From the NCBI RefSeq assembly GCF_022385335.1, contig NZ_CP092431.1, positions 4,340,001-4,404,000 on the forward strand: a DNA stretch of 64,000 nucleotides, read 5' to 3'. Both the position numbers and the translations under genes were made by a program. The notes beneath the pieces are model-generated. The model had not been told where the DNA came from, searched no databases, and was given only the letters and a program-made list of their open reading frames with translations. Source of the stretch: Streptomyces deccanensis (lineage in GTDB: Bacteria; Actinomycetota; Actinomycetes; Streptomycetales; Streptomycetaceae). Below are positions 1 to 64,000 of this stretch, one piece after another; within the stretch, counting starts at the first letter, position 1, and the number at the start of each line of letters is the position of its first letter.

Positions 1-383
1 ATCAGTTCACGGAAGGCCTTCAGCAGGTCGGGGTTTCCGTGCACCGCCATGGCCAGACCCCGCATCAGCGCGTTGTTCTGTTCCATGGTGCAGTCATCGG
101 TGGTCATCACCAGGGCGTGCAGGTCACCCCGCAGGGATCCGGTGTCGACCGAGCCGATGTCGGAGTGCGGCTTGTTGTGCCGCATCGCCCGCGCGACCAG
201 CTCGGCCTTGCCGCCCCACTGGCGGTAGAGGGTGGCCTTGCTGGACCGGGTGCGGGCGGCCACGGCGTCCATGGTGAGGGCGTCGTAGCCGACCTCCCGG
301 AGCAGGTCGAGGACGGCCGCGTAGAGCTCGGCCTCGCGCTCGGGCGTGATCCGACTGCGGCGCGCCGTCGCGGTCTCAGTCAT
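1..383 (-). CDS. TetR family transcriptional regulator (5' part only)
   Basis: Only the first 127 codons are in the window; the gene runs off the left edge. It starts at the ATG at 383 (MTETATARRSRITPERE). Residues about 15-60 are a TetR_N helix-turn-helix domain, with the recognition helix in SSKATLYRQW. This is followed by the start of the ligand-binding half, including MEQNNALMRGLAMAVHG. TetR proteins are dimeric repressors that usually bind palindromes near their own gene. An exact inverted repeat lies 93-157 bp upstream (476-540), so autoregulation is likely. The target gene is not visible: nothing convincing is transcribed rightward before 1154. Family call is firm; ligand and target are unknown. 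Confidence 0.85.
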   Translation of the reverse strand, partial: MTETATARRSRITPEREAELYAAVLDLLREVGYDALTMDAVAARTRSSKATLYRQWGGKAELVARAMRHNKPHSDIGSVDTGSLRGDLHALVMTTDDCTMEQNNALMRGLAMAVHGNPDLLKAFREL

Positions 384-475
384 CCCACTCCCCTTGCTGC
401 GGTTGCGCGTTCGAGGCGCCAAGGCTACCGGCCGTGCGACACGGCACGCATGACACCGGCCGGACACCCGCTCCC

Positions 476-540
476 GAACGAAACGGTTTCGTACGCTTAA
501 CGATAGCGCGAGACCCGAAGAAAACGAAACCGTTTCGTTC
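476..540. promoter_or_regulatory. Paired palindromic operator upstream of tetR
   Basis: GAACGAAACGGTTTCGT (476-492) and ACGAAACCGTTTCGTTC (524-540) are exact reverse complements, 31 bp apart. Each copy is itself nearly palindromic around CGAAACsGTTTCG. Two adjacent dyads in the promoter region of a tetR gene are the expected form of a TetR operator (inference). The leftward promoter must lie here or between here and 383. Confidence 0.7.
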
Positions 541-1100
541 GTGCGCTGGGTCACGCGGCCGGCGACGCGACGGACAGGCGGTCGGCCACGCGGTGGCACG
601 GGGTCCGGCCACGCGCGGTCAGCCCACGGTCGGCACACGCGGAGGGCACACGCGGTGGGCACACCGGCGGCCAAGCGGTCGGCCGCGCGGGGCGCACACG
701 GTCGGTCAAGCGGTCCGCCACGCGGTGGGCACACGACCGGCCACGCAGTTGGCACACAGGCGGCCACGCGGTGGGCACACGGCCCGGTCAAGCAGTCGTC
801 ACACGGGCGGCGACGCAGTCGCCCACGCCGTGCGCACACGGTCGCCGGTGAAGCGGTCGCTCACGCGCCGGGTCGCGGGGCCGGTCATCCCGTCGGCCAT
901 CCAGTCGAGCACCCACCGCACACGGGGGCGAGGGTCGGCCCATCCGGTCGACCACCCACGGGTCGCCCGGCCGACCACCCACCGGCCACCCGGCCAGCCA
1001 CCCACGGGTCACCCGGCCGATCTACTCATCAGTCACCAGCCGATCACCCGTCGATCACCCGGCCGCCGCCCCGTCGATCACCCCGTCGCCCCCCGGCCCC
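541..1100. repeat. Degenerate GC-rich minisatellite, no convincing gene
   Basis: About 560 bp made of imperfect copies of a motif around GGCCACGCGGTGGGCACACGG. In the last 200 bp it changes to variants of GACCACCCACCGGCCACCC. Unit length and order vary. Two rightward frames stay open through it, but they encode only shuffled Arg/His/Thr/Pro strings with no domain, so I treat the stretch as non-coding. It separates the tetR operator from the tricorn gene. A promoter for the protease must lie near its right end, but no clear -10/-35 pair is visible. Confidence 0.6.
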
Positions 1101-1153
1101 AGGCGCCGAGCGTAGAAGTTGCCGGTGCCCCCCGGTCGGAAAAACATGGGTAG

Positions 1154-4100
1154 GTGAGCGACAGTTACGAGCAAGGAACGGGCCGGGACTCCGGCTACCT
1201 CCGCCACCCCCACCTCAGCGGCGACCACCTCTGCTTCGTCGCCGAGGACGACCTGTGGCTGGCCCCGCTCGACGGCTCGGACCGCGCCTGGCGGCTCACC
1301 GTCGACCGTACGAAGGTCGCCACCCCGCGCTTCTCGCCCGACGGCCGGCACATCGCGTACACGAGCTGGCGAAGCATCCTCCCGGAGATCCACCTGACCC
1401 CGGTGGACGGCGGCGCCCCCGCGCGCCGGCTCACCCACTGGGGCAGCCCCGACACCGAGGTCCGCGGCTGGACGCCCCCGGACCGGGAGGGCCGCTCGGA
1501 CATCCTGGCCGTCGCCTCCCACGGCGAGCCGTTCTCGTACTTCACGTGGGCCTACAAGGTCCGCCCCGACGGCGACCCCGGCCGCAAACTGCCCTGGGGC
1601 CCGGTCTCCGACATCCAGTCCGCCGAGATCGACGGCGAGCGCCGCACCCTGCTGCTCACCGGCACGCCCCCGCACGAACCGGCCTCCTGGAAGCGCTACC
1701 GGGGCGGCGCCACGGGCCGCCTCTGGCTGCACGGCGAGCGGCTGCTGGCCGACCTCGACGGCCATCTGCACTCGCCCATGTTCGTCGGCGGCCGGATCGC
1801 CTTCCTCTCCGACCACGAGGGCGTCGGCAACCTGTACTCCTGCGCCTACGACGGCTCCGACCTGCGCCGTCACACCGACCACGACGCGTTCTACGCCCGG
1901 CACGCGGCCAGCGACGGCACGCGGGTGGTGTACCAGTGCGCGGGCGAGGTGTGGCTCGTCGACGACCTCGCCGCCGACGCCGTCCCGCGCCGCCTCGACG
2001 TACGGCTCGGCGGCGCGCGCACCGGACGGCGGCCGTACCAGGTGCCGGCCGCCCAGCACGTCGACGGCATCTCCGTGGACGACACCGGCCGGGCGAGCGC
2101 GGTCGTCGTACGCGGCAGCCTCTACTGGCTGACCCACCGCGACGGCCCCGCCCGCACCATCGCCGACACCCCGGGCGTCCGCGTCCGGCTGCCGGAGATG
2201 CTGGGCTCCAGCGGCCAGGTGGCGTACGTGACGGACGCGGACGGCGAGGACGCGATCGAGATCGCCCACCTCCCCCGGGCCACCGGCGCGCGCGAGCCCC
2301 GCCGCCTCGCCTCCGGCGAGCTGGGCCGCGTCCTGGAGCTCGTGTCCGACCCGCGCGGCGAACGTCTCGCCGTCGCCTCGCACGACGGCCGCGTCCTCCT
2401 GCTGACCGTGCCCGACAAGGCCGCCGCGGCCGCGGAGACCGAGGAGTCGGACGGCGAGGTCACCGAACTCATCACCTCCCTCAACGGCCCCGTCCGCGAC
2501 CTCGCCTTCTCCCCCGACGGCGCCTGGCTGACCTGGTCCCACCCCGGCATCGGCCGCAGCCTGCGCCAGATCAAGATGGCCCGGATGAAGGACCGGACGG
2601 TCGTCGACGTCACCAACGGCCGCTTCGAGGACGAGAACCCGGTGTTCACGAGCGACGGCCGCTACCTCGCCTTCCTGTCCTGGCGCGGCTTCGACCCGGT
2701 GTACGACGTGCACACCGGCGACCTGTCCTTCCCGCTCGGCTGCCGCCCCTACCTGGTCCCGCTCTCCTCCGCCACGCCCTCCCCCTTCGCCCTGAACCCG
2801 GACGGCCGCCCGGTCGCCGGGGGCATGGACCCGACCGAGGACGAGGGCTCCGACGGCACGGTGACCGTGGAGACGGAGGGCCTGGCGAACCGTGTCACGC
2901 CGTTCCCGGTCACCGCCTCGAAGTACTCGGCGCTGTACCCGGTCGCGGGCGGCGGCCTGGTCTGGCTGCGCTGGCCGATCTCGGGCGCCCTGGGCGAGAC
3001 CTTCGCCAACCCGGACGACATGACCGGGCGCCCGACCCTCGAATACTTCAACATCAGCAGGGCGAAGAAGTCCGAACTCGTCGACCACCTGGACTGGTTC
3101 GCGGTCAGCGGCGACGGCTCACGGCTCGTCGTCGTGGACGAGGGCGACCTGCGGGCCGTACCCGCCACCGAGTTGGGCGACAGCGACACGACGGTCTGGA
3201 TCGACCTGCGGCGCATCCCGCACGAGGTCGACCCGGGCGCCGAGTGGCGCCAGTCGTACGAGGAGGCCGGCCGGCTGATCCGCGCGTACTTCTGGGACCC
3301 GAGGATGAGCGGCATCGACTGGGACGGGGTCCTCGCCCAGTACCGCCCGCTGGTCGAACGGGTCGCCTCCCCCGACGAGTTCGCCGACCTCCTGCGGGAG
3401 GTGCTCGGCGAACTCGGCACCTCCCACGCCTATGTCTCCCCGTCGCGCCGCAACGAGGGCCCGCCCCACTACCAGCGCCGCCAGGGCTTCCTGGGCGCCA
3501 ACTTCGTCCGCCGGGGCGACGACTGGACGATCCGCCGCATCCTGCCCGGCGACTCCTCCGACTCCAAGGCGCGCTCGCCCCTGGCCGGCACCGGCATCCG
3601 GGAGGGCGCGGCGCTCACCCACGTCGACGGCCGTCCGGTGGACCCGACGACGGGCCCGTACCCCCTGCTGGCGGGCGCGGGCGGCACGACGGTCGAGCTG
3701 ACCTTCGCGCACCACTCCCCCGACGGCCCCACCGACACGTCCGACAACTCCGACACCTCCGACACCGAGGGGGAGGAGCGCCCCCGCCGGGTCGCCGTGG
3801 TCCCCCTCATCGACGAACGCCCCCTGCGCTACCAGGACTGGGTCGCCAAACGCCGTGAGGTCGTACGGGAGTTGAGCGGCGGCCACTGCGGCTATCTGCA
3901 CATCCCGGACATGGGCGGTTCCGGCTGGGCCCAGTTCAACCGCGACCTGCGCCTGGAGGTCTCCCGGCCCGCCCTGATCGTCGACGTGCGCGGCAACGCG
4001 GGCGGCCACATCAGCGAACTGGTGGTGGAGAAGCTGACCCGCACCATCCTGGGGTGGGACCTGACGAGGAACGCGCAGCCGGTGTCGTACGCGTCGAGCG

Positions 4101-4516
4101 CCCCGCGCGGTCCCGTCGTCGCCCTGGCCGACGAGGCGACCTCCTCCGACGGCGACATGATCACCGCCGCGTTCAAGCTGCTGCAGCTCGGCCCCGTCGT
4201 GGGGCAGCGCACCTGGGGCGGCGTCGTCGGCATGACCGGCCGCCACCAGCTCGGCGACGGCACGGTCATCACGGTGCCCATGAACGCGGCCTGGTTCGAC
4301 GCGTACGGCTGGACCGTCGAGAACCGGGGCGTCACCCCGGACCTGGAAACCCTCCGCACCCCCCTGGACTGGGCCGAGGGCCGCAACACCCAACTCGAAG
4401 CAGCGGTGACCCTCTCCCTGAACCTCCTGAAGTCCCACCCCCCGGCAACTCCCCCGGACTACACCAACGTCCCGAACAGGGCCCGCCCCCAACTCCCCCC
4501 GAGAACAACGTCGTAA
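1154..4516 (+). CDS. Tricorn-like protease (S41 family)
   Basis: A 1120-residue protein with the architecture of tricorn core protease, a large cytosolic peptidase that trims proteasome products. The N-terminal half is beta-propeller-like, with WD-type runs such as FSPDGRHIAYTSWRS and FSPDGAWLTWSHP. A PDZ-like segment follows (about 785-860), then a C-terminal S41 domain. The catalytic set known from Thermoplasma tricorn can be placed: Ser757-His758 in GTSHAYV, nucleophile Ser998 in TSSDGDM, and Glu1056 in TVENRGVTPD. The Ser-Glu spacing of 58 residues matches the archaeal enzyme as I recall it. The GTG at 1154 (MSDSYEQG) is the start. It stands alone and ends before a hairpin at 4594. Streptomyces commonly carry such proteins, so the call is firm. 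Confidence 0.93.
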   Translation: MSDSYEQGTGRDSGYLRHPHLSGDHLCFVAEDDLWLAPLDGSDRAWRLTVDRTKVATPRFSPDGRHIAYTSWRSILPEIHLTPVDGGAPARRLTHWGSPDTEVRGWTPPDREGRSDILAVASHGEPFSYFTWAYKVRPDGDPGRKLPWGPVSDIQSAEIDGERRTLLLTGTPPHEPASWKRYRGGATGRLWLHGERLLADLDGHLHSPMFVGGRIAFLSDHEGVGNLYSCAYDGSDLRRHTDHDAFYARHAASDGTRVVYQCAGEVWLVDDLAADAVPRRLDVRLGGARTGRRPYQVPAAQHVDGISVDDTGRASAVVVRGSLYWLTHRDGPARTIADTPGVRVRLPEMLGSSGQVAYVTDADGEDAIEIAHLPRATGAREPRRLASGELGRVLELVSDPRGERLAVASHDGRVLLLTVPDKAAAAAETEESDGEVTELITSLNGPVRDLAFSPDGAWLTWSHPGIGRSLRQIKMARMKDRTVVDVTNGRFEDENPVFTSDGRYLAFLSWRGFDPVYDVHTGDLSFPLGCRPYLVPLSSATPSPFALNPDGRPVAGGMDPTEDEGSDGTVTVETEGLANRVTPFPVTASKYSALYPVAGGGLVWLRWPISGALGETFANPDDMTGRPTLEYFNISRAKKSELVDHLDWFAVSGDGSRLVVVDEGDLRAVPATELGDSDTTVWIDLRRIPHEVDPGAEWRQSYEEAGRLIRAYFWDPRMSGIDWDGVLAQYRPLVERVASPDEFADLLREVLGELGTSHAYVSPSRRNEGPPHYQRRQGFLGANFVRRGDDWTIRRILPGDSSDSKARSPLAGTGIREGAALTHVDGRPVDPTTGPYPLLAGAGGTTVELTFAHHSPDGPTDTSDNSDTSDTEGEERPRRVAVVPLIDERPLRYQDWVAKRREVVRELSGGHCGYLHIPDMGGSGWAQFNRDLRLEVSRPALIVDVRGNAGGHISELVVEKLTRTILGWDLTRNAQPVSYASSAPRGPVVALADEATSSDGDMITAAFKLLQLGPVVGQRTWGGVVGMTGRHQLGDGTVITVPMNAAWFDAYGWTVENRGVTPDLETLRTPLDWAEGRNTQLEAAVTLSLNLLKSHPPATPPDYTNVPNRARPQLPPRTTS

Positions 4517-4593
4517 AAAGGAACGGCGGCCCGCCCCCAGGAACGGCCCCCAGGAACCCAGGAGCGGCGGCCCGGCCCGGCGGAACGCGAGAA

Positions 4594-4629
4594 CGCGGGG
4601 CACCCTCCGGTGAGGGAGGGCACCCCGCG
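4594..4629. terminator. Convergent hairpin terminator
   Basis: CGCGGGG (4594-4600) pairs with CCCCGCG, and CCCTCC pairs with GGAGGG, separated by a CA/CA internal loop and closed by a short GGTGA loop. It lies between the convergent tricorn gene and the small gene at 4659-4979 and can serve both. There is no U-tract, which is usual in Streptomyces. Confidence 0.65.
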
Positions 4630-4658
4630 TCGCACACGGACGGGGCCGGGTGCGGGAG

Positions 4659-4979
4659 TTACACGTCGAAGTCCTGGCGGACGCGGTCTTCCTCGTCCCG
4701 CATCAGGCGCTCCGACTCCTCGTCACGCCGTCGCGCACCGCGCTCCGGCTGCCCGTGCTCGCGCTGGGGCCTGCCCTGCTCGCGCTGCGGCTGCCCGTGC
4801 TCGCGCTGCGGCTGCCCGTGCTCGCGCTGGGGCTGGCCGTGCTCGCGCTGACCGTGCTGCGGCTGACGCTCGGACGCGCGCTCACCAGGCCGCTGAGCCC
4901 GCTGCCGCTCCTCGGGCGACTGCCCGGCCTTCCGCTTCAGCTGCTCAGCCTTGTCCTGGAACTGGTCCTTCATGCCCAT
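4659..4979 (-). CDS. Small hydrophilic repeat protein (DUF6381-like)
   Basis: A 106-residue, highly charged protein beginning MGMKDQFQDKAEQLKRKAGQ. The N-terminal 25 residues resemble the short Streptomyces family I know as DUF6381. Residues about 44-78 are five tandem heptapeptides close to REHGQPQ, encoded by 21-bp DNA repeats at 4747-4851. The C-terminus is acidic/basic (DEESERLMRDEEDRVRQDFDV). There are no membrane segments or cysteines. The protein is probably disordered or helical, and the function is unknown. It is monocistronic, with the promoter in 4980-5100. The family name is from memory, moderate confidence. Confidence 0.75.
   Translation of the reverse strand: MGMKDQFQDKAEQLKRKAGQSPEERQRAQRPGERASERQPQHGQREHGQPQREHGQPQREHGQPQREQGRPQREHGQPERGARRRDEESERLMRDEEDRVRQDFDV
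4747..4851 (-). repeat. 21-bp coding tandem repeat, five units
   Basis: Units start at 4747, 4768, 4789, 4810 and 4831 and differ by one to four bases. They encode the REHGQPQ heptapeptides of the small protein. The period is a multiple of three, so copy number can change without a frameshift. Confidence 0.85.
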
Positions 4980-5100
4980 GTGGATTCACTCCCGTTTCGG
5001 GTGAGGGGATCGGGCCTCGACCAGACAAACACGCACGGACACCCCACGCATGTCGATCAGTTACGCTCGGTGACACCCAGCCAGGGCGAACCGACAGTCC

Positions 5101-5997
5101 CTAGTGGGGCTCCGACGCCCCCACCCCCCGCGTCCGCTCGTCCGCCGCCCCACCGGCTCCCACCAGCCCCTTGGCCACCCCGCGCAGCCGCGGCTCCATC
5201 CGCCGCACCTCGCGCGGCGCGAACGTCCCGATGAGCCCCGGGAGATACCCGCGTACGCCCTGCATCCCCCGCAGCCACCACTGCCCGTACACATGACTGG
5301 ACCGCCGCTCGATCCCCGCGACGAGCCGGTCCACGGCCGGCCCCAGCGGATACGTCTTCCCGGCCGGCCACGGCAGCCGCTCCCGCAACTCCCGCAGCGC
5401 CTCGTCCTTGTCGGCCCCGCGCACCATGTCCGTGTCGGTCCAGGACAGATACCCGACCCCGACGCCCACCCCCTGGTGCCCGACCTCGGCCCGCAGACAG
5501 TGCGCGTACGCCTCGACGCCCGACTTGGACGCGCAGTATGCCGTCATCATCGGCGCCGGGGTGATCGCCGCGAGGGAGGCGATCTGCAGCAGATACCCCC
5601 GGCTCTCGATCAGCGCCGGCAGGAACGCCCGCCCGGTGACGGCCGATCCGACGAGGTTGACCTCGATGACCCGCCGCCAGGATTCGGGGTCGGAGTCCAC
5701 GAACGGCCCGCTGTTGGCGACACCCGCGTTGGCGACGACGATGTCGACCCGCCCGAACCGCTCCTTCACCTCGGCCGCGACCCGCGTCATCACCTCGTGG
5801 TCGGTCACGTCGGCGTGCCAGTACTCGCTCTCCCCGTACAGCCGCTCCGACACCCGCTTCAGCTCGTCCGGTTCGAGGCCGACCAGCGCGACCTTCACCC
5901 CCCGCACCGAGAGCTTGCGCGCGAGGAGTTCCCCGACGCCCCGCGCGGCCCCGGTGACGACCGCGACCCGCCCCTCCAGGGTGCTGCCGTTGCTCAT
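5101..5997 (-). CDS. Short-chain dehydrogenase/reductase (SadH-like)
   Basis: A 298-residue classical SDR enzyme. The Rossmann nucleotide-binding motif TGAARGVGE lies near residue 16. NANAG is seen here as VANAG, the catalytic serine is in QIASLAAITP and the active-site pair in YCASK. The C-terminus is basic and may touch the membrane. The ATG at 5997 overlaps the hydrolase stop by 4 bp (ATGA), so translation is coupled. It is the last gene of an operon with an alpha/beta-hydrolase and a Baeyer-Villiger monooxygenase. The likely role is oxidation of a secondary alcohol to the ketone used by the monooxygenase, or the reverse (inference). The gene order resembles mymA-lipR-sadH of mycobacteria. 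Confidence 0.9.
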   Translation of the reverse strand: MSNGSTLEGRVAVVTGAARGVGELLARKLSVRGVKVALVGLEPDELKRVSERLYGESEYWHADVTDHEVMTRVAAEVKERFGRVDIVVANAGVANSGPFVDSDPESWRRVIEVNLVGSAVTGRAFLPALIESRGYLLQIASLAAITPAPMMTAYCASKSGVEAYAHCLRAEVGHQGVGVGVGYLSWTDTDMVRGADKDEALRELRERLPWPAGKTYPLGPAVDRLVAGIERRSSHVYGQWWLRGMQGVRGYLPGLIGTFAPREVRRMEPRLRGVAKGLVGAGGAADERTRGVGASEPH

Positions 5998-6929
5998 GCG
6001 CCCGCCTCCTCCAACTCGTCCCGCCCCGCGGGTACGTACATCTCCACCAGCTCGCGTATGCGCGCGGTGACCGCTTCCGGCGCCTCCACCGGCGCCATGT
6101 GTCCCACCCCGGTCAGCTCGCTCACGCCCACGCAGTCGGGCAGCGCGGCGGCCAGCGCCCGCGCGTGCACGGGCGGGGTCATCCGGTCCGCCGTACCCAC
6201 GACGACGGCCGTCGGCACCGTCAACTCCCGTACGCCGTGGTCGAGATCGAGCGAGTCGAGGACGTGCGACCAGGCATGACGCACCCGGGCGGGGCACGCG
6301 TGCACGATCCGCGCGCACGCCTCCACCATCACCGGCGACGAACCGGGGCCCATCGTGGCGTACTTGAGGATCCGCCGGGCGACCGGCGTGACCGGCCCGA
6401 GCGGCGCCCGTGAGCCGAGGACCTTCCGGGTGAGCCAGGTGCGCAGGCGCCCCGGCCGCAGCGGCACGACCAGCGACTCGTCGACCAGCTTCGAACTGCC
6501 CGTGCTGCACAGCAGGACCGCCGCCGCGTGCTCACGGAAGCCCGGCCGCCCGGCGGCGGCCATCACGGTCATCCCGCCCATGGAGTGCCCGGCCAGCACC
6601 GCCTTCTCGCCCGGCGCGAGCGTCGCCCCGAGCACCGCCTCCAGATCGTCGGCGAGGCCGTCCGCGGTGCACACGGCGGACGCGGGACTGCGGCCGTGCC
6701 CACGCTGGTCGTAGACGACGACCCGGTGGTCGACGGCGAGGTCGCGGACCTGCGCGGCCCAGTACGCGGTCGAGCAGGTCCAGCCGTGCACGAGCACCAC
6801 CGTCGGCGCGTCCTGCGGCCCGTGCACCTCGACGTGCAGCCGCGCCCCGTCGGCGGACACGGCCGCCAACTCCCGTACGGCCACGGGCGGTGCGTACGGC
6901 CCGTGCTTCACATGCGTCAGTCGGGTCAC
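5994..6929 (-). CDS. Alpha/beta-hydrolase (esterase)
   Basis: A 311-residue alpha/beta-hydrolase fold protein. The oxyanion-hole motif is LVHGWTCS, the nucleophile elbow GHSMGG carries the catalytic Ser, the acid is likely in VVGTADRMTPP, and the catalytic His is in GVGHMAPVEAP. The start is the GTG at 6929, which overlaps the monooxygenase stop by 4 bp (GTGA); its own stop overlaps the dehydrogenase start by 4 bp. In Baeyer-Villiger pathways such an esterase cleaves the ester or lactone made by the monooxygenase, which fits its place in the operon. The exact substrate cannot be read from sequence. Confidence 0.9.
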   Translation of the reverse strand: MTRLTHVKHGPYAPPVAVRELAAVSADGARLHVEVHGPQDAPTVVLVHGWTCSTAYWAAQVRDLAVDHRVVVYDQRGHGRSPASAVCTADGLADDLEAVLGATLAPGEKAVLAGHSMGGMTVMAAAGRPGFREHAAAVLLCSTGSSKLVDESLVVPLRPGRLRTWLTRKVLGSRAPLGPVTPVARRILKYATMGPGSSPVMVEACARIVHACPARVRHAWSHVLDSLDLDHGVRELTVPTAVVVGTADRMTPPVHARALAAALPDCVGVSELTGVGHMAPVEAPEAVTARIRELVEMYVPAGRDELEEAGA

Positions 6930-8509
6930 GCCCCCGCCTCCACCTTCTCCGTGTCCTGCTCCGTGTCCGTCGCCCCGCCGCTGTTCCTCGTACCCGGCGG
7001 GGCGACCCGCACCACCTCGTACTCGCTCAGGTCGACCCGCCGGGTCGCGCTGCGGAACTCGGTGGTGGTGCCCGGCCAGACGGTCGTGTTGCGGCCGCTC
7101 GCGTCGAGGTACCAGCTCGTGCAGCCCCCGGTGTTCCACACCGTGCGCTCCATGCGCTTCTGCACCCGCGCGGTCCAGGCGTCCACGGCGGCGGGCCGGG
7201 CATCGAGCGCCACCCGACCGCCCAGCACGTCCAACTGCCGTACGAAGTCGGCCATGTAATTGAGCTGCGACTCGATCATCAGGATCATGCTGGAGTTCCC
7301 GAGCCCCGTGTTGGGCCCGATGATCGTCATCCAGTTGGGGAACCCGGCGGCCGACGCCCCGCGCAGCGACCGCATCCCGCTCTCCGCCCACGCCTCGGCG
7401 AGCGTGCGCCCGTCGGCGCCCACGACCCGGTCGGCGATGGGCATGTCGGTGACATGGAACCCGGTGCCGAAGACGATCGCGTCGACCTCGGCGGCGGTCC
7501 CGTCGGCGGCGACGAGCGTGGAGCCGTCGACCTTGGCCAGCCCGGAGGCGACCACGTCGACGTTGGGCCGGGTGAGCGCCGGATAGTAGGTGTTGGACAG
7601 CAGGATGCGCTTGCAGCCGATGCGGTAGTCCGGGGTGAGGCGGGCCCGCAGCTCCGGGTCACTGACGCTCCGAGCCATGTGCCGCTTCGCCAACCGCTCC
7701 ACCAGACCCAGCTGGTTCGGCCGCTTGGTGAAGGCCTGCACCTGCAACTCCCGTACGCCCCACAGCAGTCCGCGCCGGGCCTGGGCGGTGAACGGCAGCC
7801 GCTCGTGCAGCCACCGCTCGGCGCCGCTGATGCCCCGGTCGACACGCGGCAGCACCCAGGGCGGCGTCCGCTGGAAGAGGGTCAGCCGGCCGACCTCGGG
7901 CTGGATCGCCGGCACGATCTGGATCGCGGAGGCGCCCGTACCGATCATCGCGACCCGCTTGCCGCGCAGGTCGTAGCCGTGGTCCCAGCGGGCGGAGTGG
8001 AACACCTTCCCGGGGAAGGAGCCGAGCCCCGGCAGCTCGTCCTCGGTCGGCACCTTGGGGTCGGAGAGCGGCCCGGTGGCGGAGACGACGAAGTCGGCGG
8101 AGAGCGCCCCACCGCTGGTCTCGATGTCCCAGCACAGCCGCTCCGCGTCCCAGGCCATGCGCAGCACCTCGGAGTCGAACCGAAGGTGCGGCCGCAGCCC
8201 GAAGGTGTCCGCCACATGCTCCAGATAGGCCCGGATGTGCTCCTGCCCGGAGAAGGCGCGCGGCCAGGCGTAGTTCGGCGCGAACGAGAACGAGTACAGA
8301 TGCGACGGCACGTCACAGGCGCAGCCGGGATAGTCGTTGTCCCGCCAGGTGCCGCCGACCGATCCGGCCCGTTCCAGGACGACGAAGTCGGTGATCCCCT
8401 CGCGCCGCAGCCGTACGGCCGCACCGAGCCCGCCGAACCCGGACCCGATCACCGCCACCCGCACATGCGGCCGGTCCGCGCCCTCGTTCCCGCCCTTGTG
8501 CTCGCCCAT
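6926..8509 (-). CDS. Type I Baeyer-Villiger flavin monooxygenase
   Basis: A 527-residue FAD/NADPH enzyme that inserts oxygen next to a ketone. The FAD Rossmann motif is GSGFGG near the N-terminus. The Baeyer-Villiger fingerprint is seen as FPGKVFHSARWDHG, followed by a second Rossmann motif GTGASA for NADPH. An upstream in-frame ATG at 8542 exists, but the ATG at 8509 has GGAGG 6 bp before it, which decides the start (MGEHKGG). First gene of the operon monooxygenase-hydrolase-dehydrogenase; a divergent MerR gene starts 157 bp away. By analogy with MymA it may act on long-chain or alicyclic ketones (inference). Confidence 0.92.
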   Translation of the reverse strand: MGEHKGGNEGADRPHVRVAVIGSGFGGLGAAVRLRREGITDFVVLERAGSVGGTWRDNDYPGCACDVPSHLYSFSFAPNYAWPRAFSGQEHIRAYLEHVADTFGLRPHLRFDSEVLRMAWDAERLCWDIETSGGALSADFVVSATGPLSDPKVPTEDELPGLGSFPGKVFHSARWDHGYDLRGKRVAMIGTGASAIQIVPAIQPEVGRLTLFQRTPPWVLPRVDRGISGAERWLHERLPFTAQARRGLLWGVRELQVQAFTKRPNQLGLVERLAKRHMARSVSDPELRARLTPDYRIGCKRILLSNTYYPALTRPNVDVVASGLAKVDGSTLVAADGTAAEVDAIVFGTGFHVTDMPIADRVVGADGRTLAEAWAESGMRSLRGASAAGFPNWMTIIGPNTGLGNSSMILMIESQLNYMADFVRQLDVLGGRVALDARPAAVDAWTARVQKRMERTVWNTGGCTSWYLDASGRNTTVWPGTTTEFRSATRRVDLSEYEVVRVAPPGTRNSGGATDTEQDTEKVEAGA

Positions 8510-8562
8510 CCGGTACCTCCACGCCTCATCGCGTGCGCCCACCGCGTTCGCACCTCGTATCG

Positions 8563-8582
8563 GCGCCAGTAATCACTGGCGC
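8563..8582. promoter_or_regulatory. Inverted repeat between monooxygenase operon and merR
   Basis: GCGCCAGT-AATC-ACTGGCGC is a perfect 8-bp dyad with a 4-bp spacer in the 156-bp divergent intergenic region, 54 bp upstream of the monooxygenase start. It is a plausible operator for the MerR-type regulator or another factor acting on both genes. Confidence 0.5.
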
Positions 8583-8665
8583 AGTGGGAGCGTAGGGCAG
8601 GACCGTACCGATGGGTAGGGGTCGCGCACTCTGGAGTTACCAGCGGTACGACATAGGCTGCGCGG

Positions 8666-9379
8666 GTGGCAGATGACGGCGAGCGAGACAGCGGGCGGGA
8701 CGCCGAGCGGCACGGCGCGCGACACGAGTACCGCATGGAGGAACTGGCCGAGGCGGCCGGCATCACCGTACGCACCCTGCGCTTCTACCGGGAGCGCAGA
8801 CTGATCCCCCCGCCCCGCCGCGAGGGCCGCATCGCCTGGTACGACGACACCCACCTGGCCCGGCTGCGCACGATCGCGGCCCTGCTGGAACGCGGCCACA
8901 CCCTCAGCGGCATAGCGGAGCTGGCCGAGGCGTTCGACCAGGGGCGCGACGTGGGCGACCTGCTCGGCCTCGGCGCACCCACCGAGGAGGTGCCGGTCCG
9001 CCTCACCCCCGAGCAACTCGCCGACCACTTCGGCGACCAGGCCACCTCGGAGAACCTCGCCGCCGCCCTCGACCTCGGCTACCTCGGCACCGACGGGAGC
9101 GAGATCGTCCACATCAGCCGCCGCCTCCTCGACGTCTCGGCCGCACTGGTCCGCGAGGGCGTCCCCCTCGCGGACGTCCTCGCCGCGGGCCGCCGCGTCC
9201 GCGAACACGCCGACGCCCTGGCCACCCTCTTCACCGACCTCATCCTCACCCAACCGGGCCGCACCCCCGACGACCTCCGCCGCCTGCGCCCCCTGGCAAA
9301 GAGCGTGGCGGAGGCGGAACTGTCGCTGGCACTGGACCGGCGGTTGCGCCGGACGGACCCGCACGACGGGGATCACTGA
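8666..9379 (+). CDS. MerR family transcriptional regulator
   Basis: A 237-residue regulator. Residues about 23-90 are the MerR DNA-binding domain: YRMEELAEAAGITVRTLRFY, the wing with RRLIPPPRREGRIAWYD, then the helical dimerisation arm with the HTLSGIAEL motif. The C-terminal 140 residues are helical with no metal-binding cysteines, so it is not a metal sensor of the classical type. It starts with GTG at 8666 and is transcribed away from the Baeyer-Villiger operon across a 156-bp spacer. It is therefore the likely regulator of that operon, sensing a lipid or ketone compound (inference). Confidence 0.88.
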   Translation: MADDGERDSGRDAERHGARHEYRMEELAEAAGITVRTLRFYRERRLIPPPRREGRIAWYDDTHLARLRTIAALLERGHTLSGIAELAEAFDQGRDVGDLLGLGAPTEEVPVRLTPEQLADHFGDQATSENLAAALDLGYLGTDGSEIVHISRRLLDVSAALVREGVPLADVLAAGRRVREHADALATLFTDLILTQPGRTPDDLRRLRPLAKSVAEAELSLALDRRLRRTDPHDGDH

Positions 9380-9414
9380 CCGAAGCCCCGGGGAAAGCGG
9401 CGGACTCCGGCCGG

Positions 9415-10218
9415 TCAGAGGTCGTAGACCACCGTCACCGGCGCGTGGTCCGACCAGCGCTCCGCATGGGTCGCGGCCCGCTCCACGAAGCCCTTGACCG
9501 CCTTGCCGGCGAGCCCGGCCGTGGCCACCTGGTAGTCGATGCGCCACCCTGCATCGTTGTCGAAGGCCCGCCCCCGGTACGACCACCAGGTGTAGGGCCC
9601 CTCGACGTCGGGGTGCAGGGCGCGCAGTACATCGACGTACGCCCCGTCCGCCTCGTCGAACACCCGCCCCAGCCACGCCCGCTCCTCCGGCAGGAACCCG
9701 GAGTTCTTCTGGTTCGCGCGCCAGTTCTTGAGGTCGGCCGGCTGGTGGGCGATGTTCCAGTCGCCGCAGACGACCACCTCGCGCCCGTCGGCGGCGGCAC
9801 GCTCGCGCAGCTCCTTCAGATAGGCGAGGAACTCGTCCATGAACCGGACCTTCTCGTCCTGCCGCTCGGTCCCCACCTCGCCGGAGGGAAGGTAGAGGCT
9901 GGCCACGGTGACACCGGGCAGATCGGCCTCCACGTACCGTCCGCTGCCGTCGAACTCGGCCGATCCGAAGCCGATGCGGACGCTGTCGGGCTCACGGCGG
10001 CTGTAGAGCGACACCCCCGCGCGCCCCTTGGCGGCGGCCGGGGCGTGCACGACGTGCCATCCCTCGGGCTGCCGCACCCCCTCGGGGAGCTGTTCCGGTT
10101 CGGCCCGCACCTCCTGGAGGCACACCACGTCCGCCGAGGTCCCGGCGAGCCACTCCACGAAGCCCTTCTTCGCGGCGGCCCGCAGCCCGTTCACATTCAC
10201 AGAGGTCACAGTCAGCAC
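9415..10218 (-). CDS. xthA: Exodeoxyribonuclease III (AP endonuclease)
   Basis: A 267-residue Mg-dependent exonuclease/AP endonuclease of the exonuclease III family, acting in base-excision repair. N-terminal VTSVNVNGLRAA, metal-binding Glu in CLQEVRAE, GDWNIAHQPADL with the catalytic Asp/Asn, and the terminal SDHAPV motif with the catalytic His are all present. Length is normal for the family. It is convergent with the upstream merR gene. The start is the ATG at 10218, with the promoter in the 114 bp before the GNAT gene. Confidence 0.95.
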   Translation of the reverse strand: MLTVTSVNVNGLRAAAKKGFVEWLAGTSADVVCLQEVRAEPEQLPEGVRQPEGWHVVHAPAAAKGRAGVSLYSRREPDSVRIGFGSAEFDGSGRYVEADLPGVTVASLYLPSGEVGTERQDEKVRFMDEFLAYLKELRERAAADGREVVVCGDWNIAHQPADLKNWRANQKNSGFLPEERAWLGRVFDEADGAYVDVLRALHPDVEGPYTWWSYRGRAFDNDAGWRIDYQVATAGLAGKAVKGFVERAATHAERWSDHAPVTVVYDL

Positions 10219-10332
10219 CCCGGCACGATACCCGTACCTTGGACAGGGTCCAGTTTCCGACGAAGATCACACCGGACGGACGCCGCAGAGCGAACCTGGA
10301 GCATGCGCATGCATAGATGTACGATGCCTGAC

Positions 10333-10815
10333 ATGATTATCCGCCGGGTCGCCTTCGACCACCCCGACGCCGTCAAGCTGAACGACGAGGTCCAGGCCGA
10401 GTACGGCGTCCGCTACGGCGACGAGGGCGACGCGACCCCCATGGACCCGGCGCACTTCGTCCCGCCGACCGGGCTCTACCTGATCGCCTACGACGAGCAC
10501 GGCACCCCTCTCGCCACCGGCGGCTGGCGCACCCAGGACGCCAACGACGAGGGGAACCAGGACGGGGACGCCGAGATCAAGCGGATGTACGTGACACCCG
10601 GGGCCCGGGGCCTGGGTCTGGCCCGCCGCATACTGGGCGAACTGGAGTCCGACGCCCGCGCCCGCGGCCGTACCCGCATGGTCCTGGAGACCGGCTCCAA
10701 GCAGCCCGAGGCCGTGGCCCTCTACACCTCCAGCGGCTACGAGCCCTGCGCCAAGTTCGGCTACTACCGCTTCCACGAACTGAGCCTGTGCTTCGCGAAG
10801 CCGCTCCACCCCTGA
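10333..10815 (+). CDS. GNAT family N-acetyltransferase
   Basis: A 160-residue acetyl-CoA-dependent acetyltransferase. The pyrophosphate-binding loop is seen in IKRMYVTPGARGLGLARRIL, and motif B in AVALYTSSGYEP. The ATG at 10333 gives MIIRRVAFDHP; another in-frame ATG at 10324 would add three residues. Neither has a strong ribosome site, apart from GGAG near 10296. Substrate unknown. It is preceded by the divergent xthA gene. The palindromic GCATGCGCATGC lies just upstream, around 10302. Confidence 0.85.
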   Translation: MIIRRVAFDHPDAVKLNDEVQAEYGVRYGDEGDATPMDPAHFVPPTGLYLIAYDEHGTPLATGGWRTQDANDEGNQDGDAEIKRMYVTPGARGLGLARRILGELESDARARGRTRMVLETGSKQPEAVALYTSSGYEPCAKFGYYRFHELSLCFAKPLHP

Positions 10816-10871
10816 CGCGGGCCCGGTAAATCCCGGTGCCCGCCGGGGTGTCGGGCCCCTACGGTGTGCCC

Positions 10872-11261
10872 GTGACGAAGAACACCCGCCTCCGCCGTCT
10901 CGTCGTGGGCGACACCACCTGGCACTGGACCGTCCGTCAACGCTCCAACGTCGCCTACTCCCACTGCCACCTGAAGCTGTCGCTCTACCCCGAGGGCCCC
11001 CGGGGCCGCCGCCTGGTCCTGCTCTTCAGCCCGTCCGAGGGCCGCGCGGTCTCGAACTGCTACTTCGACTCCGGCGCCCTGGTCCGCCTCTCGGACCACA
11101 CCTACCTCAACCTCCACGAGCCCGGCACGGTCCGCCGCCTCCTGGACGCCGCCGCCCCGAACCTGGCCCGCCACCCGGACGCCCATACGCTCGAGGTGAA
11201 CGGCTGGCCATACTTCGACGCCATCACGGAACCGGCGCCGAACGCCGCCGCCTCGTCCTGA
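10872..11261 (+). CDS. Conserved hypothetical protein
   Basis: About 129 residues from the GTG at 10872 (MTKNTRLRRLVVGDTTWHW); a GTG at 10836 would give 141. It is a compact, mostly beta-type sequence with LKLSLYPEG, GRRLVLLFS and YLNLHEPGTVRRLLDAA. There is no signal peptide, membrane span or catalytic motif that I recognise. It ends 8 bp before a strong terminator and stands alone. Function unknown. Confidence 0.7.
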   Translation: MTKNTRLRRLVVGDTTWHWTVRQRSNVAYSHCHLKLSLYPEGPRGRRLVLLFSPSEGRAVSNCYFDSGALVRLSDHTYLNLHEPGTVRRLLDAAAPNLARHPDAHTLEVNGWPYFDAITEPAPNAAASS

Positions 11262-11268
11262 CAACACG

Positions 11269-11306
11269 TCAGAGCCCCCAGCGGTTTTCACCACTGGGGG
11301 CTCTGA
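11269..11306. terminator. Bidirectional terminator
   Basis: A perfect 13-bp stem, TCAGAGCCCCCAG / CTGGGGGCTCTGA, with a 12-nt loop. It lies between the convergent hypothetical gene (ends 11261) and tRNA-Ala (ends 11315). Confidence 0.9.
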
Positions 11307-11314
11307 GCTGTGCG

Positions 11315-11388
11315 TGGACCTGTGGGGATTTGAACCCCAGACCCCCTCGATGCGAACGAGGTGCGCTACCGGACTGCGCCACAGGCCC
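11315..11388 (-). tRNA. tRNA-Ala (anticodon CGC)
   Basis: A 74-nt cloverleaf. Acceptor GGGCCTG/CAGGTCC contains the alanine identity pair G3-U70. The D-arm is GCGC/GCGC, the anticodon stem CCTCG/CGAGG with loop TTCGCAT, and the T-arm TGGGG-TTTGAAT-CCCCA. Discriminator A is at 11315. Anticodon CGC reads GCG codons. CCA is not encoded. Confidence 0.95.
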
Positions 11389-11440
11389 TTGCAACGAGTG
11401 AAACTCTAGCACCCCGATCGCGCTGCTCGGAAATCCGTAT

Positions 11441-11489
11441 CCGCGAGGCCGGCCGCAGGCCGCCGGGCGGCTTGCGGCCGGCCTCGCGG
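11441..11489. terminator. Long hairpin after sepX
   Basis: 23-bp arms (11441-11463 and 11467-11489) with one G-U pair and a 3-nt loop, starting CCGCGAGGCCGGCCGCA. It lies 37 bp past the sepX stop on the leftward strand and before tRNA-Ala. It probably terminates the leftward division/molybdopterin cluster. Confidence 0.8.
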
Positions 11490-11525
11490 CTGGTCAGTGG
11501 AGGGGGAGATCCGAGGCCGCGAAGG

Positions 11526-12863
11526 TCACTCGTTGGCCGCGCGCGGCCGGTCGCCGTCCTCGTACTGGTCGAAGAGCGGCGTACGCCCCCGCTCCCGGGA
11601 GCGGCGCGCGGACGCGGCCCGGCGGGCGTCGGAACGTCCCCCGTCGGGTGCGTCGGCCGCCTCCCCGGGACCGGTGTCGTCCGCGCCCTCCTCGCCACCG
11701 CGCTCCCCCTCCGGCGCGCGCCCGGAGGCGCTCGGGGAGTTCGCGGGGGCGCCCGACGAGCCGTGCGGGTCGGCCGCGCTGGAGCGCGCGGAGCTCCACG
11801 CGTCCGGGGCGCCGAGGTCGACCCCGGAGGTGGCCCGGGGCGCGACCGGCGCGGTGACGTACGTGGGGAGCGGCACCGGGACCGGGTCCCAGCTGTCGCC
11901 CTGGCCGGGCCGCCGCTGGCGCTCGCGTTGCTGGTCGACCCACTCGGCGTGGTCGGTCTGCTCGACGAGGGCGCGGCGGTCGGCCGCGAGCGCGGTCAGC
12001 TCGGCCCGGGTCTCCTCGCTCTCGGGTCCGTCCTCCGGTTCGTCGGTGTCCACCGGATCCGGCGCGGGGCGCCGCCGCTGGGGCTGCCGCTCCCGCAGTC
12101 GCTGGGCCGCCACCTCGGCCTGCCGCCGGTCCATGGTGTACGCGAACCGCTTCAGCTCCTGGCGACGCAGATGCGCGATGTAGGTGCTCAGCAGCACCGC
12201 CGGTACGGCCGGCGCCCACAGGAAGGCGAGTCCGCCGACCGCCGCGACGACCGTGCCGAGCGAGAAGGCGAGGAAGAGCATCACGGTCGTACGCCGGCGG
12301 CGCGCGAGCACCTTCAAGCGCTGGGCCCGCGCCTTGGCCTCCGCCGAGTCACCCCGGCGTGCGCCCGCCGTCTGCCCGCTCGGCCGCTTCACCCGCGCGG
12401 GGGCGGGCACTTGGGCCGCCCCCTGCTGGGCCGCGCCCTCCTTGGCCGCGGGCGCGCCGCCCTGCTGGGGCACCGGCTTCGCCTGCGCGGCAGCCTGTGT
12501 CGCCGGTTTCCCGGGGTGCTGTGGCTGCTGCTGGCCCTGCTGCGGTGACTCACCCCGCTCCAGGGGCAGTTGTGCCTTCGTGTGCTCCCGGTGCGGGGGC
12601 ATGGCGAAGGCCCGGACGTCCACCGAGTCGGTGACGTCGTCCGGTTCGGCGCTGGGCTCCCCCTCGTCGGTGGAGCGCGCCCGCAGGTCCCTGGCGTAAC
12701 GGCGCTCCATCCCCGCCCGGCCGGAAAGCAGCCGGATGGCGGTGCTGAAGCGTTCCGTCGGACGGGCTTCGTTCAGCTCGTCCTGCCTACGGAGCCACAT
12801 CGGCACCAAGTAGGCGGCCCAGGCCCCGACGATGACTGCGTAGATGAGGCCGCTGCTGCTCAC
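11526..12863 (-). CDS. sepX: Divisome membrane protein SepX (GlpR homologue)
   Basis: A 445-residue membrane protein. An N-terminal transmembrane helix (about residues 5-24, LIYAVIVGAWAAYLVPMW) is followed by a long Gln/Ala/Pro-rich cytoplasmic linker (110-185), a hydrophobic pair of helices (about 193-230) and a charged, disordered C-terminus. This is the layout of actinobacterial SepX, needed for hyphal septation in Streptomyces, and of corynebacterial GlpR, the membrane partner of the MoeA/gephyrin-like protein Glp. The neighbouring gene at 14877 is a MoeA/Glp homologue, and galU, moeA/glp, GNAT, glpR is the order I recall for this conserved locus. Identification rests on topology plus synteny; name moderately firm. 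Confidence 0.8.
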   Translation of the reverse strand: MSSSGLIYAVIVGAWAAYLVPMWLRRQDELNEARPTERFSTAIRLLSGRAGMERRYARDLRARSTDEGEPSAEPDDVTDSVDVRAFAMPPHREHTKAQLPLERGESPQQGQQQPQHPGKPATQAAAQAKPVPQQGGAPAAKEGAAQQGAAQVPAPARVKRPSGQTAGARRGDSAEAKARAQRLKVLARRRRTTVMLFLAFSLGTVVAAVGGLAFLWAPAVPAVLLSTYIAHLRRQELKRFAYTMDRRQAEVAAQRLRERQPQRRRPAPDPVDTDEPEDGPESEETRAELTALAADRRALVEQTDHAEWVDQQRERQRRPGQGDSWDPVPVPLPTYVTAPVAPRATSGVDLGAPDAWSSARSSAADPHGSSGAPANSPSASGRAPEGERGGEEGADDTGPGEAADAPDGGRSDARRAASARRSRERGRTPLFDQYEDGDRPRAANE

Positions 12864-13087
12864 GCCTCACACGGTAGAGGGGTTTGCGTGAGGCCATCCG
12901 CCAATTGAGCCGGTGTGTCGCACGATCTGGCTGATATTTCGAGCTTTTTTTGTGACCGATCCGATCAGCGGGCCGCCGAGAGCGCGAAATTAACGTGCCG
13001 AGAACGCACCGACTCGTTCAACCCGGTCGTTCGCCCGGCAGTCGGCCGTACATCCGTGCCCTCTTTTTCGAACACATATTTCATTTA
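12864..13087. other. AT-richer spacer upstream of sepX
   Basis: 224 bp without a gene, less GC-rich than its surroundings. It contains a T7 run (AGCTTTTTTTGTG near 12943-12955) and CACATATTTCATTTATTA near its right end. It probably carries the sepX promoter and the 3' end of the GNAT transcript. I see no strong hairpin. Confidence 0.5.
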
Positions 13088-13747
13088 TTAGGGCTGGCCG
13101 GGCTTGCCGGCGTCGGATCCCGCGTTCCGCGCGTTCCGTGCCCGTTCCCGCTGCCAGCGGCCGAGCAGACCCTCGGGCACCTCTTCGGCGGTGAGCGCGA
13201 AGACGAGATGGTCGCGCCAGGCGCCGTCGATGTGAAGATATCGTGGACGAAGGCCTTCCTCGCGGAATCCGAGTTTCTCCACGACCCGTCGGCTGGGCCG
13301 ATTCTCGGGGCGAATACAGACCTCGATGCGGTGCAGTCCGACGGTCCGGAAGCAGTGGTCGACGACGAGCGCGACCGCCGTCGGCATCACGCCCCGCCCG
13401 GCCACCGATTCGTCGACCCAGTAGCCGACGTGGCCGGAGCACATGGAGCCCCAGGTGATCCCGGCGACCGTCAACTGCCCGACCAGCCGCCCCTGGTACT
13501 CGATCACGAACGGCAGCATCCGGCCCGCGTTCGCCTCCGCCCGCAGATGGCGGACCATCTGACGGTACGTCGGCCGGTGCGCGATGGGCCCGCTGGGCGT
13601 CGGCGGCGGAATGGTCGCTTCCCAGGGCCGCAGCCAGTCCCGGTTGCGCCGGTTGACCTCGCGCCAGGCCCGCTGGTCGCGCATCCTTATGGGCCGGAGG
13701 ACGACCTCGCCGTCCACCAGCACCACGGGCCAGGATGGGCTGTTCAG
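13088..13747 (-). CDS. GNAT acetyltransferase, RimJ/RimL type
   Basis: About 212-219 residues, related to ribosomal-protein alanine acetyltransferases. Motifs are VVLRPIRMRDQRAWREVN, the GHVGYWVDESVAGRGVMPTA acetyl-CoA loop, and RPENRPSRRVVEKLGFREEG. The start is uncertain. A CTG at 13747 overlaps the mog stop codon (CTGA), as the other genes of this cluster overlap by ATGA; the first GTG is at 13726. RimJ-like genes sit beside moeA/glp and glpR in other actinobacteria. The substrate, possibly a protein N-terminus, is unproven. Confidence 0.85.
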   Translation of the reverse strand: MNSPSWPVVLVDGEVVLRPIRMRDQRAWREVNRRNRDWLRPWEATIPPPTPSGPIAHRPTYRQMVRHLRAEANAGRMLPFVIEYQGRLVGQLTVAGITWGSMCSGHVGYWVDESVAGRGVMPTAVALVVDHCFRTVGLHRIEVCIRPENRPSRRVVEKLGFREEGLRPRYLHIDGAWRDHLVFALTAEEVPEGLLGRWQRERARNARNAGSDAGKPGQP

Positions 13748-14313
13748 CTCGCACCCCCACGGGGTCTGGAGGGGTCCTCCTCGGCCGGGGAGCCGCCGGG
13801 GGCCGGCCTCTGGTGGTCCCCGCCGCTGATCTGGTCCACCGCGTGGGTCAACAGGGGTCCCAGGACGGCCAGGCCGTCCCGTACGCCGCCGGTCGAGCCC
13901 GGCAGGTTGACGATCAGCGTGCCGCGCGCGACGCCGGCGAGGCCTCGGGAGAGCGCGGCCGTGGGGACCTTGTCCCGGCCGTACGCCCTGATCGCCTCGG
14001 GGATGCCGGGCACCTCGTGGTCGAGGACGGCGCGGGTGGCCTCGGGGGTGCGGTCGGTGGGCGAGATGCCTGTGCCGCCGGTCGTGACGATCACGTCGTA
14101 CCCGGCGTCCACACCCGCCCGCAGCGCGGCTTCCACCGGGTCGCCGTCGGGCACGACCTGCGGGCCGTCGACGGCGAAGCCGAACGCCCGGAGGCCCTCG
14201 GCGATCAGGGGTCCGCCCCGGTCCTCGTAGACACCGGCGGAGGCACGGTTTGAGGCGGTCACGACCAGCGCGCGGTACCGCTCGGGGCCGGTGTCCCCGG
14301 TGGGCGGGGTCAT
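13744..14313 (-). CDS. mog: Molybdopterin adenylyltransferase (MogA/MoaB)
   Basis: A 189-residue MogA/MoaB-type enzyme that adenylylates molybdopterin before molybdenum insertion by MoeA. Substrate-binding motifs are [18 protein letters not shown] and [20 protein letters not shown]. The ATG at 14313 overlaps the moaC stop by 4 bp (ATGA), so it is translated by coupling. The C-terminal 25 residues ([20 protein letters not shown]) look disordered. It is part of the leftward galU-moeA-moaC-mog-GNAT series. Confidence 0.92.
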
Positions 14314-14792
14314 GCCCGGCTCCAGTCGCCCGACTTGCCGCCCGTCTTCTCCTCGACACGGACGTCCGTGATGACCGCGCCCTTGTCGACCGCCTTGACC
14401 ATGTCGATCACGGTGAGGGCGGCCACGGAGACCGCGGTGAGGGCCTCCATCTCGACGCCCGTACGGTCGGTGGTCTTCACGGTCGCGCGGATCTCGACGG
14501 CGTCGTCCGCGACCGCCAGGTCGACCTTGACGCCCGAGACCGCCAGCGGGTGGCAGAGCGGGATCAGGTCGGGGGTGCGCTTGGCGCCCATGATCCCGGC
14601 GATGCGCGCGGTGGCGAGGGCGTCGCCCTTGGGCACCCCCTCGCCGCGCAGCAGTTCCACCACCGCCGGCGAGACCAGGACCCGGCCGCTGGCGCGGGCG
14701 GTGCGCGCGGTCACGTCCTTCCCGGAGACGTCGACCATGCGGGCTGCGCCCGCCTCGTCGATGTGGGTCAGTCGGTCCTGCGGCGTACTCAT
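14310..14792 (-). CDS. moaC: Cyclic pyranopterin monophosphate synthase MoaC
   Basis: A 160-residue MoaC. With MoaA it converts GTP to cyclic pyranopterin monophosphate in molybdenum cofactor synthesis. Typical motifs are [16 protein letters not shown] at the N-terminus, [22 protein letters not shown] in the middle and [20 protein letters not shown] with the catalytic Asp/Lys region near the end. Length is standard. It starts at the ATG at 14792, 84 bp after the moeA stop, and is coupled to mog. Confidence 0.96.
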
Positions 14793-14876
14793 GGTGGTGT
14801 GGCGCTCCCGGTCGGGGCCCGTCGCGGTGCGGCGCGCGGTGTGTTGTGCGCGACACGGTACGCCACCCTCGATGCT

Positions 14877-16199
14877 TCAGCCGAGCAGGACGACCTCGAC
14901 CTCCGTACCGGGCTCGACGGACTCGGTGTCCTCGGGGATCACGATGAGCGCGTCGGCGTGCGCGAGGGCGGCGACGAGGTGCGATCCGGCGCCGCCCACG
15001 GGGGTGACCTCGCCGTCGGTGTACGTCCCGCGCAGGTACTGCCGGCGGCCCGCGGGCGAGGTCAGCGCCTTGGGGGCCCGCAGGGTCGCCGTGGTGGTCG
15101 GCCGGTGGACGTCGTCGAGGCCCATCAGGGTGCGGATGGCGGGCCGGACGAAGAGTTCGAAGGAGACGTACGACGACACCGGGTTGCCGGGGAGGGCGAG
15201 GAGCGGGGTGTGGTCGGGGCCGATGGTGCCGAAGCCCTGGGGCTTGCCGGGCTGCATGGCGAGCTTGCGGAAGTCGATGCCGGCGCCCTCCTCGTCCTCG
15301 TCGCCGACGGACTCCAGGGCCTCCTTGACGACGTCGTACGCGCCGACGCTGACGCCGCCGGTGGTGACCACCAGGTCGGCGCGGACCAACTGGTCGTCGA
15401 TGGTGGAGCGGAGGGTCTCGGCGTCGTCGGCGACGGCCCCGACGCGGTAGGCGATGGCGCCCGCGTCCCGGGCGGCGGCGGTGAGGGCGAAGCTGTTGGA
15501 GTCGTAGATCTGGCCGGAGGCCAGGGTGTCGCCCGGCGGGATCAGTTCGCTGCCGGTGGAGAGCACCACCACGCGCGGGCGCGGGCGTACGCGTACGGAG
15601 GCGCGGCCGATGGCGGCGAGCAGGCCGATCTGGGGCGGGCCGAGGATCGTGCCCGCCGCCAGGGCGCGTTCGCCGGCCTTGACGTCGCTGCCCTCCGCGC
15701 GCACGTGCGCGCGTGCCTCGGCGGCGCGGTGCACGGCGACCTGGCCGGTGGCGCCCTCGGGGCTCGCGCTGCGGGCGCGCATCCCGGAGACGGGTCCCTC
15801 GCCGAGGCCGCCGTCGGTCCACTCGACCGGGACCACCGCCTCCGCGCCGGGCGGCAGGGGGGCGCCGGTCATGATGCGGGCGGCCTCGCCGGGGCCCACC
15901 CGGGGCTGTTCGGTCTGGCCCGCCGCGACGTCGCCGATCACCGTGAGCACGGCGGGGAACTCCTCGCTCGCGCCCGCCACGTCCGCGACCCGCACCGCGT
16001 ACCCGTCCATGGAGCTGTTGTCGAACGGCGGCAGTGACACCGGCACCGTGACGTCCTCGACCAGGACGCAGCCCTGGGCGTCGAGGAGTTGCAGCTCGAT
16101 GGGTTCCAGGGGGCGCACGGTGGCGAGGATGTCCTCCAGGTGCTCGGTCACCGACCAGAGGTGGTCCCGGCCGGTGGTGCGGGTCGCGGCGGTGCTCAA
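14877..16199 (-). CDS. moeA: Molybdopterin molybdenumtransferase MoeA / gephyrin-like Glp
   Basis: A 440-residue MoeA-family protein. Domain 1 carries PPFDNSSMDGYAV and ARIMTGAPLPPGAEAVV. The MoCF-binding domain has VVLSTGSELIPPG and VVTTGGVSVGAYDVVKEAL. The C-terminal domain IV is small. MoeA inserts molybdenum into adenylylated molybdopterin. In corynebacteria an orphan MoeA (Glp) next to galU and glpR instead links to FtsZ. Here the gene lies 5 bp after galU and within three genes of the SepX/GlpR homologue, so it may serve division. It also precedes moaC and mog, which argues for a real cofactor role. Both are possible; sequence alone cannot decide. Confidence 0.9.
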   Translation of the reverse strand: MSTAATRTTGRDHLWSVTEHLEDILATVRPLEPIELQLLDAQGCVLVEDVTVPVSLPPFDNSSMDGYAVRVADVAGASEEFPAVLTVIGDVAAGQTEQPRVGPGEAARIMTGAPLPPGAEAVVPVEWTDGGLGEGPVSGMRARSASPEGATGQVAVHRAAEARAHVRAEGSDVKAGERALAAGTILGPPQIGLLAAIGRASVRVRPRPRVVVLSTGSELIPPGDTLASGQIYDSNSFALTAAARDAGAIAYRVGAVADDAETLRSTIDDQLVRADLVVTTGGVSVGAYDVVKEALESVGDEDEEGAGIDFRKLAMQPGKPQGFGTIGPDHTPLLALPGNPVSSYVSFELFVRPAIRTLMGLDDVHRPTTTATLRAPKALTSPAGRRQYLRGTYTDGEVTPVGGAGSHLVAALAHADALIVIPEDTESVEPGTEVEVVLLG

Positions 16200-16204
16200 T
16201 TCGG

Positions 16205-17107
16205 CTACATCTCCTCGGCTACGTAACTGCGAAGCCAGGTCCGGAAGTCCGGGCCCAGGTCTTCACGTTCGCACGCGAGTCTGACAATGGCACGCAGGTA
16301 GTCGCCACGGTCCCCGGTGTCATAGCGGCGGCCCTTGAAGACGACGCCGTGCACGGGGCCGCCGACCTTCTCGTCCGCGGCGAGCTGCTGGAGGGCGTCG
16401 GTGAGCTGGATCTCGCCGCCGCGGCCGGGCTCGGTCTGCCGCAGGACGTCGAAGATCTGCGGGGCGAGGACATAGCGGCCGATGATCGCGTAGTTCGACG
16501 GGGCGTCGGCCGGGTCCGGCTTCTCGACCATGCCCGTGACCTTGACGACGTCGCCGTCCTCGGTGGCCTCCACGGCCGCGCAGCCGTAGAGGTGGATCTG
16601 CTCCGGCGCGACCTCCATGAGGGCGATGACGCTGCCGCCGTTGCACTCCTGCACCTCGACCATGCGCTGCAGGAGGGGGTCGCGGGGGTCGATCAGGTCG
16701 TCGCCGAGGAGGACCGCGAAGGGTTCGTCGCCGACGTGCGGGGCGGCGCACAGCACGGCGTGGCCGAGGCCCTTGGGGTCGCCCTGGCGGACGTAGTGGA
16801 TGGTCGCGAGGTCGCTGGACTCCTGGACCTTGGCGAGCCGGTGGGCGTCGTTCTTCTTCTGGAGGGCGGACTCCAGCTCGTGGTTGCGGTCGAAGTGGTC
16901 CTCGAGGGGGCGCTTGTTGCGGCCGGTGATCATCAGGACGTCGTCGAGTCCCGCCGCCGCGGCCTCCTCCACCACGTACTGGATCGCCGGCTTGTCCACC
17001 ACCGGCAGCATCTCCTTGGGAGTCGCCTTGGTGGCCGGCAGGAACCGGGTTCCCAGACCCGCCGCGGGAATGACAGCCTTGCTGATCCTGGGGTTCGCCT
17101 CACTCAT
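16205..17107 (-). CDS. galU: UTP-glucose-1-phosphate uridylyltransferase
   Basis: A 300-residue GalU that makes UDP-glucose from UTP and glucose-1-phosphate for trehalose, cell-wall and polysaccharide synthesis. The nucleotide-binding signature AGLGTRFLPATKATPKEMLP follows a short N-terminus. LLGDDLIDP and GMVEKPDPADAPSNYAIIGRY are also diagnostic. The ATG at 17107 (MSEANPRISKAVIP) is chosen over an in-frame GTG 12 bp upstream because the family starts close to this point. It leads the leftward cluster and is divergent from the folate gene. Confidence 0.95.
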   Translation of the reverse strand: MSEANPRISKAVIPAAGLGTRFLPATKATPKEMLPVVDKPAIQYVVEEAAAAGLDDVLMITGRNKRPLEDHFDRNHELESALQKKNDAHRLAKVQESSDLATIHYVRQGDPKGLGHAVLCAAPHVGDEPFAVLLGDDLIDPRDPLLQRMVEVQECNGGSVIALMEVAPEQIHLYGCAAVEATEDGDVVKVTGMVEKPDPADAPSNYAIIGRYVLAPQIFDVLRQTEPGRGGEIQLTDALQQLAADEKVGGPVHGVVFKGRRYDTGDRGDYLRAIVRLACEREDLGPDFRTWLRSYVAEEM

Positions 17108-17201
17108 GGGCGGAACCATATCCGGTGCCTTTGTGGGGAATCTGTGGCTCCGATGAATTCGTTCTCATATGAGCCGATTACGAAGAATACTGGAGTCACC
17201 T

Positions 17202-17816
17202 GTGAGCCGGATGGGACCTGAACCGGAGCTTTCCAAGCGAATGTTGCGACGAGAGCTCCTCCTGGTGAGGAACGGGTTGACGCCGGATGACGTCCGGAAA
17301 ACGACGGCCGCCCTTGCGGACCGGGCCCTCGATCTGCCCGAACTGGCGCACGCGCGCACGGTCGCGGCGTACGTGTCCGTGGGGAGCGAACCGGGCACCC
17401 TCGCGCTCCTCGACGCACTCCGCGCGCGGGGCGTGCGCGTCCTGCTCCCGGTGCTGCTGCCCGACAACGACCTCGACTGGGGCGTCTACGCGGGAGAGGC
17501 CTCCCTCGCGCGCGTGCGGCACGGCGGCCGCATGGAACTCCTCGAACCCGCGGGCGAGCGGCTCGGCCCGGACGCCGTGACCACCACCGACGTCGTCCTG
17601 CTGCCGGGCCTGGCGGTCGACGCGCGCGGGATGCGCCTCGGCCGGGGCGGCGGCTCCTACGACCGCGTCCTGGCCCGCCTGGACCGCGCGGGCGCCGACC
17701 CGGCGCTGGCGGTGCTCCTCTACGACACGGAGGTGCTGGACCGCGTCCCGGAGGAGCCGCACGACCGCCCGGTGCACGCGGTGGTGACGCCGTCGGGGGT
17801 ACGACGGTTCCGGTGA
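17202..17816 (+). CDS. 5-formyltetrahydrofolate cyclo-ligase
   Basis: A 204-residue enzyme converting 5-formyl-THF to 5,10-methenyl-THF with ATP. SKRMLRRELLLVRNGL is the N-terminal substrate-binding helix, and GMRLGRGGGSYDRVLARL is the family signature loop. The GTG at 17202 has GGAG at 17192-17195 and is preferred to an upstream ATG at 17169. It is divergent from galU with a 94-bp spacer containing the palindrome CTCATATGAG. It ends just before a perfect hairpin. Confidence 0.92.
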   Translation: MSRMGPEPELSKRMLRRELLLVRNGLTPDDVRKTTAALADRALDLPELAHARTVAAYVSVGSEPGTLALLDALRARGVRVLLPVLLPDNDLDWGVYAGEASLARVRHGGRMELLEPAGERLGPDAVTTTDVVLLPGLAVDARGMRLGRGGGSYDRVLARLDRAGADPALAVLLYDTEVLDRVPEEPHDRPVHAVVTPSGVRRFR

Positions 17817-17825
17817 TCCGGACAT

Positions 17826-17861
17826 GAAAGCGGCCTCCACGCGTGCGTGGAGGCCGCTTTC
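17826..17861. terminator. Bidirectional terminator
   Basis: GAAAGCGGCCTCCACGC and GCGTGGAGGCCGCTTTC form a perfect 17-bp stem around a GT centre. It lies between the convergent folate gene (ends 17816) and acylase gene (ends 17878). Confidence 0.92.
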
Positions 17862-17877
17862 CGTGTTCAGCCGGGCG

Positions 17878-20670
17878 TCACGGTTTGAGCAGCAGCGTGT
17901 CGCTCGTGCCGTCCTCGACCGCCTTGTCCGAGAACGACCACGTCAGCAGCTCCCCCTTGACCCACTTGTCGGTCTGGTCGGTGTAGTGCGCGTTGTACGC
18001 GTGCCCGGAGGCGCCGGTGAGGTTGATCCACTTGGACTTGTCGAGGTCCCCGAGGTTCACCACCATCCGCATCGAGGGCACCCAGACGACCTCGTAGCCG
18101 CCTGCCGCGTTCCAGCCGGTGGCGTTGACCGTGGCCTCGCCGCCACCGAGCTTCCAGGGGCCGCGGTTGAGCATGTACTGCAGGAAACCGGGGCCCTCGG
18201 TGCCGAGGGTCTGGTTCTTCAGGAACAGGCGGTGCAGCCGGCCCCAGCTCCAGCTGTCGATGTCCTTGCCGAGCTTGGCGGTCAGCTCCCAGCGGGCGTC
18301 CCGCATGGCCCGCTGGAACAGCTCGTCCCGGGTGTCGGCGGCCTTCAGGTTGCGCATCTTCGGCGTGGACCACCAGGCGCTGTCCTGGTCGTCGACGAGC
18401 CGGCGCACCACCTCGAACCAGCGGTCGCCGCCGTCCGGCTGCGCCTGGTCCGCGTCGCGCCTGCCGCACTCGCGCACCTCCCGGTCCTCGTCGGCGGGCC
18501 CGGTGGTGTCGACCGGCTCGACCGACAGGCACTGGCCCTCGACGCGCAGTTCCTTGGGCAGCTTGTCGCCGAAGGCGAGCTTGAGGATGTTGCGCCAGAC
18601 CGAGTTGAAGTACGCGGCGGCCGCCGAGTCGGCGTCCTGGGTGTAGTCCCAGCCCTCCAGAAGCTTCTGCGCCTCGCGGACGTGCTTGTCGCCGACGTCG
18701 ATCTTGAGCAGCAGCGGCACCAGCAGCTTGGCGATCTCGCTGCTGTTGTCCATCTGCATCTGCCGCATGTCGTCGGTGGAGATCTTGCCGCCACCCTTGA
18801 TCTTGGACTCGATCAGGCTGGTGATCCGCTGCGCGCGCGTGCCGTAGCCGAAGTCCGTGGTGAGGGTGTACGGGTACTTCATGTCGACGACGGCCTGGTT
18901 GGCGGTGACGATGTAGCCGCGCTCCGGGTCGTACTCGTAGGGCAGTTCGTCCTCGTCGATGTAGCCGGTCCAGCGGTACCGCGGGTCCCAGCCCGGCGCG
19001 GGCAGCGAGCCGTCGCCCTTGCCCCGGGTGGGGATCCTGCCGGGCAGCTGGTAGCCGATGTGGCCCTCGGTGTCGGCGTAGATCAGGTTCTGCGAGGGGA
19101 CGTCGAACAGGGCGGCGGCCTCGCGGAAGTCGTCCCAGCCCTTGGCCCGGTTCATGGCGAAGACGGCGTCCATGGAGGTGCCGGGGTCGAGCGCGGTCCA
19201 GCGCAGGGCGATGCCGTAGCCGTCGCCGCGGTCGGGGGCGTCCTGGTCGACCGTGGCCTTCTTGCCGACCTGGACGAGTTCGTCGTTGCGGTCGGAGAGC
19301 AGGGGGCCGTTGTTGGTGGTGCGGACGACGATCGTCTTGGACGTGCCGCCGGCGACCTCGATGGTCTCCTCGCGGGTGTCGAACGGCAGGACCTTCGAGC
19401 CGTACTGGTAGCCGTCGCCGGTGAGCTTCTCCAGGTAGAGGTCGGTGACGTCGACGCCGGAGTTGGTCATGCCCCAGGCGATGTCGGCGTTGTGGCCGAT
19501 GACCACGCCGGGCATGCCGGAGAAGGTGTAGCCGGAGACGTCGTACTGGCACTTCGCCGAGACGGACTTGCAGTGCAGGCCCATCTGGTACCAGACCGAG
19601 GGCAGCGACGCCGACAGGTGCGGGTCGTTGGCCAGCAGCGGCTTGCCGGTGATGGTGTGGTCGCCGGAGACGACCCAGGAGTTGGAGCCGATGCCGTTGC
19701 CGTTCACACCGACGGCCTCGGGCAGGTCCTCCAGGACGTTGTAGAGGCCGTCCAGCTGCGTCTGGAGGTCTCCGGAGTCGGTGGACGTGCCGGCGGTGCC
19801 CGTGCCCGTCCCGGTGCCCCCGGTGCCCTGCGTGGAGCCGCCGGTGCCCTGCGTGGAGCCGTCGGCGTTCTGCGTCGAACCCGACCCGTCCGACCAGGTC
19901 TTGGTCAGCTCGTCGTACTGGCCTTCCCGCACGATCGTCCCGTTGCGGCTGTACGGGTACTGCGGGTACAGGTCGGCGATCTGCTTGGGGCCGAGGCGGC
20001 TGGTCATCAGGGCGCGGTCGATCTCGTCCTGCATGTTGCCGCGCAGGTCCCAGGCCATCGCCTTCAGCCAGGCGATCGAGTCGACCGGGGTCCACTCCTC
20101 GGGCTTGTAGTCGTTCGCGAAGCCTAGGGCCGCGTACTCGACGGAGATCTCGTCGCCGTCCTTGCCGGCCAGGTAGGCGTTGACCCCCTTGGCGTACGCG
20201 TCGAGGTACTTCTTCGTCTCGGCCGAGAGCGTCTTCTTGTACTCCTCCTCGGCGATCCGGTGCCAGCCGAGGGTGCGCAGGAACTCGTCGTTGTCGACCT
20301 GGCCCTCGCCGAACATCTCCGAGAGGCGGCCGGCCGTCATGTGGCGGCGGACGTCCATCTCGTAGAACCGGTCCTGCGCCTGGACGTAGCCCTGCGCCAT
20401 GAACAGGTCCTCGTCGGAGGAGGCGTAGATCTGCGGGATCCCGTACCCGTCGCGCTTGACGTCGACCGGTCCCGTCAGACCGTCCAGGGTTATCGAACCC
20501 TTGGTCTGCGGGAAGGAGGCGCGCACGGTGGAGACGGACCAGAACGCCCCGTAGCCGACGCCACCGATGATGGCCAGGACCAGGACGATCAGGAGAAGAC
20601 GGACTTTGCGCCCCTTCTTCCTGCCGGACTTGCCGGACTGCTGGCCGGAGGGGGTGGTGTCGGTGGGCAT
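17878..20670 (-). CDS. Penicillin acylase family Ntn-hydrolase
   Basis: A 930-residue exported or membrane-anchored amidohydrolase of the penicillin G acylase/quorum-quenching acylase family. The ATG at 20670 (MPTDTTPSGQQSGKSGRKKG) is followed by a single transmembrane helix (about 25-45, LLLIVLVLAIIGGVGYGAFW). The alpha-type domain has GIPQIYASSDEDLFMAQGY. The autocleavage site is G328/Ser329 in IGSNSWVV, Ser329 being the predicted N-terminal nucleophile. Just before it is a low-complexity stretch (about 255-290) with repeated GSTQGTGG, longer than usual linkers. NDPHLS and the NxG-type motif are further downstream. Substrate unknown: acyl-homoserine lactones, beta-lactams or other N-acyl amides. 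Confidence 0.9.
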   Translation of the reverse strand: MPTDTTPSGQQSGKSGRKKGRKVRLLLIVLVLAIIGGVGYGAFWSVSTVRASFPQTKGSITLDGLTGPVDVKRDGYGIPQIYASSDEDLFMAQGYVQAQDRFYEMDVRRHMTAGRLSEMFGEGQVDNDEFLRTLGWHRIAEEEYKKTLSAETKKYLDAYAKGVNAYLAGKDGDEISVEYAALGFANDYKPEEWTPVDSIAWLKAMAWDLRGNMQDEIDRALMTSRLGPKQIADLYPQYPYSRNGTIVREGQYDELTKTWSDGSGSTQNADGSTQGTGGSTQGTGGTGTGTGTAGTSTDSGDLQTQLDGLYNVLEDLPEAVGVNGNGIGSNSWVVSGDHTITGKPLLANDPHLSASLPSVWYQMGLHCKSVSAKCQYDVSGYTFSGMPGVVIGHNADIAWGMTNSGVDVTDLYLEKLTGDGYQYGSKVLPFDTREETIEVAGGTSKTIVVRTTNNGPLLSDRNDELVQVGKKATVDQDAPDRGDGYGIALRWTALDPGTSMDAVFAMNRAKGWDDFREAAALFDVPSQNLIYADTEGHIGYQLPGRIPTRGKGDGSLPAPGWDPRYRWTGYIDEDELPYEYDPERGYIVTANQAVVDMKYPYTLTTDFGYGTRAQRITSLIESKIKGGGKISTDDMRQMQMDNSSEIAKLLVPLLLKIDVGDKHVREAQKLLEGWDYTQDADSAAAAYFNSVWRNILKLAFGDKLPKELRVEGQCLSVEPVDTTGPADEDREVRECGRRDADQAQPDGGDRWFEVVRRLVDDQDSAWWSTPKMRNLKAADTRDELFQRAMRDARWELTAKLGKDIDSWSWGRLHRLFLKNQTLGTEGPGFLQYMLNRGPWKLGGGEATVNATGWNAAGGYEVVWVPSMRMVVNLGDLDKSKWINLTGASGHAYNAHYTDQTDKWVKGELLTWSFSDKAVEDGTSDTLLLKP

Positions 20671-20989
20671 CGCTGTCCTTGCTGTCCTAACACGAGCGGC
20701 AGGTCGGGCTGTGCTTTGTACTGAACGCTGGAGCAACCATAGGCGCAGGGTCCGACACGACTTGACGCGGAGTCGGGAACTGGCGCGGACGACTGTTCGA
20801 TCTTGCCCTCGCAAGCGTCAAGAAATCGTCAAGAGTTAGGTAAGGTAACGAAGTACTTGCACTGACGTAACCGCGATCGCACGGTTTCCGTGATCGGCTT
20901 CGCATGCCCACCCGCGCGCGTGCCCACATCCGGTGCTCGGCATCCCACACTCGGAACCACGTGCGGTTCGGCAAGAAAGGTACGGCCCG

Positions 20990-22510
20990 CTGACTGTCCA
21001 CGATCTCAACCAGCTCCTGCTCGTCTGCTCGCTCGTCCTTCTCGTCGCGGTCGCCGCGGTCCGGATCTCGTCGCGCAGCGGGCTCCCCAGCCTGCTCGTG
21101 TACCTGGGCATCGGCATCGCCATGGGCCAGGACGGCATCGGCGACATCCACTTCGACAACGCCGAACTGACCCAGGTCATCGGCTACGCGGCCCTCGTCG
21201 TGATCCTGGCGGAGGGCGGCCTCGGCACGAAGTGGAAGGAGATCGAGCCGGCCCTGCGGGCCGCCACCTCACTGGCGCTGGTCGGTGTCGCGACGAGCGT
21301 CGGCGTCACGGCCGCGGGCGCGCACTATCTGATCGGGCTGGAGTGGCGGCAGGCACTCATCATCGGCGCGGTCGTGTCCTCCACGGACGCGGCGGCCGTC
21401 TTCTCCGTGCTGCGCAGGATCCCCCTCCCCGCGCGCGTGACGGGCACCCTGGAGGCCGAGTCCGGCTTCAACGACGCCCCGGTGGTCATCCTCGTCGCCT
21501 CGCTCTCCATGGCCGGACCGGTCGAGCACTGGTACGTCCTGATCGGCGAGATAGTGCTGGAACTCGCGATCGGCGCCGCCATCGGCCTCGCCGTGGGCTG
21601 GCTGGGCTCCTGGGGCCTCAGGCATGTGGCACTGCCCGCCTCCGGCCTCTACCCGATCGCCGTCATGGCCATCGCCGTCACCGCCTACGCCGCCGGCGCC
21701 CTGGCCCACGGCAGCGGCTTCCTCGCCGTCTACCTGGCCTCCATGGTCCTCGGCAACGCCAAGCTGCCCCACTGGCCGGCCACCCGGGGCTTCGCCGAGG
21801 GCGTCGGCTGGATCGCCCAGATCGGCATGTTCGTCCTGCTCGGACTGCTGGTCACACCGCACGAGATGGGCGACGACATCTGGCCCGCGCTCGTCATCGG
21901 CCTGGTGCTGACCATGGTGGCGCGCCCCTTGAGCGTCGTCGTCGCGCTGGTGCCGTTCCGGGTGCCGTGGCGCGAGCAGGCCCTGCTCTCCTGGGCCGGG
22001 CTGCGCGGCGCGGTGCCCATCATCCTGGCGACGATCCCCATGGTGAGCGGCGTCGAGGGCAGCCGCACGATCTTCAACATCGTCTTCGTGCTCGTCGTCG
22101 TCTACACCCTCGTCCAGGGGCCGACGCTGCCCTGGCTGGCCCGCAAGCTGCGCCTCGGCGGCTCCGGCGACGAGGCGGCCGACCTCGGCATCGAATCGGC
22201 GCCCCTGGAGCGGCTGCGCGGCCACCTGCTGTCCGTCGCCATCCCCGAGAAGTCCCGCATGCACGGCGTCGAGGTCAACGAACTGCGGCTGCCCGCCGGC
22301 GCCGCCGTCACCCTCGTCGTCCGCGACGGCAAGTCCTTCGTGCCCCTGCCGACCACGGTCCTGCGACGCGGCGACGAACTCCTCGTCGTCGCCACCGACC
22401 CCGTCCGCGACCAGGCGGAGCGCCGCCTCAGAGCCGTCGGCCAGGGCGGCAAGCTGGCCGACTGGCTGGGGACGGGCAACGGGGGCGGCGACGGGGGTTC
22501 GCGGCGCTGA
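20990..22510 (+). CDS. Potassium (cation)/proton antiporter, CPA1 type
   Basis: About 506 residues. Residues 1-400 hold around 12 transmembrane helices with conserved VVSSTDAAAVFSVLR and EAESGFNDAP, characteristic of CPA1 exchangers. The C-terminal 110 residues are a TrkA_C-like regulatory domain (ESAPLERLRGHLLSVAIPE to RRGDELLVVATD). The start is unclear. A GTG at 20933 is in frame, but the sequence conserved in relatives begins TVHDLNQLLLV, preceded here by a CTG at 20990 with GAAAGG 9 bp upstream. I therefore infer a CTG start. It is divergent from the acylase gene. Likely role: cytoplasmic potassium and pH homeostasis. Confidence 0.88.
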   Translation: MTVHDLNQLLLVCSLVLLVAVAAVRISSRSGLPSLLVYLGIGIAMGQDGIGDIHFDNAELTQVIGYAALVVILAEGGLGTKWKEIEPALRAATSLALVGVATSVGVTAAGAHYLIGLEWRQALIIGAVVSSTDAAAVFSVLRRIPLPARVTGTLEAESGFNDAPVVILVASLSMAGPVEHWYVLIGEIVLELAIGAAIGLAVGWLGSWGLRHVALPASGLYPIAVMAIAVTAYAAGALAHGSGFLAVYLASMVLGNAKLPHWPATRGFAEGVGWIAQIGMFVLLGLLVTPHEMGDDIWPALVIGLVLTMVARPLSVVVALVPFRVPWREQALLSWAGLRGAVPIILATIPMVSGVEGSRTIFNIVFVLVVVYTLVQGPTLPWLARKLRLGGSGDEAADLGIESAPLERLRGHLLSVAIPEKSRMHGVEVNELRLPAGAAVTLVVRDGKSFVPLPTTVLRRGDELLVVATDPVRDQAERRLRAVGQGGKLADWLGTGNGGGDGGSRR

Positions 22511-22804
22511 GGCCGGAGGGCGCGGACGCCGTCGTCGTTACGGGCAGGTTTCGCACCGTTCACACCCCCCGGAAAGGGGGGTACGGCCGGTCATGGTGCT
22601 CACTTTCACAGGTGACCAGGCCGTTCCCCCTGTACGATGAAGGCGCACTTGATCGGACCAACTCTGTCTGACGCAGAGCTGGCGCGACCGTATGGCGGCC
22701 GTCACGCCCCTTCCGTGGGCCCGGCATCTACCGCAGTGGCGCAAGAGGACAGCTCTCGGCGCCCCCCGCACGGGCGCGCTACCAGGCGGCGGAAAGGCAC
22801 GGCC

Positions 22805-24130
22805 GTGGCGTCCACGGTCACCTCGAACAGCTCCAACGGTTCCGGCGGCTCCAGCCGTTCGAACACCTCGCACACCTCCAAGGCGTCCCGCCCGGGCTAC
22901 GGGCAGCTGCTGCGCACCCGTGGCGCGTGGACGTTCCTCCTGCCCGGCTTCGCGGCCCGCCAGCCGTTCGCGATGCTGACGCTCTCCATCGTGCTGCTCG
23001 TCCAGCACACCACCGGCTCGTACGGCGCGGCCGGCGCCGTGGCCGCCGCGACCGGCGTCTCCATGGCCCTGTTCGCCCCCTGGAGCGGCCGACTCGCCGA
23101 CCGGCACGGCCAGCGGGCCGTCCTGATCCCCGGCGTCCTCGTCCACGGCGCGGCCGGCCTCTCCCTCACCGCGCTGGCCCTGATGGACGCCCCCCTGTGG
23201 GCGCTCTTCGCCGCCGCCGTGCCCACGGGCGCCTCGGTGCCGCAGATCGGCCCCATGGTGCGGGCCCGCTGGGGCGTCAAGCTCCAGGACTCACCGCTGA
23301 TGAGCACCGCCGCCGCCTTCGAGTCCGTCACCGACGAGCTGACCTTCGTCCTCGGCCCGCTGCTCGCGACCGCGCTGTGCACCGCCGTGCACCCGGCCGC
23401 CGGCCTGCTCACCGAGGCCGCGCTCACCCTGATCGGCGGCCTGCTGTTCGCCGCGCAACGCGCCACGCAGCCGCGGGTCCTCCCCGTCGCCCACGCGCGC
23501 GTGGAGCGCGTTTCCGCCCTGTCCGTCCCCGGGGTGCGCGTCCTGATCGTCACCTTCCTGGGCATCGGCTCCGTCTTCGGCGGCATGCAGGTCTCCCTCG
23601 CCGCCTTCTCCGAGTCGATCGGCGAGCCCGGCCTGAACGGCGTCCTGTACGGCGTGTTCGCCGCCGGCAACATGCTCTCCGGCATCGTCTGCGGCGCGAT
23701 CGCCTGGAAGGCGGCCCCGCAGCGGCGCCTGGTGATCGGCTACACGGCTCTCGCGCTGGTCGCCTCCGCCCTGTGGACCGCCGACTCCGTGCTCGTCCTC
23801 GCCGCGCTCGGCCTCCTGGTCGGCATGTGCATCGCCCCCGCCCTGATCACCGGCTACACGCTGGTCGACTCCCTGGTCCCGTCCGGCGCCCGTACGGAGG
23901 CCTTCACCTGGCTGACCGGCGCGGTCGCGCTCGGCCAGGCGGCCGCCGTCACGGCCGCCGGTCAGCTGGAGGACCGGCTGTGGACCGGCGCCGGTTTCCT
24001 GGTGCCGGCGGCCGGTACGGCACTGGCCCTGGCGACCCTGTTCGCGCTGCGTACGCGCCTGATGGGCAGCCCGCGCAGCCGCACCGTCGCGCGTGTCGTC
24101 GGTCACCGAGTGCCGGTGACAGTGGACTGA
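22805..24130 (+). CDS. MFS transporter
   Basis: A 441-residue major-facilitator protein with about 12 transmembrane helices. A Ser/Asn-rich soluble N-terminus (about 40 residues, STVTSNSSNGSGGSSRSN) precedes the first helix. The MFS loop-2-3 motif is seen as SGRLADRHGQRAVL. The GTG at 22805 with GGAAAGG upstream is preferred to an ATG at 22637 because the extra 56 residues look unrelated. The 294-bp spacer behind it probably contains the promoter (CCCTGTACGATGAA region). No substrate motif is visible, and no regulator is adjacent. Confidence 0.85.
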   Translation: MASTVTSNSSNGSGGSSRSNTSHTSKASRPGYGQLLRTRGAWTFLLPGFAARQPFAMLTLSIVLLVQHTTGSYGAAGAVAAATGVSMALFAPWSGRLADRHGQRAVLIPGVLVHGAAGLSLTALALMDAPLWALFAAAVPTGASVPQIGPMVRARWGVKLQDSPLMSTAAAFESVTDELTFVLGPLLATALCTAVHPAAGLLTEAALTLIGGLLFAAQRATQPRVLPVAHARVERVSALSVPGVRVLIVTFLGIGSVFGGMQVSLAAFSESIGEPGLNGVLYGVFAAGNMLSGIVCGAIAWKAAPQRRLVIGYTALALVASALWTADSVLVLAALGLLVGMCIAPALITGYTLVDSLVPSGARTEAFTWLTGAVALGQAAAVTAAGQLEDRLWTGAGFLVPAAGTALALATLFALRTRLMGSPRSRTVARVVGHRVPVTVD

Positions 24131-24161
24131 TCCCCGGGGAATAGGTCACTATGGACTGTCG

Positions 24162-24188
24162 TTAGCACTCATCGAGTGAGAGTGCCAG
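24162..24188 (+). promoter_or_regulatory. CIRCE-like HrcA operator before the fmdB-type gene
   Basis: TTAGCACTC-N9-GAGTGCCAG. The left arm is an exact match to the CIRCE half-site and the spacer is exactly 9 bp. The right arm matches GAGTGC, with the last three bases altered. It ends directly before the AGGAGGAAG ribosome site of the gene at 24200, so HrcA binding there would block transcription. CIRCE is classically found before groES/groEL. Confidence 0.75.
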
Positions 24189-24199
24189 GAGGAAGACCA

Positions 24200-24535
24200 G
24201 TGCCGACGTACCAGTACCAGTGCACCGAATGCGGTGAGGGCCTCGAAGCGGTGCAGAAGTTCACCGACGACGCCCTGACCGAGTGCCCCAGCTGCAATGG
24301 CCGCCTCAAGAAGGTGTTCTCCGCGGTCGGCATCGTCTTCAAGGGCTCCGGTTTCTACCGGAACGACAGCCGTGGCTCGTCGTCGAGCAGCAGCCCGGCC
24401 ACGTCGAAGTCCTCCTCCTCGTCGGATGCGAAGTCCTCGTCGTCCTCGTCGGACACGAAGTCGTCCTCGTCGTCCTCCGAGTCGAAGTCGGCGTCCTCGG
24501 GCTCTTCCGCCGCCAGCAGCACGTCGGCGGCGTAG
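24200..24535 (+). CDS. FmdB family zinc-ribbon protein
   Basis: A 111-residue protein. Residues 1-40 form the FmdB/CxxC zinc ribbon (PTYQYQCTECGEGLEAVQKF, then ECPSCNGRLKKVF), with four Cys ligands. The remainder, from about residue 60, is a nearly pure Ser/Lys/Ala tail, encoded by repetitive tcgtcg DNA. The GTG at 24200 has a strong AGGAGG site. FmdB proteins are annotated as putative regulators, but their role is not settled. The CIRCE-like operator immediately upstream suggests heat-shock (HrcA) control, unusual for this family. Confidence 0.88.
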   Translation: MPTYQYQCTECGEGLEAVQKFTDDALTECPSCNGRLKKVFSAVGIVFKGSGFYRNDSRGSSSSSSPATSKSSSSSDAKSSSSSSDTKSSSSSSESKSASSGSSAASSTSAA

Positions 24536-24570
24536 CGGGGGCGCTGCTTGGCGGGGGCGCTGCGTGGCGC

Positions 24571-24634
24571 GGTCGCCGCGTGGCCTGGTCGCCGCGTGGC
24601 CCGGTCGCCGCGTGGCCCGGTCGCCGCATAGCGC
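24571..24634. repeat. 16-bp tandem repeat, four units
   Basis: GGTCGCCGCGTGGCCY is repeated at 24571, 24587 and 24603, with a diverged fourth copy at 24619. It lies in the 247-bp non-coding stretch after the fmdB-type gene. Confidence 0.8.
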
Positions 24635-24712
24635 TTACGCTGCTGGGCGATTCGGCGAGTGGCACCGGCTTCGCGCCGTGGGTACTGCCGCCGCGTGCGT
24701 GTTTCTCGTCCA

Positions 24713-24750
24713 GGACCCCGCCGGTCGTCGTACGACCACCGGCGGGGTCC
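24713..24750. terminator. Hairpin before MTA phosphorylase
   Basis: GGACCCCGCCGGT / ACCGGCGGGGTCC is a perfect 13-bp stem with a 12-nt loop, 33 bp upstream of the next start codon. It likely ends the fmdB-type transcript; a leader attenuator is the alternative. Confidence 0.75.
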
Positions 24751-24782
24751 TCGGCGTTTCGGGGCCCGGTTAGGGTGCGGGC

Positions 24783-25625
24783 ATGGTGAACACGGAACAC
24801 GCGGAGATCGGCGTCATCGGCGGATCGGGGTTCTACTCCTTCCTCGACGACGTGACGGAGATACAGGTCGACACCCCCTACGGGCCGCCGAGCGACTCCC
24901 TCTTCCTCGGCGAGATCGCCGGGCGCCGTGTCGCCTTCCTCCCGCGCCACGGCCGCGCCCACCATCTGCCGCCGCACCGCATCAACTACCGCGCCAACCT
25001 GTGGGCACTGCGCTCCGTCGGGGCGCGCCAGGTGCTCGGCCCGTGCGCGGTGGGTGGTCTGCGGCCCGAGTACGGACCGGGCACGCTCCTCGTCCCGGAC
25101 CAGCTCGTGGACCGTACGAAGTCCCGCACGCAGACCTACTTCGACGGCCTCCCCCTGCCCGGCGGCGCCGTCCCGAACGTCGTCCATGTCTCGCTCGCCG
25201 ACCCCTACTGCCCCGTCGGCCGCGAGGCCGCCCTGAAGGCGGCGCGCCGACGTGACTGGGAACCGGTGGACGGCGGCACCCTCGTCGTGGTCGAGGGCCC
25301 CCGCTTCTCCACCCGGGCCGAGTCCCTGTGGCACCAGGCCCAGGGCTGGTCCGTGGTCGGCATGACCGGCCATCCGGAGGCCATCCTCGCCCGCGAGCTG
25401 GAGCTCTGCTACACCTCCCTGACCCTCGTGACCGACCTCGACGCCGGCGCCGAGACCGGCGAGGGCGTCTCGCACGAGGAAGTCCTCCAGGTCTTCGCCG
25501 CCAACATCGACCGTCTCCGGGGCGTCCTCTTCGAGGCGGTCGCCGCCCTGCCGTCGAACGACGACCGCGACTGCCTGTGCACGAAGGCGCTGGGCGGGAT
25601 GGATCCCGGGTTCACGCTGCCGTGA
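24783..25625 (+). CDS. mtnP: S-methyl-5'-thioadenosine phosphorylase
   Basis: A 280-residue purine nucleoside phosphorylase-type enzyme that splits methylthioadenosine into adenine and methylthioribose-1-phosphate in the methionine salvage pathway. Motifs are GVIGGSGFYSF, FLPRHGRAHHLPPHRINYRA (phosphate and ribose binding) and VVEGPRFSTRAES followed by GMTGHPEAILARE, where the MTAP specificity region lies. Starts at ATG 24783. Length is normal for the family. Confidence 0.93.
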   Translation: MVNTEHAEIGVIGGSGFYSFLDDVTEIQVDTPYGPPSDSLFLGEIAGRRVAFLPRHGRAHHLPPHRINYRANLWALRSVGARQVLGPCAVGGLRPEYGPGTLLVPDQLVDRTKSRTQTYFDGLPLPGGAVPNVVHVSLADPYCPVGREAALKAARRRDWEPVDGGTLVVVEGPRFSTRAESLWHQAQGWSVVGMTGHPEAILARELELCYTSLTLVTDLDAGAETGEGVSHEEVLQVFAANIDRLRGVLFEAVAALPSNDDRDCLCTKALGGMDPGFTLP

Positions 25626-25788
25626 CGGGCTGAGGGCCGGGGTTGGGGGCCGCCGGCAGGGGCGGAACTCCTCGTTCGGGTGGCGAGGTTTTCCACAACC
25701 GGCGGGTGGTCCACAGGCCTCAGCGGGCGTCGGCGCGAAGCCGCATCGTGGGACCGCAAGCCGATCTCACACAGCAGGTGGTGACCCC

Positions 25789-26406
25789 ATGTCCCTTTCC
25801 TCGCCCACGGCCCCATCCACGTCCCCGACCTCGGCCTCGGCCTCATCGACGTCCGCGTACTCGCCCTCCCCCACATCCGCCCGTCGCCCCTCCTGGGCCG
25901 CCGGCCCACCCGGTTCCGATGCCCCTCCCACCTGCGAGGTCCCGCACTTCGCCCCGCTACGGGTACGCGGCGGAGCGCATCGGCTCCGCCGTCTCGCCCG
26001 CTGCCGGCGGCGGGCCATGGCCGCGGGTCTGGCGGTGACCGCCGCCGCCCTGCTGGTGACGGGGGCGGGCCCGGGGGAGGCAGAACGGGTCAGGGGCCAC
26101 CCCGTGGCCGACCCGGTCCCCGAACGCCCCACCACCGTGGGGACGGTGACCGCCCCGGTGCGCATCGCCGACGGCGCGACGGTACGGCTGCTGCGCCCGG
26201 GCGACCGGGTCGACGTGATCGCGGCCGAGGAGTCCGCGACGGGCGGTGCAGCGAGGGTCGTCGCCCGGGGTGCCCGTGTCTCCGACGTGCCCACCGCCGA
26301 CACGGCCGAGAGCGGAGCCCTGGTCGTCCTGACCGTGCCCCGCCACACGGCGGCCCGGCTGGCAGGGGCGGGCGCCACGTCCCGGCTGGCGGTGACACTG
26401 TGGTGA
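25789..26406 (+). CDS. SAF-domain protein, CpaB/RcpC-like
   Basis: A 205-residue protein. The N-terminal 75 residues are Ser/Thr/Pro-rich and then Arg-rich, followed by one transmembrane segment (about 78-95, AAGLAVTAAALLVTGAG). The C-terminal 105 residues fit the SAF/RcpC fold (RPTTVGTVTAPVRIADGATV, RPGDRVDVIAAE, SGALVVLTVPRHTAARL) found in Flp/tight-adherence pilus proteins of the CpaB type. No other pilus gene is nearby, so it acts alone or its partners are elsewhere. The ATG at 25789 is used. The Ser-rich N-terminus may not all be translated. Confidence 0.75.
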   Translation: MSLSSPTAPSTSPTSASASSTSAYSPSPTSARRPSWAAGPPGSDAPPTCEVPHFAPLRVRGGAHRLRRLARCRRRAMAAGLAVTAAALLVTGAGPGEAERVRGHPVADPVPERPTTVGTVTAPVRIADGATVRLLRPGDRVDVIAAEESATGGAARVVARGARVSDVPTADTAESGALVVLTVPRHTAARLAGAGATSRLAVTLW

Positions 26407-26532
26407 CCGCCCGTCCCACCGCCGGGCCCGGCCCGTCAAGTCCCACGTTGGAGGGACCCAGTTGGACACCTGGGCCCGGGCCTGACGTAGGTTGCGGAGT
26501 CGTTTGTTCCACAACCAGCGCAGAGAGGTCTC

Positions 26533-27012
26533 GTGGTGAGCGAGAACAAGGAGCCGAGCGTCTGGGAGGGCTTCAAGGCCTTCCTGACGCGGGGGAACGT
26601 CGTCGACCTGGCCGTCGCCGTGGTCATCGGCGCGGCCTTCACCAACATCGTCAACTCGGTGGTGAAGGGGGTCATCAGCCCCCTGGTGGGGGCGTTCGGC
26701 ACGAAGAACCTCGACCAGTACCGGTGGTGCCTGAAGGACCCCTGCACGGTGGCGGCGGACGGGACGGTCACCGACGGCGTCGCGATCCTCTGGGGCACGG
26801 TGCTGAACGCGACGCTCACGTTCCTCATCACCGCGGCCGTCGTCTACTTCCTGATGGTGCTCCCCATGGCCAAGTACCTGGCCCGCGTGGAGGCCCGCCG
26901 CAAGGCGAAGGAGGGCACGCACGAGGTCATCGAGGTGAGCGAGCTGGAGGTCCTGAAGGAGATCCGCGACGCCCTGGTGGCCCAGCGCGGCTCGGGCCAC
27001 GACCGCACGTAG
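26533..27012 (+). CDS. mscL: Large-conductance mechanosensitive channel MscL
   Basis: A 159-residue MscL, the pentameric osmotic safety valve of the inner membrane. The N-terminal WEGFKAFLTRGNVVDLAVAV covers the amphipathic S1 helix and the start of TM1 (MscL signature). A periplasmic loop with CLKDPC contains two cysteines. TM2 is TLTFLITAAVVYFLMVLPMA, followed by a charged C-terminal bundle. Two in-frame GTG codons (26533, 26536) follow GAGAGG. Confidence 0.96.
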   Translation: MVSENKEPSVWEGFKAFLTRGNVVDLAVAVVIGAAFTNIVNSVVKGVISPLVGAFGTKNLDQYRWCLKDPCTVAADGTVTDGVAILWGTVLNATLTFLITAAVVYFLMVLPMAKYLARVEARRKAKEGTHEVIEVSELEVLKEIRDALVAQRGSGHDRT

Positions 27013-27100
27013 CGAAGCCGGGGAGCCGCGGCGAGCGAGGCCGACGTCCCATGGCCTTCGGCGTGCGGGGTCGACGGATCGGAGGCTTCGGTCGGCGGGG

Positions 27101-27295
27101 TCAGATGTGGTGGGGCGGCTTCTCGTCGAGGAAGCGCCTCAGGTCGGCCGCGCTGTCACCGCCGTCGCCTTCGCCGGACCGCTCGCCCCACCCGTGGTCC
27201 GTGTCGTCGGACGAGGGCCGGCTGAGCGGGTCGTCGAAGACCAGCGCGGCCTTGGGGTCACGCGGTTCGGAACCGGGGGCGGGAGCGGTACTCAT
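27101..27295 (-). CDS. Small conserved acidic protein
   Basis: 64 residues from the ATG at 27295. Sequence blocks KAALVFDDPLSRPSSDDTDH and DSAADLRRFLDEKPPHHI are of a type I recall as conserved next to mscL in Streptomyces. It is very acidic, with no cysteine or membrane span. It overlaps antisense shadow frames, but its composition is not random. Function unknown. Confidence 0.65.
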   Translation of the reverse strand: MSTAPAPGSEPRDPKAALVFDDPLSRPSSDDTDHGWGERSGEGDGGDSAADLRRFLDEKPPHHI

Positions 27296-27458
27296 GTCTC
27301 CAGAGTACGGCCCCGCACACGGACGGCCTCCGGCGCCGGGCCCTCCCCCGGCCTCTCCGCACCCACTCCGGGCCCGTCCGCGCACACCCTCGCTCCGCCC
27401 CGGCACTGGTGAACACCTGAGCGAGAATTCCACCGGGTTTTCTGGTGTGCTTGGCCCC

Positions 27459-28736
27459 ATGACGCCCAGTTCCACGCCCCAGCCTCCCTCGGCTCCCGTC
27501 CCCTCCTCCGGTGCGGGAAGGGCGCCGGTGCGCAGGCTGGTCGCACGGGGCCGCGGGGAGGAACACCGGGTCGCCTCGCCGCTGGAGCTCTTCTTCGACC
27601 TGTGCTTCGTCGTGGCCGTCGCCCAGGCGGGCGTCCAGCTGGTCCACGCGGTCGCGGAGGCGCACGCCGCCGAGGGCATCCTGAACTACGCGATGGTCTT
27701 CTTCGCGATCTGGTGGGCCTGGATGAACTTCACCTGGTTCGCCTCGGCGTACGACAACGACGACGTGCCCTACCGGCTGGTGACCCTCGTCCAGATAGCG
27801 GGCGTGCTGGTGCTCGCCGCCGGGGTCGGCCGGGCCTTCGAGGACCACGACTGGCTGCTGGTCGTGCTCGGCTACGTGATCATGCGGCTGTCGATGACCG
27901 CGCAGTGGCTGCGGGCCGCGCGGACCGCGACGGACGCGGAGCGGGTCACGGCCCTGCGGTACGCGAAGGGTGTGGCGCTGTGCCAGATCGGCTGGCTGGG
28001 ACTGCTGGTCCTGCCGGAGCCGGCCAGACCGTGGCTGTTCCTGGTGATGGCGCTCGCCGAGCTGTCCGTCCCGCTGTACGCGGAGAAGGGCTTCCAGACG
28101 TCCTGGCATCCGCACCACATCGCCGAGCGGTACGGCCTGTTCACCATCATCGTGCTGGGCGAGACGATCCTGGCGGCCACGGTCGCGGTGAAGTCGGCGG
28201 CGGACGAGAACGACGCGTTGGCGGAACTGCTGCCCATCTCGGTGGGCGGACTGCTGATCGTCTTCTCGGCGTGGTGGATCTACTTCAGCGTTCCGATCCA
28301 CGGTCATCTGCGCTCCAGCAAGGAGAGCTTCCTGTGGGGATACGGCCACTACCTGATCTTCGCGTCGGCCGCCGCGATCGGCGCCGGGCTGGAGGTCGCG
28401 GTGGAGGAGACCGTGCACAAGGCGCACATCTCCACCCTGGCCGCGTCCTCGGCGGTGACGCTGCCGACGGCCCTGTACCTGATCTCGGTGTGGGCGCTGC
28501 ACGCCCGGCACTACAAGGTGGGCACGGCGCAGCAGACCGTGCTGCCGCTCGCCGCGCTGGCCGTGGTGGCGTGCACGTTCCTCGGGCACTGGGCGGTGCC
28601 GGCGGCGGGTGTCGTCACCGCCGTGACGGTCGCGATCGGCGTGGCATTCACCGCCCGTGGACCCGGCACCCCGCACGCCCACACGGCAGGGCAACCGACG
28701 CAGGCGGACAACTCCCGAGACACCCATGGCAGTTGA
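27459..28736 (+). CDS. Low temperature requirement A (LtrA) family membrane protein
   Basis: A 425-residue integral membrane protein with about 11 hydrophobic helices. The N-terminal LtrA signature is VASPLELFFDLCFVVAVAQ, followed by WWAWMNFTWFASAYDNDD. The segment HHIAERYGLFTIIVLGETIL is also diagnostic of the family (PF06772). ATG at 27459; the first 30 residues are Pro/Ser-rich and soluble. The 3' end overlaps the next gene by 11 bp, suggesting cotranscription. Biochemical role is unknown in this family. Confidence 0.9.
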   Translation: MTPSSTPQPPSAPVPSSGAGRAPVRRLVARGRGEEHRVASPLELFFDLCFVVAVAQAGVQLVHAVAEAHAAEGILNYAMVFFAIWWAWMNFTWFASAYDNDDVPYRLVTLVQIAGVLVLAAGVGRAFEDHDWLLVVLGYVIMRLSMTAQWLRAARTATDAERVTALRYAKGVALCQIGWLGLLVLPEPARPWLFLVMALAELSVPLYAEKGFQTSWHPHHIAERYGLFTIIVLGETILAATVAVKSAADENDALAELLPISVGGLLIVFSAWWIYFSVPIHGHLRSSKESFLWGYGHYLIFASAAAIGAGLEVAVEETVHKAHISTLAASSAVTLPTALYLISVWALHARHYKVGTAQQTVLPLAALAVVACTFLGHWAVPAAGVVTAVTVAIGVAFTARGPGTPHAHTAGQPTQADNSRDTHGS

Positions 28737-29757
28737 CGCGTTGACCGATGTGCCCGGTCTGCGGGTCGGGCACGCCACGCGGATCGGCGGGGGATGGCTG
28801 ACCGGTACGACGGTCGTGCTGGCTCCGGAGGGCGGCGCGGTCGCTGCCGTGGACGTGCGCGGCGGCGGGCCCGGCACCAAGGAGACGGACGCGTTGGATC
28901 CGCGCAACCTGGTGCAGAAGGTCGAGGCGGTGGTGCTGACCGGGGGCAGCGCGTACGGGCTGGACGCCGCGTCGGGTGTGATGGCCTGGCTGGAGGAGCG
29001 CGGGCGGGGCGTACGGGTCGGCCCGGACCCGGCGCACGTGGTGCCGGTCGTTCCGGCGGCCTGTGTCTTCGACCTGGGCCGAGGCGGCGACTTCAAGGCC
29101 AGACCGGACGCCGCTCTCGGGCGGGCCGCGGTGGAGGCGGCGGCCGCGAGCGGGCTCGGCGCCCCGGTGGCGGAGGGGTGCGTGGGCGCCGGGACGGGGG
29201 CGACGGTCGGGCTGCTCAAGGGCGGCATCGGTACCGCGAGCACCGTGCTGGACTCGGGGATCACGGTGGCCGCGCTGGTGGTGGCCAACGCGGCGGGATC
29301 GGTGACGGACCCGGAGACGGGGGTGCTGTACGGGGAGTTGTTCCAGGGGCGGGTGACGTATCCGGCGCCGGAGGTGCACGAGAGAGCGCGTCGGCGGCTC
29401 GCCGAGGCCGCCGCGCAGAGCGTCCCTCCCCCGATGAACACGACGCTGGCGGTGGTCGCCACCGACGCCGACCTGACCCGCGCCCAGGCCCAGAAGCTGG
29501 CCGGCACGGCACATGACGGCATCGCCCGCGCCGTACGCCCCGTGCATCTGCTCAACGACGGAGACACCGTGTTCACCCTGGCGACGGGCACCCGCCCCCT
29601 ACCACCCGAGTCCGGCCCCCTCGCCCTGAACGAACTCCTCGCGACGGGAGCGGACTTGGTGACCCGCGCGATCGTACGAGCGACACGAGCAGCCGAGCCG
29701 ATGCCCGGCCCGGGCGGGGCATGGCCTTCGTACGGGGAGCTGTACGGGAGGGGTTGA
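28726..29757 (+). CDS. P1 family peptidase (DmpA/BapA-like aminopeptidase)
   Basis: A 343-residue Ntn-type hydrolase of family P1/S58, related to L-aminopeptidase/D-esterase and beta-peptidyl aminopeptidase. The N-terminus (DVPGLRVGHAT), LTGGSAYGLDAASGVMAW and GCVGAGTGATVG are family motifs. Autocleavage and the nucleophile lie in VPPPMNTTLAVVATDA, where the residue after the cleavage is Thr/Asn in this copy; many members use Ser in the GN(S)T context. ATG at 28726 lies inside the end of ltrA. Confidence 0.88.
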   Translation: MAVDALTDVPGLRVGHATRIGGGWLTGTTVVLAPEGGAVAAVDVRGGGPGTKETDALDPRNLVQKVEAVVLTGGSAYGLDAASGVMAWLEERGRGVRVGPDPAHVVPVVPAACVFDLGRGGDFKARPDAALGRAAVEAAAASGLGAPVAEGCVGAGTGATVGLLKGGIGTASTVLDSGITVAALVVANAAGSVTDPETGVLYGELFQGRVTYPAPEVHERARRRLAEAAAQSVPPPMNTTLAVVATDADLTRAQAQKLAGTAHDGIARAVRPVHLLNDGDTVFTLATGTRPLPPESGPLALNELLATGADLVTRAIVRATRAAEPMPGPGGAWPSYGELYGRG

Positions 29758-29860
29758 GGGGCTGGAGGCGGGAGGGAGGAGGGGGAAGGGGGGTGCCCCT
29801 ATCTCTTTGGTCGAGGGAAACGGAGCTGCGTTGCCTCGTGGAGCCGGGCAGCATGGCGGG

Positions 29861-30382
29861 GTGGCCGATCTTCTGTGGGAGGACGTGAGCTGTTTCTTCG
29901 ACCCGGACCTGATGGGGTCGCTGCCGGACGTGCGGGTCCCGGATTGTTCGGTGGAGGACTGGCAGGCGGTTCTTGATCTTGTCGAGGCGAGGGGGTGAAA
30001 GTGCCAGTAATCCGAAGGCGAGACGGTGTTGCCGGTGCCCCGGGCGGAGGCCGTGCTGTCCCGCCCGGCGGACGCTGAGTGCGCGGACCTGCGGGTCTGG
30101 CCGACTCCCAATGTTCTGGCGATCTTCTGCTTCCTTGACGACGAGGTCATCGACTTCGACGTCGACCTGCGGGAGTTGCAGGGCCAGGAACGGCTTGATG
30201 TGTTCTGCGGCTTCTTGCGGGAGATCGGGCGATGCTTGGGCAAGCCGGTCTTGATGGATCCGGAGGGTGACTACGGGAGGGGAGGCCCCCCGAGGGTCGA
30301 GAAGCCGGTAGTTGAGGCCGTGGGGTGCGGCTGTTGGGTGCGGCGAGGCCTGGAAGGGGATTGTCCCGGTTCTGTCACGTGA
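29861..30382 (+). pseudogene. Pseudogene of a Streptomyces hypothetical protein (two in-frame stops)
   Basis: Reading from the GTG at 29861 (VADLLWEDVSCFFDPDLMGS), the frame stays homologous to a Streptomyces family I remember. It contains TGA at 29996-29998 and TAA at 30011-30013, then continues in the same frame as SEGETVLPVPRAEAVLSRPA and IDFDVDLRELQGQERLDVF. The stops sit where Trp and Tyr would be expected, so they are point changes rather than frameshifts. The 3' end after PEGDYG also looks degraded. The gene therefore appears inactivated. Function of the intact family is unknown. Confidence 0.65.
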
Positions 30383-30492
30383 TTGTGCTGAGGCCAGGGG
30401 TGGGGGAACCCGCTCGGCTGCCGGTCGCTCTATGTCCACGTACCGGAGCGGATGACGTGGATCGCCTAGAAGCGAAGAAGCTGGAGCAGATC

Positions 30493-31710
30493 GTGACAAG
30501 GCCGAAGATTGCTGTACGGCGGGCACTGGGGACCTGTGCCGTGCTGGTGGTCGGTGCGCTGACCCTCACCGGCTGTGGCGGGGACGCCCAGGCCGACAAC
30601 AAGAGCGGTGGCAAGGGGACTTCGGCCGAGGACACGGCGGCGCGGATCACGATCTCGGCGAAGGACGGTTCGACGGGCGCGTCCATCAACTCGACCGGGG
30701 TGAAGGTCAGCGGCGGCAAGCTGACCGAGGTGAAGATGACCGTCGCGGAGGGCGGCGCGGCCGTGGCGGGCGAGATAGCCGCGGACGGGCGGTCCTGGAA
30801 GCCGAAGGAGCAGTTGGAGCGGGGTACGAAGTACCGGATCTCGGCGACCGCGAAGAACGCCGACGGCAAGACGTCGGCCGCCAACTCCATCTTCACGACC
30901 GTGTCGACGGCCAACAGCTTCATCGGCACCTACACACCGGACAACGGCACCACGGTCGGGGTGGGGATGCCGGTGTCGTTCACCTTCGACAAGGCGATCA
31001 CGGACCGCAAGGCCGTGCAGTCGCACATCACGGTGACGTCGAGCAGCGGGCAGGAGGTGGTGGGGCACTGGTTCGGGGAGCAGCGGCTCGACTTCCGGCC
31101 CGAGGAGTACTGGAAGGCCGGGTCCAAGGTCACGATGAAGATCGACCTGGACGGCGTGGAGGGCGCGAACGGCCTGTACGGGGTGCAGGACAAGACCGTC
31201 ACCTTCACGGTCGGCCGGTCGCAGGTGTCCACGGTGGACGTGAACACGCAGACCATGACGGTCGTGCGGGACGGAAAGACGATCAAGACGGTGCCGATCT
31301 CGGCGGGCAGCGCCTCGACCCCGACGTACAACGGGCAGATGGTGATCTCGGAGAAGTTCCGGCAGACGCGGATGAACGGGTCGACGGTGGGCTTCGGCGG
31401 TGAGTACGACATCGCGGACGTGCCGAACGCGATGCGGCTGACGACGTCGGGCACCTTCGTCCACGGCAACTACTGGTACAGCAGGGGCAACCCGCCCTTC
31501 GGCCGGCAGGGCACCAGCCACGGCTGCGTCGGTCTCGCGGACGCCCAGGGCGCGAACAGCGCCACGAACGGCAAGTGGTTCTTCGACAACTCGCTGATCG
31601 GTGACGTGGTGACCGTGAAGAACTCCCCCGACAAGACGGTCGCGCCGGACAACGGCCTCAACGGCTGGAACATGTCGTGGAGCGAGTGGAAGGCGGGCGA
31701 CGCCATCTGA
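30493..31710 (+). CDS. Lipoprotein L,D-transpeptidase
   Basis: 405 residues from the GTG at 30493 (GGAG at 30483). An N-terminal signal with lipobox LTLTGC anchors it outside the membrane. Two Ig-like modules (about 45-145 and 145-250, like mycobacterial LdtMt2) precede the YkuD catalytic domain, with HGNYWYSRG and the active-site GTSHGCVGL (Cys nucleophile). Such enzymes make 3-3 cross-links in peptidoglycan and resist most penicillins. It is followed by a U-rich hairpin terminator. A sigma-E-type promoter may precede it (GGAACC near 30405), but the match is weak. Confidence 0.94.
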   Translation: MTRPKIAVRRALGTCAVLVVGALTLTGCGGDAQADNKSGGKGTSAEDTAARITISAKDGSTGASINSTGVKVSGGKLTEVKMTVAEGGAAVAGEIAADGRSWKPKEQLERGTKYRISATAKNADGKTSAANSIFTTVSTANSFIGTYTPDNGTTVGVGMPVSFTFDKAITDRKAVQSHITVTSSSGQEVVGHWFGEQRLDFRPEEYWKAGSKVTMKIDLDGVEGANGLYGVQDKTVTFTVGRSQVSTVDVNTQTMTVVRDGKTIKTVPISAGSASTPTYNGQMVISEKFRQTRMNGSTVGFGGEYDIADVPNAMRLTTSGTFVHGNYWYSRGNPPFGRQGTSHGCVGLADAQGANSATNGKWFFDNSLIGDVVTVKNSPDKTVAPDNGLNGWNMSWSEWKAGDAI

Positions 31711-31733
31711 CCACGTCGTTCCGGTAGTTCGTC

Positions 31734-31762
31734 GAGCCGCGCGGGAACCAACCGCGCGGCTC
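31734..31762 (+). terminator. Intrinsic terminator of the transpeptidase gene
   Basis: GAGCCGCGCGG-N7-CCGCGCGGCTC, an 11-bp perfect stem, followed within a few bases by TTTT. Confidence 0.9.
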
Positions 31763-31867
31763 CGGCGTTTTAGGAGCGTACGTTTTCTCGGTTCCCGGAC
31801 ATGATGTCCGACCGAGGGGCTACGGTATGCACCCACAAGGTGACATGCAGCAACGCCGGGAGAAACC

Positions 31868-32626
31868 TTGAGCGTTCCGTACGAGACGGCAGCGTACGAG
31901 CCACCCGAGTCGCCCGAGTCTCCTGAGGAGCACCTCGCGCGACTCCTCGGCCGCGCCCTGAACTCCTTCGAGCTGCCCGACGAGACGATACGGCAGCTCG
32001 ACTGCGCCCTCGCGCACGACAGCTCGCTGCACTCCGCGCACTACAGTTCGGGGCTGCACCGGGCGACGTACCGGCACACCTGGCTGCTGGCCGACGGCTC
32101 CGCCGTCACCCTGTGGGAGCTGGTGCACAACACGGTGCCCGGCAGCGACACCCAGCACGAGGTGTACACGGACGACGAGGAGCTGCGGGCCGCCACCGCG
32201 CGGCTGCCGCTGCCGCCGGACGCCCCCGACTTCGAGCTGCCCGTCACGGTGGAGCTGGCGGCGTTCCCCGAGCCGCGCCACGAGTACGTGCCGGACGACT
32301 CGGCGGATCACGCCCGTCGGCTGCTGCGGCGCGCGGAGAACCCGGACCCTCCCGGGGACGAGCTGGCCACGCTGCTGCTGCGAACGGCGTTCGCGCACGA
32401 GATCACCCAGGCCTTCGGCCGTCCGCACCGTCCCGCGCGCCGGGGTCGGCCGGGCCTCAGCTTCTCGCTCTACGAGCACGCTTTCCTGCTCACCGACGGG
32501 CAGGAGATCTCCCTCTGGGAGGTCGAGCACACGGCCACACCGGACGGTCGCCACATGTGCGAGGTGTACGCGTCGGAGGACGCGGCACGGGACGCGATGG
32601 AGCGACGCGCGGGGACGCTCGGTTAG
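31868..32626 (+). CDS. DUF6227 family protein with internal duplication
   Basis: 252 residues from a TTG start at 31868 with GGGAG just upstream. It consists of two related halves. Residues 20-115 (HTWLLADGSAVTLWELVHNT ... EVYTDDEELRAATAR) and 145-250 (HAFLLTDGQEISLWEVEHTA ... EVYASEDAARDAMERR) align over about 100 residues. It is acidic and soluble, with no catalytic motif known to me. The family appears restricted to Streptomyces and relatives (from memory). It stands alone. Confidence 0.8.
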   Translation: MSVPYETAAYEPPESPESPEEHLARLLGRALNSFELPDETIRQLDCALAHDSSLHSAHYSSGLHRATYRHTWLLADGSAVTLWELVHNTVPGSDTQHEVYTDDEELRAATARLPLPPDAPDFELPVTVELAAFPEPRHEYVPDDSADHARRLLRRAENPDPPGDELATLLLRTAFAHEITQAFGRPHRPARRGRPGLSFSLYEHAFLLTDGQEISLWEVEHTATPDGRHMCEVYASEDAARDAMERRAGTLG

Positions 32627-32681
32627 CCGACCGGGCCACGCTCGGTCAGCCGACCGGGCCGGCCTCCTGGGAGCGGTGCGC

Positions 32682-32960
32682 TCAGGCCAGGCGGTCGTCG
32701 CTGAACTGGCGGGCCAGGAACGCGAAGGCGTCCTGTTCCGCCGGGGTCAGCTCCACGTGTTCGACGTGGGGGCCCTTGCGGCGCTGATGGGGCAGGCCGC
32801 GCAGTCGTCGGCCGCGTCGGGGGGCCAGGTCGGCGAAGCGGGCGCGGTGGGCCTCCTGGTCGCGGCGCAGCACCCGTACGAGCACGGCGACCCAGATGAC
32901 CGCCGCGAGAGCGAGGGCGGCCCCGCCCAACAGCTGGAGTATCGACACGTGCTCAGGCAT
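32682..32960 (-). CDS. Small single-span membrane protein
   Basis: 92 residues. N-out topology is likely, with one transmembrane helix (about 8-30, LQLLGGAALALAAVIWVAVLV) and a basic cytoplasmic tail rich in Arg (RRDQEAHRARFADLAPRRGR). It ends HVELTPAEQDAFAFLARQFS. No known domain. Start ATG at 32960. Convergent with the DUF6227 gene. Confidence 0.7.
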   Translation of the reverse strand: MPEHVSILQLLGGAALALAAVIWVAVLVRVLRRDQEAHRARFADLAPRRGRRLRGLPHQRRKGPHVEHVELTPAEQDAFAFLARQFSDDRLA

Positions 32961-33084
32961 GCCGTCCAGTAGACACCACCGGATGGGACTTTGAGCCCGG
33001 ACCGTGACGTATCTCGCAGGTACGGCTTACACGTCACACGGGCTGTAAAGGCGCCCAAAGGGGCGCACGGGGCGGAAAACGCGA

Positions 33085-33124
33085 ACGGCCGCGGCCCCCT
33101 CACGCGGGAGGGGGCCGCGGCCGT
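33085..33124. terminator. Terminator of the fructose operon
   Basis: ACGGCCGCGGCCCCCTC and its perfect complement form a 17-bp stem with a 6-nt loop, 16 bp past the fruA stop (leftward). Confidence 0.92.
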
Positions 33125-33139
33125 CGTACGGTCCCGGGT

Positions 33140-35236
33140 TCAGGCCGCGACCGGCTCCTTCGTCTCCGCCGTGGCGGCGGGGGCGGACTGCGGGGCCGCG
33201 CCCGGCTGGGTCTTGCGCATGCCCTTCAGGACGATGACCAGGCCGGCCGTGACCGCCGTACCGATCGCGATGGCGAGCAGGTAGAGGAACGGCTTGCCGA
33301 TCAGCGGGGTGACCCAGATGCCGCCGTGCGGGGCGCGCAGGGTCGAACCGAAGGCCATGGCCAGCGCGCCGGTGACCGCGCCGCCCGCCATGGAGGCGGG
33401 GATCACGCGCAGCGGGTCGGCGGCGGCGAACGGGATCGCGCCCTCGGAGATGAACGAGGCACCGAGCACCCAGGCCGCCTTGCCGTTCTCCCGCTCGGCG
33501 GTGGTGAACAGCTTCTTGCGGATCGTGGTGGCGAGGGCCATGCCCAGCGGCGGGACCATGCCGGCCGCCATGACCGCCGCCATGATCTTCATCGCGGAGT
33601 CGCTGGGGTCCTGCACGGCGATACCGGCGGTGGCGAAGGCGTAGGCGACCTTGTTGACGGGGCCGCCGAGGTCGAAGCACATCATCAGGCCGAGGAGGAC
33701 GCCGAGGAGGATCGCGTTGCTGCCGGAGAGGCCGCTCAGCCAGTCCGTCATGCCCTTCTGGGCCTCGGCGATGGGCTTGCCGATCACCACCAGCATCAGG
33801 AAGCCGACGATCATCGAGGAGATCAGCGGGATCACGACGACGGGCATGATGCCGCGCAGCACCGGCGGGATCTTGATCCGCTGGATACCCATGACGACCC
33901 CGCCGGCGATCAGACCGGCGACGAGGCCACCGAGGAAACCGGCGTTGATGTTGGCGGCGATCATGCCGCCGACGAAGCCGGGCACGAGGCCGGGCCGGTC
34001 CGCCATGCCGTACGCGATGTAACCGGCGAGGACGGGGATCAGGAAGCCGAAGGCCACGGCGCCGATCTGGAACAGCAGGGCCGCCCAGCTGTCGACCTGC
34101 AGCCAGTCGAAGTGCTCGGTGACCGGCTTGGCGCTGTTGATCTCCCAGCCGCCGATCGCGAAGCCGAGGGCGATGAGGAGGCCGCCCGCGGCGACGAACG
34201 GGACCATGTAGCTCACGCCGGACATCAGCCACTTGCGCAGCTTGGTGCCGTAGCCGTCGCCGGAGTCGCCCGCGCGGTCGACGGGGGTGCCGCCGGGGCG
34301 GGCCGCCGCTGTGACCTCGCCGCGCTCGGCCTTGTCCCTGACCTCGGCGATGAGTGCGGCGGGGCGGTTGATGCCGGCCTTGACGCCGACGTCGACGGTG
34401 GGCTTCCCGGCGAACCGGTCCTTCTCCCGTACGGGCACGTCGTGGGCGAAGATCACGCCGTCGGCGGCGGCGATGACGGCCGGGTCGAGGCGGGTGAAGC
34501 CGGCGGAACCCTGCGTCTCGACGACGATCTCGACGTCACCGGCGTCCCGGCCAGCGTTCTCCAGCGACTCGGCGGCCATGTACGTGTGCGCGATGCCGGT
34601 GGGGCAGGAGGTGACGGCGACGATACGGAAGGGGCGGGCCTCGGCGGGGGCCGCCGCTTCGGGCGCCGCCGGGGCCGGGGCGGGCGCAGTCGAGGTCGCC
34701 GGGGCCGGGGTCGCCGGGGTCGTGCTGACCGCGGCGGCGTCGGGGGAGGCCGTTCCGCCCGACGCCGCCGCGGAGTCTTGGGTGCCCTCGGTCGCGTCGT
34801 CGCCCCGGATGAGGGCGGCGGCGCGGGCCGCGTCGTCCACGGCGCGCAGCGCGTCCGTGAACTCGGTGTTCATCAGCTGGCGGGCGAGGGAGGAGAGGAT
34901 CGTCAGGTGCGCGTCGTCCGCGCCCGCCGGGGCGGCGATCAGGAAGATCAGGTCGGCGGGGCCGTCGGGTGCGCCGAAGTCGACGCCGGCCGCGCTGCGG
35001 CCGAAGGCGAGGGTCGGCTCGGTGACGTGCTCGCTGCGGCAGTGGGGGATGCCGATGCCGCCGTCGAGGCCGGTGGGCATCTGCGCCTCACGTGCGGCCA
35101 CGTCGGCCAGGAAGCCGTCCAGGTCGGTGACCCGGCCCTTCGCCACCATGCGCTCGGCGAGGGCACGCGCCGCCGCTTCCTTCGTATCGGCGGACAGGTC
35201 GAGGTCGACCAGGTCCGCGGTGATCATCTCGCTCAT
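33140..35236 (-). CDS. fruA: PTS fructose transporter subunit IIABC
   Basis: A 698-residue fused permease that takes up fructose and phosphorylates it to fructose-1-phosphate. IIA (1-150) has the phosphorylated His65 in GIGIPHCRSEH. An Ala/Pro-rich linker (150-200) follows. IIB has Cys211 in VTSCPTGIAHTYMAAE. IIC (about 350-690) has about nine helices, including GVSYMVPFVAAGGLLIALG. ATG at 35236 has AAGGAG upstream. The 352-bp spacer upstream holds three operator copies, so it has its own regulated promoter besides read-through from fruK. Confidence 0.96.
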   Translation of the reverse strand: MSEMITADLVDLDLSADTKEAAARALAERMVAKGRVTDLDGFLADVAAREAQMPTGLDGGIGIPHCRSEHVTEPTLAFGRSAAGVDFGAPDGPADLIFLIAAPAGADDAHLTILSSLARQLMNTEFTDALRAVDDAARAAALIRGDDATEGTQDSAAASGGTASPDAAAVSTTPATPAPATSTAPAPAPAAPEAAAPAEARPFRIVAVTSCPTGIAHTYMAAESLENAGRDAGDVEIVVETQGSAGFTRLDPAVIAAADGVIFAHDVPVREKDRFAGKPTVDVGVKAGINRPAALIAEVRDKAERGEVTAAARPGGTPVDRAGDSGDGYGTKLRKWLMSGVSYMVPFVAAGGLLIALGFAIGGWEINSAKPVTEHFDWLQVDSWAALLFQIGAVAFGFLIPVLAGYIAYGMADRPGLVPGFVGGMIAANINAGFLGGLVAGLIAGGVVMGIQRIKIPPVLRGIMPVVVIPLISSMIVGFLMLVVIGKPIAEAQKGMTDWLSGLSGSNAILLGVLLGLMMCFDLGGPVNKVAYAFATAGIAVQDPSDSAMKIMAAVMAAGMVPPLGMALATTIRKKLFTTAERENGKAAWVLGASFISEGAIPFAAADPLRVIPASMAGGAVTGALAMAFGSTLRAPHGGIWVTPLIGKPFLYLLAIAIGTAVTAGLVIVLKGMRKTQPGAAPQSAPAATAETKEPVAA

Positions 35237-35353
35237 CGCGGGCTCCTTCGCACGCGTATCGCCCGGGGGCTGTGGTGGGCGGGGGTGGGGACGGATGTGT
35301 GGGGGGCGTGGGCCACGGGGCCCGACCGGGGAGGGGGAACGGGCAGGGGCCGG

Positions 35354-35393
35354 GGTGAGACGACGGATAACGCGGTGAGACGACGGATATCGC
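35354..35393. repeat. 20-bp direct repeat upstream of fruA
   Basis: GGTGAGACGACGGATAACGC and GGTGAGACGACGGATATCGC are adjacent and differ at one base, directly beside the first palindromic operator at 35394. They could be part of the promoter or an activator site. Confidence 0.7.
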
Positions 35394-35567
35394 AAAACGA
35401 AGGTTCGTTCGCGGGTCGCCACCGGGAGCCGAGCCCGGTACGCCGAAAACGAAGGTTCGTTCGCGGGCCTCCACCGAAGCCAACGCCTCGGGCCCGACCC
35501 AGCCCCCGCGCCACACCGCTGACTCGGGCGCCCGGCCCAGGACGCCGAAAACGAAGGTTCGTTCGCG
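35394..35567. promoter_or_regulatory. Three copies of a palindromic fru operator
   Basis: AAAACGAAGGTTCGTTCGCG occurs at 35394, 35446 and 35548. Its core AACGAA-GG-TTCGTT is a perfect palindrome. Flanking bases (GCCGAAAACG) are shared by copies two and three. Lying between fruK and fruA in an operon headed by a DeoR-type regulator, it is the likely binding site of that regulator (inference). Confidence 0.75.
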
Positions 35568-35588
35568 ATTGCTCGCCACCACCCGCCC

Positions 35589-36536
35589 TCATGACACCGG
35601 CTCCCTCAGCGCCCGGTCCGTCGGTACCTCCGAGGTCACCGTCACCGCTGCGGGGTCCAGGTCGGCGGGGGTGGGCATGACGCTGCCCGGGAGTTGGACG
35701 GCGGCCGCGCCGTGGGCGACGGCTGAGGCGAGGGCTTCGGGGCCGCGACCGCCGGCGATGAGGAAGCCGGCGAGGGAGGAGTCGCCGGCGCCGACGTTGC
35801 TGCGGACGGTGTCGACGCGGGCGGTGCCGAACCAGGCGCCGGAGGCGTTGACGAGGAGTTGCCCGTCGGCGCCGAGGCTGGCCAGGACCGCGGCGGCGCC
35901 CATCTCGCGGAGTTCCTCGGCGGCCTTGACGGCGTCGCCGACGGTGGTGAGGGGGCGGCCCACGGCTTCGGCGAGTTCCTCGGCGTTGGGCTTGACGACG
36001 TCGGGGCGTTCGCGGAGCGCGGCGAGGAGGGCCGGGCCGGAGGTGTCCAGGACGATGCGGGCGCCGGCGGCGTGGGCGCGGGCGACGAGTTCGGCATACC
36101 AGGAGGGGGCGAGGCCGCGCGGGAGGCTGCCGCAGCAGGCGATCCAGGAGGCGTCGGCGGACTGGGCGCGGACGGTCTCCAGGAGGAGTTCCCGCTCGGC
36201 GGCCGAGAGTTCGGGGCCGGGCGCGTTGATCTTCGTCAGGACTCCGTCGGCCTCGGCGAGGGCGATGTTGGAGCGGGTCGCCCCGGCCACCGCCACACGG
36301 GCGACCTCGATGCCCTGGGCGTCGAGCAGGTCCGCGACCAGGGCGCCCGGCGCGCCGCCGAGCGGCAGCACGGCCACGGTCCGGCGCCCCGCGGCGGCGA
36401 CCGCCCGGGAGACGTTGACGCCCTTGCCGCCGGGGTCCATGCGTTCGCCGGTGGCCCGGATGACCTCGCCGCGGTCGAGGGAGGGGACCTCGTAGGTGCG
36501 GTCGAGGGAGGGGTTGGGGGTGACGGTGAGGATCAT
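35589..36536 (-). CDS. fruK: 1-phosphofructokinase
   Basis: A 315-residue PfkB-family sugar kinase converting fructose-1-phosphate to fructose-1,6-bisphosphate. N-terminal VTPNPSLDRTYEV, DPGGKGVNVSRAVAAAG (signature 1), CCGSLPRG, and the ATP/catalytic signature SNVGAGDSSLAGFLIAG with the catalytic Asp in GAGDS are all present. The ATG at 36536 overlaps the regulator stop by 4 bp, so translation is coupled. Second gene of the deoR-fruK-fruA operon. Confidence 0.95.
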   Translation of the reverse strand: MILTVTPNPSLDRTYEVPSLDRGEVIRATGERMDPGGKGVNVSRAVAAAGRRTVAVLPLGGAPGALVADLLDAQGIEVARVAVAGATRSNIALAEADGVLTKINAPGPELSAAERELLLETVRAQSADASWIACCGSLPRGLAPSWYAELVARAHAAGARIVLDTSGPALLAALRERPDVVKPNAEELAEAVGRPLTTVGDAVKAAEELREMGAAAVLASLGADGQLLVNASGAWFGTARVDTVRSNVGAGDSSLAGFLIAGGRGPEALASAVAHGAAAVQLPGSVMPTPADLDPAAVTVTSEVPTDRALREPVS

Positions 36537-37357
36537 GAGCGCTGGCCGTTCCGGCCGTTGGTACCGGAGCCGGCTCCGCCGTGGGGCTCGGTGGCGGGGA
36601 CGCGTAGCACTTCGGTGCCCTCGCGTTCGATGGCGAGCGCGTCCTCGGGGCTCAGGCCGGTGTCGGTGATCAGCAGGTCCACGTCGCTCAGGTCGCCGAA
36701 GCGGGCGAAGTGTTCCTGGCCGTGCTTGGAGGAGTCGGCGAGGAGCACCACGCGCCGGGCGGCGGTCACGGCCGCCCGCTTCACGGCGGCCTCGGCGAGG
36801 TCGGGGGTGGTCAGACCGTGGTCGGTGGAGAAGCCGTTGGCGGCCACGAAGAGGACGTCGGCGCGGATCTCGCCGTAGGCCCGCAGCGCCCAGGCGTCGA
36901 CGGCGGCGCGGGTGCGGTGGCGGACGCGGCCGCCGACGAGGTGGAGCTGGATGCCGGGGTGGTCGGCGAGGCGGGCGGCGATCGGCAGGCTGTGCGTGAC
37001 CGCGGTGAGCGTGGCCTCCAGCGGGATGGCGGCGGCGAGGCGCGCGATCGTCGTACCGGCGTCGAGGACGACCGTGCCGTCGTTCGGGAGTTCGGCGAGG
37101 GCCGCCTGGGCGATGCGGTCCTTCTGGTCGGCCGCGGTGCCCTCGCGTTCGGCGAGGTCGGGCTCGAAGTCCAGCCGGCCGGCGGGGATCGCGCCGCCGT
37201 GCACCCGCTGGACGAGGCCGGCGCGGTCGAGGGCCTTCAGGTCGCGGCGGATCGTCTCGGCCGTGACCTGGAACTCCTCCGCCAGCGACACCACGTCCAC
37301 CCGGCCGCCGTCACGGGCGAGCCGGAGGATCTCCTGCTGCCGCTCCGGTGCGTACAT
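36533..37357 (-). CDS. fruR: DeoR/GlpR family regulator of the fructose operon
   Basis: 274 residues. The N-terminal DeoR helix-turn-helix is RQQEILRLARDGGRVDVVSL and VTAETIRRDLKALDRAGLV, followed by the family motif RVHGGAI. The C-terminal DeoR sensor domain binds sugar phosphates (VVLDAGTTI, AANGFSTDHGLTTPD, LADSSKHG). It is first in the operon and coupled to fruK. It most likely responds to fructose-1-phosphate and binds the palindromes at 35394-35567 (inference). The symbol fruR is used by function. Confidence 0.9.
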   Translation of the reverse strand: MYAPERQQEILRLARDGGRVDVVSLAEEFQVTAETIRRDLKALDRAGLVQRVHGGAIPAGRLDFEPDLAEREGTAADQKDRIAQAALAELPNDGTVVLDAGTTIARLAAAIPLEATLTAVTHSLPIAARLADHPGIQLHLVGGRVRHRTRAAVDAWALRAYGEIRADVLFVAANGFSTDHGLTTPDLAEAAVKRAAVTAARRVVLLADSSKHGQEHFARFGDLSDVDLLITDTGLSPEDALAIEREGTEVLRVPATEPHGGAGSGTNGRNGQRS

Positions 37358-37488
37358 GTCCGTTCGCCTCCGACCGATGCCCGATTCTGTGGTTTCGCTC
37401 GGAGGCTACGCCCGGATGTCCAGAAAGTAAACAGGTTCGGGCAACACTCGGGCCGACTCGGACATGATCGGGCGTGGGGGACACGACG

Positions 37489-37519
37489 GGGCCCCGCACC
37501 ATGGAAAGGTGCGGGGCCC
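37489..37519. terminator. Hairpin between MFS gene and fru operon
   Basis: GGGCCCCGCACC-ATGGAAA-GGTGCGGGGCCC, a perfect 12-bp stem 34 bp past the MFS stop (leftward). Confidence 0.88.
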
Positions 37520-37552
37520 ACTCCCACCGGTCGGCGGCGGCGTCGATCGGCG

Positions 37553-39163
37553 TCAATCAGCGGCCACGGCTGCCCGCTCACCGGCGCCCTCGTGCGCGTC
37601 CTCGCCCGAGCCCTCGCCCGCGCCCGCGCCCGCGCCCGCCGTGGAACGTGCCGGCAGGGCGAACATCAGCAGGAAGATCGCGATCAGGACCGCGGCCACC
37701 CAGCCGAGCGCGTGCTCGAAGGCGTCGACGAAGGCGGGGCCGATGTCGGCCGGGGCGAGCCGGTCGTCCATGACGCCGAAGAAGACCACGGCGACCAGGC
37801 CGAGCCCGAGGGCGTTGCCCATCTGCTGGACCGTGCTGATCAGCCCGGACGCGGAACCGGCGTGCTCGCGCGGCACCCCGGAGAGGATCGCGTCGGTCAG
37901 CGGGGCGACGATGAGCCCCATGCCCGCGCCCATCACGACCAGCGGGAGCGCCATCTGCCAGGGGGTGATGGCGAGGCCGTACCGTTCGGACTCCACCAGG
38001 TAGAGGAGCACACCGGCCGCCATCAGCAGCGCGCCCGCCTGGAGGACCTTGCGGCCGAAGCGCGGGACGAGCTTCTGGACCGACACCCCGGCGGCGACCG
38101 AGACGGCGACGGAGAACGGGATGCCGGTGAGGCCCGCCTTCAGGACGCTCCAGCCCAGGCCGGTCTGGAGGTAGAGGGTCCAGACGAGGAAGAAGACGCC
38201 GAGGGCGATCCCGAAGACGGTCTGGACGGCGATACCGGCGGCGAAGCTCTTGACCCGGAACAGGGACAGTTCGATCAGCGGGGATCCGTCGCGCGCCGCC
38301 TTGCGCCGCTCGTACGCCACCAGCGCCGCGAACACGACGAGCGAACCCGCCATCGAGACGTGGCCCCACAGCGGCCAGCCCGTCTCGTGGCCCCGGGTGA
38401 GGGGGTAGAGCAGCATCAGCAGTCCGCCGGTGACGAGTGCGACGCCGACGAGGTCCAGCCTCAGGGCGTGGGGGGCCTTGGACTCGGTGATGAATCGGCG
38501 GCCGAGGATCAGTCCCGCGACGCCGACCGGGAGGTTGATCAGGAAGATCGCGCGCCATTCGAGGCCGAGCGGGTTCCATTCGATGAGCAGGGCGCCCAGC
38601 AGCGGGCCCGAGACCGCGCCGAGCCCCACGATCGCGCCGAACAGCCCGAACACCTTGCCGCGTTCGTGTGCCGGGAAGGTCGCGTGCACGATCGACAGCA
38701 CCTGGGGCACCATCAGCGCGGCGGTCGCGCCCTGCGCGATCCTGGCCGCCACCAGCATCTCCGGGTTCGCGGCGAGACCGCACAGCGCGGAGGCGAGGGT
38801 GAAGCCGCCGATGCCGAGGAGGAAGATCCGGCGCCGACCGTGGATGTCGCCGAGCCGGCCGCCGGTGACGAGGCCCGCGGCGAAGGCGAGGGCGTAGCCG
38901 GCGGTGATCCACTGGATCTGGCTGAACGTGGCCCCTTCGCCCCGCTGGATGGAGGGGATCGCGATGTTGACGATGGTGACGTCGACGAGGTCCATGAAGG
39001 CGGCCGTCATGACGATGGCGAGGGCCGTCCAGCGTCGGCGATCGGCTCCGCCGGGGGGCGCGTCGAGCGCGGTCGGGGCTTCTGCCGGTGGTTCCGTGCG
39101 GGTGGTCTGTGGCTGATCGCGCAGTTCCCCGCGCCCCTTCAGGGCGCTCGTTGTCGAGGTCAT
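37553..39163 (-). CDS. MFS transporter, DHA2 (EmrB/QacA-like) family
   Basis: 536 residues with 14 predicted transmembrane helices, as in DHA2 drug:proton antiporters. Motif A is GGRLGDIHGRRRIF, and the antiporter motif C is seen in LGAVSGPLLGALL. AIVMTAAFMDLVDVTIVNIA is the typical TM1. The first 19 residues (MTSTTSALKGRGELRDQPQ) are encoded partly by a dispersed Streptomyces repeat (39114-39139). The ATG at 39163 has no clear ribosome site, so the start may be leaderless or wrong. Divergent from a WYL regulator 62 bp away, its likely regulator. Confidence 0.88.
   Translation of the reverse strand: MTSTTSALKGRGELRDQPQTTRTEPPAEAPTALDAPPGGADRRRWTALAIVMTAAFMDLVDVTIVNIAIPSIQRGEGATFSQIQWITAGYALAFAAGLVTGGRLGDIHGRRRIFLLGIGGFTLASALCGLAANPEMLVAARIAQGATAALMVPQVLSIVHATFPAHERGKVFGLFGAIVGLGAVSGPLLGALLIEWNPLGLEWRAIFLINLPVGVAGLILGRRFITESKAPHALRLDLVGVALVTGGLLMLLYPLTRGHETGWPLWGHVSMAGSLVVFAALVAYERRKAARDGSPLIELSLFRVKSFAAGIAVQTVFGIALGVFFLVWTLYLQTGLGWSVLKAGLTGIPFSVAVSVAAGVSVQKLVPRFGRKVLQAGALLMAAGVLLYLVESERYGLAITPWQMALPLVVMGAGMGLIVAPLTDAILSGVPREHAGSASGLISTVQQMGNALGLGLVAVVFFGVMDDRLAPADIGPAFVDAFEHALGWVAAVLIAIFLLMFALPARSTAGAGAGAGEGSGEDAHEGAGERAAVAAD
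39114..39139. repeat. Copy of the dispersed GCGCGGGGAACTGCGCG repeat
   Basis: GATCGCGCAGTTCCCCGCGC followed by CCCTT. It is the same element as at 44688-44713, 48835-48857 and (inverted) 49053-49074. Here it lies inside the 5' coding part of the MFS gene. Confidence 0.75.
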
Positions 39164-39182
39164 GTAGGGAAAGTAGAGGGCG

Positions 39183-39205
39183 AGTAGGTCGGATCGTGTC
39201 CTACT
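39183..39205. promoter_or_regulatory. Operator candidate between MFS gene and WYL regulator
   Basis: AGTAGG-N11-CCTACT is an inverted repeat in the middle of the 62-bp divergent spacer. It could be bound by the WYL regulator to control both genes. Confidence 0.5.
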
Positions 39206-39225
39206 TCTCCGGCATGCTCGGAAGC

Positions 39226-40200
39226 ATGACTACGGACACTCCGGCGCGGCTCCTCCAGCTCCTCTCCCTCCTCCAGACACCCCGCGAGTGGCCCGGGGGT
39301 GAACTCTCCGAACGGCTCGGCGTCTCGCGGCGGACCGTGCGGCGGGACATCGACCGACTGCGGGAGCTCGGCTACCCGGTGCAGGCGACGATGGGGGCCG
39401 ACGGCGGCTATCGGCTGGTCGCGGGCAAGGCCATGCCCCCGCTCGTCCTGGACGACGAGGAGGCCGTGGCGATCGCGGTGGGGCTGCGGGCCGGGGCCGG
39501 ACACGCGGTGGAGGGGGTGGACGAGGCGTCCGTACGGGCGCTGGCCAAGCTGGAGCAGGTGCTGCCGTCGCGGCTGCGCCACCGGGTCTCCACCCTGCAG
39601 GCCGCAACCACTCCCCTGACCAGCGGTGACGGGGCGACGGTCACACCCGAGACGCTGACCGTGATGGCTTCGGCGGTGGCGGGGACCGAGCGGTTGCGTT
39701 TCGCCTACCGCTCCGGCGACGGCACGGACTCGCGCCGCCACTGCGAGCCGTACCGGCTCGTCTCGACCGGACGCCGCTGGTATCTCGTCGCGTACGACCT
39801 CGACCGCGCCGACTGGCGGACCTTCCGGGTGGACCGGGTCGACGAACCCTTCGCCACGGGCGCCCGGTTCGCGCCGCGCGAGCTGCCGACGGGGAGCGCG
39901 GAGGAGTATCTGAAGCAGTCGATGTACCGGCGGCAGGAGACGTACGAGTTCGACGTCACCTTCGCCGCACCGGCCGAGTTCATCGCGGCCCGGCTGCCCC
40001 GCTGGGTCGGAACGCCCGAGCCCGTCGACGAACACAGCTGCCGGTTGCGGGCCTCCGTCGGTGACTCCGTGGAGTGGCTGGCGGTCCGGCTCTCGGTGGT
40101 CGACTGCGATTTCACGGTGCATCAGCCGCCGGAACTGGTCGGATACATAAGGGAGTTGGGGGCTCGGCTGACGCGGGCGGCGGGGGACGCCGACGGGTGA
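39226..40200 (+). CDS. YafY-type WYL-domain regulator
   Basis: 324 residues. The N-terminal HTH_11 domain contains RLLQLLSLLQTPREWPGGEL and LGVSRRTVRRDIDRLRELGY. The WYL domain (about 140-220) has REPYR as CEPYRLVSTGRRWYLVAYDL, and a WCX-type C-terminal domain follows (YEFDVTFAAPAEFIAARLP). WYL domains bind nucleic-acid or nucleotide ligands in other systems. ATG at 39226; another ATG at 39214 is possible. Divergent from the DHA2 transporter, so it probably regulates it. Confidence 0.9.
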   Translation: MTTDTPARLLQLLSLLQTPREWPGGELSERLGVSRRTVRRDIDRLRELGYPVQATMGADGGYRLVAGKAMPPLVLDDEEAVAIAVGLRAGAGHAVEGVDEASVRALAKLEQVLPSRLRHRVSTLQAATTPLTSGDGATVTPETLTVMASAVAGTERLRFAYRSGDGTDSRRHCEPYRLVSTGRRWYLVAYDLDRADWRTFRVDRVDEPFATGARFAPRELPTGSAEEYLKQSMYRRQETYEFDVTFAAPAEFIAARLPRWVGTPEPVDEHSCRLRASVGDSVEWLAVRLSVVDCDFTVHQPPELVGYIRELGARLTRAAGDADG

Positions 40201-40353
40201 GCCACCCGTGACGACGCCTCTGACGTGCGGGGACGGCCATCGCCGGGCCACCGGCGCAGAGGGACTCTGTGGCACAATCTGCCGTTCGGGTCACCCCGGG
40301 GTTCAGGTCCGGGGTGGCCCGTCGGCGTTCCTGGCGGCCGAGGGCGGACATCG

Positions 40354-40435
40354 AGCCGGGCTTCGGCGCCAGGGGGGAGGCGCCGAAGCCCGGCTCTGGG
40401 AGAGTCCCGGCGCTGGGGGGAGAGCGTCGGGACTC
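40354..40435. terminator. Two tandem GC-rich hairpins with G-run loops
   Basis: Hairpin 1 (40354-40395) has a perfect 17-bp stem AGCCGGGCTTCGGCGCC closed by AGGGGGGA. Hairpin 2 (40402-40435) has a 13-bp stem GAGTCCCGGCGCT with one G-U pair, closed by GGGGGGAG. Both loops hold six consecutive G. They lie 154 bp past the WYL gene stop. A terminator is the simplest reading; a structured small RNA is possible. Confidence 0.6.
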
Positions 40436-40861
40436 GGCTTCGGAAAACTGCGGTCGTGGCGGTCGAACTCCGGGTCCCGGGCCTGAGGCTCCGGGCCGGT
40501 GAAGTCGTGGGCCCGGAAGTCTTGTGCCCCGGGAACGGGGAGTTGAAGCGGCGTAGTACGGCCAAGTAGCGGCGTCCTACGGCCAATCGGCGACAGAGTC
40601 CCACCGAGGGTGTGACTGACGCACGGTCAAGGTTTGCCCGCCCCACGGCCAGGGACGGTCGGCGTACAGCCAAGGATGGCCAACGTGCACCCAGGGACGC
40701 ACGGCGTACGGCCAAGGCGTGGGCCGCCTACGGCGGTGGACGGGACCGGCGCGTACGGCCGTGGACTGGACCGGGCCGGGCCCCGTGGCGGCCCCAGGGG
40801 GGCGGGCCGTTACGGGGCCCTGGTCGGTGTTCGGGCCCGGGCGGTGCTCCGGCCGCCGGGA
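40436..40861. other. Non-coding spacer with degenerate ACGGCCAAGG repeats
   Basis: 425 bp between the tandem hairpins and the end of hrdD. From about 40600 it contains imperfect copies of TACGGCCAAGG/ACGGCCAGGGACG and long G/C runs. Open frames through it encode only low-complexity Arg/Gly/Pro strings. I see no gene; a terminator for hrdD (leftward) may lie in the GGGCCGGGCCCC region near 40770. Confidence 0.5.
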
Positions 40862-41860
40862 TCAGGCGGCGGCGTCGAAGCCGGTGTCGCGGGCGAGCTT
40901 CTTCAGTTCGAGCAGGGCGTGCTTCTCGATCTGGCGGATCCGCTCCCGGGTGAGACCGTGCTCCTTGCCGACCTCGGTGAGCGTGCGCTCGCGGCCGTCC
41001 TCGATGCCGTACCGCATCTTGATGATGGACGCGGTGCGCTGGTCGAGGCGCCCGATGAGGCTGTCCAGCTCCTCGCTGCGCAGCAGCGTCAGCACGGACT
41101 GCTCGGGCGATACCGCGGAGGTGTCCTCCAGCAGGTCGCCGAACTGGGTGTCGCCGTCGTCGTCCACCGACATGTTCAGCGAGACCGGGTCGCGGGCCCA
41201 GTCGAGGACGTCGCTGACGCGGTCCGCGTTGGAACCGAGCTCGGCGGCGATCTCGGCGGGCTCCGGGTCGCGCCCGTGCTCGCGGTTGAACTCGCGCTGC
41301 ACACGGCGGATCCGGCCCAGCTCCTCGACGAGGTGGACGGGGAGGCGGATGGTGCGCGACTGGTCCGCTATCGAACGGGTGATGGCCTGACGGATCCACC
41401 AGGTGGCGTACGTCGAGAACTTGAAGCCCTTGCGGTAGTCGAACTTCTCCACCGCTCGGACCAGGCCGGCGTTCCCCTCCTGGATCAGGTCGAGCAGGGG
41501 CAGGCCACTGCGCGGGTAACGCCGGGCGACGGCCACGACGAGGCGCAGGTTCGATCGGATGAAGATGTCCTTGGCCCGCTCGCTGTCGGCGACGAGGGCT
41601 TCGAGCTCCTCACGGGTGGCGTCCGCCCTGGCCTCCTCCTCGCCGTCGAGGATCTGCTGCGCGAACACACCCGCCTCGATGATCTGGGACAGCTCGACTT
41701 CCTTGGCGGCGTCGAGCAGCGGTGTACGCGCGATCTCGTCGAGGTACATGCCGACCAGGTCGCGGTCGGCGATCTCGCCGCCAGAGGCGCGAACGCTGCG
41801 AGCCGCGTCGGTCCGGCCGGAGGCGGACGAACGACGAGCGGCGACGGCACGGGTTGCCAT
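40862..41860 (-). CDS. hrdD: RNA polymerase principal-like sigma factor HrdD
   Basis: 332 residues, the length I recall for Streptomyces HrdD. Region 1.2 is DLVGMYLDEIARTPLLDA. Region 2 has IRSNLRLVVAVARRY, DLIQEGNAGLVRAVEKFDY and FSTYATWWIRQAITR (2.3-2.4). Region 3 is LVEELGRIRRVQREFN. Region 4.2 has TLTEVGKEHGLTRERIRQIE. It lacks a long region 1.1. HrdD is non-essential in S. coelicolor and stress-induced. The ATG at 41860 is 106 bp downstream of an excellent sigma-R-type promoter. Confidence 0.95.
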   Translation of the reverse strand: MATRAVAARRSSASGRTDAARSVRASGGEIADRDLVGMYLDEIARTPLLDAAKEVELSQIIEAGVFAQQILDGEEEARADATREELEALVADSERAKDIFIRSNLRLVVAVARRYPRSGLPLLDLIQEGNAGLVRAVEKFDYRKGFKFSTYATWWIRQAITRSIADQSRTIRLPVHLVEELGRIRRVQREFNREHGRDPEPAEIAAELGSNADRVSDVLDWARDPVSLNMSVDDDGDTQFGDLLEDTSAVSPEQSVLTLLRSEELDSLIGRLDQRTASIIKMRYGIEDGRERTLTEVGKEHGLTRERIRQIEKHALLELKKLARDTGFDAAA

Positions 41861-41965
41861 GCGTGCTCCCTTGCGATGGTGGGCTGGCAGGGTCGTGTCT
41901 GTTCCTACGTAGGTCGTGATGCGGCCGCTCGGACACTCTCCCGAGTGCCCTGCTTCCGAAGGAAA

Positions 41966-41993
41966 CAACGACTGGAATCAGGACAGAATTCCC
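41966..41993 (-). promoter_or_regulatory. Sigma-R-type promoter of hrdD
   Basis: On the leftward strand GGGAAT (41993-41988) is followed by 18 bp and then GTTG (41969-41966). This matches the sigma-R consensus GGGAAT-N18-GTT of the thiol-oxidative stress regulon. Expected start of transcription is near 41958, about 100 bp before the ATG. hrdD is a known sigma-R target in S. coelicolor (established knowledge, from memory). Confidence 0.85.
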
Positions 41994-42053
41994 AACCCGT
42001 CCCACTATTTTTCTGATCTTGCAGTACCCTGTGCCGCCGCAGGAGGAGGCGTG

Positions 42054-42572
42054 ATGTCAGCGGAGTCCCTAGAGGTGCAGGTCAGACCAGGAGTCGAGAC
42101 CGACCTCGTCGCCCTCACCGACCTCTACAACCACTACGTCCGTGAGACGCCCATCACATTCGATACCGCTGTCTTCACTCCGGAAGAGCGCCGCCCTTGG
42201 CTGCTCTCCCACCTTGAAGACGGACGGCATCGTCTGATGGTTGCCGTCGAGACGGGTTCACAGCGGATTCTTGGATACGCCACGAGCAGCGCGTTTCGCC
42301 CGAAGGCGGCGTACGACACCTCGGTGGAGGTGTCGGTGTACCTCGCCCCGGACGCGGGCGGCCGGGGCGTGGGCACGCTGCTCTACAAGGCGCTGTTCGA
42401 GGCGCTCGCCGACGAGGACGTCCATCGCGCCTACGCCGGCATCACCCAGCCGAACATGCCGTCGACCCGGCTGCACGAGCGCTTCGGGTTCCAGCATGTC
42501 GGCACCTATCGCGAGGTCGGGCGGAAGTTCGGGCGGTACTGGGACGTGGCCTGGTACGAGAGGGAACTGTGA
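42054..42572 (+). CDS. GNAT acetyltransferase, phosphinothricin acetyltransferase-like
   Basis: 172 residues with a strong AGGAGGAGG site; an adjacent in-frame GTG at 42051 is an alternative. Family features are VRPGVETDLVALTDLYNHYV, TFDTAVFTPEERRPWL, the acetyl-CoA loop VYLAPDAGGRGVGTLLY and LHERFGFQHVGTYREVGRKF. It resembles bar/pat-type and methionine sulfoximine acetyltransferases, which act on amino-acid analogues, but some relatives have other substrates. Divergent from hrdD. Confidence 0.87.
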   Translation: MSAESLEVQVRPGVETDLVALTDLYNHYVRETPITFDTAVFTPEERRPWLLSHLEDGRHRLMVAVETGSQRILGYATSSAFRPKAAYDTSVEVSVYLAPDAGGRGVGTLLYKALFEALADEDVHRAYAGITQPNMPSTRLHERFGFQHVGTYREVGRKFGRYWDVAWYEREL

Positions 42573-42612
42573 GGTCCGCGGGGTCCCCGTGGTCCCCAGG
42601 CTCGCTCGGGTG

Positions 42613-42963
42613 TCACTGCTCGGCGGCCAGGGCCTCCCTCATGGTCTTCGCGGTGGTGCGTGGGTCATAGCCCTCAGGTACCCCGTCGACCAGGATGATG
42701 TCGCCCTGGATGTGGCGTGTGCGGAGCGGGGCGATCTCCTGGTAGGCGGGTGAGTCCCACCAGGCGCGCGCCTCCGCGATACCGGGGAAGCCGATCACCA
42801 CGACGGCTCCGGGCCAGCTCCCCTCCTTCACCTCGTGCGGGGTGACGTGCACGAGGAAGCGGCCGCCGTACGGCTCGAAAGTGGCGGGGATGCGTTCGAT
42901 GTACTCGGCGATCTCCGGGTGCGGGGCGGCGTCCTTCAGGTGGGCGATGGCGTAGGCGGGCAT
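42613..42963 (-). CDS. DUF1330 domain protein
   Basis: 116 residues, essentially one ferredoxin-like DUF1330 domain: MPAYAIAHLKDAAPHPEIAE, GGRFLVHVTPHEVKEGSWPG and FPGIAEARAWWDSPAYQEIA. Members are small dimeric proteins with no established reaction. Start ATG at 42963. Convergent with the acetyltransferase. Confidence 0.9.
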   Translation of the reverse strand: MPAYAIAHLKDAAPHPEIAEYIERIPATFEPYGGRFLVHVTPHEVKEGSWPGAVVVIGFPGIAEARAWWDSPAYQEIAPLRTRHIQGDIILVDGVPEGYDPRTTAKTMREALAAEQ

Positions 42964-43076
42964 GGGCGTCCTCCGGTCGGTTCCGACGATCGACGCCTTC
43001 GAGCCTGACAGGGGTACGGGCCCGGGTCGATGACCTGTCAGGTAAGCGACCCCGGCCCGTGCGCACGCCCATGGGG

Positions 43077-43862
43077 TCAGCCGAACTGCACCGAGCGCTT
43101 CGCGAGGCCCATCCAGAAGCCGTCGATCACCGACTTCTGGGCGTCGAGTTCGCCGGCGGCCTCGGCCGCGCCCATCGTGACGAAGAGGGGGGCGAAGTGC
43201 TCGGTGCGGGGGTGGGCCAGCTGTCCGGCCGGGGACTTGTGGAGGAAGTCCAGGAGGGCGTCCCAGTCGCGGGTCTCCAGGGCGCGGTGGCCCCAGTCGT
43301 CGAACTCGGCGGACCAGGTGGGTACACCGGGCTGACGGAGGGCCGCCAGGTTGTGGGTGAAGAAGCCGGAGCCGATGATCAGCACGCCCTCGTCACGGAG
43401 GGGGGCGAGTTTGCGGCCGACGTCCATCAGCTTCAGCGGGTCCAGGGTCGGCATGGAGATCTGCAGGACCGGTATGTCGGCGTCGGGGTACATCTCGACG
43501 AGGGGGACGTACGCGCCGTGGTCGAGGCCCCGGTCCGGGATGTCCTGGACGGGGGTGCCGGGGGCCTGGAGCAGCTTGCGGACCGAGGCCGCCAGCGCGG
43601 GGGCGCCCGGGGCGCCGTACTGGACCTGGTAGTAGTGCTCGGGGAAGCCCCAGAAGTCGTAGACCAGGGGGACGGTGTCGACCGCGCCGAGGGCGAGGGG
43701 GGCCTCCTCCCAGTGGGCGGAGACCATGAGGACCGCCTTGGGGCGGGGCAGGGTCGCGGCCCAGGCGGCGAGTTCGCCGGGCCAGATCGGGTCGTCGGCG
43801 AGCGGTGGGGCCCCGTGGCTCAGGTACAGGGCGGGCATGCGCTCGGCGGTGGCGGCGGACAT
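43077..43862 (-). CDS. LigB-type extradiol dioxygenase (DODA/YgiD family)
   Basis: 261 residues of the class III extradiol ring-cleavage family, which includes 4,5-DOPA dioxygenase. Metal and catalytic positions appear as the His in YLSHGAPP, VSAHWEE, RGLDHGAYVPL and GSGFFTHNL. The ATG at 43862 follows GGGAG. It is divergent, across a 209-bp AT-rich spacer, from a MarR gene that probably represses it. The substrate is a catecholic compound of unknown identity; YgiD-like enzymes are often of uncertain function. Confidence 0.9.
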   Translation of the reverse strand: MSAATAERMPALYLSHGAPPLADDPIWPGELAAWAATLPRPKAVLMVSAHWEEAPLALGAVDTVPLVYDFWGFPEHYYQVQYGAPGAPALAASVRKLLQAPGTPVQDIPDRGLDHGAYVPLVEMYPDADIPVLQISMPTLDPLKLMDVGRKLAPLRDEGVLIIGSGFFTHNLAALRQPGVPTWSAEFDDWGHRALETRDWDALLDFLHKSPAGQLAHPRTEHFAPLFVTMGAAEAAGELDAQKSVIDGFWMGLAKRSVQFG

Positions 43863-44071
43863 AGGGGTGACTCCCTCAACACATGCGCGACGCACGCGAC
43901 ACACACGCCTCGGTGGGCCCGGCGGTCGCTTCTTGTCTCCTTGGTCGCGCCCGGCGCTCCGGGCGCTTGAGACCTCTCCCAACTCCCCAGTAGTTGAAGT
44001 CTCAATATTTCTTGTTTCACCTTACATCTCTATAGTTCAAATTTCAAGGAGGAGCCTCGTACAGTGGGGGT
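43863..44071. promoter_or_regulatory. AT-rich divergent promoter region with TTGA/TCAA dyads
   Basis: The right part (43985-44055) is markedly AT-rich. It carries TTGAAGTCTCAA (TTGA/TCAA arms) and AGTTCAAATTTCAA just before the marR ribosome site AAGGAGG. MarR operators often have such TTGA-type dyads, so this is a probable operator region for both genes. Confidence 0.55.
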
Positions 44072-44578
44072 ATGAAGACCGCATCCGCCGACGAAGAACC
44101 CCGCTGGCTCACCGACGAGGAGCAGCGCACCTGGCTCGCCTACGTGCACGCCAAGACCCTGCTCGAAGACCATCTCGACCGTCAGTTGCAGCGCGACGCG
44201 GGCATGCCGCACCTCTACTACCACCTGCTCGTGGTGCTGTCCGACGCACCGCAGCGGAGGCTGCGGATGACCGAGCTGGCGATGCAGACGAAGATCACGC
44301 GGTCGCGCCTGTCGCACGCCGTGGCCCGGCTGGAGAAGAACGGGTGGGTGCGGCGCGAGAACTGCCCCGTGGACAAGCGGGGGCAGTTCGCGGTCCTCAC
44401 GGACGGCGGGTTCGAGATGCTCTCGAAGAGCGCGCCGGGGCATGTGTCGGCGGTGCGGCAGGCGCTGTTCGACCGGTTGTCATCGGAACAGCAGAAAGCC
44501 CTCGGCGAGATCATGGAGATCGTCGCGGAGGGACTTCAGCCGACGGAGGCGGGCGCGGACCTGCCTTGGCTGCGGTAG
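44072..44578 (+). CDS. MarR family transcriptional regulator
   Basis: 168 residues. Winged helix: LVVLSDAPQRRLRMTELAMQ, TRSRLSHAVARLEKNGWVRR, wing ENCPVDKRGQFAVLTDGG. N- and C-terminal helices would form the dimer interface. ATG at 44072 with AAGGAGG upstream. Divergent from the dioxygenase gene. MarR proteins commonly sense phenolics, matching an aromatic-ring dioxygenase neighbour (inference). Confidence 0.92.
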   Translation: MKTASADEEPRWLTDEEQRTWLAYVHAKTLLEDHLDRQLQRDAGMPHLYYHLLVVLSDAPQRRLRMTELAMQTKITRSRLSHAVARLEKNGWVRRENCPVDKRGQFAVLTDGGFEMLSKSAPGHVSAVRQALFDRLSSEQQKALGEIMEIVAEGLQPTEAGADLPWLR

Positions 44579-44797
44579 GGGGTCTTTCCGTGGTGGAGAT
44601 GCGCGCGTGAGGGCGTGCAGGTGAGTGGAGTGGCGTGCGCGTGAGGGGCGTGCACGTGCGCGTGAGGGGCGTGCCGGTGAGTGGGGGCTGGTCGCGCCGT
44701 TCCCCGCGCCCCTGACGGGGCGCGGGGTGGGGCAAGGGCTGCGGCCCCTGCTCCACCCCGCTCCGTCATCGGTGCCCGTCGCGTTCCCGTGCCCTGG
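44579..44797. repeat. Spacer with direct repeats and dispersed hairpin element
   Basis: GTGCGCGTGAGGGGCGTGC occurs at 44635-44653 and 44656-44674, with weaker copies around. It is followed by the dispersed GCGCGGGGAACGG-type element (44688-44713). The hairpin CCCCGCGCCCC-TGAC-GGGGCGCGGGG at 44702-44727 is perfect and probably terminates both convergent genes. No gene seen. Confidence 0.7.
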
Positions 44798-46348
44798 TCA
44801 GTGGGCGATCACCGGGACCTTGACCTCGTTCGACGCGTCCTCGCCGTCGGCCGAGGCCGCCGTCATGTCGGGCTTGCCCGTCGTGATGAGGGTGAAGGCG
44901 ATGGCGGCGGAGGCCACGAGGATGGCCACGGCGAACCAGATGGCGTTGGTGTAGCCGTTGACCATGCCCTCCAGCTGGACCAGCTGGGCGGCCGGCTTCG
45001 AGGTGGCCGAGCCGATGTGGTCCGCGATGTAGGACGTGGTGGCCGAGGCGGCGATCGTGTTCAGCAGGGCCGTACCGATGGCGCCGCCGACCTGCTGCGA
45101 GGTGTTGACCATGGCGGAGGCCACGCCCGCGTCACGCGGTTCGACCCCGTAGGTCGCCAGGGACATCGCCGGCATGAACGCCGTACCCATACCGAGGCCG
45201 AGCAGCAGCTGGGCCGGCAGGAGCAGGGTGGTGTACGAGGAGCCGACCTCCATCTGGGTCAGCAGGAGCATGCCGAGACCGGCGACCAGGAAGCCCGGGG
45301 CCATCAGCAGGCGCGGCGCGACCCGGGTCATCAGGCGGGTGCCGATCTGGGTCGAGCCGATGATCATGCCCGCGATCATGGGCAGGAAGGCGAAGCCCGT
45401 CTTGACCGGGGAGTACCCCTTCACGATCTGCAGGTAGTAGGTCAGGAAGAGGAACAGGCCGAACATCGCGATGATCGCGAGGCCGAGCGAGAGGTAGACA
45501 CCGCCGCGGTTGCGCTCCAGGAGCACGCGCAGGGGCAGCAGCGGGGCCTTCACCTTGGACTCGACGAACACGAAGGCCGCGAGCAGCACCGCCGAGGCGA
45601 CGAACAGGGTGATCGTCATCGAGTCGCCCCACCCGTCGGACTCGGCCCGCGTGAAGCCGTAGACCAGGGAGACCAGACCCAGGGTGGACAGGACCACGCC
45701 GGGGATGTCGAGCGGGGAGCGGTTGCGGCCGCCCTCCGGCTCACGGATGACCAGGTACGCGCCGACCGCGGCGATCACCGCGAACGGGATGTTGACGAAG
45801 AACGTCCAGCGCCAGTCCAGGTACTCGGTGAGGAAGCCGCCGAGGATCAGGCCCACGGCGCCGCCGCCACCGGCGATGGCACCGTAGATGCCGAACGCCT
45901 TGGCGCGCTCCTTGGCGTCGGTGAACATCACCGCGAGGAGGGAGAGCGCGGCGGGCGCGAGCAGCGCGCCGAAGACGCCCTGGAGGGCGCGGGCGCCCAG
46001 CATCATCGCCTCACCGGTGGCCGCGCCGCCCAGTGCGGAGGCGCCGGCGAAGCCGATCAGACCGGTGACGAAGGTGCGCTTACGGCCCCAGATGTCGGAG
46101 ATACGGCCGCCGAAGAGCAGCAGACCGCCGAAGGCCAGGGCGTACGCGGTGATGACCCACTGACGGTTGCCGTCGGATATCCCCAGGTCCTGCTGGGCGG
46201 AGGGGAGGGCGATGTTCACGATGGTCGCGTCGAGCACGACCATCAGCTGGGCGAGGGCGATGAAGACGAGCGCTTTCCAGCGGTTGGCGTGCGCGTCGCC
46301 GGTCTCGGTTGTCTTGGTCGTCTTGGTTGTGCCGACTGTTTCGGACAT
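44798..46348 (-). CDS. MFS transporter, DHA2 (EmrB/QacA-like) family
   Basis: 516 residues with 14 predicted helices. TM1 is VFIALAQLMVVLDATIVNIA, motif A FGGRISDIWGRKRTFVTG, motif C in GAIAGGGGAVGLILGG. This is the signature set of DHA2 multidrug exporters. ATG at 46348 (MSETVGTTKTTKTTETGD); an upstream GTG at 46360 is possible. It lies 130 bp downstream of a co-directional TetR gene, which is its likely repressor. The spacer has the dyad CTGTCG-TCGT-CGACAG near 46425. Confidence 0.92.
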   Translation of the reverse strand: MSETVGTTKTTKTTETGDAHANRWKALVFIALAQLMVVLDATIVNIALPSAQQDLGISDGNRQWVITAYALAFGGLLLFGGRISDIWGRKRTFVTGLIGFAGASALGGAATGEAMMLGARALQGVFGALLAPAALSLLAVMFTDAKERAKAFGIYGAIAGGGGAVGLILGGFLTEYLDWRWTFFVNIPFAVIAAVGAYLVIREPEGGRNRSPLDIPGVVLSTLGLVSLVYGFTRAESDGWGDSMTITLFVASAVLLAAFVFVESKVKAPLLPLRVLLERNRGGVYLSLGLAIIAMFGLFLFLTYYLQIVKGYSPVKTGFAFLPMIAGMIIGSTQIGTRLMTRVAPRLLMAPGFLVAGLGMLLLTQMEVGSSYTTLLLPAQLLLGLGMGTAFMPAMSLATYGVEPRDAGVASAMVNTSQQVGGAIGTALLNTIAASATTSYIADHIGSATSKPAAQLVQLEGMVNGYTNAIWFAVAILVASAAIAFTLITTGKPDMTAASADGEDASNEVKVPVIAH

Positions 46349-46478
46349 GGGGGTACCCACTTCGGGACTTCGTGACGGAAAGATCGGTATCGGGCGGTGA
46401 AACGGGCGTCGAGAAGTAGCGGTCTGTCGTCGTCGACAGCCGGAAGATCGATGGGTCAGTTCAGGTCTTGCCTGGTGG

Positions 46479-47138
46479 TCAGGACGGGCACGGCCTCCGG
46501 AGGTCCTCCACGGTCACGGGTGCGCCGGGCAGTTCGGAGGGAGCCGGGGCGCGCATCCCGTCCAGGAGCAGTTGCAGATGGCGGTGGACGAAGCGGTCGA
46601 CGCCCGCGCACTGGGTGCCGGCCGGTGGCCTGCTGAGCTGGCTGACGGCGATCATCAGGTCGCCGACACCCACGTCGGAGCGCAGCTGCCCGGCGTCCCG
46701 GGCGCGCCGCATGATCCCTTCGACCTGCTCCTCCAGGCGCTCACGCGCCGCCTCGAGGTCGGGGTGGTGCTTGTCGAACGAGCTCTGGATCATCGGGCAG
46801 AGCGCGCTGACCCGTTCGTCGGCCGAGGTGTGCACGAAGCGCGAGAGCGCCTCGAACGCGTCACCGGTCTCGGTGAGCGCGGTCTCCGCCGCGAGGGCCG
46901 TACGGTCCATGACCGAGCAGACGACCTCACGGACCAGTGCCTCACGGTCCGGGAAGTTGCGGTACAGCGTGGCGTTGCCGACACCGGCCCGGCGGGCGAT
47001 CTCGTCGAGCGGCACCTCGGGGCCGAACTCCACGAACATCTCCCGGGCGGCGGTGACGATCCGCTCCCGGTTGCGCAGGGCGTCCGCCCGAGGGCGAGGC
47101 ACCTTGCGACGCACGGCGGTGGCGGTGGTGCTCTCCAC
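46479..47138 (-). CDS. TetR family regulator of the adjacent exporter
   Basis: 219 residues. HTH: RERIVTAAREMFVEFGPEVP, LDEIARRAGVGNATLYRNFP. The C-terminal domain is helical (TetR_C, SCO1712-type by appearance). The GTG at 47138 has GAGGAG 6 bp upstream and is preferred to the longer frame that begins inside the operator region. It precedes the DHA2 exporter gene in the same direction. An inverted repeat lies 91-110 bp upstream. Confidence 0.9.
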   Translation of the reverse strand: MESTTATAVRRKVPRPRADALRNRERIVTAAREMFVEFGPEVPLDEIARRAGVGNATLYRNFPDREALVREVVCSVMDRTALAAETALTETGDAFEALSRFVHTSADERVSALCPMIQSSFDKHHPDLEAARERLEEQVEGIMRRARDAGQLRSDVGVGDLMIAVSQLSRPPAGTQCAGVDRFVHRHLQLLLDGMRAPAPSELPGAPVTVEDLRRPCPS

Positions 47139-47228
47139 GGCGTACTCCTCTGCCTGATCCAGTGGTGTGGGGGGCGCCCGGTGACGATCCGGGGATGGAG
47201 TCCCCGTTTCGCTCGGACGAAGGGTTAA

Positions 47229-47248
47229 ACGGGGAAACGATCCCCGGT
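47229..47248. promoter_or_regulatory. Inverted repeat upstream of tetR
   Basis: ACGGGGA-AACGA-TCCCCGGT, arms GGGGA/TCCCC, in the promoter region of the TetR gene. Flanking GTTAAACGGGG and TTATTTCCCC extend the symmetry loosely. Likely autoregulatory operator. Confidence 0.5.
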
Positions 47249-47430
47249 TATTTCCCCGCACCGAAGACTTTTCGCGTGACCTGGGTCACATCGGGGCTGA
47301 AGGTGGGGGCCACCGGAGCGCACCCCACGTTCGGCCCTTCCAGCGCGCGCCCACGCACCGGCCGACCCAGGGTGATCGAGAGGGCGCAGCCTTGTCACCG
47401 GACGGCTGCCGTGGAGCGAAGGGCGCGGGC

Positions 47431-48762
47431 ATGCAGCAGCCGTTCCGCAGAAGCGGGATACCTCCGCGCCGGATACGCCCCCGGCGGACCCGTGCGCGCC
47501 GGATGCGTCCGCGCCGGCTCGTCGCGCTCGCGTCCGTCACCGCCCTCACGCTCGCGGTCAGCACCTCCGCAGGCGCCGGGCGCCTGATGGCGAAGGACAA
47601 GGCGACGGCCGCGGGGGCCACCGCCGTGGTCCGCGGTTCGGCGCTCGGCCCCTGCATGATCCGCGGCCCGCTCGGCACCCAGATGTCCGAGGGCATCCCG
47701 ACCCCGCCCGGCTACTCCCGCTCCACCGGCACGGTCCGCGCCCTCAACCTGATGATCGACTTCTCCGACGCCCCCGGTGAGGGCAGCGCGATGGACCGCT
47801 TCGCGGAGTTCGCGCCGCAGACCCAGAAATGGTTCAGGACGAGTTCGTACGGCCGTATCGACTACCGTCCCGAGGCCCCGCTCACCGAGTGGCTGCGGAT
47901 GCCGAGGTCCTTCCGCTCCTACGACATAGAGCGCGGCGCCCCCTTCGACCCCGGCTACCGCCGGCTGGTCCAGGACATGGTGCGGGCCGCCGATCCACTC
48001 GTGGACTTCCGGTCGTACGACCTCGTCAACGTCCTCGTCACGCCGAACGCGGGGCCCTCCGCCCTCGACACCGTCCTGTCGGTGACGTTCGCGGGCAACC
48101 GGGAGGCGCCGGTCGCGGACGGTGTGCCGGTCTCCAACGCGTCCTTCGTCTACAGCCGCCAGGACGACGGCTCGGGCTCGTACGGGGAGACCGGGTACCG
48201 GGTCCTCCCTCACGAGAACGGCCATGCCTTCGGCCTTCCCGACCTCTACACCCACGAGGGCGGGGGCGCGGTGGGGCACTGGGACATCATGAGCGAGGAC
48301 TGGGGCGTCGACAACGATCTGCTGGGCTGGCACAAGTGGAAGCTCGGGTGGCTCGACGAGACGCAGGTGGCGTGTGTGGCGCACGTCGGTTCGGCGGAGT
48401 ACCTGCTGACGCCGCTCGCCTCCGAGGGCGGGGCGAAGCTGATCGTCGTGCCGCTCAGTTCCCGTACGGCGTACGTGGCGGAGTTGCGGACGCGGGCGGG
48501 CAACGACGCGGTGGTGTGCCGGCCGGGGGTGCTCGTCTACCGGGTCGACGCGGCCGTCGACACCGGGAACGGGCCGATCAAGGTCCACGATGCGCGGCGG
48601 GACAGCGGGGGGTGCACGCGCAGCCCCAACGTCCACGCGGAGCTCTCCGACGCGCCGCTCGCCGTCGGCGAGACGTTCAAGGACGCGCGGGCGGGGGTGG
48701 AGATCGCTGTGGCGGGGGTGGATGTCGGGGGGAACCATCGGGTGGTGGTGAGTCGGAGGTGA
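47431..48762 (+). CDS. Secreted M6-type (immune inhibitor A-like) metalloprotease
   Basis: 443 residues from the ATG at 47431. A very Arg-rich N-terminus (RRIRPRRTRARRMRPRRLVA) leads into a hydrophobic export segment ending STSAGAG; it may be a Tat or Sec signal. The catalytic zinc motif is HENGHAFGLPDLY (HExxH). Upstream are ALNLMIDFSDAPGEG and FRTSSYGRIDY, and downstream GHWDIMSEDWG, the usual Met-turn region of M6 proteases. The 140-residue C-terminus is beta-rich. An extracellular protease of unknown target. Confidence 0.88.
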   Translation: MQQPFRRSGIPPRRIRPRRTRARRMRPRRLVALASVTALTLAVSTSAGAGRLMAKDKATAAGATAVVRGSALGPCMIRGPLGTQMSEGIPTPPGYSRSTGTVRALNLMIDFSDAPGEGSAMDRFAEFAPQTQKWFRTSSYGRIDYRPEAPLTEWLRMPRSFRSYDIERGAPFDPGYRRLVQDMVRAADPLVDFRSYDLVNVLVTPNAGPSALDTVLSVTFAGNREAPVADGVPVSNASFVYSRQDDGSGSYGETGYRVLPHENGHAFGLPDLYTHEGGGAVGHWDIMSEDWGVDNDLLGWHKWKLGWLDETQVACVAHVGSAEYLLTPLASEGGAKLIVVPLSSRTAYVAELRTRAGNDAVVCRPGVLVYRVDAAVDTGNGPIKVHDARRDSGGCTRSPNVHAELSDAPLAVGETFKDARAGVEIAVAGVDVGGNHRVVVSRR

Positions 48763-48828
48763 CGGGTTGGGGGCGGCGGGGTGGGTGGTTGGGTGGTTGG
48801 GGTGCGTTTTCGGGTGCGGGTGGGTGGG

Positions 48829-49084
48829 GGTTGCTCGCGCAGTTCCCCGCGCCCCTAAAAGACCAGGCCCTGCGGGCCTGAAAGACCAGGGCCCCGCGGG
48901 CCTGACAGACCACGGTCCTGCGGGCCTGAAAGACCACGGTCCTGCGGGCCTGAAAGACCACGGTCCTGCGGGCCTGAAAGACCACGGTCCTGCGGGCCTG
49001 AAAGACCACGGTCCTGCGGGCCTGAAAAGCGCGGGGCGCAGCCCCCGCTTTTCAGGGGCGCGGGGAACTGCGCGAGAAGCCCCA
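48829..49084. repeat. Palindromic element enclosing a tandem-repeat array
   Basis: The left arm CTCGCGCAGTTCCCCGCGCC (48834-48853, continuing CCCT) and the right arm GGGGCGCGGGGAACTGCGCG (49055-49074) are reverse complements over about 24 bp. They enclose a seven-unit tandem array (48861-49027). An inner hairpin (49021-49056, arms CCTGAAAAGCG/CGCTTTTCAGG) overlaps the right side. The arms belong to the dispersed element also at 39114 and 44688. It sits between the M6 protease and the IclR gene. Confidence 0.85.
48861..49027. repeat. 24-bp tandem repeat, seven units
   Basis: Unit GACCACGGTCCTGCGGGCCT+GAAA. Units begin at 48861 (23 bp), 48884, 48908, 48932, 48956, 48980 and 49004; the last five are nearly identical. 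There are no spacers, so it is not a CRISPR array. Confidence 0.93.
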
Positions 49085-49171
49085 CGCACCCGCACCCGCC
49101 AACGCACCCGAACCCCCGAGCTATCAGGCGCCCGGCGTAGCGGCGCAGCCAGGCCGCATTACCGTGAACCC

Positions 49172-50908
49172 ATGCTCCCGAACGCCCCCGGCGCGGCCGC
49201 CGCCTCCGCGCCCGCGCCCGCCGAAGCCGTCGCACCCCTGATGCGGGGGATCACCGTGCTGCGCCGGCTCACCGAAGCGGACGGAACGCTGAGCCCGAGT
49301 GCGCTGGAGAAGGCGACCGGCCTCGCACGTTCCACCGTGGACCGGATCACGGCGACGCTGGCCCGCATGGGCTACGTACGGCTGGACGGCCGTGACGCCG
49401 TCCTCGCCCCCCGGCTGATGGAGCTGGGCAACGCCTATCTCGCCGCCATCCGCCTCCCCCGCCTCCTGGACGCCCACGCGGACGCCCTCGCCGACGAACT
49501 CGACGAGTCCGTGTCCCTGGCGGTCCGCGACCAGGACGGCGTCCGCTTCATCCACCAGGCCACCCGCCGCCGCGCGATGTCCCTCAGCTTCCGCATCGGC
49601 GACCTCCTCCCGGCCGAACGCACCGCACCTGGCCCGCTGTTCGCCACCGAGTGGGAGCCGGCCGACTGGGCCCGGTGGCGCGCCCGCCGCACGGCCGACC
49701 CCGAGGGCCGCGGCTTCCCGGCGGTCCCCCCGCGAGGCGGTGCCTACGACGACTTCGAGGACCGTACGGCTGAGGCGGGCGCCCAGGGGTGGGCGCTGGA
49801 CGACCAGTTGATCGAACCGGGGCTGGTCGCGGTGTCCGTACCCGTACGGGATCCGCGTACGGGCCGGGTCGCGTGTGTGGCGAGCGTCGTCAGCCACACG
49901 AGCCGGCACACCACGGATTCACTGCGCTCGACGCTGCTGCCCCGGCTGCGGGCGACGGTGGCGGAGATGGAACGGGAGCTGCGGGAGTCGACGAGACTCC
50001 CCAGATCGACGGAACCTCCCCGACCGGCGAGACTGCCCCGGTCGAGGGAGCTGACCGGGTCGGGCGAGCTGACGGAGGGGTCGGGGGCCCTCGGGCTCGC
50101 CGCCTGGACGGGTGCGTCCAAGCAGGAGCTGGGCCGGGAGTTCGTAGAGTCGCTGGCCCGGGGGCTCACCGTGATCACCTCGTTCGGCGAGGGCCGGGCC
50201 GCACTCACCCTCACCGAGGTCGCGCAGGCCACCGGGCTCGCCCGGGCGACGGCCCGGCGCGCGCTGATCACCCTCGAACACCTCGGGTACGTCGAGTCGT
50301 ACGACCGGGTCTTCCGCCTGACCCCCCGGGTGCTGGGCCTGGGCTTCCCGCCCCTGTCGATGCTGCCCCTCCCCGCGATCGCCGCGCCGCACCTGGCCGA
50401 ACTCTCCGCGCGCGTCCACGACTCGGCGTCCCTCGCGGTCCTCACCGGGGGCGCGGAGGAGGTGCAGTACACGGCGCGGGTCGCCACCAGCCGCATCATG
50501 AGCGTCAACATCACCCTCGGGACGCGGCTGCCGGCGTACGCGACGTCCCTGGGTCGGGTGATGCTCGCCGATCTGCTCCCCGAGGTCCCCCTGCCGGAGC
50601 CTCTCGCCCCGCTGACCCCGTACACGGTCACCGACCGGCGGGAGCTGCTGACCCTCCTGGAAGGGGTGCGGGGCGCCGGATACGCCCTGGTCGACGGGGA
50701 GTTGGAGGAGGGGCTGCGGTCCATCGCCGTACCCGTGCGGGAGCGGGGCGGACGGGTCGTCGCCGCGGTGAACGTCGCGATGCACAGCAGTCGGCGGTCG
50801 GTCGAGGAGTGCGTGGCGGAGGTGCTGCCCGAGCTGCGGGCGGCGGTGGGGCGGATCGAGGGGGAGCTCGCGGTGGCGGGGATGTTCCGGCGCGTACCGG
50901 AGGTCTGA
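49172..50908 (+). CDS. Fused double IclR-family regulator
   Basis: 578 residues made of two complete IclR modules. Module 1 (about 15-265): HTH TLSPSALEKATGLARSTVDR, then the effector domain with LADELDESVSLAVRDQDGVR. An Arg/Pro/Glu-rich linker (265-310) follows. Module 2 (310-578): HTH LTLTEVAQATGLARATARRA, effector domain with SVNITLGTRLPAYATSLGRV and SIAVPVRERGGRVVAAVNVA. Module 2 resembles PcaR/PobR-type regulators of aromatic catabolism. The ATG at 49172 is used. No aromatic pathway genes lie next to it here; the nearest is the LigB dioxygenase at 43.1 kb. Confidence 0.9.
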   Translation: MLPNAPGAAAASAPAPAEAVAPLMRGITVLRRLTEADGTLSPSALEKATGLARSTVDRITATLARMGYVRLDGRDAVLAPRLMELGNAYLAAIRLPRLLDAHADALADELDESVSLAVRDQDGVRFIHQATRRRAMSLSFRIGDLLPAERTAPGPLFATEWEPADWARWRARRTADPEGRGFPAVPPRGGAYDDFEDRTAEAGAQGWALDDQLIEPGLVAVSVPVRDPRTGRVACVASVVSHTSRHTTDSLRSTLLPRLRATVAEMERELRESTRLPRSTEPPRPARLPRSRELTGSGELTEGSGALGLAAWTGASKQELGREFVESLARGLTVITSFGEGRAALTLTEVAQATGLARATARRALITLEHLGYVESYDRVFRLTPRVLGLGFPPLSMLPLPAIAAPHLAELSARVHDSASLAVLTGGAEEVQYTARVATSRIMSVNITLGTRLPAYATSLGRVMLADLLPEVPLPEPLAPLTPYTVTDRRELLTLLEGVRGAGYALVDGELEEGLRSIAVPVRERGGRVVAAVNVAMHSSRRSVEECVAEVLPELRAAVGRIEGELAVAGMFRRVPEV

Positions 50909-51030
50909 GTCCCACCGCGAACACCGTACGCTGGCCGCGTCAGCCGTACGCGGACAGCGCACAGCGGTCGGCAGTCGGCGGTCGGTGGTCGGCCGCCGAG
51001 CAGACACAGGAAGCAAGGAGACGCGACCCC

Positions 51031-51771
51031 ATGGCAGCCGAGAAGCCGGTCAGGAAGCAGGAGGGGTTCCAGTCGGTCTGGACCCGGCCCCGGACCGGGC
51101 GGGAGCAGCCCGCGCTGAGCCGGGAGCAGATCGTCGCCGAGGCGCTGCGGCTGCTCGACGAGGAGGGCATCGACGCGCTGAGCATGCGCAAGCTCGGCGC
51201 CCGCCTCGGGGCCGGCGCGACCTCCCTCTACCGCCACGTCGCCAACAAGGACGAGCTGCTGGAGCTGGCCGTCGACGAGATCTACGGCGAGATCGAGGTG
51301 ACCGGCACCCCGGACCCGGCGAACTGGCGTACCGACACGGCGAGTTGCGCCCACAACCTGCGTACCACGATCCTGCGCCACCCGTGGCTCGCCTCGGTGC
51401 TCGGCGAGTTGGGCATGTCCTATCTCGGTCCGAACTGGATGCGGGTCTCCGAGGCCATGCTGAGGCTGCTGACGACCGCCGGGTTCCCGGCCGACGAGGC
51501 CGACCGGGCGCTCACCACGGTCGTCGCGTACGTCACCGGCACGGCCACCACCGAGGCCGCCTGGCTCAACGTCCTGGCCCGCAGCGGCCAGGACGAGCAG
51601 AGCATGGTCGAACAGCTGTGGCCCGCCGCCGAGGAGGCCGCCCAGGACTATCCGCTGCTGCGCGAGGGGTACGCCGAACAGCGCGGCACGGATCCCCGGG
51701 CGGCCCGGGAGGAAGGGTTCCAGTACGGCCTCGACCGGGTGCTGGACGGCCTGGCGACGCGACTGAAGTGA
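51031..51771 (+). CDS. TetR family regulator (TetR_C type)
   Basis: 246 residues from the ATG at 51031 with AAGGAG at 51015. HTH: SREQIVAEALRLLDEEGIDA, LSMRKLGARLGAGATSLYRH. The C-terminal domain (TILRHPWLASVLGELGMSYL ... RALTTVVAYVTGTATTEAAW) is of the classical tetracycline-repressor type. It is convergent with an ABC-2 exporter operon, not divergent, so its target is uncertain. Confidence 0.92.
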   Translation: MAAEKPVRKQEGFQSVWTRPRTGREQPALSREQIVAEALRLLDEEGIDALSMRKLGARLGAGATSLYRHVANKDELLELAVDEIYGEIEVTGTPDPANWRTDTASCAHNLRTTILRHPWLASVLGELGMSYLGPNWMRVSEAMLRLLTTAGFPADEADRALTTVVAYVTGTATTEAAWLNVLARSGQDEQSMVEQLWPAAEEAAQDYPLLREGYAEQRGTDPRAAREEGFQYGLDRVLDGLATRLK

Positions 51772-51835
51772 CACCGGGGACCACCCTCGGCCGGCGCCGC
51801 CCGCCGACACCCCTTCCCCAACTCCCGCCCCCTCC

Positions 51836-52672
51836 CTACCCGTTGACGCCCGTGTACTTGCTGAGACTCCAGTTCCACAGCAGCCGTGACAGGACGAACG
51901 CGGTGAGGCCGATGAAGGGCGAGGCGAACGCGAGCGCCTCCGGTACGCCCATCGCGTCTCCGTGGCCGGTCAGTACGCCGGCCGGGAAGTAGGCGATGAA
52001 CGCGAGCGGTACGACGAAGGTGAACGCGGCGGACGCGGCCTTCGGGAGGATGCTCAGCGGGTAGCTGCCGAAGGTGCCCATCAGCTCCTCCAGCCACTGG
52101 CTCCAGTACGACGTGGCCGGGAAGTGGAACGCGGCGGCGGCCAGGGCCGTGAAGAGCGCGGCCTCCACCAGCATGCCGCCGAGGACCCCGGCCACCACGT
52201 AGGCGATCCGGCCCGCCGTCCAGTCGAGCGAACTGCGTTGCAGGGCGGCGACGAACAGACCGGCCGCGACGACCAGGTCACCGAGGGCGTTGACCGGGAA
52301 GAACGCCAGCTGGACCTGGCGGTAGACCGGCATCGGGCGGATCAGGCAGGGGTCGACGATTCCTTCCTGGACCAGGACGTTCATGTACTGGACCCGGCCG
52401 AGGAACAGCACGTACAACCCGTGGGCGAGCATGCGCATGCTGGCGATGAGCAGCACGTCGGAGCTGGACCAGCCGCCGAGTCCTGGGAACCGGGTGAGCA
52501 GGACGGAGGCGAAGACGACGATCGAGACCTGCCAGATCGCGCCGACGGAGACGTTCATCAGGAACTCGCCCCGAAATTCGAGACGAGCCTTGAAGTTGAG
52601 CTTGGTGATCCGCCAGACGACGCGCCAGGCGTGGGCCGGCCCATGGGGGACGGTGTGGTGCGGAGTCGTCAT
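51836..52672 (-). CDS. ABC-2 family transporter permease
   Basis: 278 residues with about six transmembrane helices, of the DUF990/ABC-2 type (FKARLEFRGEFLMNVSVGAI, LFLGRVQYMNVLVQEGIVDP, FVVPLAFIAYFPAGVLTG). ATG at 52672, two bases after the stop of the other permease. It is third in the operon ATPase-permease-permease and forms the second half of a heterodimeric exporter channel. Confidence 0.88.
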   Translation of the reverse strand: MTTPHHTVPHGPAHAWRVVWRITKLNFKARLEFRGEFLMNVSVGAIWQVSIVVFASVLLTRFPGLGGWSSSDVLLIASMRMLAHGLYVLFLGRVQYMNVLVQEGIVDPCLIRPMPVYRQVQLAFFPVNALGDLVVAAGLFVAALQRSSLDWTAGRIAYVVAGVLGGMLVEAALFTALAAAAFHFPATSYWSQWLEELMGTFGSYPLSILPKAASAAFTFVVPLAFIAYFPAGVLTGHGDAMGVPEALAFASPFIGLTAFVLSRLLWNWSLSKYTGVNG

Positions 52673-52674
52673 GG

Positions 52675-53541
52675 TCAGCCTCCCTGGGACACGACGCGTC
52701 GGCCGGCCAGGTCCCAGAGCCGGCGGGTGAGCAGCGCGAGCAGCACGATCCAGACGGCCTGGATCACCATCTGCCCGAAAGCGTCGCCGAGGCCGATGCG
52801 GCCGACGTAGATGGAGAGCGGTACGCCGAGCGTCGCCTGGAACGGCAGGAACGCGCTGAGCGTGATGAACCAGTCCGGGAAGTACCAGAGCGGGGCGTAC
52901 ACACCGGAGAGCAGGTTCTGCGCGAAGACGAGGATCAGCAGGGCCGCCTCGTTGCGCAGGGTCCAGAAGCACATCAGGTCGACCAGCATCATCACGTAGT
53001 AGAGGACGAGTTGTCCGAGCAGCATGCTGACGGCGAACACCCCGGCCACCGAGGGGGAGGCGGGCGGGGGGACGACTCCGACGGCGAGGCACAGCAGGTA
53101 TCCGGTGAACACCCAGCCGAAGCCGTAGAGCTGGTCGCCGAGGGCGCGCAGCGCGTAGTAGCGCCGGGGTCTCATCGGCCGCAGGTACCAGTAGACGATC
53201 GTGCCGAAGCGCAGATGCTGGATCACCATGTCGCGGCCCGCGCTGCGGTCGAGGCCGCGGATGCGGTTGGCGAGCACGGCGAGTACGGCGTAGCCGACGG
53301 CCTGCGTCTCGTCCAGCCCGGCGCTGGACTCGGTGTTCGCGTACAGCCCGCGCCAGAGGTAGACGACCAGGCAGACCTGGACGAACAGCCGTACGGCGGT
53401 GGCGGTCATCCGGGGCGGGGCGAGCAGTTCACCGCGCGGGGTGATCCAGGAGACGCGACGGGCGCGGGAGAGGGCGGCGGTGAACGTGCCGGGTGTGGTG
53501 GAGGAGGTGGGGGTGGGAGCGGAAGGGGAGGTGGCGGCCAT
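52675..53541 (-). CDS. ABC-2 family transporter permease
   Basis: 288 residues. A Ser/Thr/Pro-rich N-terminus (about 35 residues) is followed by about six helices: VRLFVQVCLVVYLWRGLYA, DMVIQHLRFGTIVYWYLRPM, LVLYYVMMLVDLMCFWTLRN. It is related to the permease at 51836 and to YbbM/DUF990 proteins next to daunorubicin-resistance-type ATPases. ATG at 53541, directly after the ATPase gene (3-bp gap). Confidence 0.88.
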   Translation of the reverse strand: MAATSPSAPTPTSSTTPGTFTAALSRARRVSWITPRGELLAPPRMTATAVRLFVQVCLVVYLWRGLYANTESSAGLDETQAVGYAVLAVLANRIRGLDRSAGRDMVIQHLRFGTIVYWYLRPMRPRRYYALRALGDQLYGFGWVFTGYLLCLAVGVVPPPASPSVAGVFAVSMLLGQLVLYYVMMLVDLMCFWTLRNEAALLILVFAQNLLSGVYAPLWYFPDWFITLSAFLPFQATLGVPLSIYVGRIGLGDAFGQMVIQAVWIVLLALLTRRLWDLAGRRVVSQGG

Positions 53542-53544
53542 GGT

Positions 53545-54663
53545 TCAGCCGCCCTGGGGGGTGGAGGTGGAGTCGGAGTTGGTGGAGGGGACGGTGGTGG
53601 CCAGGTGCTGGGCCTCCTGAGGCGGTACGTCGCTGAGATAGGCGGCGCGCATGACGTCCTCCAGGTCGTTCTCCTCCAGTGAGAGGTCCGCGACCCTGAA
53701 CCGCCCGATGATCACCTTGAGGGCGTCGTGGACGGTGGGCGCGTCCTCCCCGACCGGTCCGAAGACGACCCGCGGCCCTTCCCGCCGCAGCACACCGATA
53801 CCGGCGAACCCGGGCAACGGAACGGGGCCGCCGCCCCCTTCCCCCTGCTCGACGGCCTCGACGTCGGCGGGATCGGCGAGTGTGGCCCGGACCTGCCAGG
53901 TGCCGCCGAAGCGCCGCCGGATCTCCTGGAGGGAGCCGTCGAGGACGATCCGGCCGTGGTTGATGAGCACGACGCGCTCGGCGAGGCGTTCCACCTCGGT
54001 CATGTCGTGCGTGGTGAGCAGGACGGTACGGTCGCGCTCCTCGACCTGGTGCCGCAGGAACCGCCGTACCTGCTCCTTCACCACCACGTCCATGCCGATG
54101 GTGGGTTCGTCGAGGAAGACGACGGGTGGATCGTGCAGCAGCGAGGCGGCGAGGTCGCAGCGCACTCGCTGCCCGAGGGACAGATGCCGGACGCGGGTGT
54201 CCCAGAACTCGGAGAGTTCGAGCAGCCCGTCGAACTCCTCCATCCGCTCCCGGAACTGCCCTTCGGGCACCCCGTAGATGTCGCGCAGGATCTCGAACGA
54301 CTCCCGGGCGGGCAGGTCCCACCACAACTGCGTCCGCTGCCCGAACACGGCCCCGATGTTGTGGGCGTTGCGCTCCCGGTCCTGGTGCGGGACGACCCCG
54401 GCGACGAGGGCCTCGCCCGAGGTGGGCGTGAGGATGCCGGTGAGCATCTTGATGGTGGTGGACTTGCCGGCGCCGTTGGGGCCGAGCAGTGCGAGCAACT
54501 CCCCTCTGCCGACGCTGAAGTCGACGTCCCGGACCGCGACCTTGTCCACGCGCCGCGGACTGACGAGCGACCTGAGCGCCCCCGCGAAACCGGGTTGCCG
54601 CACGGTCGTCCGGAACACCTTGGACAGCCCACGCGCCTCGATCACCGCAGACAACGGCACCAC
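53545..54663 (-). CDS. ABC transporter ATP-binding protein (drug-exporter type)
   Basis: 372 residues. Walker A is GPNGAGKST (61-69), signature LSLGQRVRCDLA, Walker B VVFLDEPT, H-loop TTHDMTEVE. The C-terminal 100 residues (GTWQVRATLADPADVEAVEQ onward) form the extra domain seen in DrrA/NatA-like ATPases. It energises the two permeases downstream. The start is ambiguous. GTG at 54663 is the longest, but GGGGAG lies almost against it and is better placed for the TTG at 54654. Confidence 0.92.
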   Translation of the reverse strand: MVPLSAVIEARGLSKVFRTTVRQPGFAGALRSLVSPRRVDKVAVRDVDFSVGRGELLALLGPNGAGKSTTIKMLTGILTPTSGEALVAGVVPHQDRERNAHNIGAVFGQRTQLWWDLPARESFEILRDIYGVPEGQFRERMEEFDGLLELSEFWDTRVRHLSLGQRVRCDLAASLLHDPPVVFLDEPTIGMDVVVKEQVRRFLRHQVEERDRTVLLTTHDMTEVERLAERVVLINHGRIVLDGSLQEIRRRFGGTWQVRATLADPADVEAVEQGEGGGGPVPLPGFAGIGVLRREGPRVVFGPVGEDAPTVHDALKVIIGRFRVADLSLEENDLEDVMRAAYLSDVPPQEAQHLATTVPSTNSDSTSTPQGG

Positions 54664-54863
54664 TCCCCTTCACACACCCGCTCGACGTGTCGCCCGACCC
54701 TCGCGTCCGGCATCCCGAACACCATTCGGAACGACTGCGGCATGCTAGGCCCCCACCCAGCCTCGGGAAACCGATTTCCCCCCGGCCCCGACCTACCCAC
54801 CCCACCCACCCCGAACGCCCACACCCCACCCGCCCACCACCCGCTACACTGACCGGGCACCTA

Positions 54864-54936
54864 GCCTTCGTAGCTCAGGGGATAGAGCACGGCTCTCCTA
54901 AAGCCGGTGTCGCAGGTTCGAATCCTGCCGGGGGCA
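54864..54936 (+). tRNA. tRNA-Arg (anticodon CCT)
   Basis: 73-nt cloverleaf. Acceptor GCCTTCG/CGGGGGC, D-arm GCTC/GAGC, anticodon stem CGGCT/AGCCG with loop CTCCTAA, T-arm with GGTTCGAATCC. Discriminator A at 54936. A promoter -10 TACACT is at 54844. tRNA 3' ends are common integration sites, and this one is partly duplicated at 56520-56562. Confidence 0.96.
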
Positions 54937-55101
54937 CAGCGCATGACGCCGCTCTCCTGGGGTTTCTTCCCAGGGAGCGTTCTGTTCGGCCTCGGACTCG
55001 TTGTCCGGGGCCGTTTGCGTGAGTGGAAGGACATCCCCGAGAGCGACCCTGGTTCGGCCGGCAGGCCGTACGCTCCCGGCCTGACAGGTCTCCCGGCGTG
55101 C

Positions 55102-55365
55102 TCAGGAGGACCACGCTGCGAGGAGTTCCGCCGGGCCGAGCCACTTCACCGAGCCGACGAACAACAGCTCCTTGGCGATCGGTGCGCGGTCCGCTCCCAC
55201 GACGTCGATCTCCACATCGTTGGTACGGGTCCAGTAACCACCGATGGCGGGAGCGGCGGGTAGGTTCGCGTCGGGCAGCAGTCGTGTCAGCGCCTCGCGC
55301 ACCAGAGGTTCAACGGCCCTGCCACGCCAGCCGGTCCAGTTCTCGCGGATGCGCCGCAGCGTCAA
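55102..55365 (-). pseudogene. Truncated DUF234-domain ATPase fragment
   Basis: 87 residues whose core GGYWTRTNDVEIDVVGADRA followed by KELLFVGSVKW matches the PD-(D/E)xK-like C-terminal DUF234 domain of a STAND-type ATPase family of about 450 residues. The N-terminal ATPase and winged-helix parts are absent. The C-terminus is cut soon after SVKW. The putative nuclease residues E(I)D and K remain. Likely a decayed gene within the tRNA-Arg island. Confidence 0.7.
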
Positions 55366-55405
55366 TCAGCCCTCCATTCCGTGGCCCAGCACGGTCCGCC
55401 ATTCT

Positions 55406-56161
55406 CTACCTGGTTGGCATGGGCGCGGCCGGGCGGACCGCGGTGAAGTCCTGGGTCTCGTCGCGGGTGGCGGAGAGCAACAGGAGCCACTCGTCGCAGC
55501 CCTGCCATGGAGAGAGGTCGCCGCCGCCTCCGCGCACCACCCGCGGTCCGTCGCCGGTGCGGGGGCGGGCGTCGGCCGGCGCGTCCTTGTAGTGCGGGAT
55601 CCACACGTCCGCGCAGATCTCGTTCGCCGATCCCATCGCCGCCAGCCCGAAGGCGTTCTCAGCCGCCGCGGTGCGCTCGTCGTCGGCGAAGTCGTCGAGT
55701 ATGTCGTTCTCGTCCGGCTTCCCGTCCCCGCGGAAGGTCAGAGTGGTCGTCCCTGCCCGGGCCGCGTACTCCCACTCCGCCTCGCTGGGCAGCCGGAAGG
55801 GCAACACCCCGAGCAGGTCGTCCAGGTCGTCCTCGAAGCGGGCCGTGTTCGAGTCCGCTTCGGCGAAGCTGTCCTCGTACTCGGGCAGCCAGTGCCGTGC
55901 TTGCGCCACCGTGAGCGGATGTCGGGCGATCAAGAACGGCTCGACCCGCACTTCTCGTACCGGCCGGGCCTGGACGGCACCGGCGAAGAACGCTTCGAGG
56001 TCGTCATCGGCCTCGTCGGACTGCTCAATGGCACGCACCGCGTCCAGTTCCGCGTCCGACAGGCCCATCAGGAACGTCCCACCGGGGACAGCCCGGAAGA
56101 CCACTCCGGACGGGGTGTGCCGCCACGCCGGTCGACCGGCCACGATCTCTTGAGCCCACAT
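55406..56161 (-). CDS. FGE/SUMF1-domain protein (formylglycine-generating-like)
   Basis: 251 residues with the SUMF1 fold motifs: VFRAVPGGTFLMGLSDAE, PFLIARHPLTVAQARHWL, RLPSEAEWEYAARAGTTTLT and FGLAAMGSANEICADVWIPH. The C-terminus is RVVRGGGGDLSPWQGCDEWL. True sulfatase-activating enzymes need two copper-binding cysteines near the end; here only C in EICAD and WQGCDEW are candidates, with spacing unlike the classical one. It may have another role (EgtB/PvdO-like folds are diverse). ATG at 56161; lies inside the island. Confidence 0.8.
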   Translation of the reverse strand: MWAQEIVAGRPAWRHTPSGVVFRAVPGGTFLMGLSDAELDAVRAIEQSDEADDDLEAFFAGAVQARPVREVRVEPFLIARHPLTVAQARHWLPEYEDSFAEADSNTARFEDDLDDLLGVLPFRLPSEAEWEYAARAGTTTLTFRGDGKPDENDILDDFADDERTAAAENAFGLAAMGSANEICADVWIPHYKDAPADARPRTGDGPRVVRGGGGDLSPWQGCDEWLLLLSATRDETQDFTAVRPAAPMPTR

Positions 56162-56224
56162 GCTGCCGGACGCTAGCAGCCGGGCATCGGGGACGAGGGA
56201 GGAGGACCGGGAAGGCAGCCCAGC

Positions 56225-56506
56225 TCAGTACGGCCGCGGAATCCCGTGGTCGCTCAACGCTGCCTCGTACCGCGCGAGCAGAGCGTCCAGGTTCGCCAGA
56301 AGGAGGCCGGCGACGTCCCGGGCTTCGTCCACGTCGCCTCGCTCGCATGCCTCCGCCACCTCGGCCACGTCGCTGCGGAGGATGCGAAGAGAGTCGCCCT
56401 GCACCAGGACCCCGGGGAACCGTCTGCCGGGCAGGCGCACCACGGCGTCGTTGCCACCATCTGTGAACAGCTCGGCCTCAATACGCTCCGCCTCAATGCG
56501 CTCCAT
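56225..56506 (-). CDS. Small conserved hypothetical protein (DUF6959-like)
   Basis: 93 residues from the ATG at 56506, starting MERIEAERIEAELFTDGGND with a repeated RIEAE. The rest reads VVRLPGRRFPGVLVQGDSLR and then a helical acidic tail (DVAEVAEACERGDVDEARDV). I recall similar Streptomyces proteins as DUF6959; weak identification. Its start codon is only 25 bp from the second tRNA 3'-end copy. No catalytic motif visible. Confidence 0.7.
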   Translation of the reverse strand: MERIEAERIEAELFTDGGNDAVVRLPGRRFPGVLVQGDSLRILRSDVAEVAEACERGDVDEARDVAGLLLANLDALLARYEAALSDHGIPRPY

Positions 56507-56678
56507 CGGGCCATTCAACCCCCTGAGGCAGGTGGCGCGGGTTCGCATCCTGCCGGGGGCACGGTTGGCATGGTGGGTCAGCGGGGTGGCGGCCCCGGGC
56601 AATGCGCACGGGGCCGCTGCCCTGATCGGCTGAGTCAGGTGCCGGGAGTACGGGCGACACGTCGAACCGGTGTGCGGT

Positions 56679-57701
56679 TCAGTAGCGCTCGGTCTCCATG
56701 AAGCCCGCGTCCCCGTTGTCGTCCGCGCCGAACGCGTCCGCCGCGGTGGTCGGGTCGAACCCGGGCGGGCTGTCCTTGAGGGCCAGGCCCATGCCGGCCA
56801 GCTTCGCCTTGACCTCGTCGATCGACTTCGCACCGAAGTTGCGGATGTCGAGCAGGTCCGCCTCGGAACGCGCCAGAAGCTCACCCACGAAGTGGACGCC
56901 CTCACGCTTGAGGCAGTTGTAGGAGCGGACCGTGAGCTCCAGCTCCTCGATCGGCAGCGCCAGGTCGGCGGCGAGGGCGGCGTCCGTGGGGGACGGGCCC
57001 ATGTCGATGCCCTCGGCGTCGACGTTCAGCTCGCGGGCGAGACCGAACAGCTCGACCAGCGTCTTACCGGCCGACGCCATGGCGTCACGCGGACGCATCG
57101 CCTGCTTGGTCTCGACGTCGACGATCAGCTTGTCGAAGTCGGTGCGCTGCTCGACACGCGTGGCCTCGACCTTGTACGTGACCTTCAGCACCGGCGAGTA
57201 GATCGAGTCGACCGGGATACGCCCGATCTCCTGACCGACCTGCTTGTTCTGCACGGCGGAGACATAACCGCGGCCACGCTCGACCGTCAGCTCCATCTCC
57301 AGCTTGCCCTTGCCGTTGAGCGTGGCCAGGACCAGGTCGGGGTTGTGCACCTCGACACCGGCCGGCGGCGCGATGTCGGCGGCGGTGACCAGACCCGGAC
57401 CCTGCTTGCGCAGGTACATCACGACCGGCTCGTCGTGCTCCGAGGAGACGACCAGCTGCTTGATGTTGAGGATCAGGTCGGTGACGTCCTCCTTGACACC
57501 CGGCACGGTGGTGAACTCGTGCAGGACACCGTCGACGCGGATGCTGGTGACAGCCGCACCGGGGATCGACGACAGGAGCGTACGACGCAGGGAGTTGCCG
57601 AGGGTGTAGCCGAAGCCCGGCTCCAGCGGCTCGATCACGAACCGGGAGCGGAACTCGTCGACGACCTCTTCGGTCAACGAGGGACGCTGAGCGATCAGCA
57701 C
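56679..57701 (-). CDS. rpoA: DNA-directed RNA polymerase alpha subunit, stand-alone copy
   Basis: Full-length 340-residue alpha subunit. The N-terminal assembly domain ([38 protein letters not shown]) and C-terminal domain ([40 protein letters not shown]) are intact, including the Arg/Asn/Cys/Gly/Lys/Ser set that contacts UP-element DNA. GTG at 57701 with GGAGG upstream. Actinobacterial rpoA normally sits between rpsD and rplQ; here neither is present. Upstream is a 760-bp spacer, downstream the tRNA-Arg island. Compared with the Streptomyces RpoA I remember, residues 271 (Phe, usually Ser) and 276 (Leu, usually Val) and a few in the tail differ. It is probably a second alpha gene, possibly altering promoter or activator response. 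Confidence 0.95.
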
Positions 57702-57764
57702 GAGGTATTGCCTCCAATGGTTCGGCGCCCGCTATGTGACGCCGTGTACACCAAACGTAAGGGT

Positions 57765-57790
57765 GGTTCGGCCTACCACGAGGCCGAACC
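57765..57790. promoter_or_regulatory. Perfect dyad upstream of stand-alone rpoA
   Basis: 9-bp arms GGTTCGGCC/GGCCGAACC with an 8-bp centre, 64 bp upstream of the rpoA start. It could be an operator or, in RNA, a leader hairpin controlling this copy. Confidence 0.6.
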
Positions 57791-57924
57791 GCCCCTCTGT
57801 ATCGGGGCCGGGCCTCCGAGACCGGGCCGACGCACGCCGCCGGTACTGCCTCGGATGACTCGGATGTGGAAACGGGCGTATGCGAAGCACATAGGCGCCC
57901 GGTGCCGGACGTTCCCGATGCTCC

Positions 57925-57954
57925 GGGTGCTTCAGGGTGCTTCAGGGTGCTTCA
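57925..57954. repeat. 10-bp tandem repeat, three units
   Basis: GGGTGCTTCA three times in a row, followed by a diverged GGGTCTTTCG. Confidence 0.85.
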
Positions 57955-58413
57955 GGGTCTTTCGGATGGTGGGCGCATATGTGCTCAACGCCACCGCTCC
58001 CAGAAGGTACGGCATGGAGGGCAAACCGTCGGTCCGCGCGGGCAACGCCCAGGGCGACCGACGCCCCGTACGGGGCCTCGGCAGGGATGTGACCTTCGTC
58101 GCGAGGGTGGAGTCTCGGCGCGTTCGGCACGGTGCGATCCGGCGGCGACGGTGGCGGTGGCGCGAGTCCCTTCGGCGGAGGTCACGGGGGTCGGGGGGAA
58201 GCGCACGACAGGAAACGACGGTCCCCCGGAGGGCAATATCTGTGTTTGCGACATGAGAAATAGGGTGCGGGGCGCGGTGAGTATTCCTCGAATTTCAAGC
58301 GGGGTGAAATCATTGATCGCGCACGGTCGGTCGCACCGTGCTACTGTCGATCTCAGTTGCAGGTGTGGTTGCCAGAAGGTTCATTTCCGACGGGGTAATC
58401 ATCACGGCGACAC

Positions 58414-58436
58414 GGAATTCGCACAGGGCGAATTCC
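58414..58436 (+). promoter_or_regulatory. Leader hairpin of the cold-shock gene
   Basis: GGAATTCGC-ACAGG-GCGAATTCC, a perfect 9-bp stem ending 13 bp before the GAAGGAG ribosome site. A second dyad GCACGGT-N7-ACCGTGC is at 58321-58341. Cold-shock mRNAs typically have long, temperature-responsive leaders, so these may be control elements. Confidence 0.6.
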
Positions 58437-58463
58437 TGACACCGTCTCCGAAGGAGAAAAAAC

Positions 58464-58667
58464 ATGGCTACTGGCACCGTGAAGTGGTTCAACGCGGAAA
58501 AGGGCTTCGGCTTCATCGAGCAGGACGGCGGCGGCGCCGACGTCTTCGCCCACTACTCGAACATCGCCACCCAGGGCTTCCGTGAGCTGCTGGAAGGCCA
58601 GAAGGTGTCCTTCGACATCGCGCAGGGCCAGAAGGGCCCGACGGCCGAGAACATCGTTCCCGCCTGA
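58464..58667 (+). CDS. Cold-shock protein (CspA family)
   Basis: 67 residues, one cold-shock domain. RNP1 is GFGFIEQ in [14 protein letters not shown], and RNP2 is DVFAHYS. It binds single-stranded RNA/DNA and melts secondary structure. Start ATG with GAAGGAG at 58449-58455. Followed by a textbook terminator with a T-run. Streptomyces have several such proteins (SC 7.0-type). Confidence 0.97.
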
Positions 58668-58692
58668 CACCCGCGCAAGACGCGTACTTCCC

Positions 58693-58729
58693 AGCTGGGG
58701 CCCGCACCTTTGAGGTGCGGGCCCCAGCT
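58693..58729 (+). terminator. Intrinsic terminator of the cold-shock gene
   Basis: A 17-bp perfect stem AGCTGGGGCCCGCACCT with a 3-nt loop, followed by CGTTGTTTTTC. Confidence 0.97.
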
Positions 58730-59554
58730 CGTTGTTTTTCCGGGCGCAGCACACATCGTCTTTGAGATCGGTCTCGCGAGTCCCGGTCCACTCATCCGCT
58801 GCGGGAATTTCCGACTCTGCGGAAACGAGTCTTTCGATCAGGGAGTCAGTACGGCAGACACGCGGGCTTGACGTCCATCCGGCCAGGCGAATCCGTTGGC
58901 CGGCTCACGGAAGGAGTAGCTGCCGCCATTGACGCGGCAGCCCTCCTCGGTCGCGCTCCAGCCCGCCGGACCGCAGGCAACGGCAGCAGCAGCGGGTCCG
59001 GGCATCGACGGTGCTGCCGCCCGGGAGGCCGTTGTCCGCTGCGTACCCTCGTCCGTGGCCACCGGAGACCTCCCGCTCCCGCGCGGCAAAATCTACTCTT
59101 GCCAGAGTAGACATTGGCTCCCGGCATGGTTAGTCTTCTTCTCGTTGACACGGTCGAGCGAGACCCGGCAGACACGAACTGGCGGGTAGCAGTAGGAGTG
59201 ATTTCGCAGGTCGGTGCGGTTCTGGAGTCCCGAAGCCATGGTGTTCGCAGGACGGTGACGGGGCTGAGAGCCGCACTGGGCAGCCCGCAGGACGAGGGGC
59301 TGCTGAAGAGCATCACCGAGCAGTACCGCAGTTCCCGCTCAGCAAGAGGTCAAGAGAAAGGACGGAGGAGCAGACGCCATCAGGATCGCCCGGCCGGGAA
59401 GCTCTCGGTCCGGGTACCGCGCAAGACCCCGGAATGGATGGTGGTCCCCGGTCACGCAGCCGCGATCCCCGCACCCCTGCCCCAGTCGGGCCGGGTAGCG
59501 GAAACAGAAGGTCGGCAGAGCACGAGTGCCGACAGATGGTGTTTCATTTCCTTC
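58730..59554. other. Spacer with weak ORFs between cold-shock gene and HTH gene
   Basis: About 825 bp without a firm gene. A rightward frame from TTG 59114 or ATG 59126 (MVSLLLVDTVERDPADTNWR, then [20 protein letters not shown]) has atypical codon use with many T-ending codons early on, and resembles no family I know. It stays open until 59611, through a terminator-like hairpin, so at most its first 80-100 codons could be real. A leftward frame at 58838-59089 (CRVNGGSYSFREPANGFAW) could be a decayed secreted protein. The segment may be transferred or decayed DNA. Confidence 0.35.
59092..59111. promoter_or_regulatory. Perfect palindromic operator candidate
   Basis: TCTACTCT-TGCC-AGAGTAGA, 8-bp perfect arms, immediately before the weak frame at 59114. 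It looks like a repressor site of a small dimeric HTH protein. No regulator gene is clearly paired with it. Confidence 0.55.
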
Positions 59555-59586
59555 GGGGCCCTGGTGCCGTACGGCGCCAGGGCCCC
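59555..59586. terminator. Strong hairpin before the HTH gene
   Basis: GGGGCCCTGGTGCCG-TA-CGGCGCCAGGGCCCC, a 15-bp stem with one U-G pair, ending 26 bp before the start codon at 59613. Likely terminator of upstream transcription or a leader structure of the next gene. Confidence 0.7.
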
Positions 59587-59612
59587 TCGACGCGTTGCAA
59601 CAACGAGGTGAC

Positions 59613-59963
59613 ATGGCAGCAGATACCCCACTGAGTAATCGTCTGGAAGACGACGACTACCCCGCGTACACCATGGGCCGGGCCGCCGAGATGCTCGGCA
59701 CCACGCCGGCCTTCCTCCGAGCCATCGGTGAGGCTCGTCTGATCACTCCGCTGCGCTCGGAGGGCGGACATCGCCGGTACTCCCGCTACCAACTGCGGAT
59801 CGCCGCTCGCGCCCGCGAGCTCGTCGACCGGGGAACCCCGATCGAGGCCGCGTGCCGCATCATCATCCTCGAGGACCAGCTCGAGGAGGCTCAGCGCATC
59901 AACGCCGAGTACCGTCGGGTCGCGAGCGAAGCGTCCGAGAGTTCGGGCCCCGCATCGAGCTGA
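59613..59963 (+). CDS. Small MerR-like helix-turn-helix regulator
   Basis: 116 residues. MerR-type DNA-binding domain: YPAYTMGRAAEMLGTTPAFL, ITPLRSEGGHRRYSRYQLRI, followed by a short helical arm (DRGTPIEAACRIIILEDQLE) and a polar tail. No effector domain. It is the kind of small regulator I recall next to cold-shock genes in Streptomyces, similar in size to BldC-like proteins but longer. ATG at 59613 with GAGG upstream. Target unknown. Confidence 0.85.
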   Translation: MAADTPLSNRLEDDDYPAYTMGRAAEMLGTTPAFLRAIGEARLITPLRSEGGHRRYSRYQLRIAARARELVDRGTPIEAACRIIILEDQLEEAQRINAEYRRVASEASESSGPASS

Positions 59964-60072
59964 TCGCCTTGCCTGGCGCGGACAGCCGAGGTCGTCCCGC
60001 CGGCGTCGCGATCACGGTCGGCCCGACGCCGGCCTCGCCGACACGAGTGTCCGGCCTGCGGCGCGGCCGCGC

Positions 60073-60423
60073 TCACTCGCCGAGCAGGGCCTGCGCTCGC
60101 TCCGTGAGCAGGGGCAGCAGGCGTGTGCGCCAGGTGTCGAGGTCGATCATGCCGCTGGACATCCCGCCGTGGGCGTACGCCTCCCGGTAGACGGACGAAG
60201 CCTCGGCCTCGGCGCGGTCGAGGGCCGTGAGCTCGTCGAACGTCGCCCGCAGCAGGGCGATGGCGGCGTCCGGCGAGGGCGGGATCTCGGTGTGCGACAG
60301 GTGGTCGCGCATGGCCCGCCACAGGTGGGGGTCACCCCGCAGGCCCCATCTGTCCGGTTCGGGGTCGAAGAGGGCGGCCATGGTCGCGGCCCTCGCGTCA
60401 TCATCCGGTTCTTCGTGTGCCAC
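60073..60423 (-). CDS. Conserved hypothetical protein
   Basis: 116 residues from the ATG at 60423. Conserved-looking blocks DRWGLRGDPHLWRAMRDHL and YREAYAHGGMSSGMIDLDTW recall a Streptomyces family without known function. Soluble, acidic N-terminus. It sits 42 bp downstream of the Clp-N gene in the same direction, so they may be cotranscribed. Confidence 0.75.
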   Translation of the reverse strand: MAHEEPDDDARAATMAALFDPEPDRWGLRGDPHLWRAMRDHLSHTEIPPSPDAAIALLRATFDELTALDRAEAEASSVYREAYAHGGMSSGMIDLDTWRTRLLPLLTERAQALLGE

Positions 60424-60465
60424 GGGGTCAGTCTTGCGCAGCCTCAGGAATGAGGGCTGGTCCGG

Positions 60466-61503
60466 TCAGGTGGTGGGGGGCGTGGTCAGGGTCGTGATCA
60501 GCTGGTGGGCTCGGGTTTGTTCGTTCAGGAGGGACTCGACCAACGGGCCCGTGCCCGGGTCCGGCGGGAAGTCGTCGGTGGAGGTGGGGGCTGGGGGTGT
60601 GGCCCGGTCCAGGTAGTGGGTGAGCGGGTGCGGGTCGGGGAGCAGGTGGACGCGGCCGTCGGTCAGGGCCTTGTGGACCGAGGTGTAGTCGAGGCCGAGG
60701 CGGGTCAGGCGTTCGCCGCCCGTGTAGCGGAGGTCCGGCGTGGGGGCGTTCTCCGTCGCGAGATGCGGGTGCCGTCGTGCGACCTCGTGCGTGGCGAGGA
60801 TCGCCAGGAGGACGTGTTCCGTACCGATCGCGGCCGCGCCCAGGCGCTGTGCCTGCTCGTAGGTCTCCAGGCTCACCCAACGCGCGGGGCGCGACGCCCA
60901 GTTGATGCCGGAGCGTTTGACCAGCCACCGCTTCCAGAAGGGCAGGTGGCGGTAGTGGTCACGGCCGAGGAGTCTGTCGCGGGTGGCGTGCAGGAGCGGG
61001 GGCAGAGCGTCCGTCGCGCTGTCGGCCGTACCGTCGAGGCGGGCTCGTACGGCTTGTGGTGTGATGCCGCAGGCGCCCAGCAGTTCCACCGCGCGGTTGT
61101 CCTCGTCCAGCAGGGCGCGCAGCAGGTGCGGTGCGCCGAACTTCGCCTCGCCCTCCCGTTCCGCGTCGCCCATCGCCTTGGTGAGCGCCCTGGCCGCGGC
61201 GCCCGTGAAACGGTCGCTCCGGCTGTCGTCGTCGCCCAGCACCTTCCGCGCGTCGACGCTTTCCTCCGCGTCGTCGGTCGCGCTCCACGCGCCGTCCCGG
61301 TCCTGCCGGTGCCGTAGCACCGCCAGCAGGGCCGTCTTGGTCGCGCCCTCGCTCGCGAGTGCCTCGCGCGCGGGGCCCTTGGACGTGGTGATGCCGGCGA
61401 GCAGGTGCTCGGTGCCGAGGGCGCCCCCGCTGCCCGACTGGGCGCCCCGGGCCGCCCCCAGGATGCCCACGGTGTTCCAGTCGGGCTCCTTGATCGTTTC
61501 CAT
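60466..61503 (-). CDS. Clp N-domain protein without AAA+ modules
   Basis: 345 residues from the ATG at 61503. Two Clp-R (ClpA/ClpC N-terminal) repeat regions are visible: GALGTEHLLAGITTSKGPAR with FGAPHLLRALLDEDNRAVEL in the first half, and AAAIGTEHVLLAILATHEVA in the second. There is no Walker motif or AAA+ domain. The C-terminus is Pro/Thr-rich. Such stand-alone Clp-N proteins may deliver substrates or inhibit ClpC; the role is not established. Confidence 0.82.
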   Translation of the reverse strand: METIKEPDWNTVGILGAARGAQSGSGGALGTEHLLAGITTSKGPAREALASEGATKTALLAVLRHRQDRDGAWSATDDAEESVDARKVLGDDDSRSDRFTGAAARALTKAMGDAEREGEAKFGAPHLLRALLDEDNRAVELLGACGITPQAVRARLDGTADSATDALPPLLHATRDRLLGRDHYRHLPFWKRWLVKRSGINWASRPARWVSLETYEQAQRLGAAAIGTEHVLLAILATHEVARRHPHLATENAPTPDLRYTGGERLTRLGLDYTSVHKALTDGRVHLLPDPHPLTHYLDRATPPAPTSTDDFPPDPGTGPLVESLLNEQTRAHQLITTLTTPPTT

Positions 61504-61680
61504 GCCGCCCTTCCCTCTTCTCGCTCGTCCTGATGTGCAGCCTCCCCGAGCGGGGGTGCCGGCCACATCGCCCCCGAGACGGACCTCGGCGGGCCTCGGC
61601 ATGCCTCTCTGGTTGCACGTGGCGTGGCGGAGGGTGGAGCTCTGGGGGACAGCGGTCCTCGGGCTCGTCGTCAGCCGGTC

Positions 61681-61720
61681 GCGGGTGGGCCTTCGGCGGG
61701 TGGGCCTTCGGCGGGTGGCG
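61681..61720. repeat. 15-bp tandem repeat
   Basis: GCGGGTGGGCCTTCG twice and a partial third copy, within the 317-bp divergent spacer between the Clp-N gene and the DUF4352-like gene. The rest of that spacer shows no gene. Confidence 0.8.
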
Positions 61721-61820
61721 GGGCCTCCACCTCGCCATCACGTTCCAGCCACACCCTCTCCAAAAAACGACGCCCGTACGGGATGATTCACCCTTCAACT
61801 GCACCAGCGTGGGGGGGACC

Positions 61821-62531
61821 ATGAGCCACGACATCACGCCACCGCCCATGCCGGGCTTCGGGCCGCCGATGCCGCCGAAGCCGCCGGGCGCGAACCGGAC
61901 GAACCTGATCATCGTCGGCTGTGCCGTCGCCGTCGTCGCCAGTGTCATCGGCACGGGCATCGTGGTGACCAACGACGGCGACGGCTCGGCCTCGCCCGCG
62001 CCGACGGTCACCGTCACGAAGACGGTCGCGGCGGAGGACGCCGACACCACCGGCGACGACAGCGGCAACGACGGCGGCGACAGCGGCGAGGGGACCGACG
62101 GTTCCTCCGAGGACGCGAGCGACACCGCGACCGACGACGACGGGGTCTTCGCCCTCGACGACGAGGTGATCTACGACAGCGACGTCGAGGTCGCGCTCTC
62201 CGGGTTCAAGCGCGGGGTGTCCAGCGAGTACGCGGTGCCCGAGAGCACGCCGTACGTGAAGTTCAACATCAAGATCACCAATGGGTCCGACGGCACGGTC
62301 GACGCCAACGAGCTGACCGTGAACTGCGCCTACGGCGACCAGGGCAAGGAGGGCGAGGCGATCTACGACGACGGCCTCGACGGGCTCCCCGACACCCGTA
62401 TCCTCGCCGGACGCTCGCTCACCGTTCCGTGGGCCTGTGAGCTGCCCAAGGACGAAACGTTCCTCCAGGTCGAGGTCTCCCCCGACTACGACTCCGAGGA
62501 AGCGATCTTCACCGGCGACGTGAAGAAGTGA
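61821..62531 (+). CDS. Membrane-anchored DUF4352-like protein
   Basis: 236 residues from the ATG at 61821. A Pro/Met-rich cytoplasmic N-terminus (PPPMPGFGPPMPPKPPG) is followed by one transmembrane helix (about 29-50, IIVGCAVAVVASVIGTGIVV), then an acidic low-complexity linker rich in Asp/Gly/Ser (about 70-110). The extracellular beta-sandwich (EVALSGFKRGVSSEYAVPES, VKFNIKITNGSDGTVDANEL) is of the DUF4352/telokin-like type. Two cysteines (NCAYG, WACEL) may pair. Function unknown. Confidence 0.8.
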   Translation: MSHDITPPPMPGFGPPMPPKPPGANRTNLIIVGCAVAVVASVIGTGIVVTNDGDGSASPAPTVTVTKTVAAEDADTTGDDSGNDGGDSGEGTDGSSEDASDTATDDDGVFALDDEVIYDSDVEVALSGFKRGVSSEYAVPESTPYVKFNIKITNGSDGTVDANELTVNCAYGDQGKEGEAIYDDGLDGLPDTRILAGRSLTVPWACELPKDETFLQVEVSPDYDSEEAIFTGDVKK

Positions 62532-62612
62532 GGGACAGGCACACTTGAGACAGTGCGTACGGTGCGTGCAGCACGCGCGGTGCGTCGATAGGGCACCCCC
62601 GGGAAGGATCAG

Positions 62613-62909
62613 ATGTTCATCATCTTCGGCACCAAGGGATACCTGTACCAGCTCGCGATACTGACGCTCGTGTGCGGACAGTGCGGTAACCCCGCCGCGC
62701 ACACGCTCAGGAAGCGAGTCACGAAGTTCACGCTGTTCTTCGTGCCGCTCATCCCGATCTCGACGAAGTACCAGACGCAGTGCACCTTCTGCGGCGCCGA
62801 GCAGAAGGTCAGCGCCGAGCAGGCCGAGCGGCTCCAGGAGCAGAGCGCCGGCGCGCACGGCGGCCAGTCGTACGGCCAGCCTCAACAGCAGCAGCCGTAC
62901 CAGTCGTGA
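62613..62909 (+). CDS. Zinc-ribbon domain protein
   Basis: 98 residues. A hydrophobic N-terminus (MFIIFGTKGYLYQLAILTLV) leads into CGQCGNPAAHTLRKRVTKFT, the membrane-associated FFVPLIPISTKY segment and a second CTFCGAEQK pair, giving four cysteines for zinc. The tail is Gln/Ser-rich. This small family is widespread in actinobacteria and has no defined role. It follows the DUF4352-like gene by 81 bp and may share its transcript. Confidence 0.85.
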   Translation: MFIIFGTKGYLYQLAILTLVCGQCGNPAAHTLRKRVTKFTLFFVPLIPISTKYQTQCTFCGAEQKVSAEQAERLQEQSAGAHGGQSYGQPQQQQPYQS

Positions 62910-63068
62910 CACCGGGCGGGGGAAGGTCCGGAGTGAGAAGGGGCTGAGCCCCGGCGCGGGAACGGGCCGAGTCCGATGGCTGTGGGGAAGCTGTGGGTTT
63001 ACTGATTCTCACTCTTCCCTCAGTGGTCGCACAGCTTCGCCCCAGGAGCGGCCTCGACAGTCGCTGCC

Positions 63069-64000
63069 ATGAACGAAAAGAACGCGGCGACCCTCGCCCC
63101 GCCGAGGCATCGGGCCGACACTCCTTCACCCGCCGCCGGGGCCGCCGGGGCCCGTGGCGGGCTCGCCGTCCGAGGTCGGCGGCTGTTCACCGGAGCGCCG
63201 GAGGACCCGCGCTGGGCGCGCCCGGCCCTGTGGGCGATCCTCGTCCTGGCCACGGCGCTGTACGCCTGGAACCTGTCCTCCGTCACCGGCAACAGCTTCT
63301 ACAACGCGGCCGTCTACAGCGGCACCAAGAGCTGGAAGGCGTTCTTCTTCGGCGCCCTGGACGCGGGCAGCTTCATCACCGTCGACAAGCCGCCGTTCGC
63401 GCTGTGGGTGATGGGCCTGTCGGCCCGGCTCTTCGGCTACGGCACCTGGCAGATGCTGCTGCCGATGGTCGCGGTCGGCGTCGGCTCGGTGGCGCTGTTG
63501 TACCGGATGGTCAAGCGTGACTTCGGGGCCGTCGCGGGCACGATCGCCGCGCTCGCGCTCACCCTGACCCCCATCACGGTCGCCCTCACCCGGGACACCA
63601 ACCCGGACCCGATCCTCGTCTTCCTGATGCTGCTGGGCGCGGCGGCGCTGATGAAGGCCGTCCGCACGGGGCGTCCGATGCCCCTCGTCTGGTCCGGCGT
63701 CGCGATCGGCTTCGCCTTCCACACGAAGATGATGCAGGCGTACGTCGTCCTGCCGGCGTTCTTCCTGGTCTACCTGTGGGCGGCGAATACCTCGCTCGGC
63801 CGCCGTATCCGCAACCTGGCCGTCGGCACGGTCGCGCTGGTCGTGTCGAGCGCCTGGTGGATGGTGGTCGTGGATCTGATCCCCGCCTCCTCCCGGCCTT
63901 ACATCGGCGGCTCGACCGACAACACGGTCTGGGACCTGGTCATCGGCTACAACGGCTTCGGCCGGATCTTCGGCGCCAGTGCGTCGGCGGGCTCGCAGGG
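63069..64000 (+). CDS. Glycosyltransferase family 39 membrane protein (5' part)
   Basis: The first 310 codons are in the window and the gene continues past the right edge. After a soluble N-terminus come several transmembrane helices, with the GT39/ArnT-type motifs YYNAAV as FYNAAVYSGTKSWKAFFFGA, the catalytic region GSFITVDKPPFALWVMGLSA and the loop TLTPITVALTRDTNPDPILV. It should use a polyprenyl-phosphate sugar to modify a cell-surface target. ATG at 63069. The 159-bp spacer upstream probably carries the promoter; a partial hairpin (ctcac...) is not convincing. Confidence 0.9.
   Translation, partial: MNEKNAATLAPPRHRADTPSPAAGAAGARGGLAVRGRRLFTGAPEDPRWARPALWAILVLATALYAWNLSSVTGNSFYNAAVYSGTKSWKAFFFGALDAGSFITVDKPPFALWVMGLSARLFGYGTWQMLLPMVAVGVGSVALLYRMVKRDFGAVAGTIAALALTLTPITVALTRDTNPDPILVFLMLLGAAALMKAVRTGRPMPLVWSGVAIGFAFHTKMMQAYVVLPAFFLVYLWAANTSLGRRIRNLAVGTVALVVSSAWWMVVVDLIPASSRPYIGGSTDNTVWDLVIGYNGFGRIFGASASAGSQ

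Follow-up and report, generated by a model that had tools for sequence, protein, structure and literature searches.

A putative accessory RNA polymerase alpha subunit gene in Streptomyces deccanensis and its recurrent relatives in Streptomycetaceae

Introduction

The RNA polymerase alpha subunit gene, rpoA, is a textbook single-copy gene and phylogenetic marker. Among actinomycetes, the gene of another subunit, rpoB, is duplicated in Nonomuraea. In Francisella, two alphas (alpha1 and alpha2) carry substitutions in their dimer and beta/beta' interfaces, and the heterodimer is the form with efficient assembly, according to the available sections of PMC3294249. The same sections, in print in 2011, record two rpoA genes in S. 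avermitilis MA-4680, listed among 1055 genomes, and call this duplication fairly recent (PMC3294249). In addition, rpoA has been placed among the conserved genes of 929 Streptomyces genomes (available portion of PMC13118837). In the open-licence literature, judged mostly by titles and the openings of abstracts, no study of extra rpoA copies in Streptomyces was found. Here, we analyze a stand-alone rpoA gene of S. deccanensis and compare it with secondary rpoA genes of related genomes and plasmids.

Results

Three rpoA genes in the S. deccanensis genome

The window, i.e. the whole stretch of DNA that was analyzed, comprises 64 kb (bases 4340001-4404000 of a one-contig 10.10-Mb genome) and contains the following gene, given in window positions:

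56679-57701, minus strand: rpoA2, putative accessory RNA polymerase alpha gene (GTG start at 57701, stop ending at 56679, 340 amino acids)
Domain layout of RpoA2: NTD about 1-226, linker about 227-245, CTD about 246-310, acidic tail

Its product scores 654 bits against the NCBIfam model NF003514 (cut-off 434), also exceeds the curated cut-off of TIGR02027, and contains the Pfam dimerisation, insert and C-terminal domains, with NTD, insert domain and CTD all full-length. The initial annotation had described a complete, stand-alone alpha of 340 residues, and the minus-strand frame is indeed intact and has no rpsK or rplQ nearby; neither gene occurs anywhere within the 64-kb window. The absence of these two neighbours stands, but rpsD, which had been counted among the missing ones, does not adjoin rpoA even at the housekeeping site. 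A structure predicted from five close sequences (mean pLDDT 31.7) was unusable.

A genome search for the second alpha gene that had been supposed to exist recovered both a housekeeping rpoA in the ribosomal operon and a third copy elsewhere, giving three rpoA genes in this genome:

C1:6320833-6321852: copy B, housekeeping rpoA, in the order rpsM-rpsK-rpoA-rplQ, 97% identical to the window copy
C1:5597129-5598100 (L005:8130-9101): copy C, third rpoA, 323 amino acids, 91% identical

The neighbours of copy B, recognised by their translations, we take to be rpsM, rpsK and rplQ. The other core subunit genes are single, with three pieces matching the rpoB model that share one frame and one rpoC match in the genome. 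The window copy differs from copy B by 10 non-synonymous codons (including the GTG start) and 15 synonymous ones. All nine resulting substitutions lie in 227-340, and residues 2-226 are identical. The differences from Streptomyces RpoA named in the initial annotation, namely F271, L276 and several tail residues, were found again when the same genome's housekeeping copy was used as the reference, together with V227 and V269 (five tail residues differ). Because other rpoA genes exist and the aligned window and housekeeping copies are not identical, neither of the two trivial outcomes allowed for in advance, a genome with this rpoA only or a pair of identical copies, applies here. Copy C lacks four linker residues, carries E273, L278 and H284, and has a different tail; relative to copy B it is identical in 116-226 and differs in 1-115, linker, CTD and tail. 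Relatives with similar leaders were observed at L065 and L116.

Distribution of secondary rpoA genes

At E 1e-50, 388 of the 392 genomes of the genus matched RpoA, and 78 of them did so more than once (a visual count of the tabulated matches, at most five candidates being scored per genome). After setting aside 14 of the 78 with weak or split best matches, extra rpoA copies remained in 64 of 392 Streptomyces genomes (16%). A second search of the 64, with copy C as the query, gave at least two matches in each; those of G142 and G279 were partly fragments, and these two genomes were excluded from the alignment. The comparison set therefore drew on 62 of the 64 genomes and comprised 68 secondary copies, the window copy and copy C among them, along with 62 housekeeping copies. 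Every housekeeping copy starts with ATG (62/62) and has rpsK and rplQ in its locus (62/62). Among secondary copies, 54 of 68 start with GTG, and none has rpsK or rplQ as a neighbour (0/68) or an internal stop (0/68). Nor were broken frames present in the 11 plasmid genes or in 48 further named genes, 33 of which are not among the 68. The GTG-start secondary rpoA class is defined in the present analysis, and the window copy shares its GTG start, leader pattern, non-ribosomal site and intact frame.

In a family search of 150 genomes, 14 of the 112 that belong to other genera gave two or more matches, nine of the 14 with a best match below 1e-200. In a class search of 394 genomes, 8 of the 354 from outside Streptomyces did so, two of the eight with a best match below 1e-180. 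From these counts, the additional alpha seems to be mainly a trait of Streptomycetaceae in the sampled genomes. The flanking DNA is variable: at a threshold of 1 kb of shared DNA, 42 of the 68 copies stand alone and the others form 11 groups with two or three members each, and the window copy groups with L077 (genome G099) through 1,050 bp of shared DNA. In the class search, G570 and G621 had two rpoA matches each; both genomes belong to the same other actinobacterial family (code f14).

Leader and upstream elements

Immediately upstream of rpoA2 lie the following elements:

57702-57749, minus strand: rpoA-type leader, with Shine-Dalgarno GGAGG at 57711-57715
57724-57743, minus strand: leader hairpin GGCGUC-ACAUAGCG-GGCGCC; it recurs in housekeeping rpoA leaders, where both arms have changes
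57765-57790, minus strand: longer inverted repeat GGTTCGGCC...GGCCGAACC that precedes the leader and resembles the hairpin following rpsK at the housekeeping locus

Since the duplicate carries an rpoA-type leader, its sequence suggests autonomous expression. The exact leader-plus-start pattern is present in 49 of the 54 GTG copies, including the window copy, with four close variants and one copy (L157) that has another leader. In a collection of 84,980 species genomes, the leader-plus-GTG pattern was found in 83 stretches; the listing names 80 of them, 78 under Streptomyces titles and the other 2 as 'Actinobacteria bacterium OV320'. Of these 83 loci, 11 had no rpoA match (the pattern lies near the end of the stretch examined) and 35 had no complete gene; one of the 48 complete genes has a misplaced start (L220).

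An upstream GTAYCSKT box accompanies 59 of 62 housekeeping and 44 of 53 GTG leaders but none of the 14 others. The window leader is without it and has TTACGTTT at that place. By a strict criterion, an inverted repeat of the longer kind adjoins the box in 7 of 53 GTG leaders versus 46 of 62 housekeeping ones. Moreover, a 7-bp hairpin just 5' of the Shine-Dalgarno sequence is common to housekeeping and secondary leaders (e.g. L004:7786-7833). In 47 hand-picked leaders (32 of 62 housekeeping, 11 of 54 GTG and 4 of 11 plasmid; 36 distinct), 97.6% of cells pair, compared with 38-51% in slid controls, and changes on both sides occur in 4 of 7 pairs, figures that related rows inflate; further pair types in these leaders were not above shuffles (370 of 500). 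The hairpin might be a regulatory RNA or an operator. An Rfam scan of 56400-58700 gave three matches; each scores under its gathering threshold and lies outside the leader hairpin. A consensus promoter scan of the same stretch was negative.

Neighbourhood of rpoA2

The surroundings of the gene contain the following features:

54864-54937, plus strand: tRNA-Arg (CCT), its 3' part repeated at 56522-56562
56522-56562, plus strand: 41-nt copy (85%) of the tRNA-Arg 3' part, att-like remnant, 116 nt beyond the rpoA2 stop
58464-58667, plus strand: cold-shock protein gene, 67 amino acids, divergent from rpoA2
59622-59963, plus strand: MerR-family regulator gene (putative start; the ORF opens at 59526)

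With both a tRNA-Arg and a partial 3' copy of it near rpoA2, the earlier description of this site as a tRNA-Arg island remnant is apt, and the divergent cold-shock gene that it mentioned is in place. The tRNA and the repeat found do not enclose rpoA2, which lies 116 nt outside this repeat. The 1.6-kb stretch between tRNA-Arg and repeat holds an FGE-sulfatase-domain gene (55406-56161, minus strand). Across the 68 secondary loci, 10 tRNAs were found in nine, about twice a typical genome average, which makes an unconvincing association. A tandem 10-nt repeat occurs at 57922-57961, between rpoA2 and the cold-shock gene. Antisense to the latter, a match to the Rfam terC RNA (58603-58649, minus strand; 30.6 of 39.9 bits, below the gathering score) is probably due to chance.

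The MerR gene and conserved DNA upstream of it (59057-59963) are about 71-81% identical over parts to DNA that lies near rpoA on linear plasmids of NBC_01240 (L285) and NBC_00724 (L286). A linkage between MerR genes and rpoA2 was discarded: it recurs at 6 other loci, yet the MerR family is present in 355 of 392 genomes. Another candidate partner encodes a 73-aa protein resembling the CarD/TRCF RNA-polymerase-interacting domain (22.9 bits, cut-off 23). It was found in 30 of 140 loci, 27 times divergently and about 150-430 nt from rpoA2 (some sites are represented twice); loci with the divergent gene upstream of rpoA2 include L076, L078, L102, L105 and L190. This linkage was also rejected, with the gene occurring in 248 of 392 genomes and, in S. 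deccanensis, at C1:4979924, away from rpoA2.

Uneven divergence along the gene and probable gene conversion

The window copy and its own housekeeping gene differ at 5 of 678 bases in codons 1-226 and at 25 of 342 in codons 227-340 (Fisher p 1.7e-8). The contrast is also seen at third positions (4 of 226 versus 14 of 114, p 1e-4). For this pair dS is 0.023 in 2-226 and 0.207 in 246-310, the means for between-species housekeeping pairs being 0.224 and 0.337, respectively. Over all 68 secondary copies, the nearest of all sequences in codons 1-226 is the own housekeeping gene for 41 and another genome's secondary copy for 13, and in codons 246-340 these numbers become 5 and 42. For 26 of the 68, the own housekeeping gene is not the nearest housekeeping NTD. 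Changes between housekeeping and secondary labels number 48 on the NTD tree versus 16 on the CTD tree (raw counts without a shuffled baseline), and on the NTD tree the window copy and its own housekeeping gene are sisters with support 97. The longest identical run reached p<0.01 in 51 of 68 own pairs, and also in 29 of 150 housekeeping-housekeeping and 30 of 147 secondary-other-housekeeping controls (median run 236 for own pairs versus 92 and 86 in the two control sets); this test is unspecific. In the CTD the window copy is at a distance of 0.0645 from another genome's secondary copy, 0.0702 from the nearest housekeeping gene and 0.0842 from its own. On the CTD tree (342 columns) it falls in no supported group, its nearest sequence by tree path being another genome's housekeeping gene, and an AU test, from 342 columns only, did not reject the window CTD as sister to its own housekeeping gene (p 0.29). 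For this one pair, a recent duplication with faster 3' change is thus formally possible. We read these patterns as an NTD that is repeatedly homogenised by gene conversion and a CTD and tail that drift under weaker selection; as for its direction, we infer conversion of the secondary copy by the housekeeping gene.

The reading that we prefer, at a probability of about 0.55, is that the window gene is an accessory alpha (rpoA2) of a recurrent Streptomycetaceae family, whose NTD is matched to the host by conversion and whose altered CTD would shift the favoured activators or promoters. The NTD dimerises and binds beta and beta'; conversion from the housekeeping gene would keep it interchangeable with its host counterpart, so that RpoA2 could enter the host RNA polymerase, either as alpha1-alpha2 or as alpha2-alpha2. 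The changed loop before CTD helix 2, helix 2 itself and the tail would shift activator or promoter preference, and rpoA2 would be expressed from its own promoter and leader.

Constraint on the CTD

In 246-310, dN/dS is 0.12 between GTG copies and their own housekeeping genes and 0.005 between housekeeping genes, which indicates a CTD that is changed yet constrained; judged from these ratios, the constraint on the secondary CTD is weaker but real. The DNA-contact residues had been said to be kept, and they are, as are those that contact SARP. Residues E252, R259, N262, C263, K265, R266, R287, G290, K292, S293 and E296 are unchanged in 68 of 68. Altogether, 15 NTD, DNA- and activator-contact positions were checked outside the changed ones, and all are kept in 68 of 68 save E255, which is D in 18 of the 68. 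Among the changed positions, V269 recurs in 54 of 68 secondary copies, L276 in 30 and F271 in one; among the 54 GTG copies, V269 recurs in 48, L276 in 27 and G307 in 28.

The CTD changes of the window copy are conservative. Residues 269, 271 and 276 presumably map to helix 2 and the loop that precedes it. Helix positions were derived from the available part of PMC10936776 combined with E. coli numbering. In the AfsR SARP-alphaCTD complex, the interface residues include E252, R259, K265, R266, R287 and K292, and the SARP protomers are contacted by alphaCTD helix 2 and its flanking loops (PMC10936776, same part). With the contact residues kept and the changes in or near helix 2, activator-specific effects of the window CTD are possible and a wholesale loss of activation by RpoA2 is unlikely. 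The distinct polymerase suggested in the initial annotation is something that we only infer, the known contact residues being unchanged.

These data also bear on the strongest alternative, which is somewhat improbable in our estimation: a dosage or back-up role, with RpoA2 functionally equal to RpoA, the extra alpha harmless or useful, and the CTD drift near-neutral. An identity of 97% with conserved contact residues, an NTD nearly identical to that of the own housekeeping gene, and the restriction of extra copies to 64 of 392 genomes would all suit such a role. However, near-neutral drift accords poorly with 68 of 68 intact frames, a CTD that is still constrained (dN/dS about 0.12), and the recurrent substitutions V269, L276 and G307 in GTG copies.

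Plasmid relatives and chromosomal position

RpoA matches were found in 87 plasmid records, of which 21 are named Streptomyces; identity is at least 80% in 23 of the 87 and below 60% in 64. Of 11 Streptomyces plasmid rpoA genes fetched, 10 start with ATG behind a related but different leader and one with GTG, and the window gene is accordingly unlike most of them in start codon and leader class. The neighbours and typing of these 11 include a single-strand-binding protein, a terminal protein, relaxases and transposases, and one protein accession is common to plasmids of three strains. On chromosomes, 20 of 40 secondary copies are located in the outer 30%, compared with 5 of 37 for the housekeeping gene, with the proviso that an assembly may begin elsewhere than at a chromosome terminus. 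The window copy lies centrally, at about 4.4 of 10.1 Mb. In genome G254, secondary rpoA genes with shared flanks lie near both chromosome ends (L104 and L162), as terminal inverted repeats would give.

An extension of the preferred reading, possible and clearly more tentative, is that of a mobile plug-in alpha: elements or chromosome arms would carry rpoA2, each host would overwrite its NTD by conversion so that it fits the resident polymerase, and the freer CTD would yield mixed polymerases with a shifted activator response. A different and rather unlikely explanation holds that the subunit serves the element, biasing host RNA polymerase toward element genes or evading a host or phage factor that targets the host alpha. 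The 21 Streptomyces plasmid records, the plasmid neighbours and typing just listed, and the excess of secondary copies in the outer 30% fit such a role. It is opposed by the central position of the window copy, by the 1.6-kb tRNA-Arg remnant that lies beside rather than around rpoA2, and by the ATG start and separate class of 10 of the 11 fetched plasmid genes. The 20 phage-record matches are all below 60% identity and none is named as a Streptomyces phage, and a phage origin was rejected.

A recent duplication heading for decay is very improbable. It would explain an NTD almost identical to that of the housekeeping copy and agrees with the S. avermitilis duplication being called fairly recent in the available sections of PMC3294249. 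Decay is hard to reconcile with the lack of internal stops in secondary, further named and plasmid genes, with the leader-plus-GTG pattern in 83 stretches, and with synonymous divergence that is very uneven along the gene. Finally, a relocated housekeeping gene, which the stand-alone position might have suggested, is refuted by the operon copy at C1:6320833-6321852.

Discussion

The window gene is truly an additional alpha gene, and the family to which it belongs recurs and has relatives on plasmids; the specialisation of RpoA2 is plausible but unproven. If functional, a second or third alpha in about one-sixth of sampled Streptomyces could make the core enzyme of antibiotic producers heterogeneous. 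A family with a conserved NTD and a drifting CTD could also account for the recent look of such duplications, and the apparent recency of rpoA duplication may accordingly be an artefact of NTD conversion. Caution is advisable when rpoA is used as a marker, as it is not safely single-copy in Streptomycetaceae. The family also amounts to a natural experiment on the role of the alpha CTD.

Comparison with known systems

The S. coelicolor alpha known from solved structures (7vpd plus 11 other entries, among which 7x75 is named S. coelicolor in the available part of PMC10936776) has the same length as the window RpoA. At 227, 269, 271 and 276, as well as in the tail, the solved chain agrees with the housekeeping copy; one further difference from the window copy is at position 56, with V in the window copy and I in the solved chain. 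As in Nonomuraea, an actinomycete here has an extra RNA polymerase subunit gene, but the subunit differs, rpoB being single in S. deccanensis. The second rpoA of S. avermitilis resembles the window copy in lying outside the ribosomal operon of a Streptomyces and probably represents the same phenomenon; the available sections of that account (PMC3294249) are without the distribution in Streptomyces, the leader, the plasmids and the conversion treated here. As in Francisella, two non-identical alphas occur in one genome after a lineage-specific duplication. Unlike the Francisella pair with its diverged contact surfaces, RpoA2 is identical to the housekeeping alpha in residues 2-226 and differs in the CTD, so that free mixing with the host alpha would be expected.
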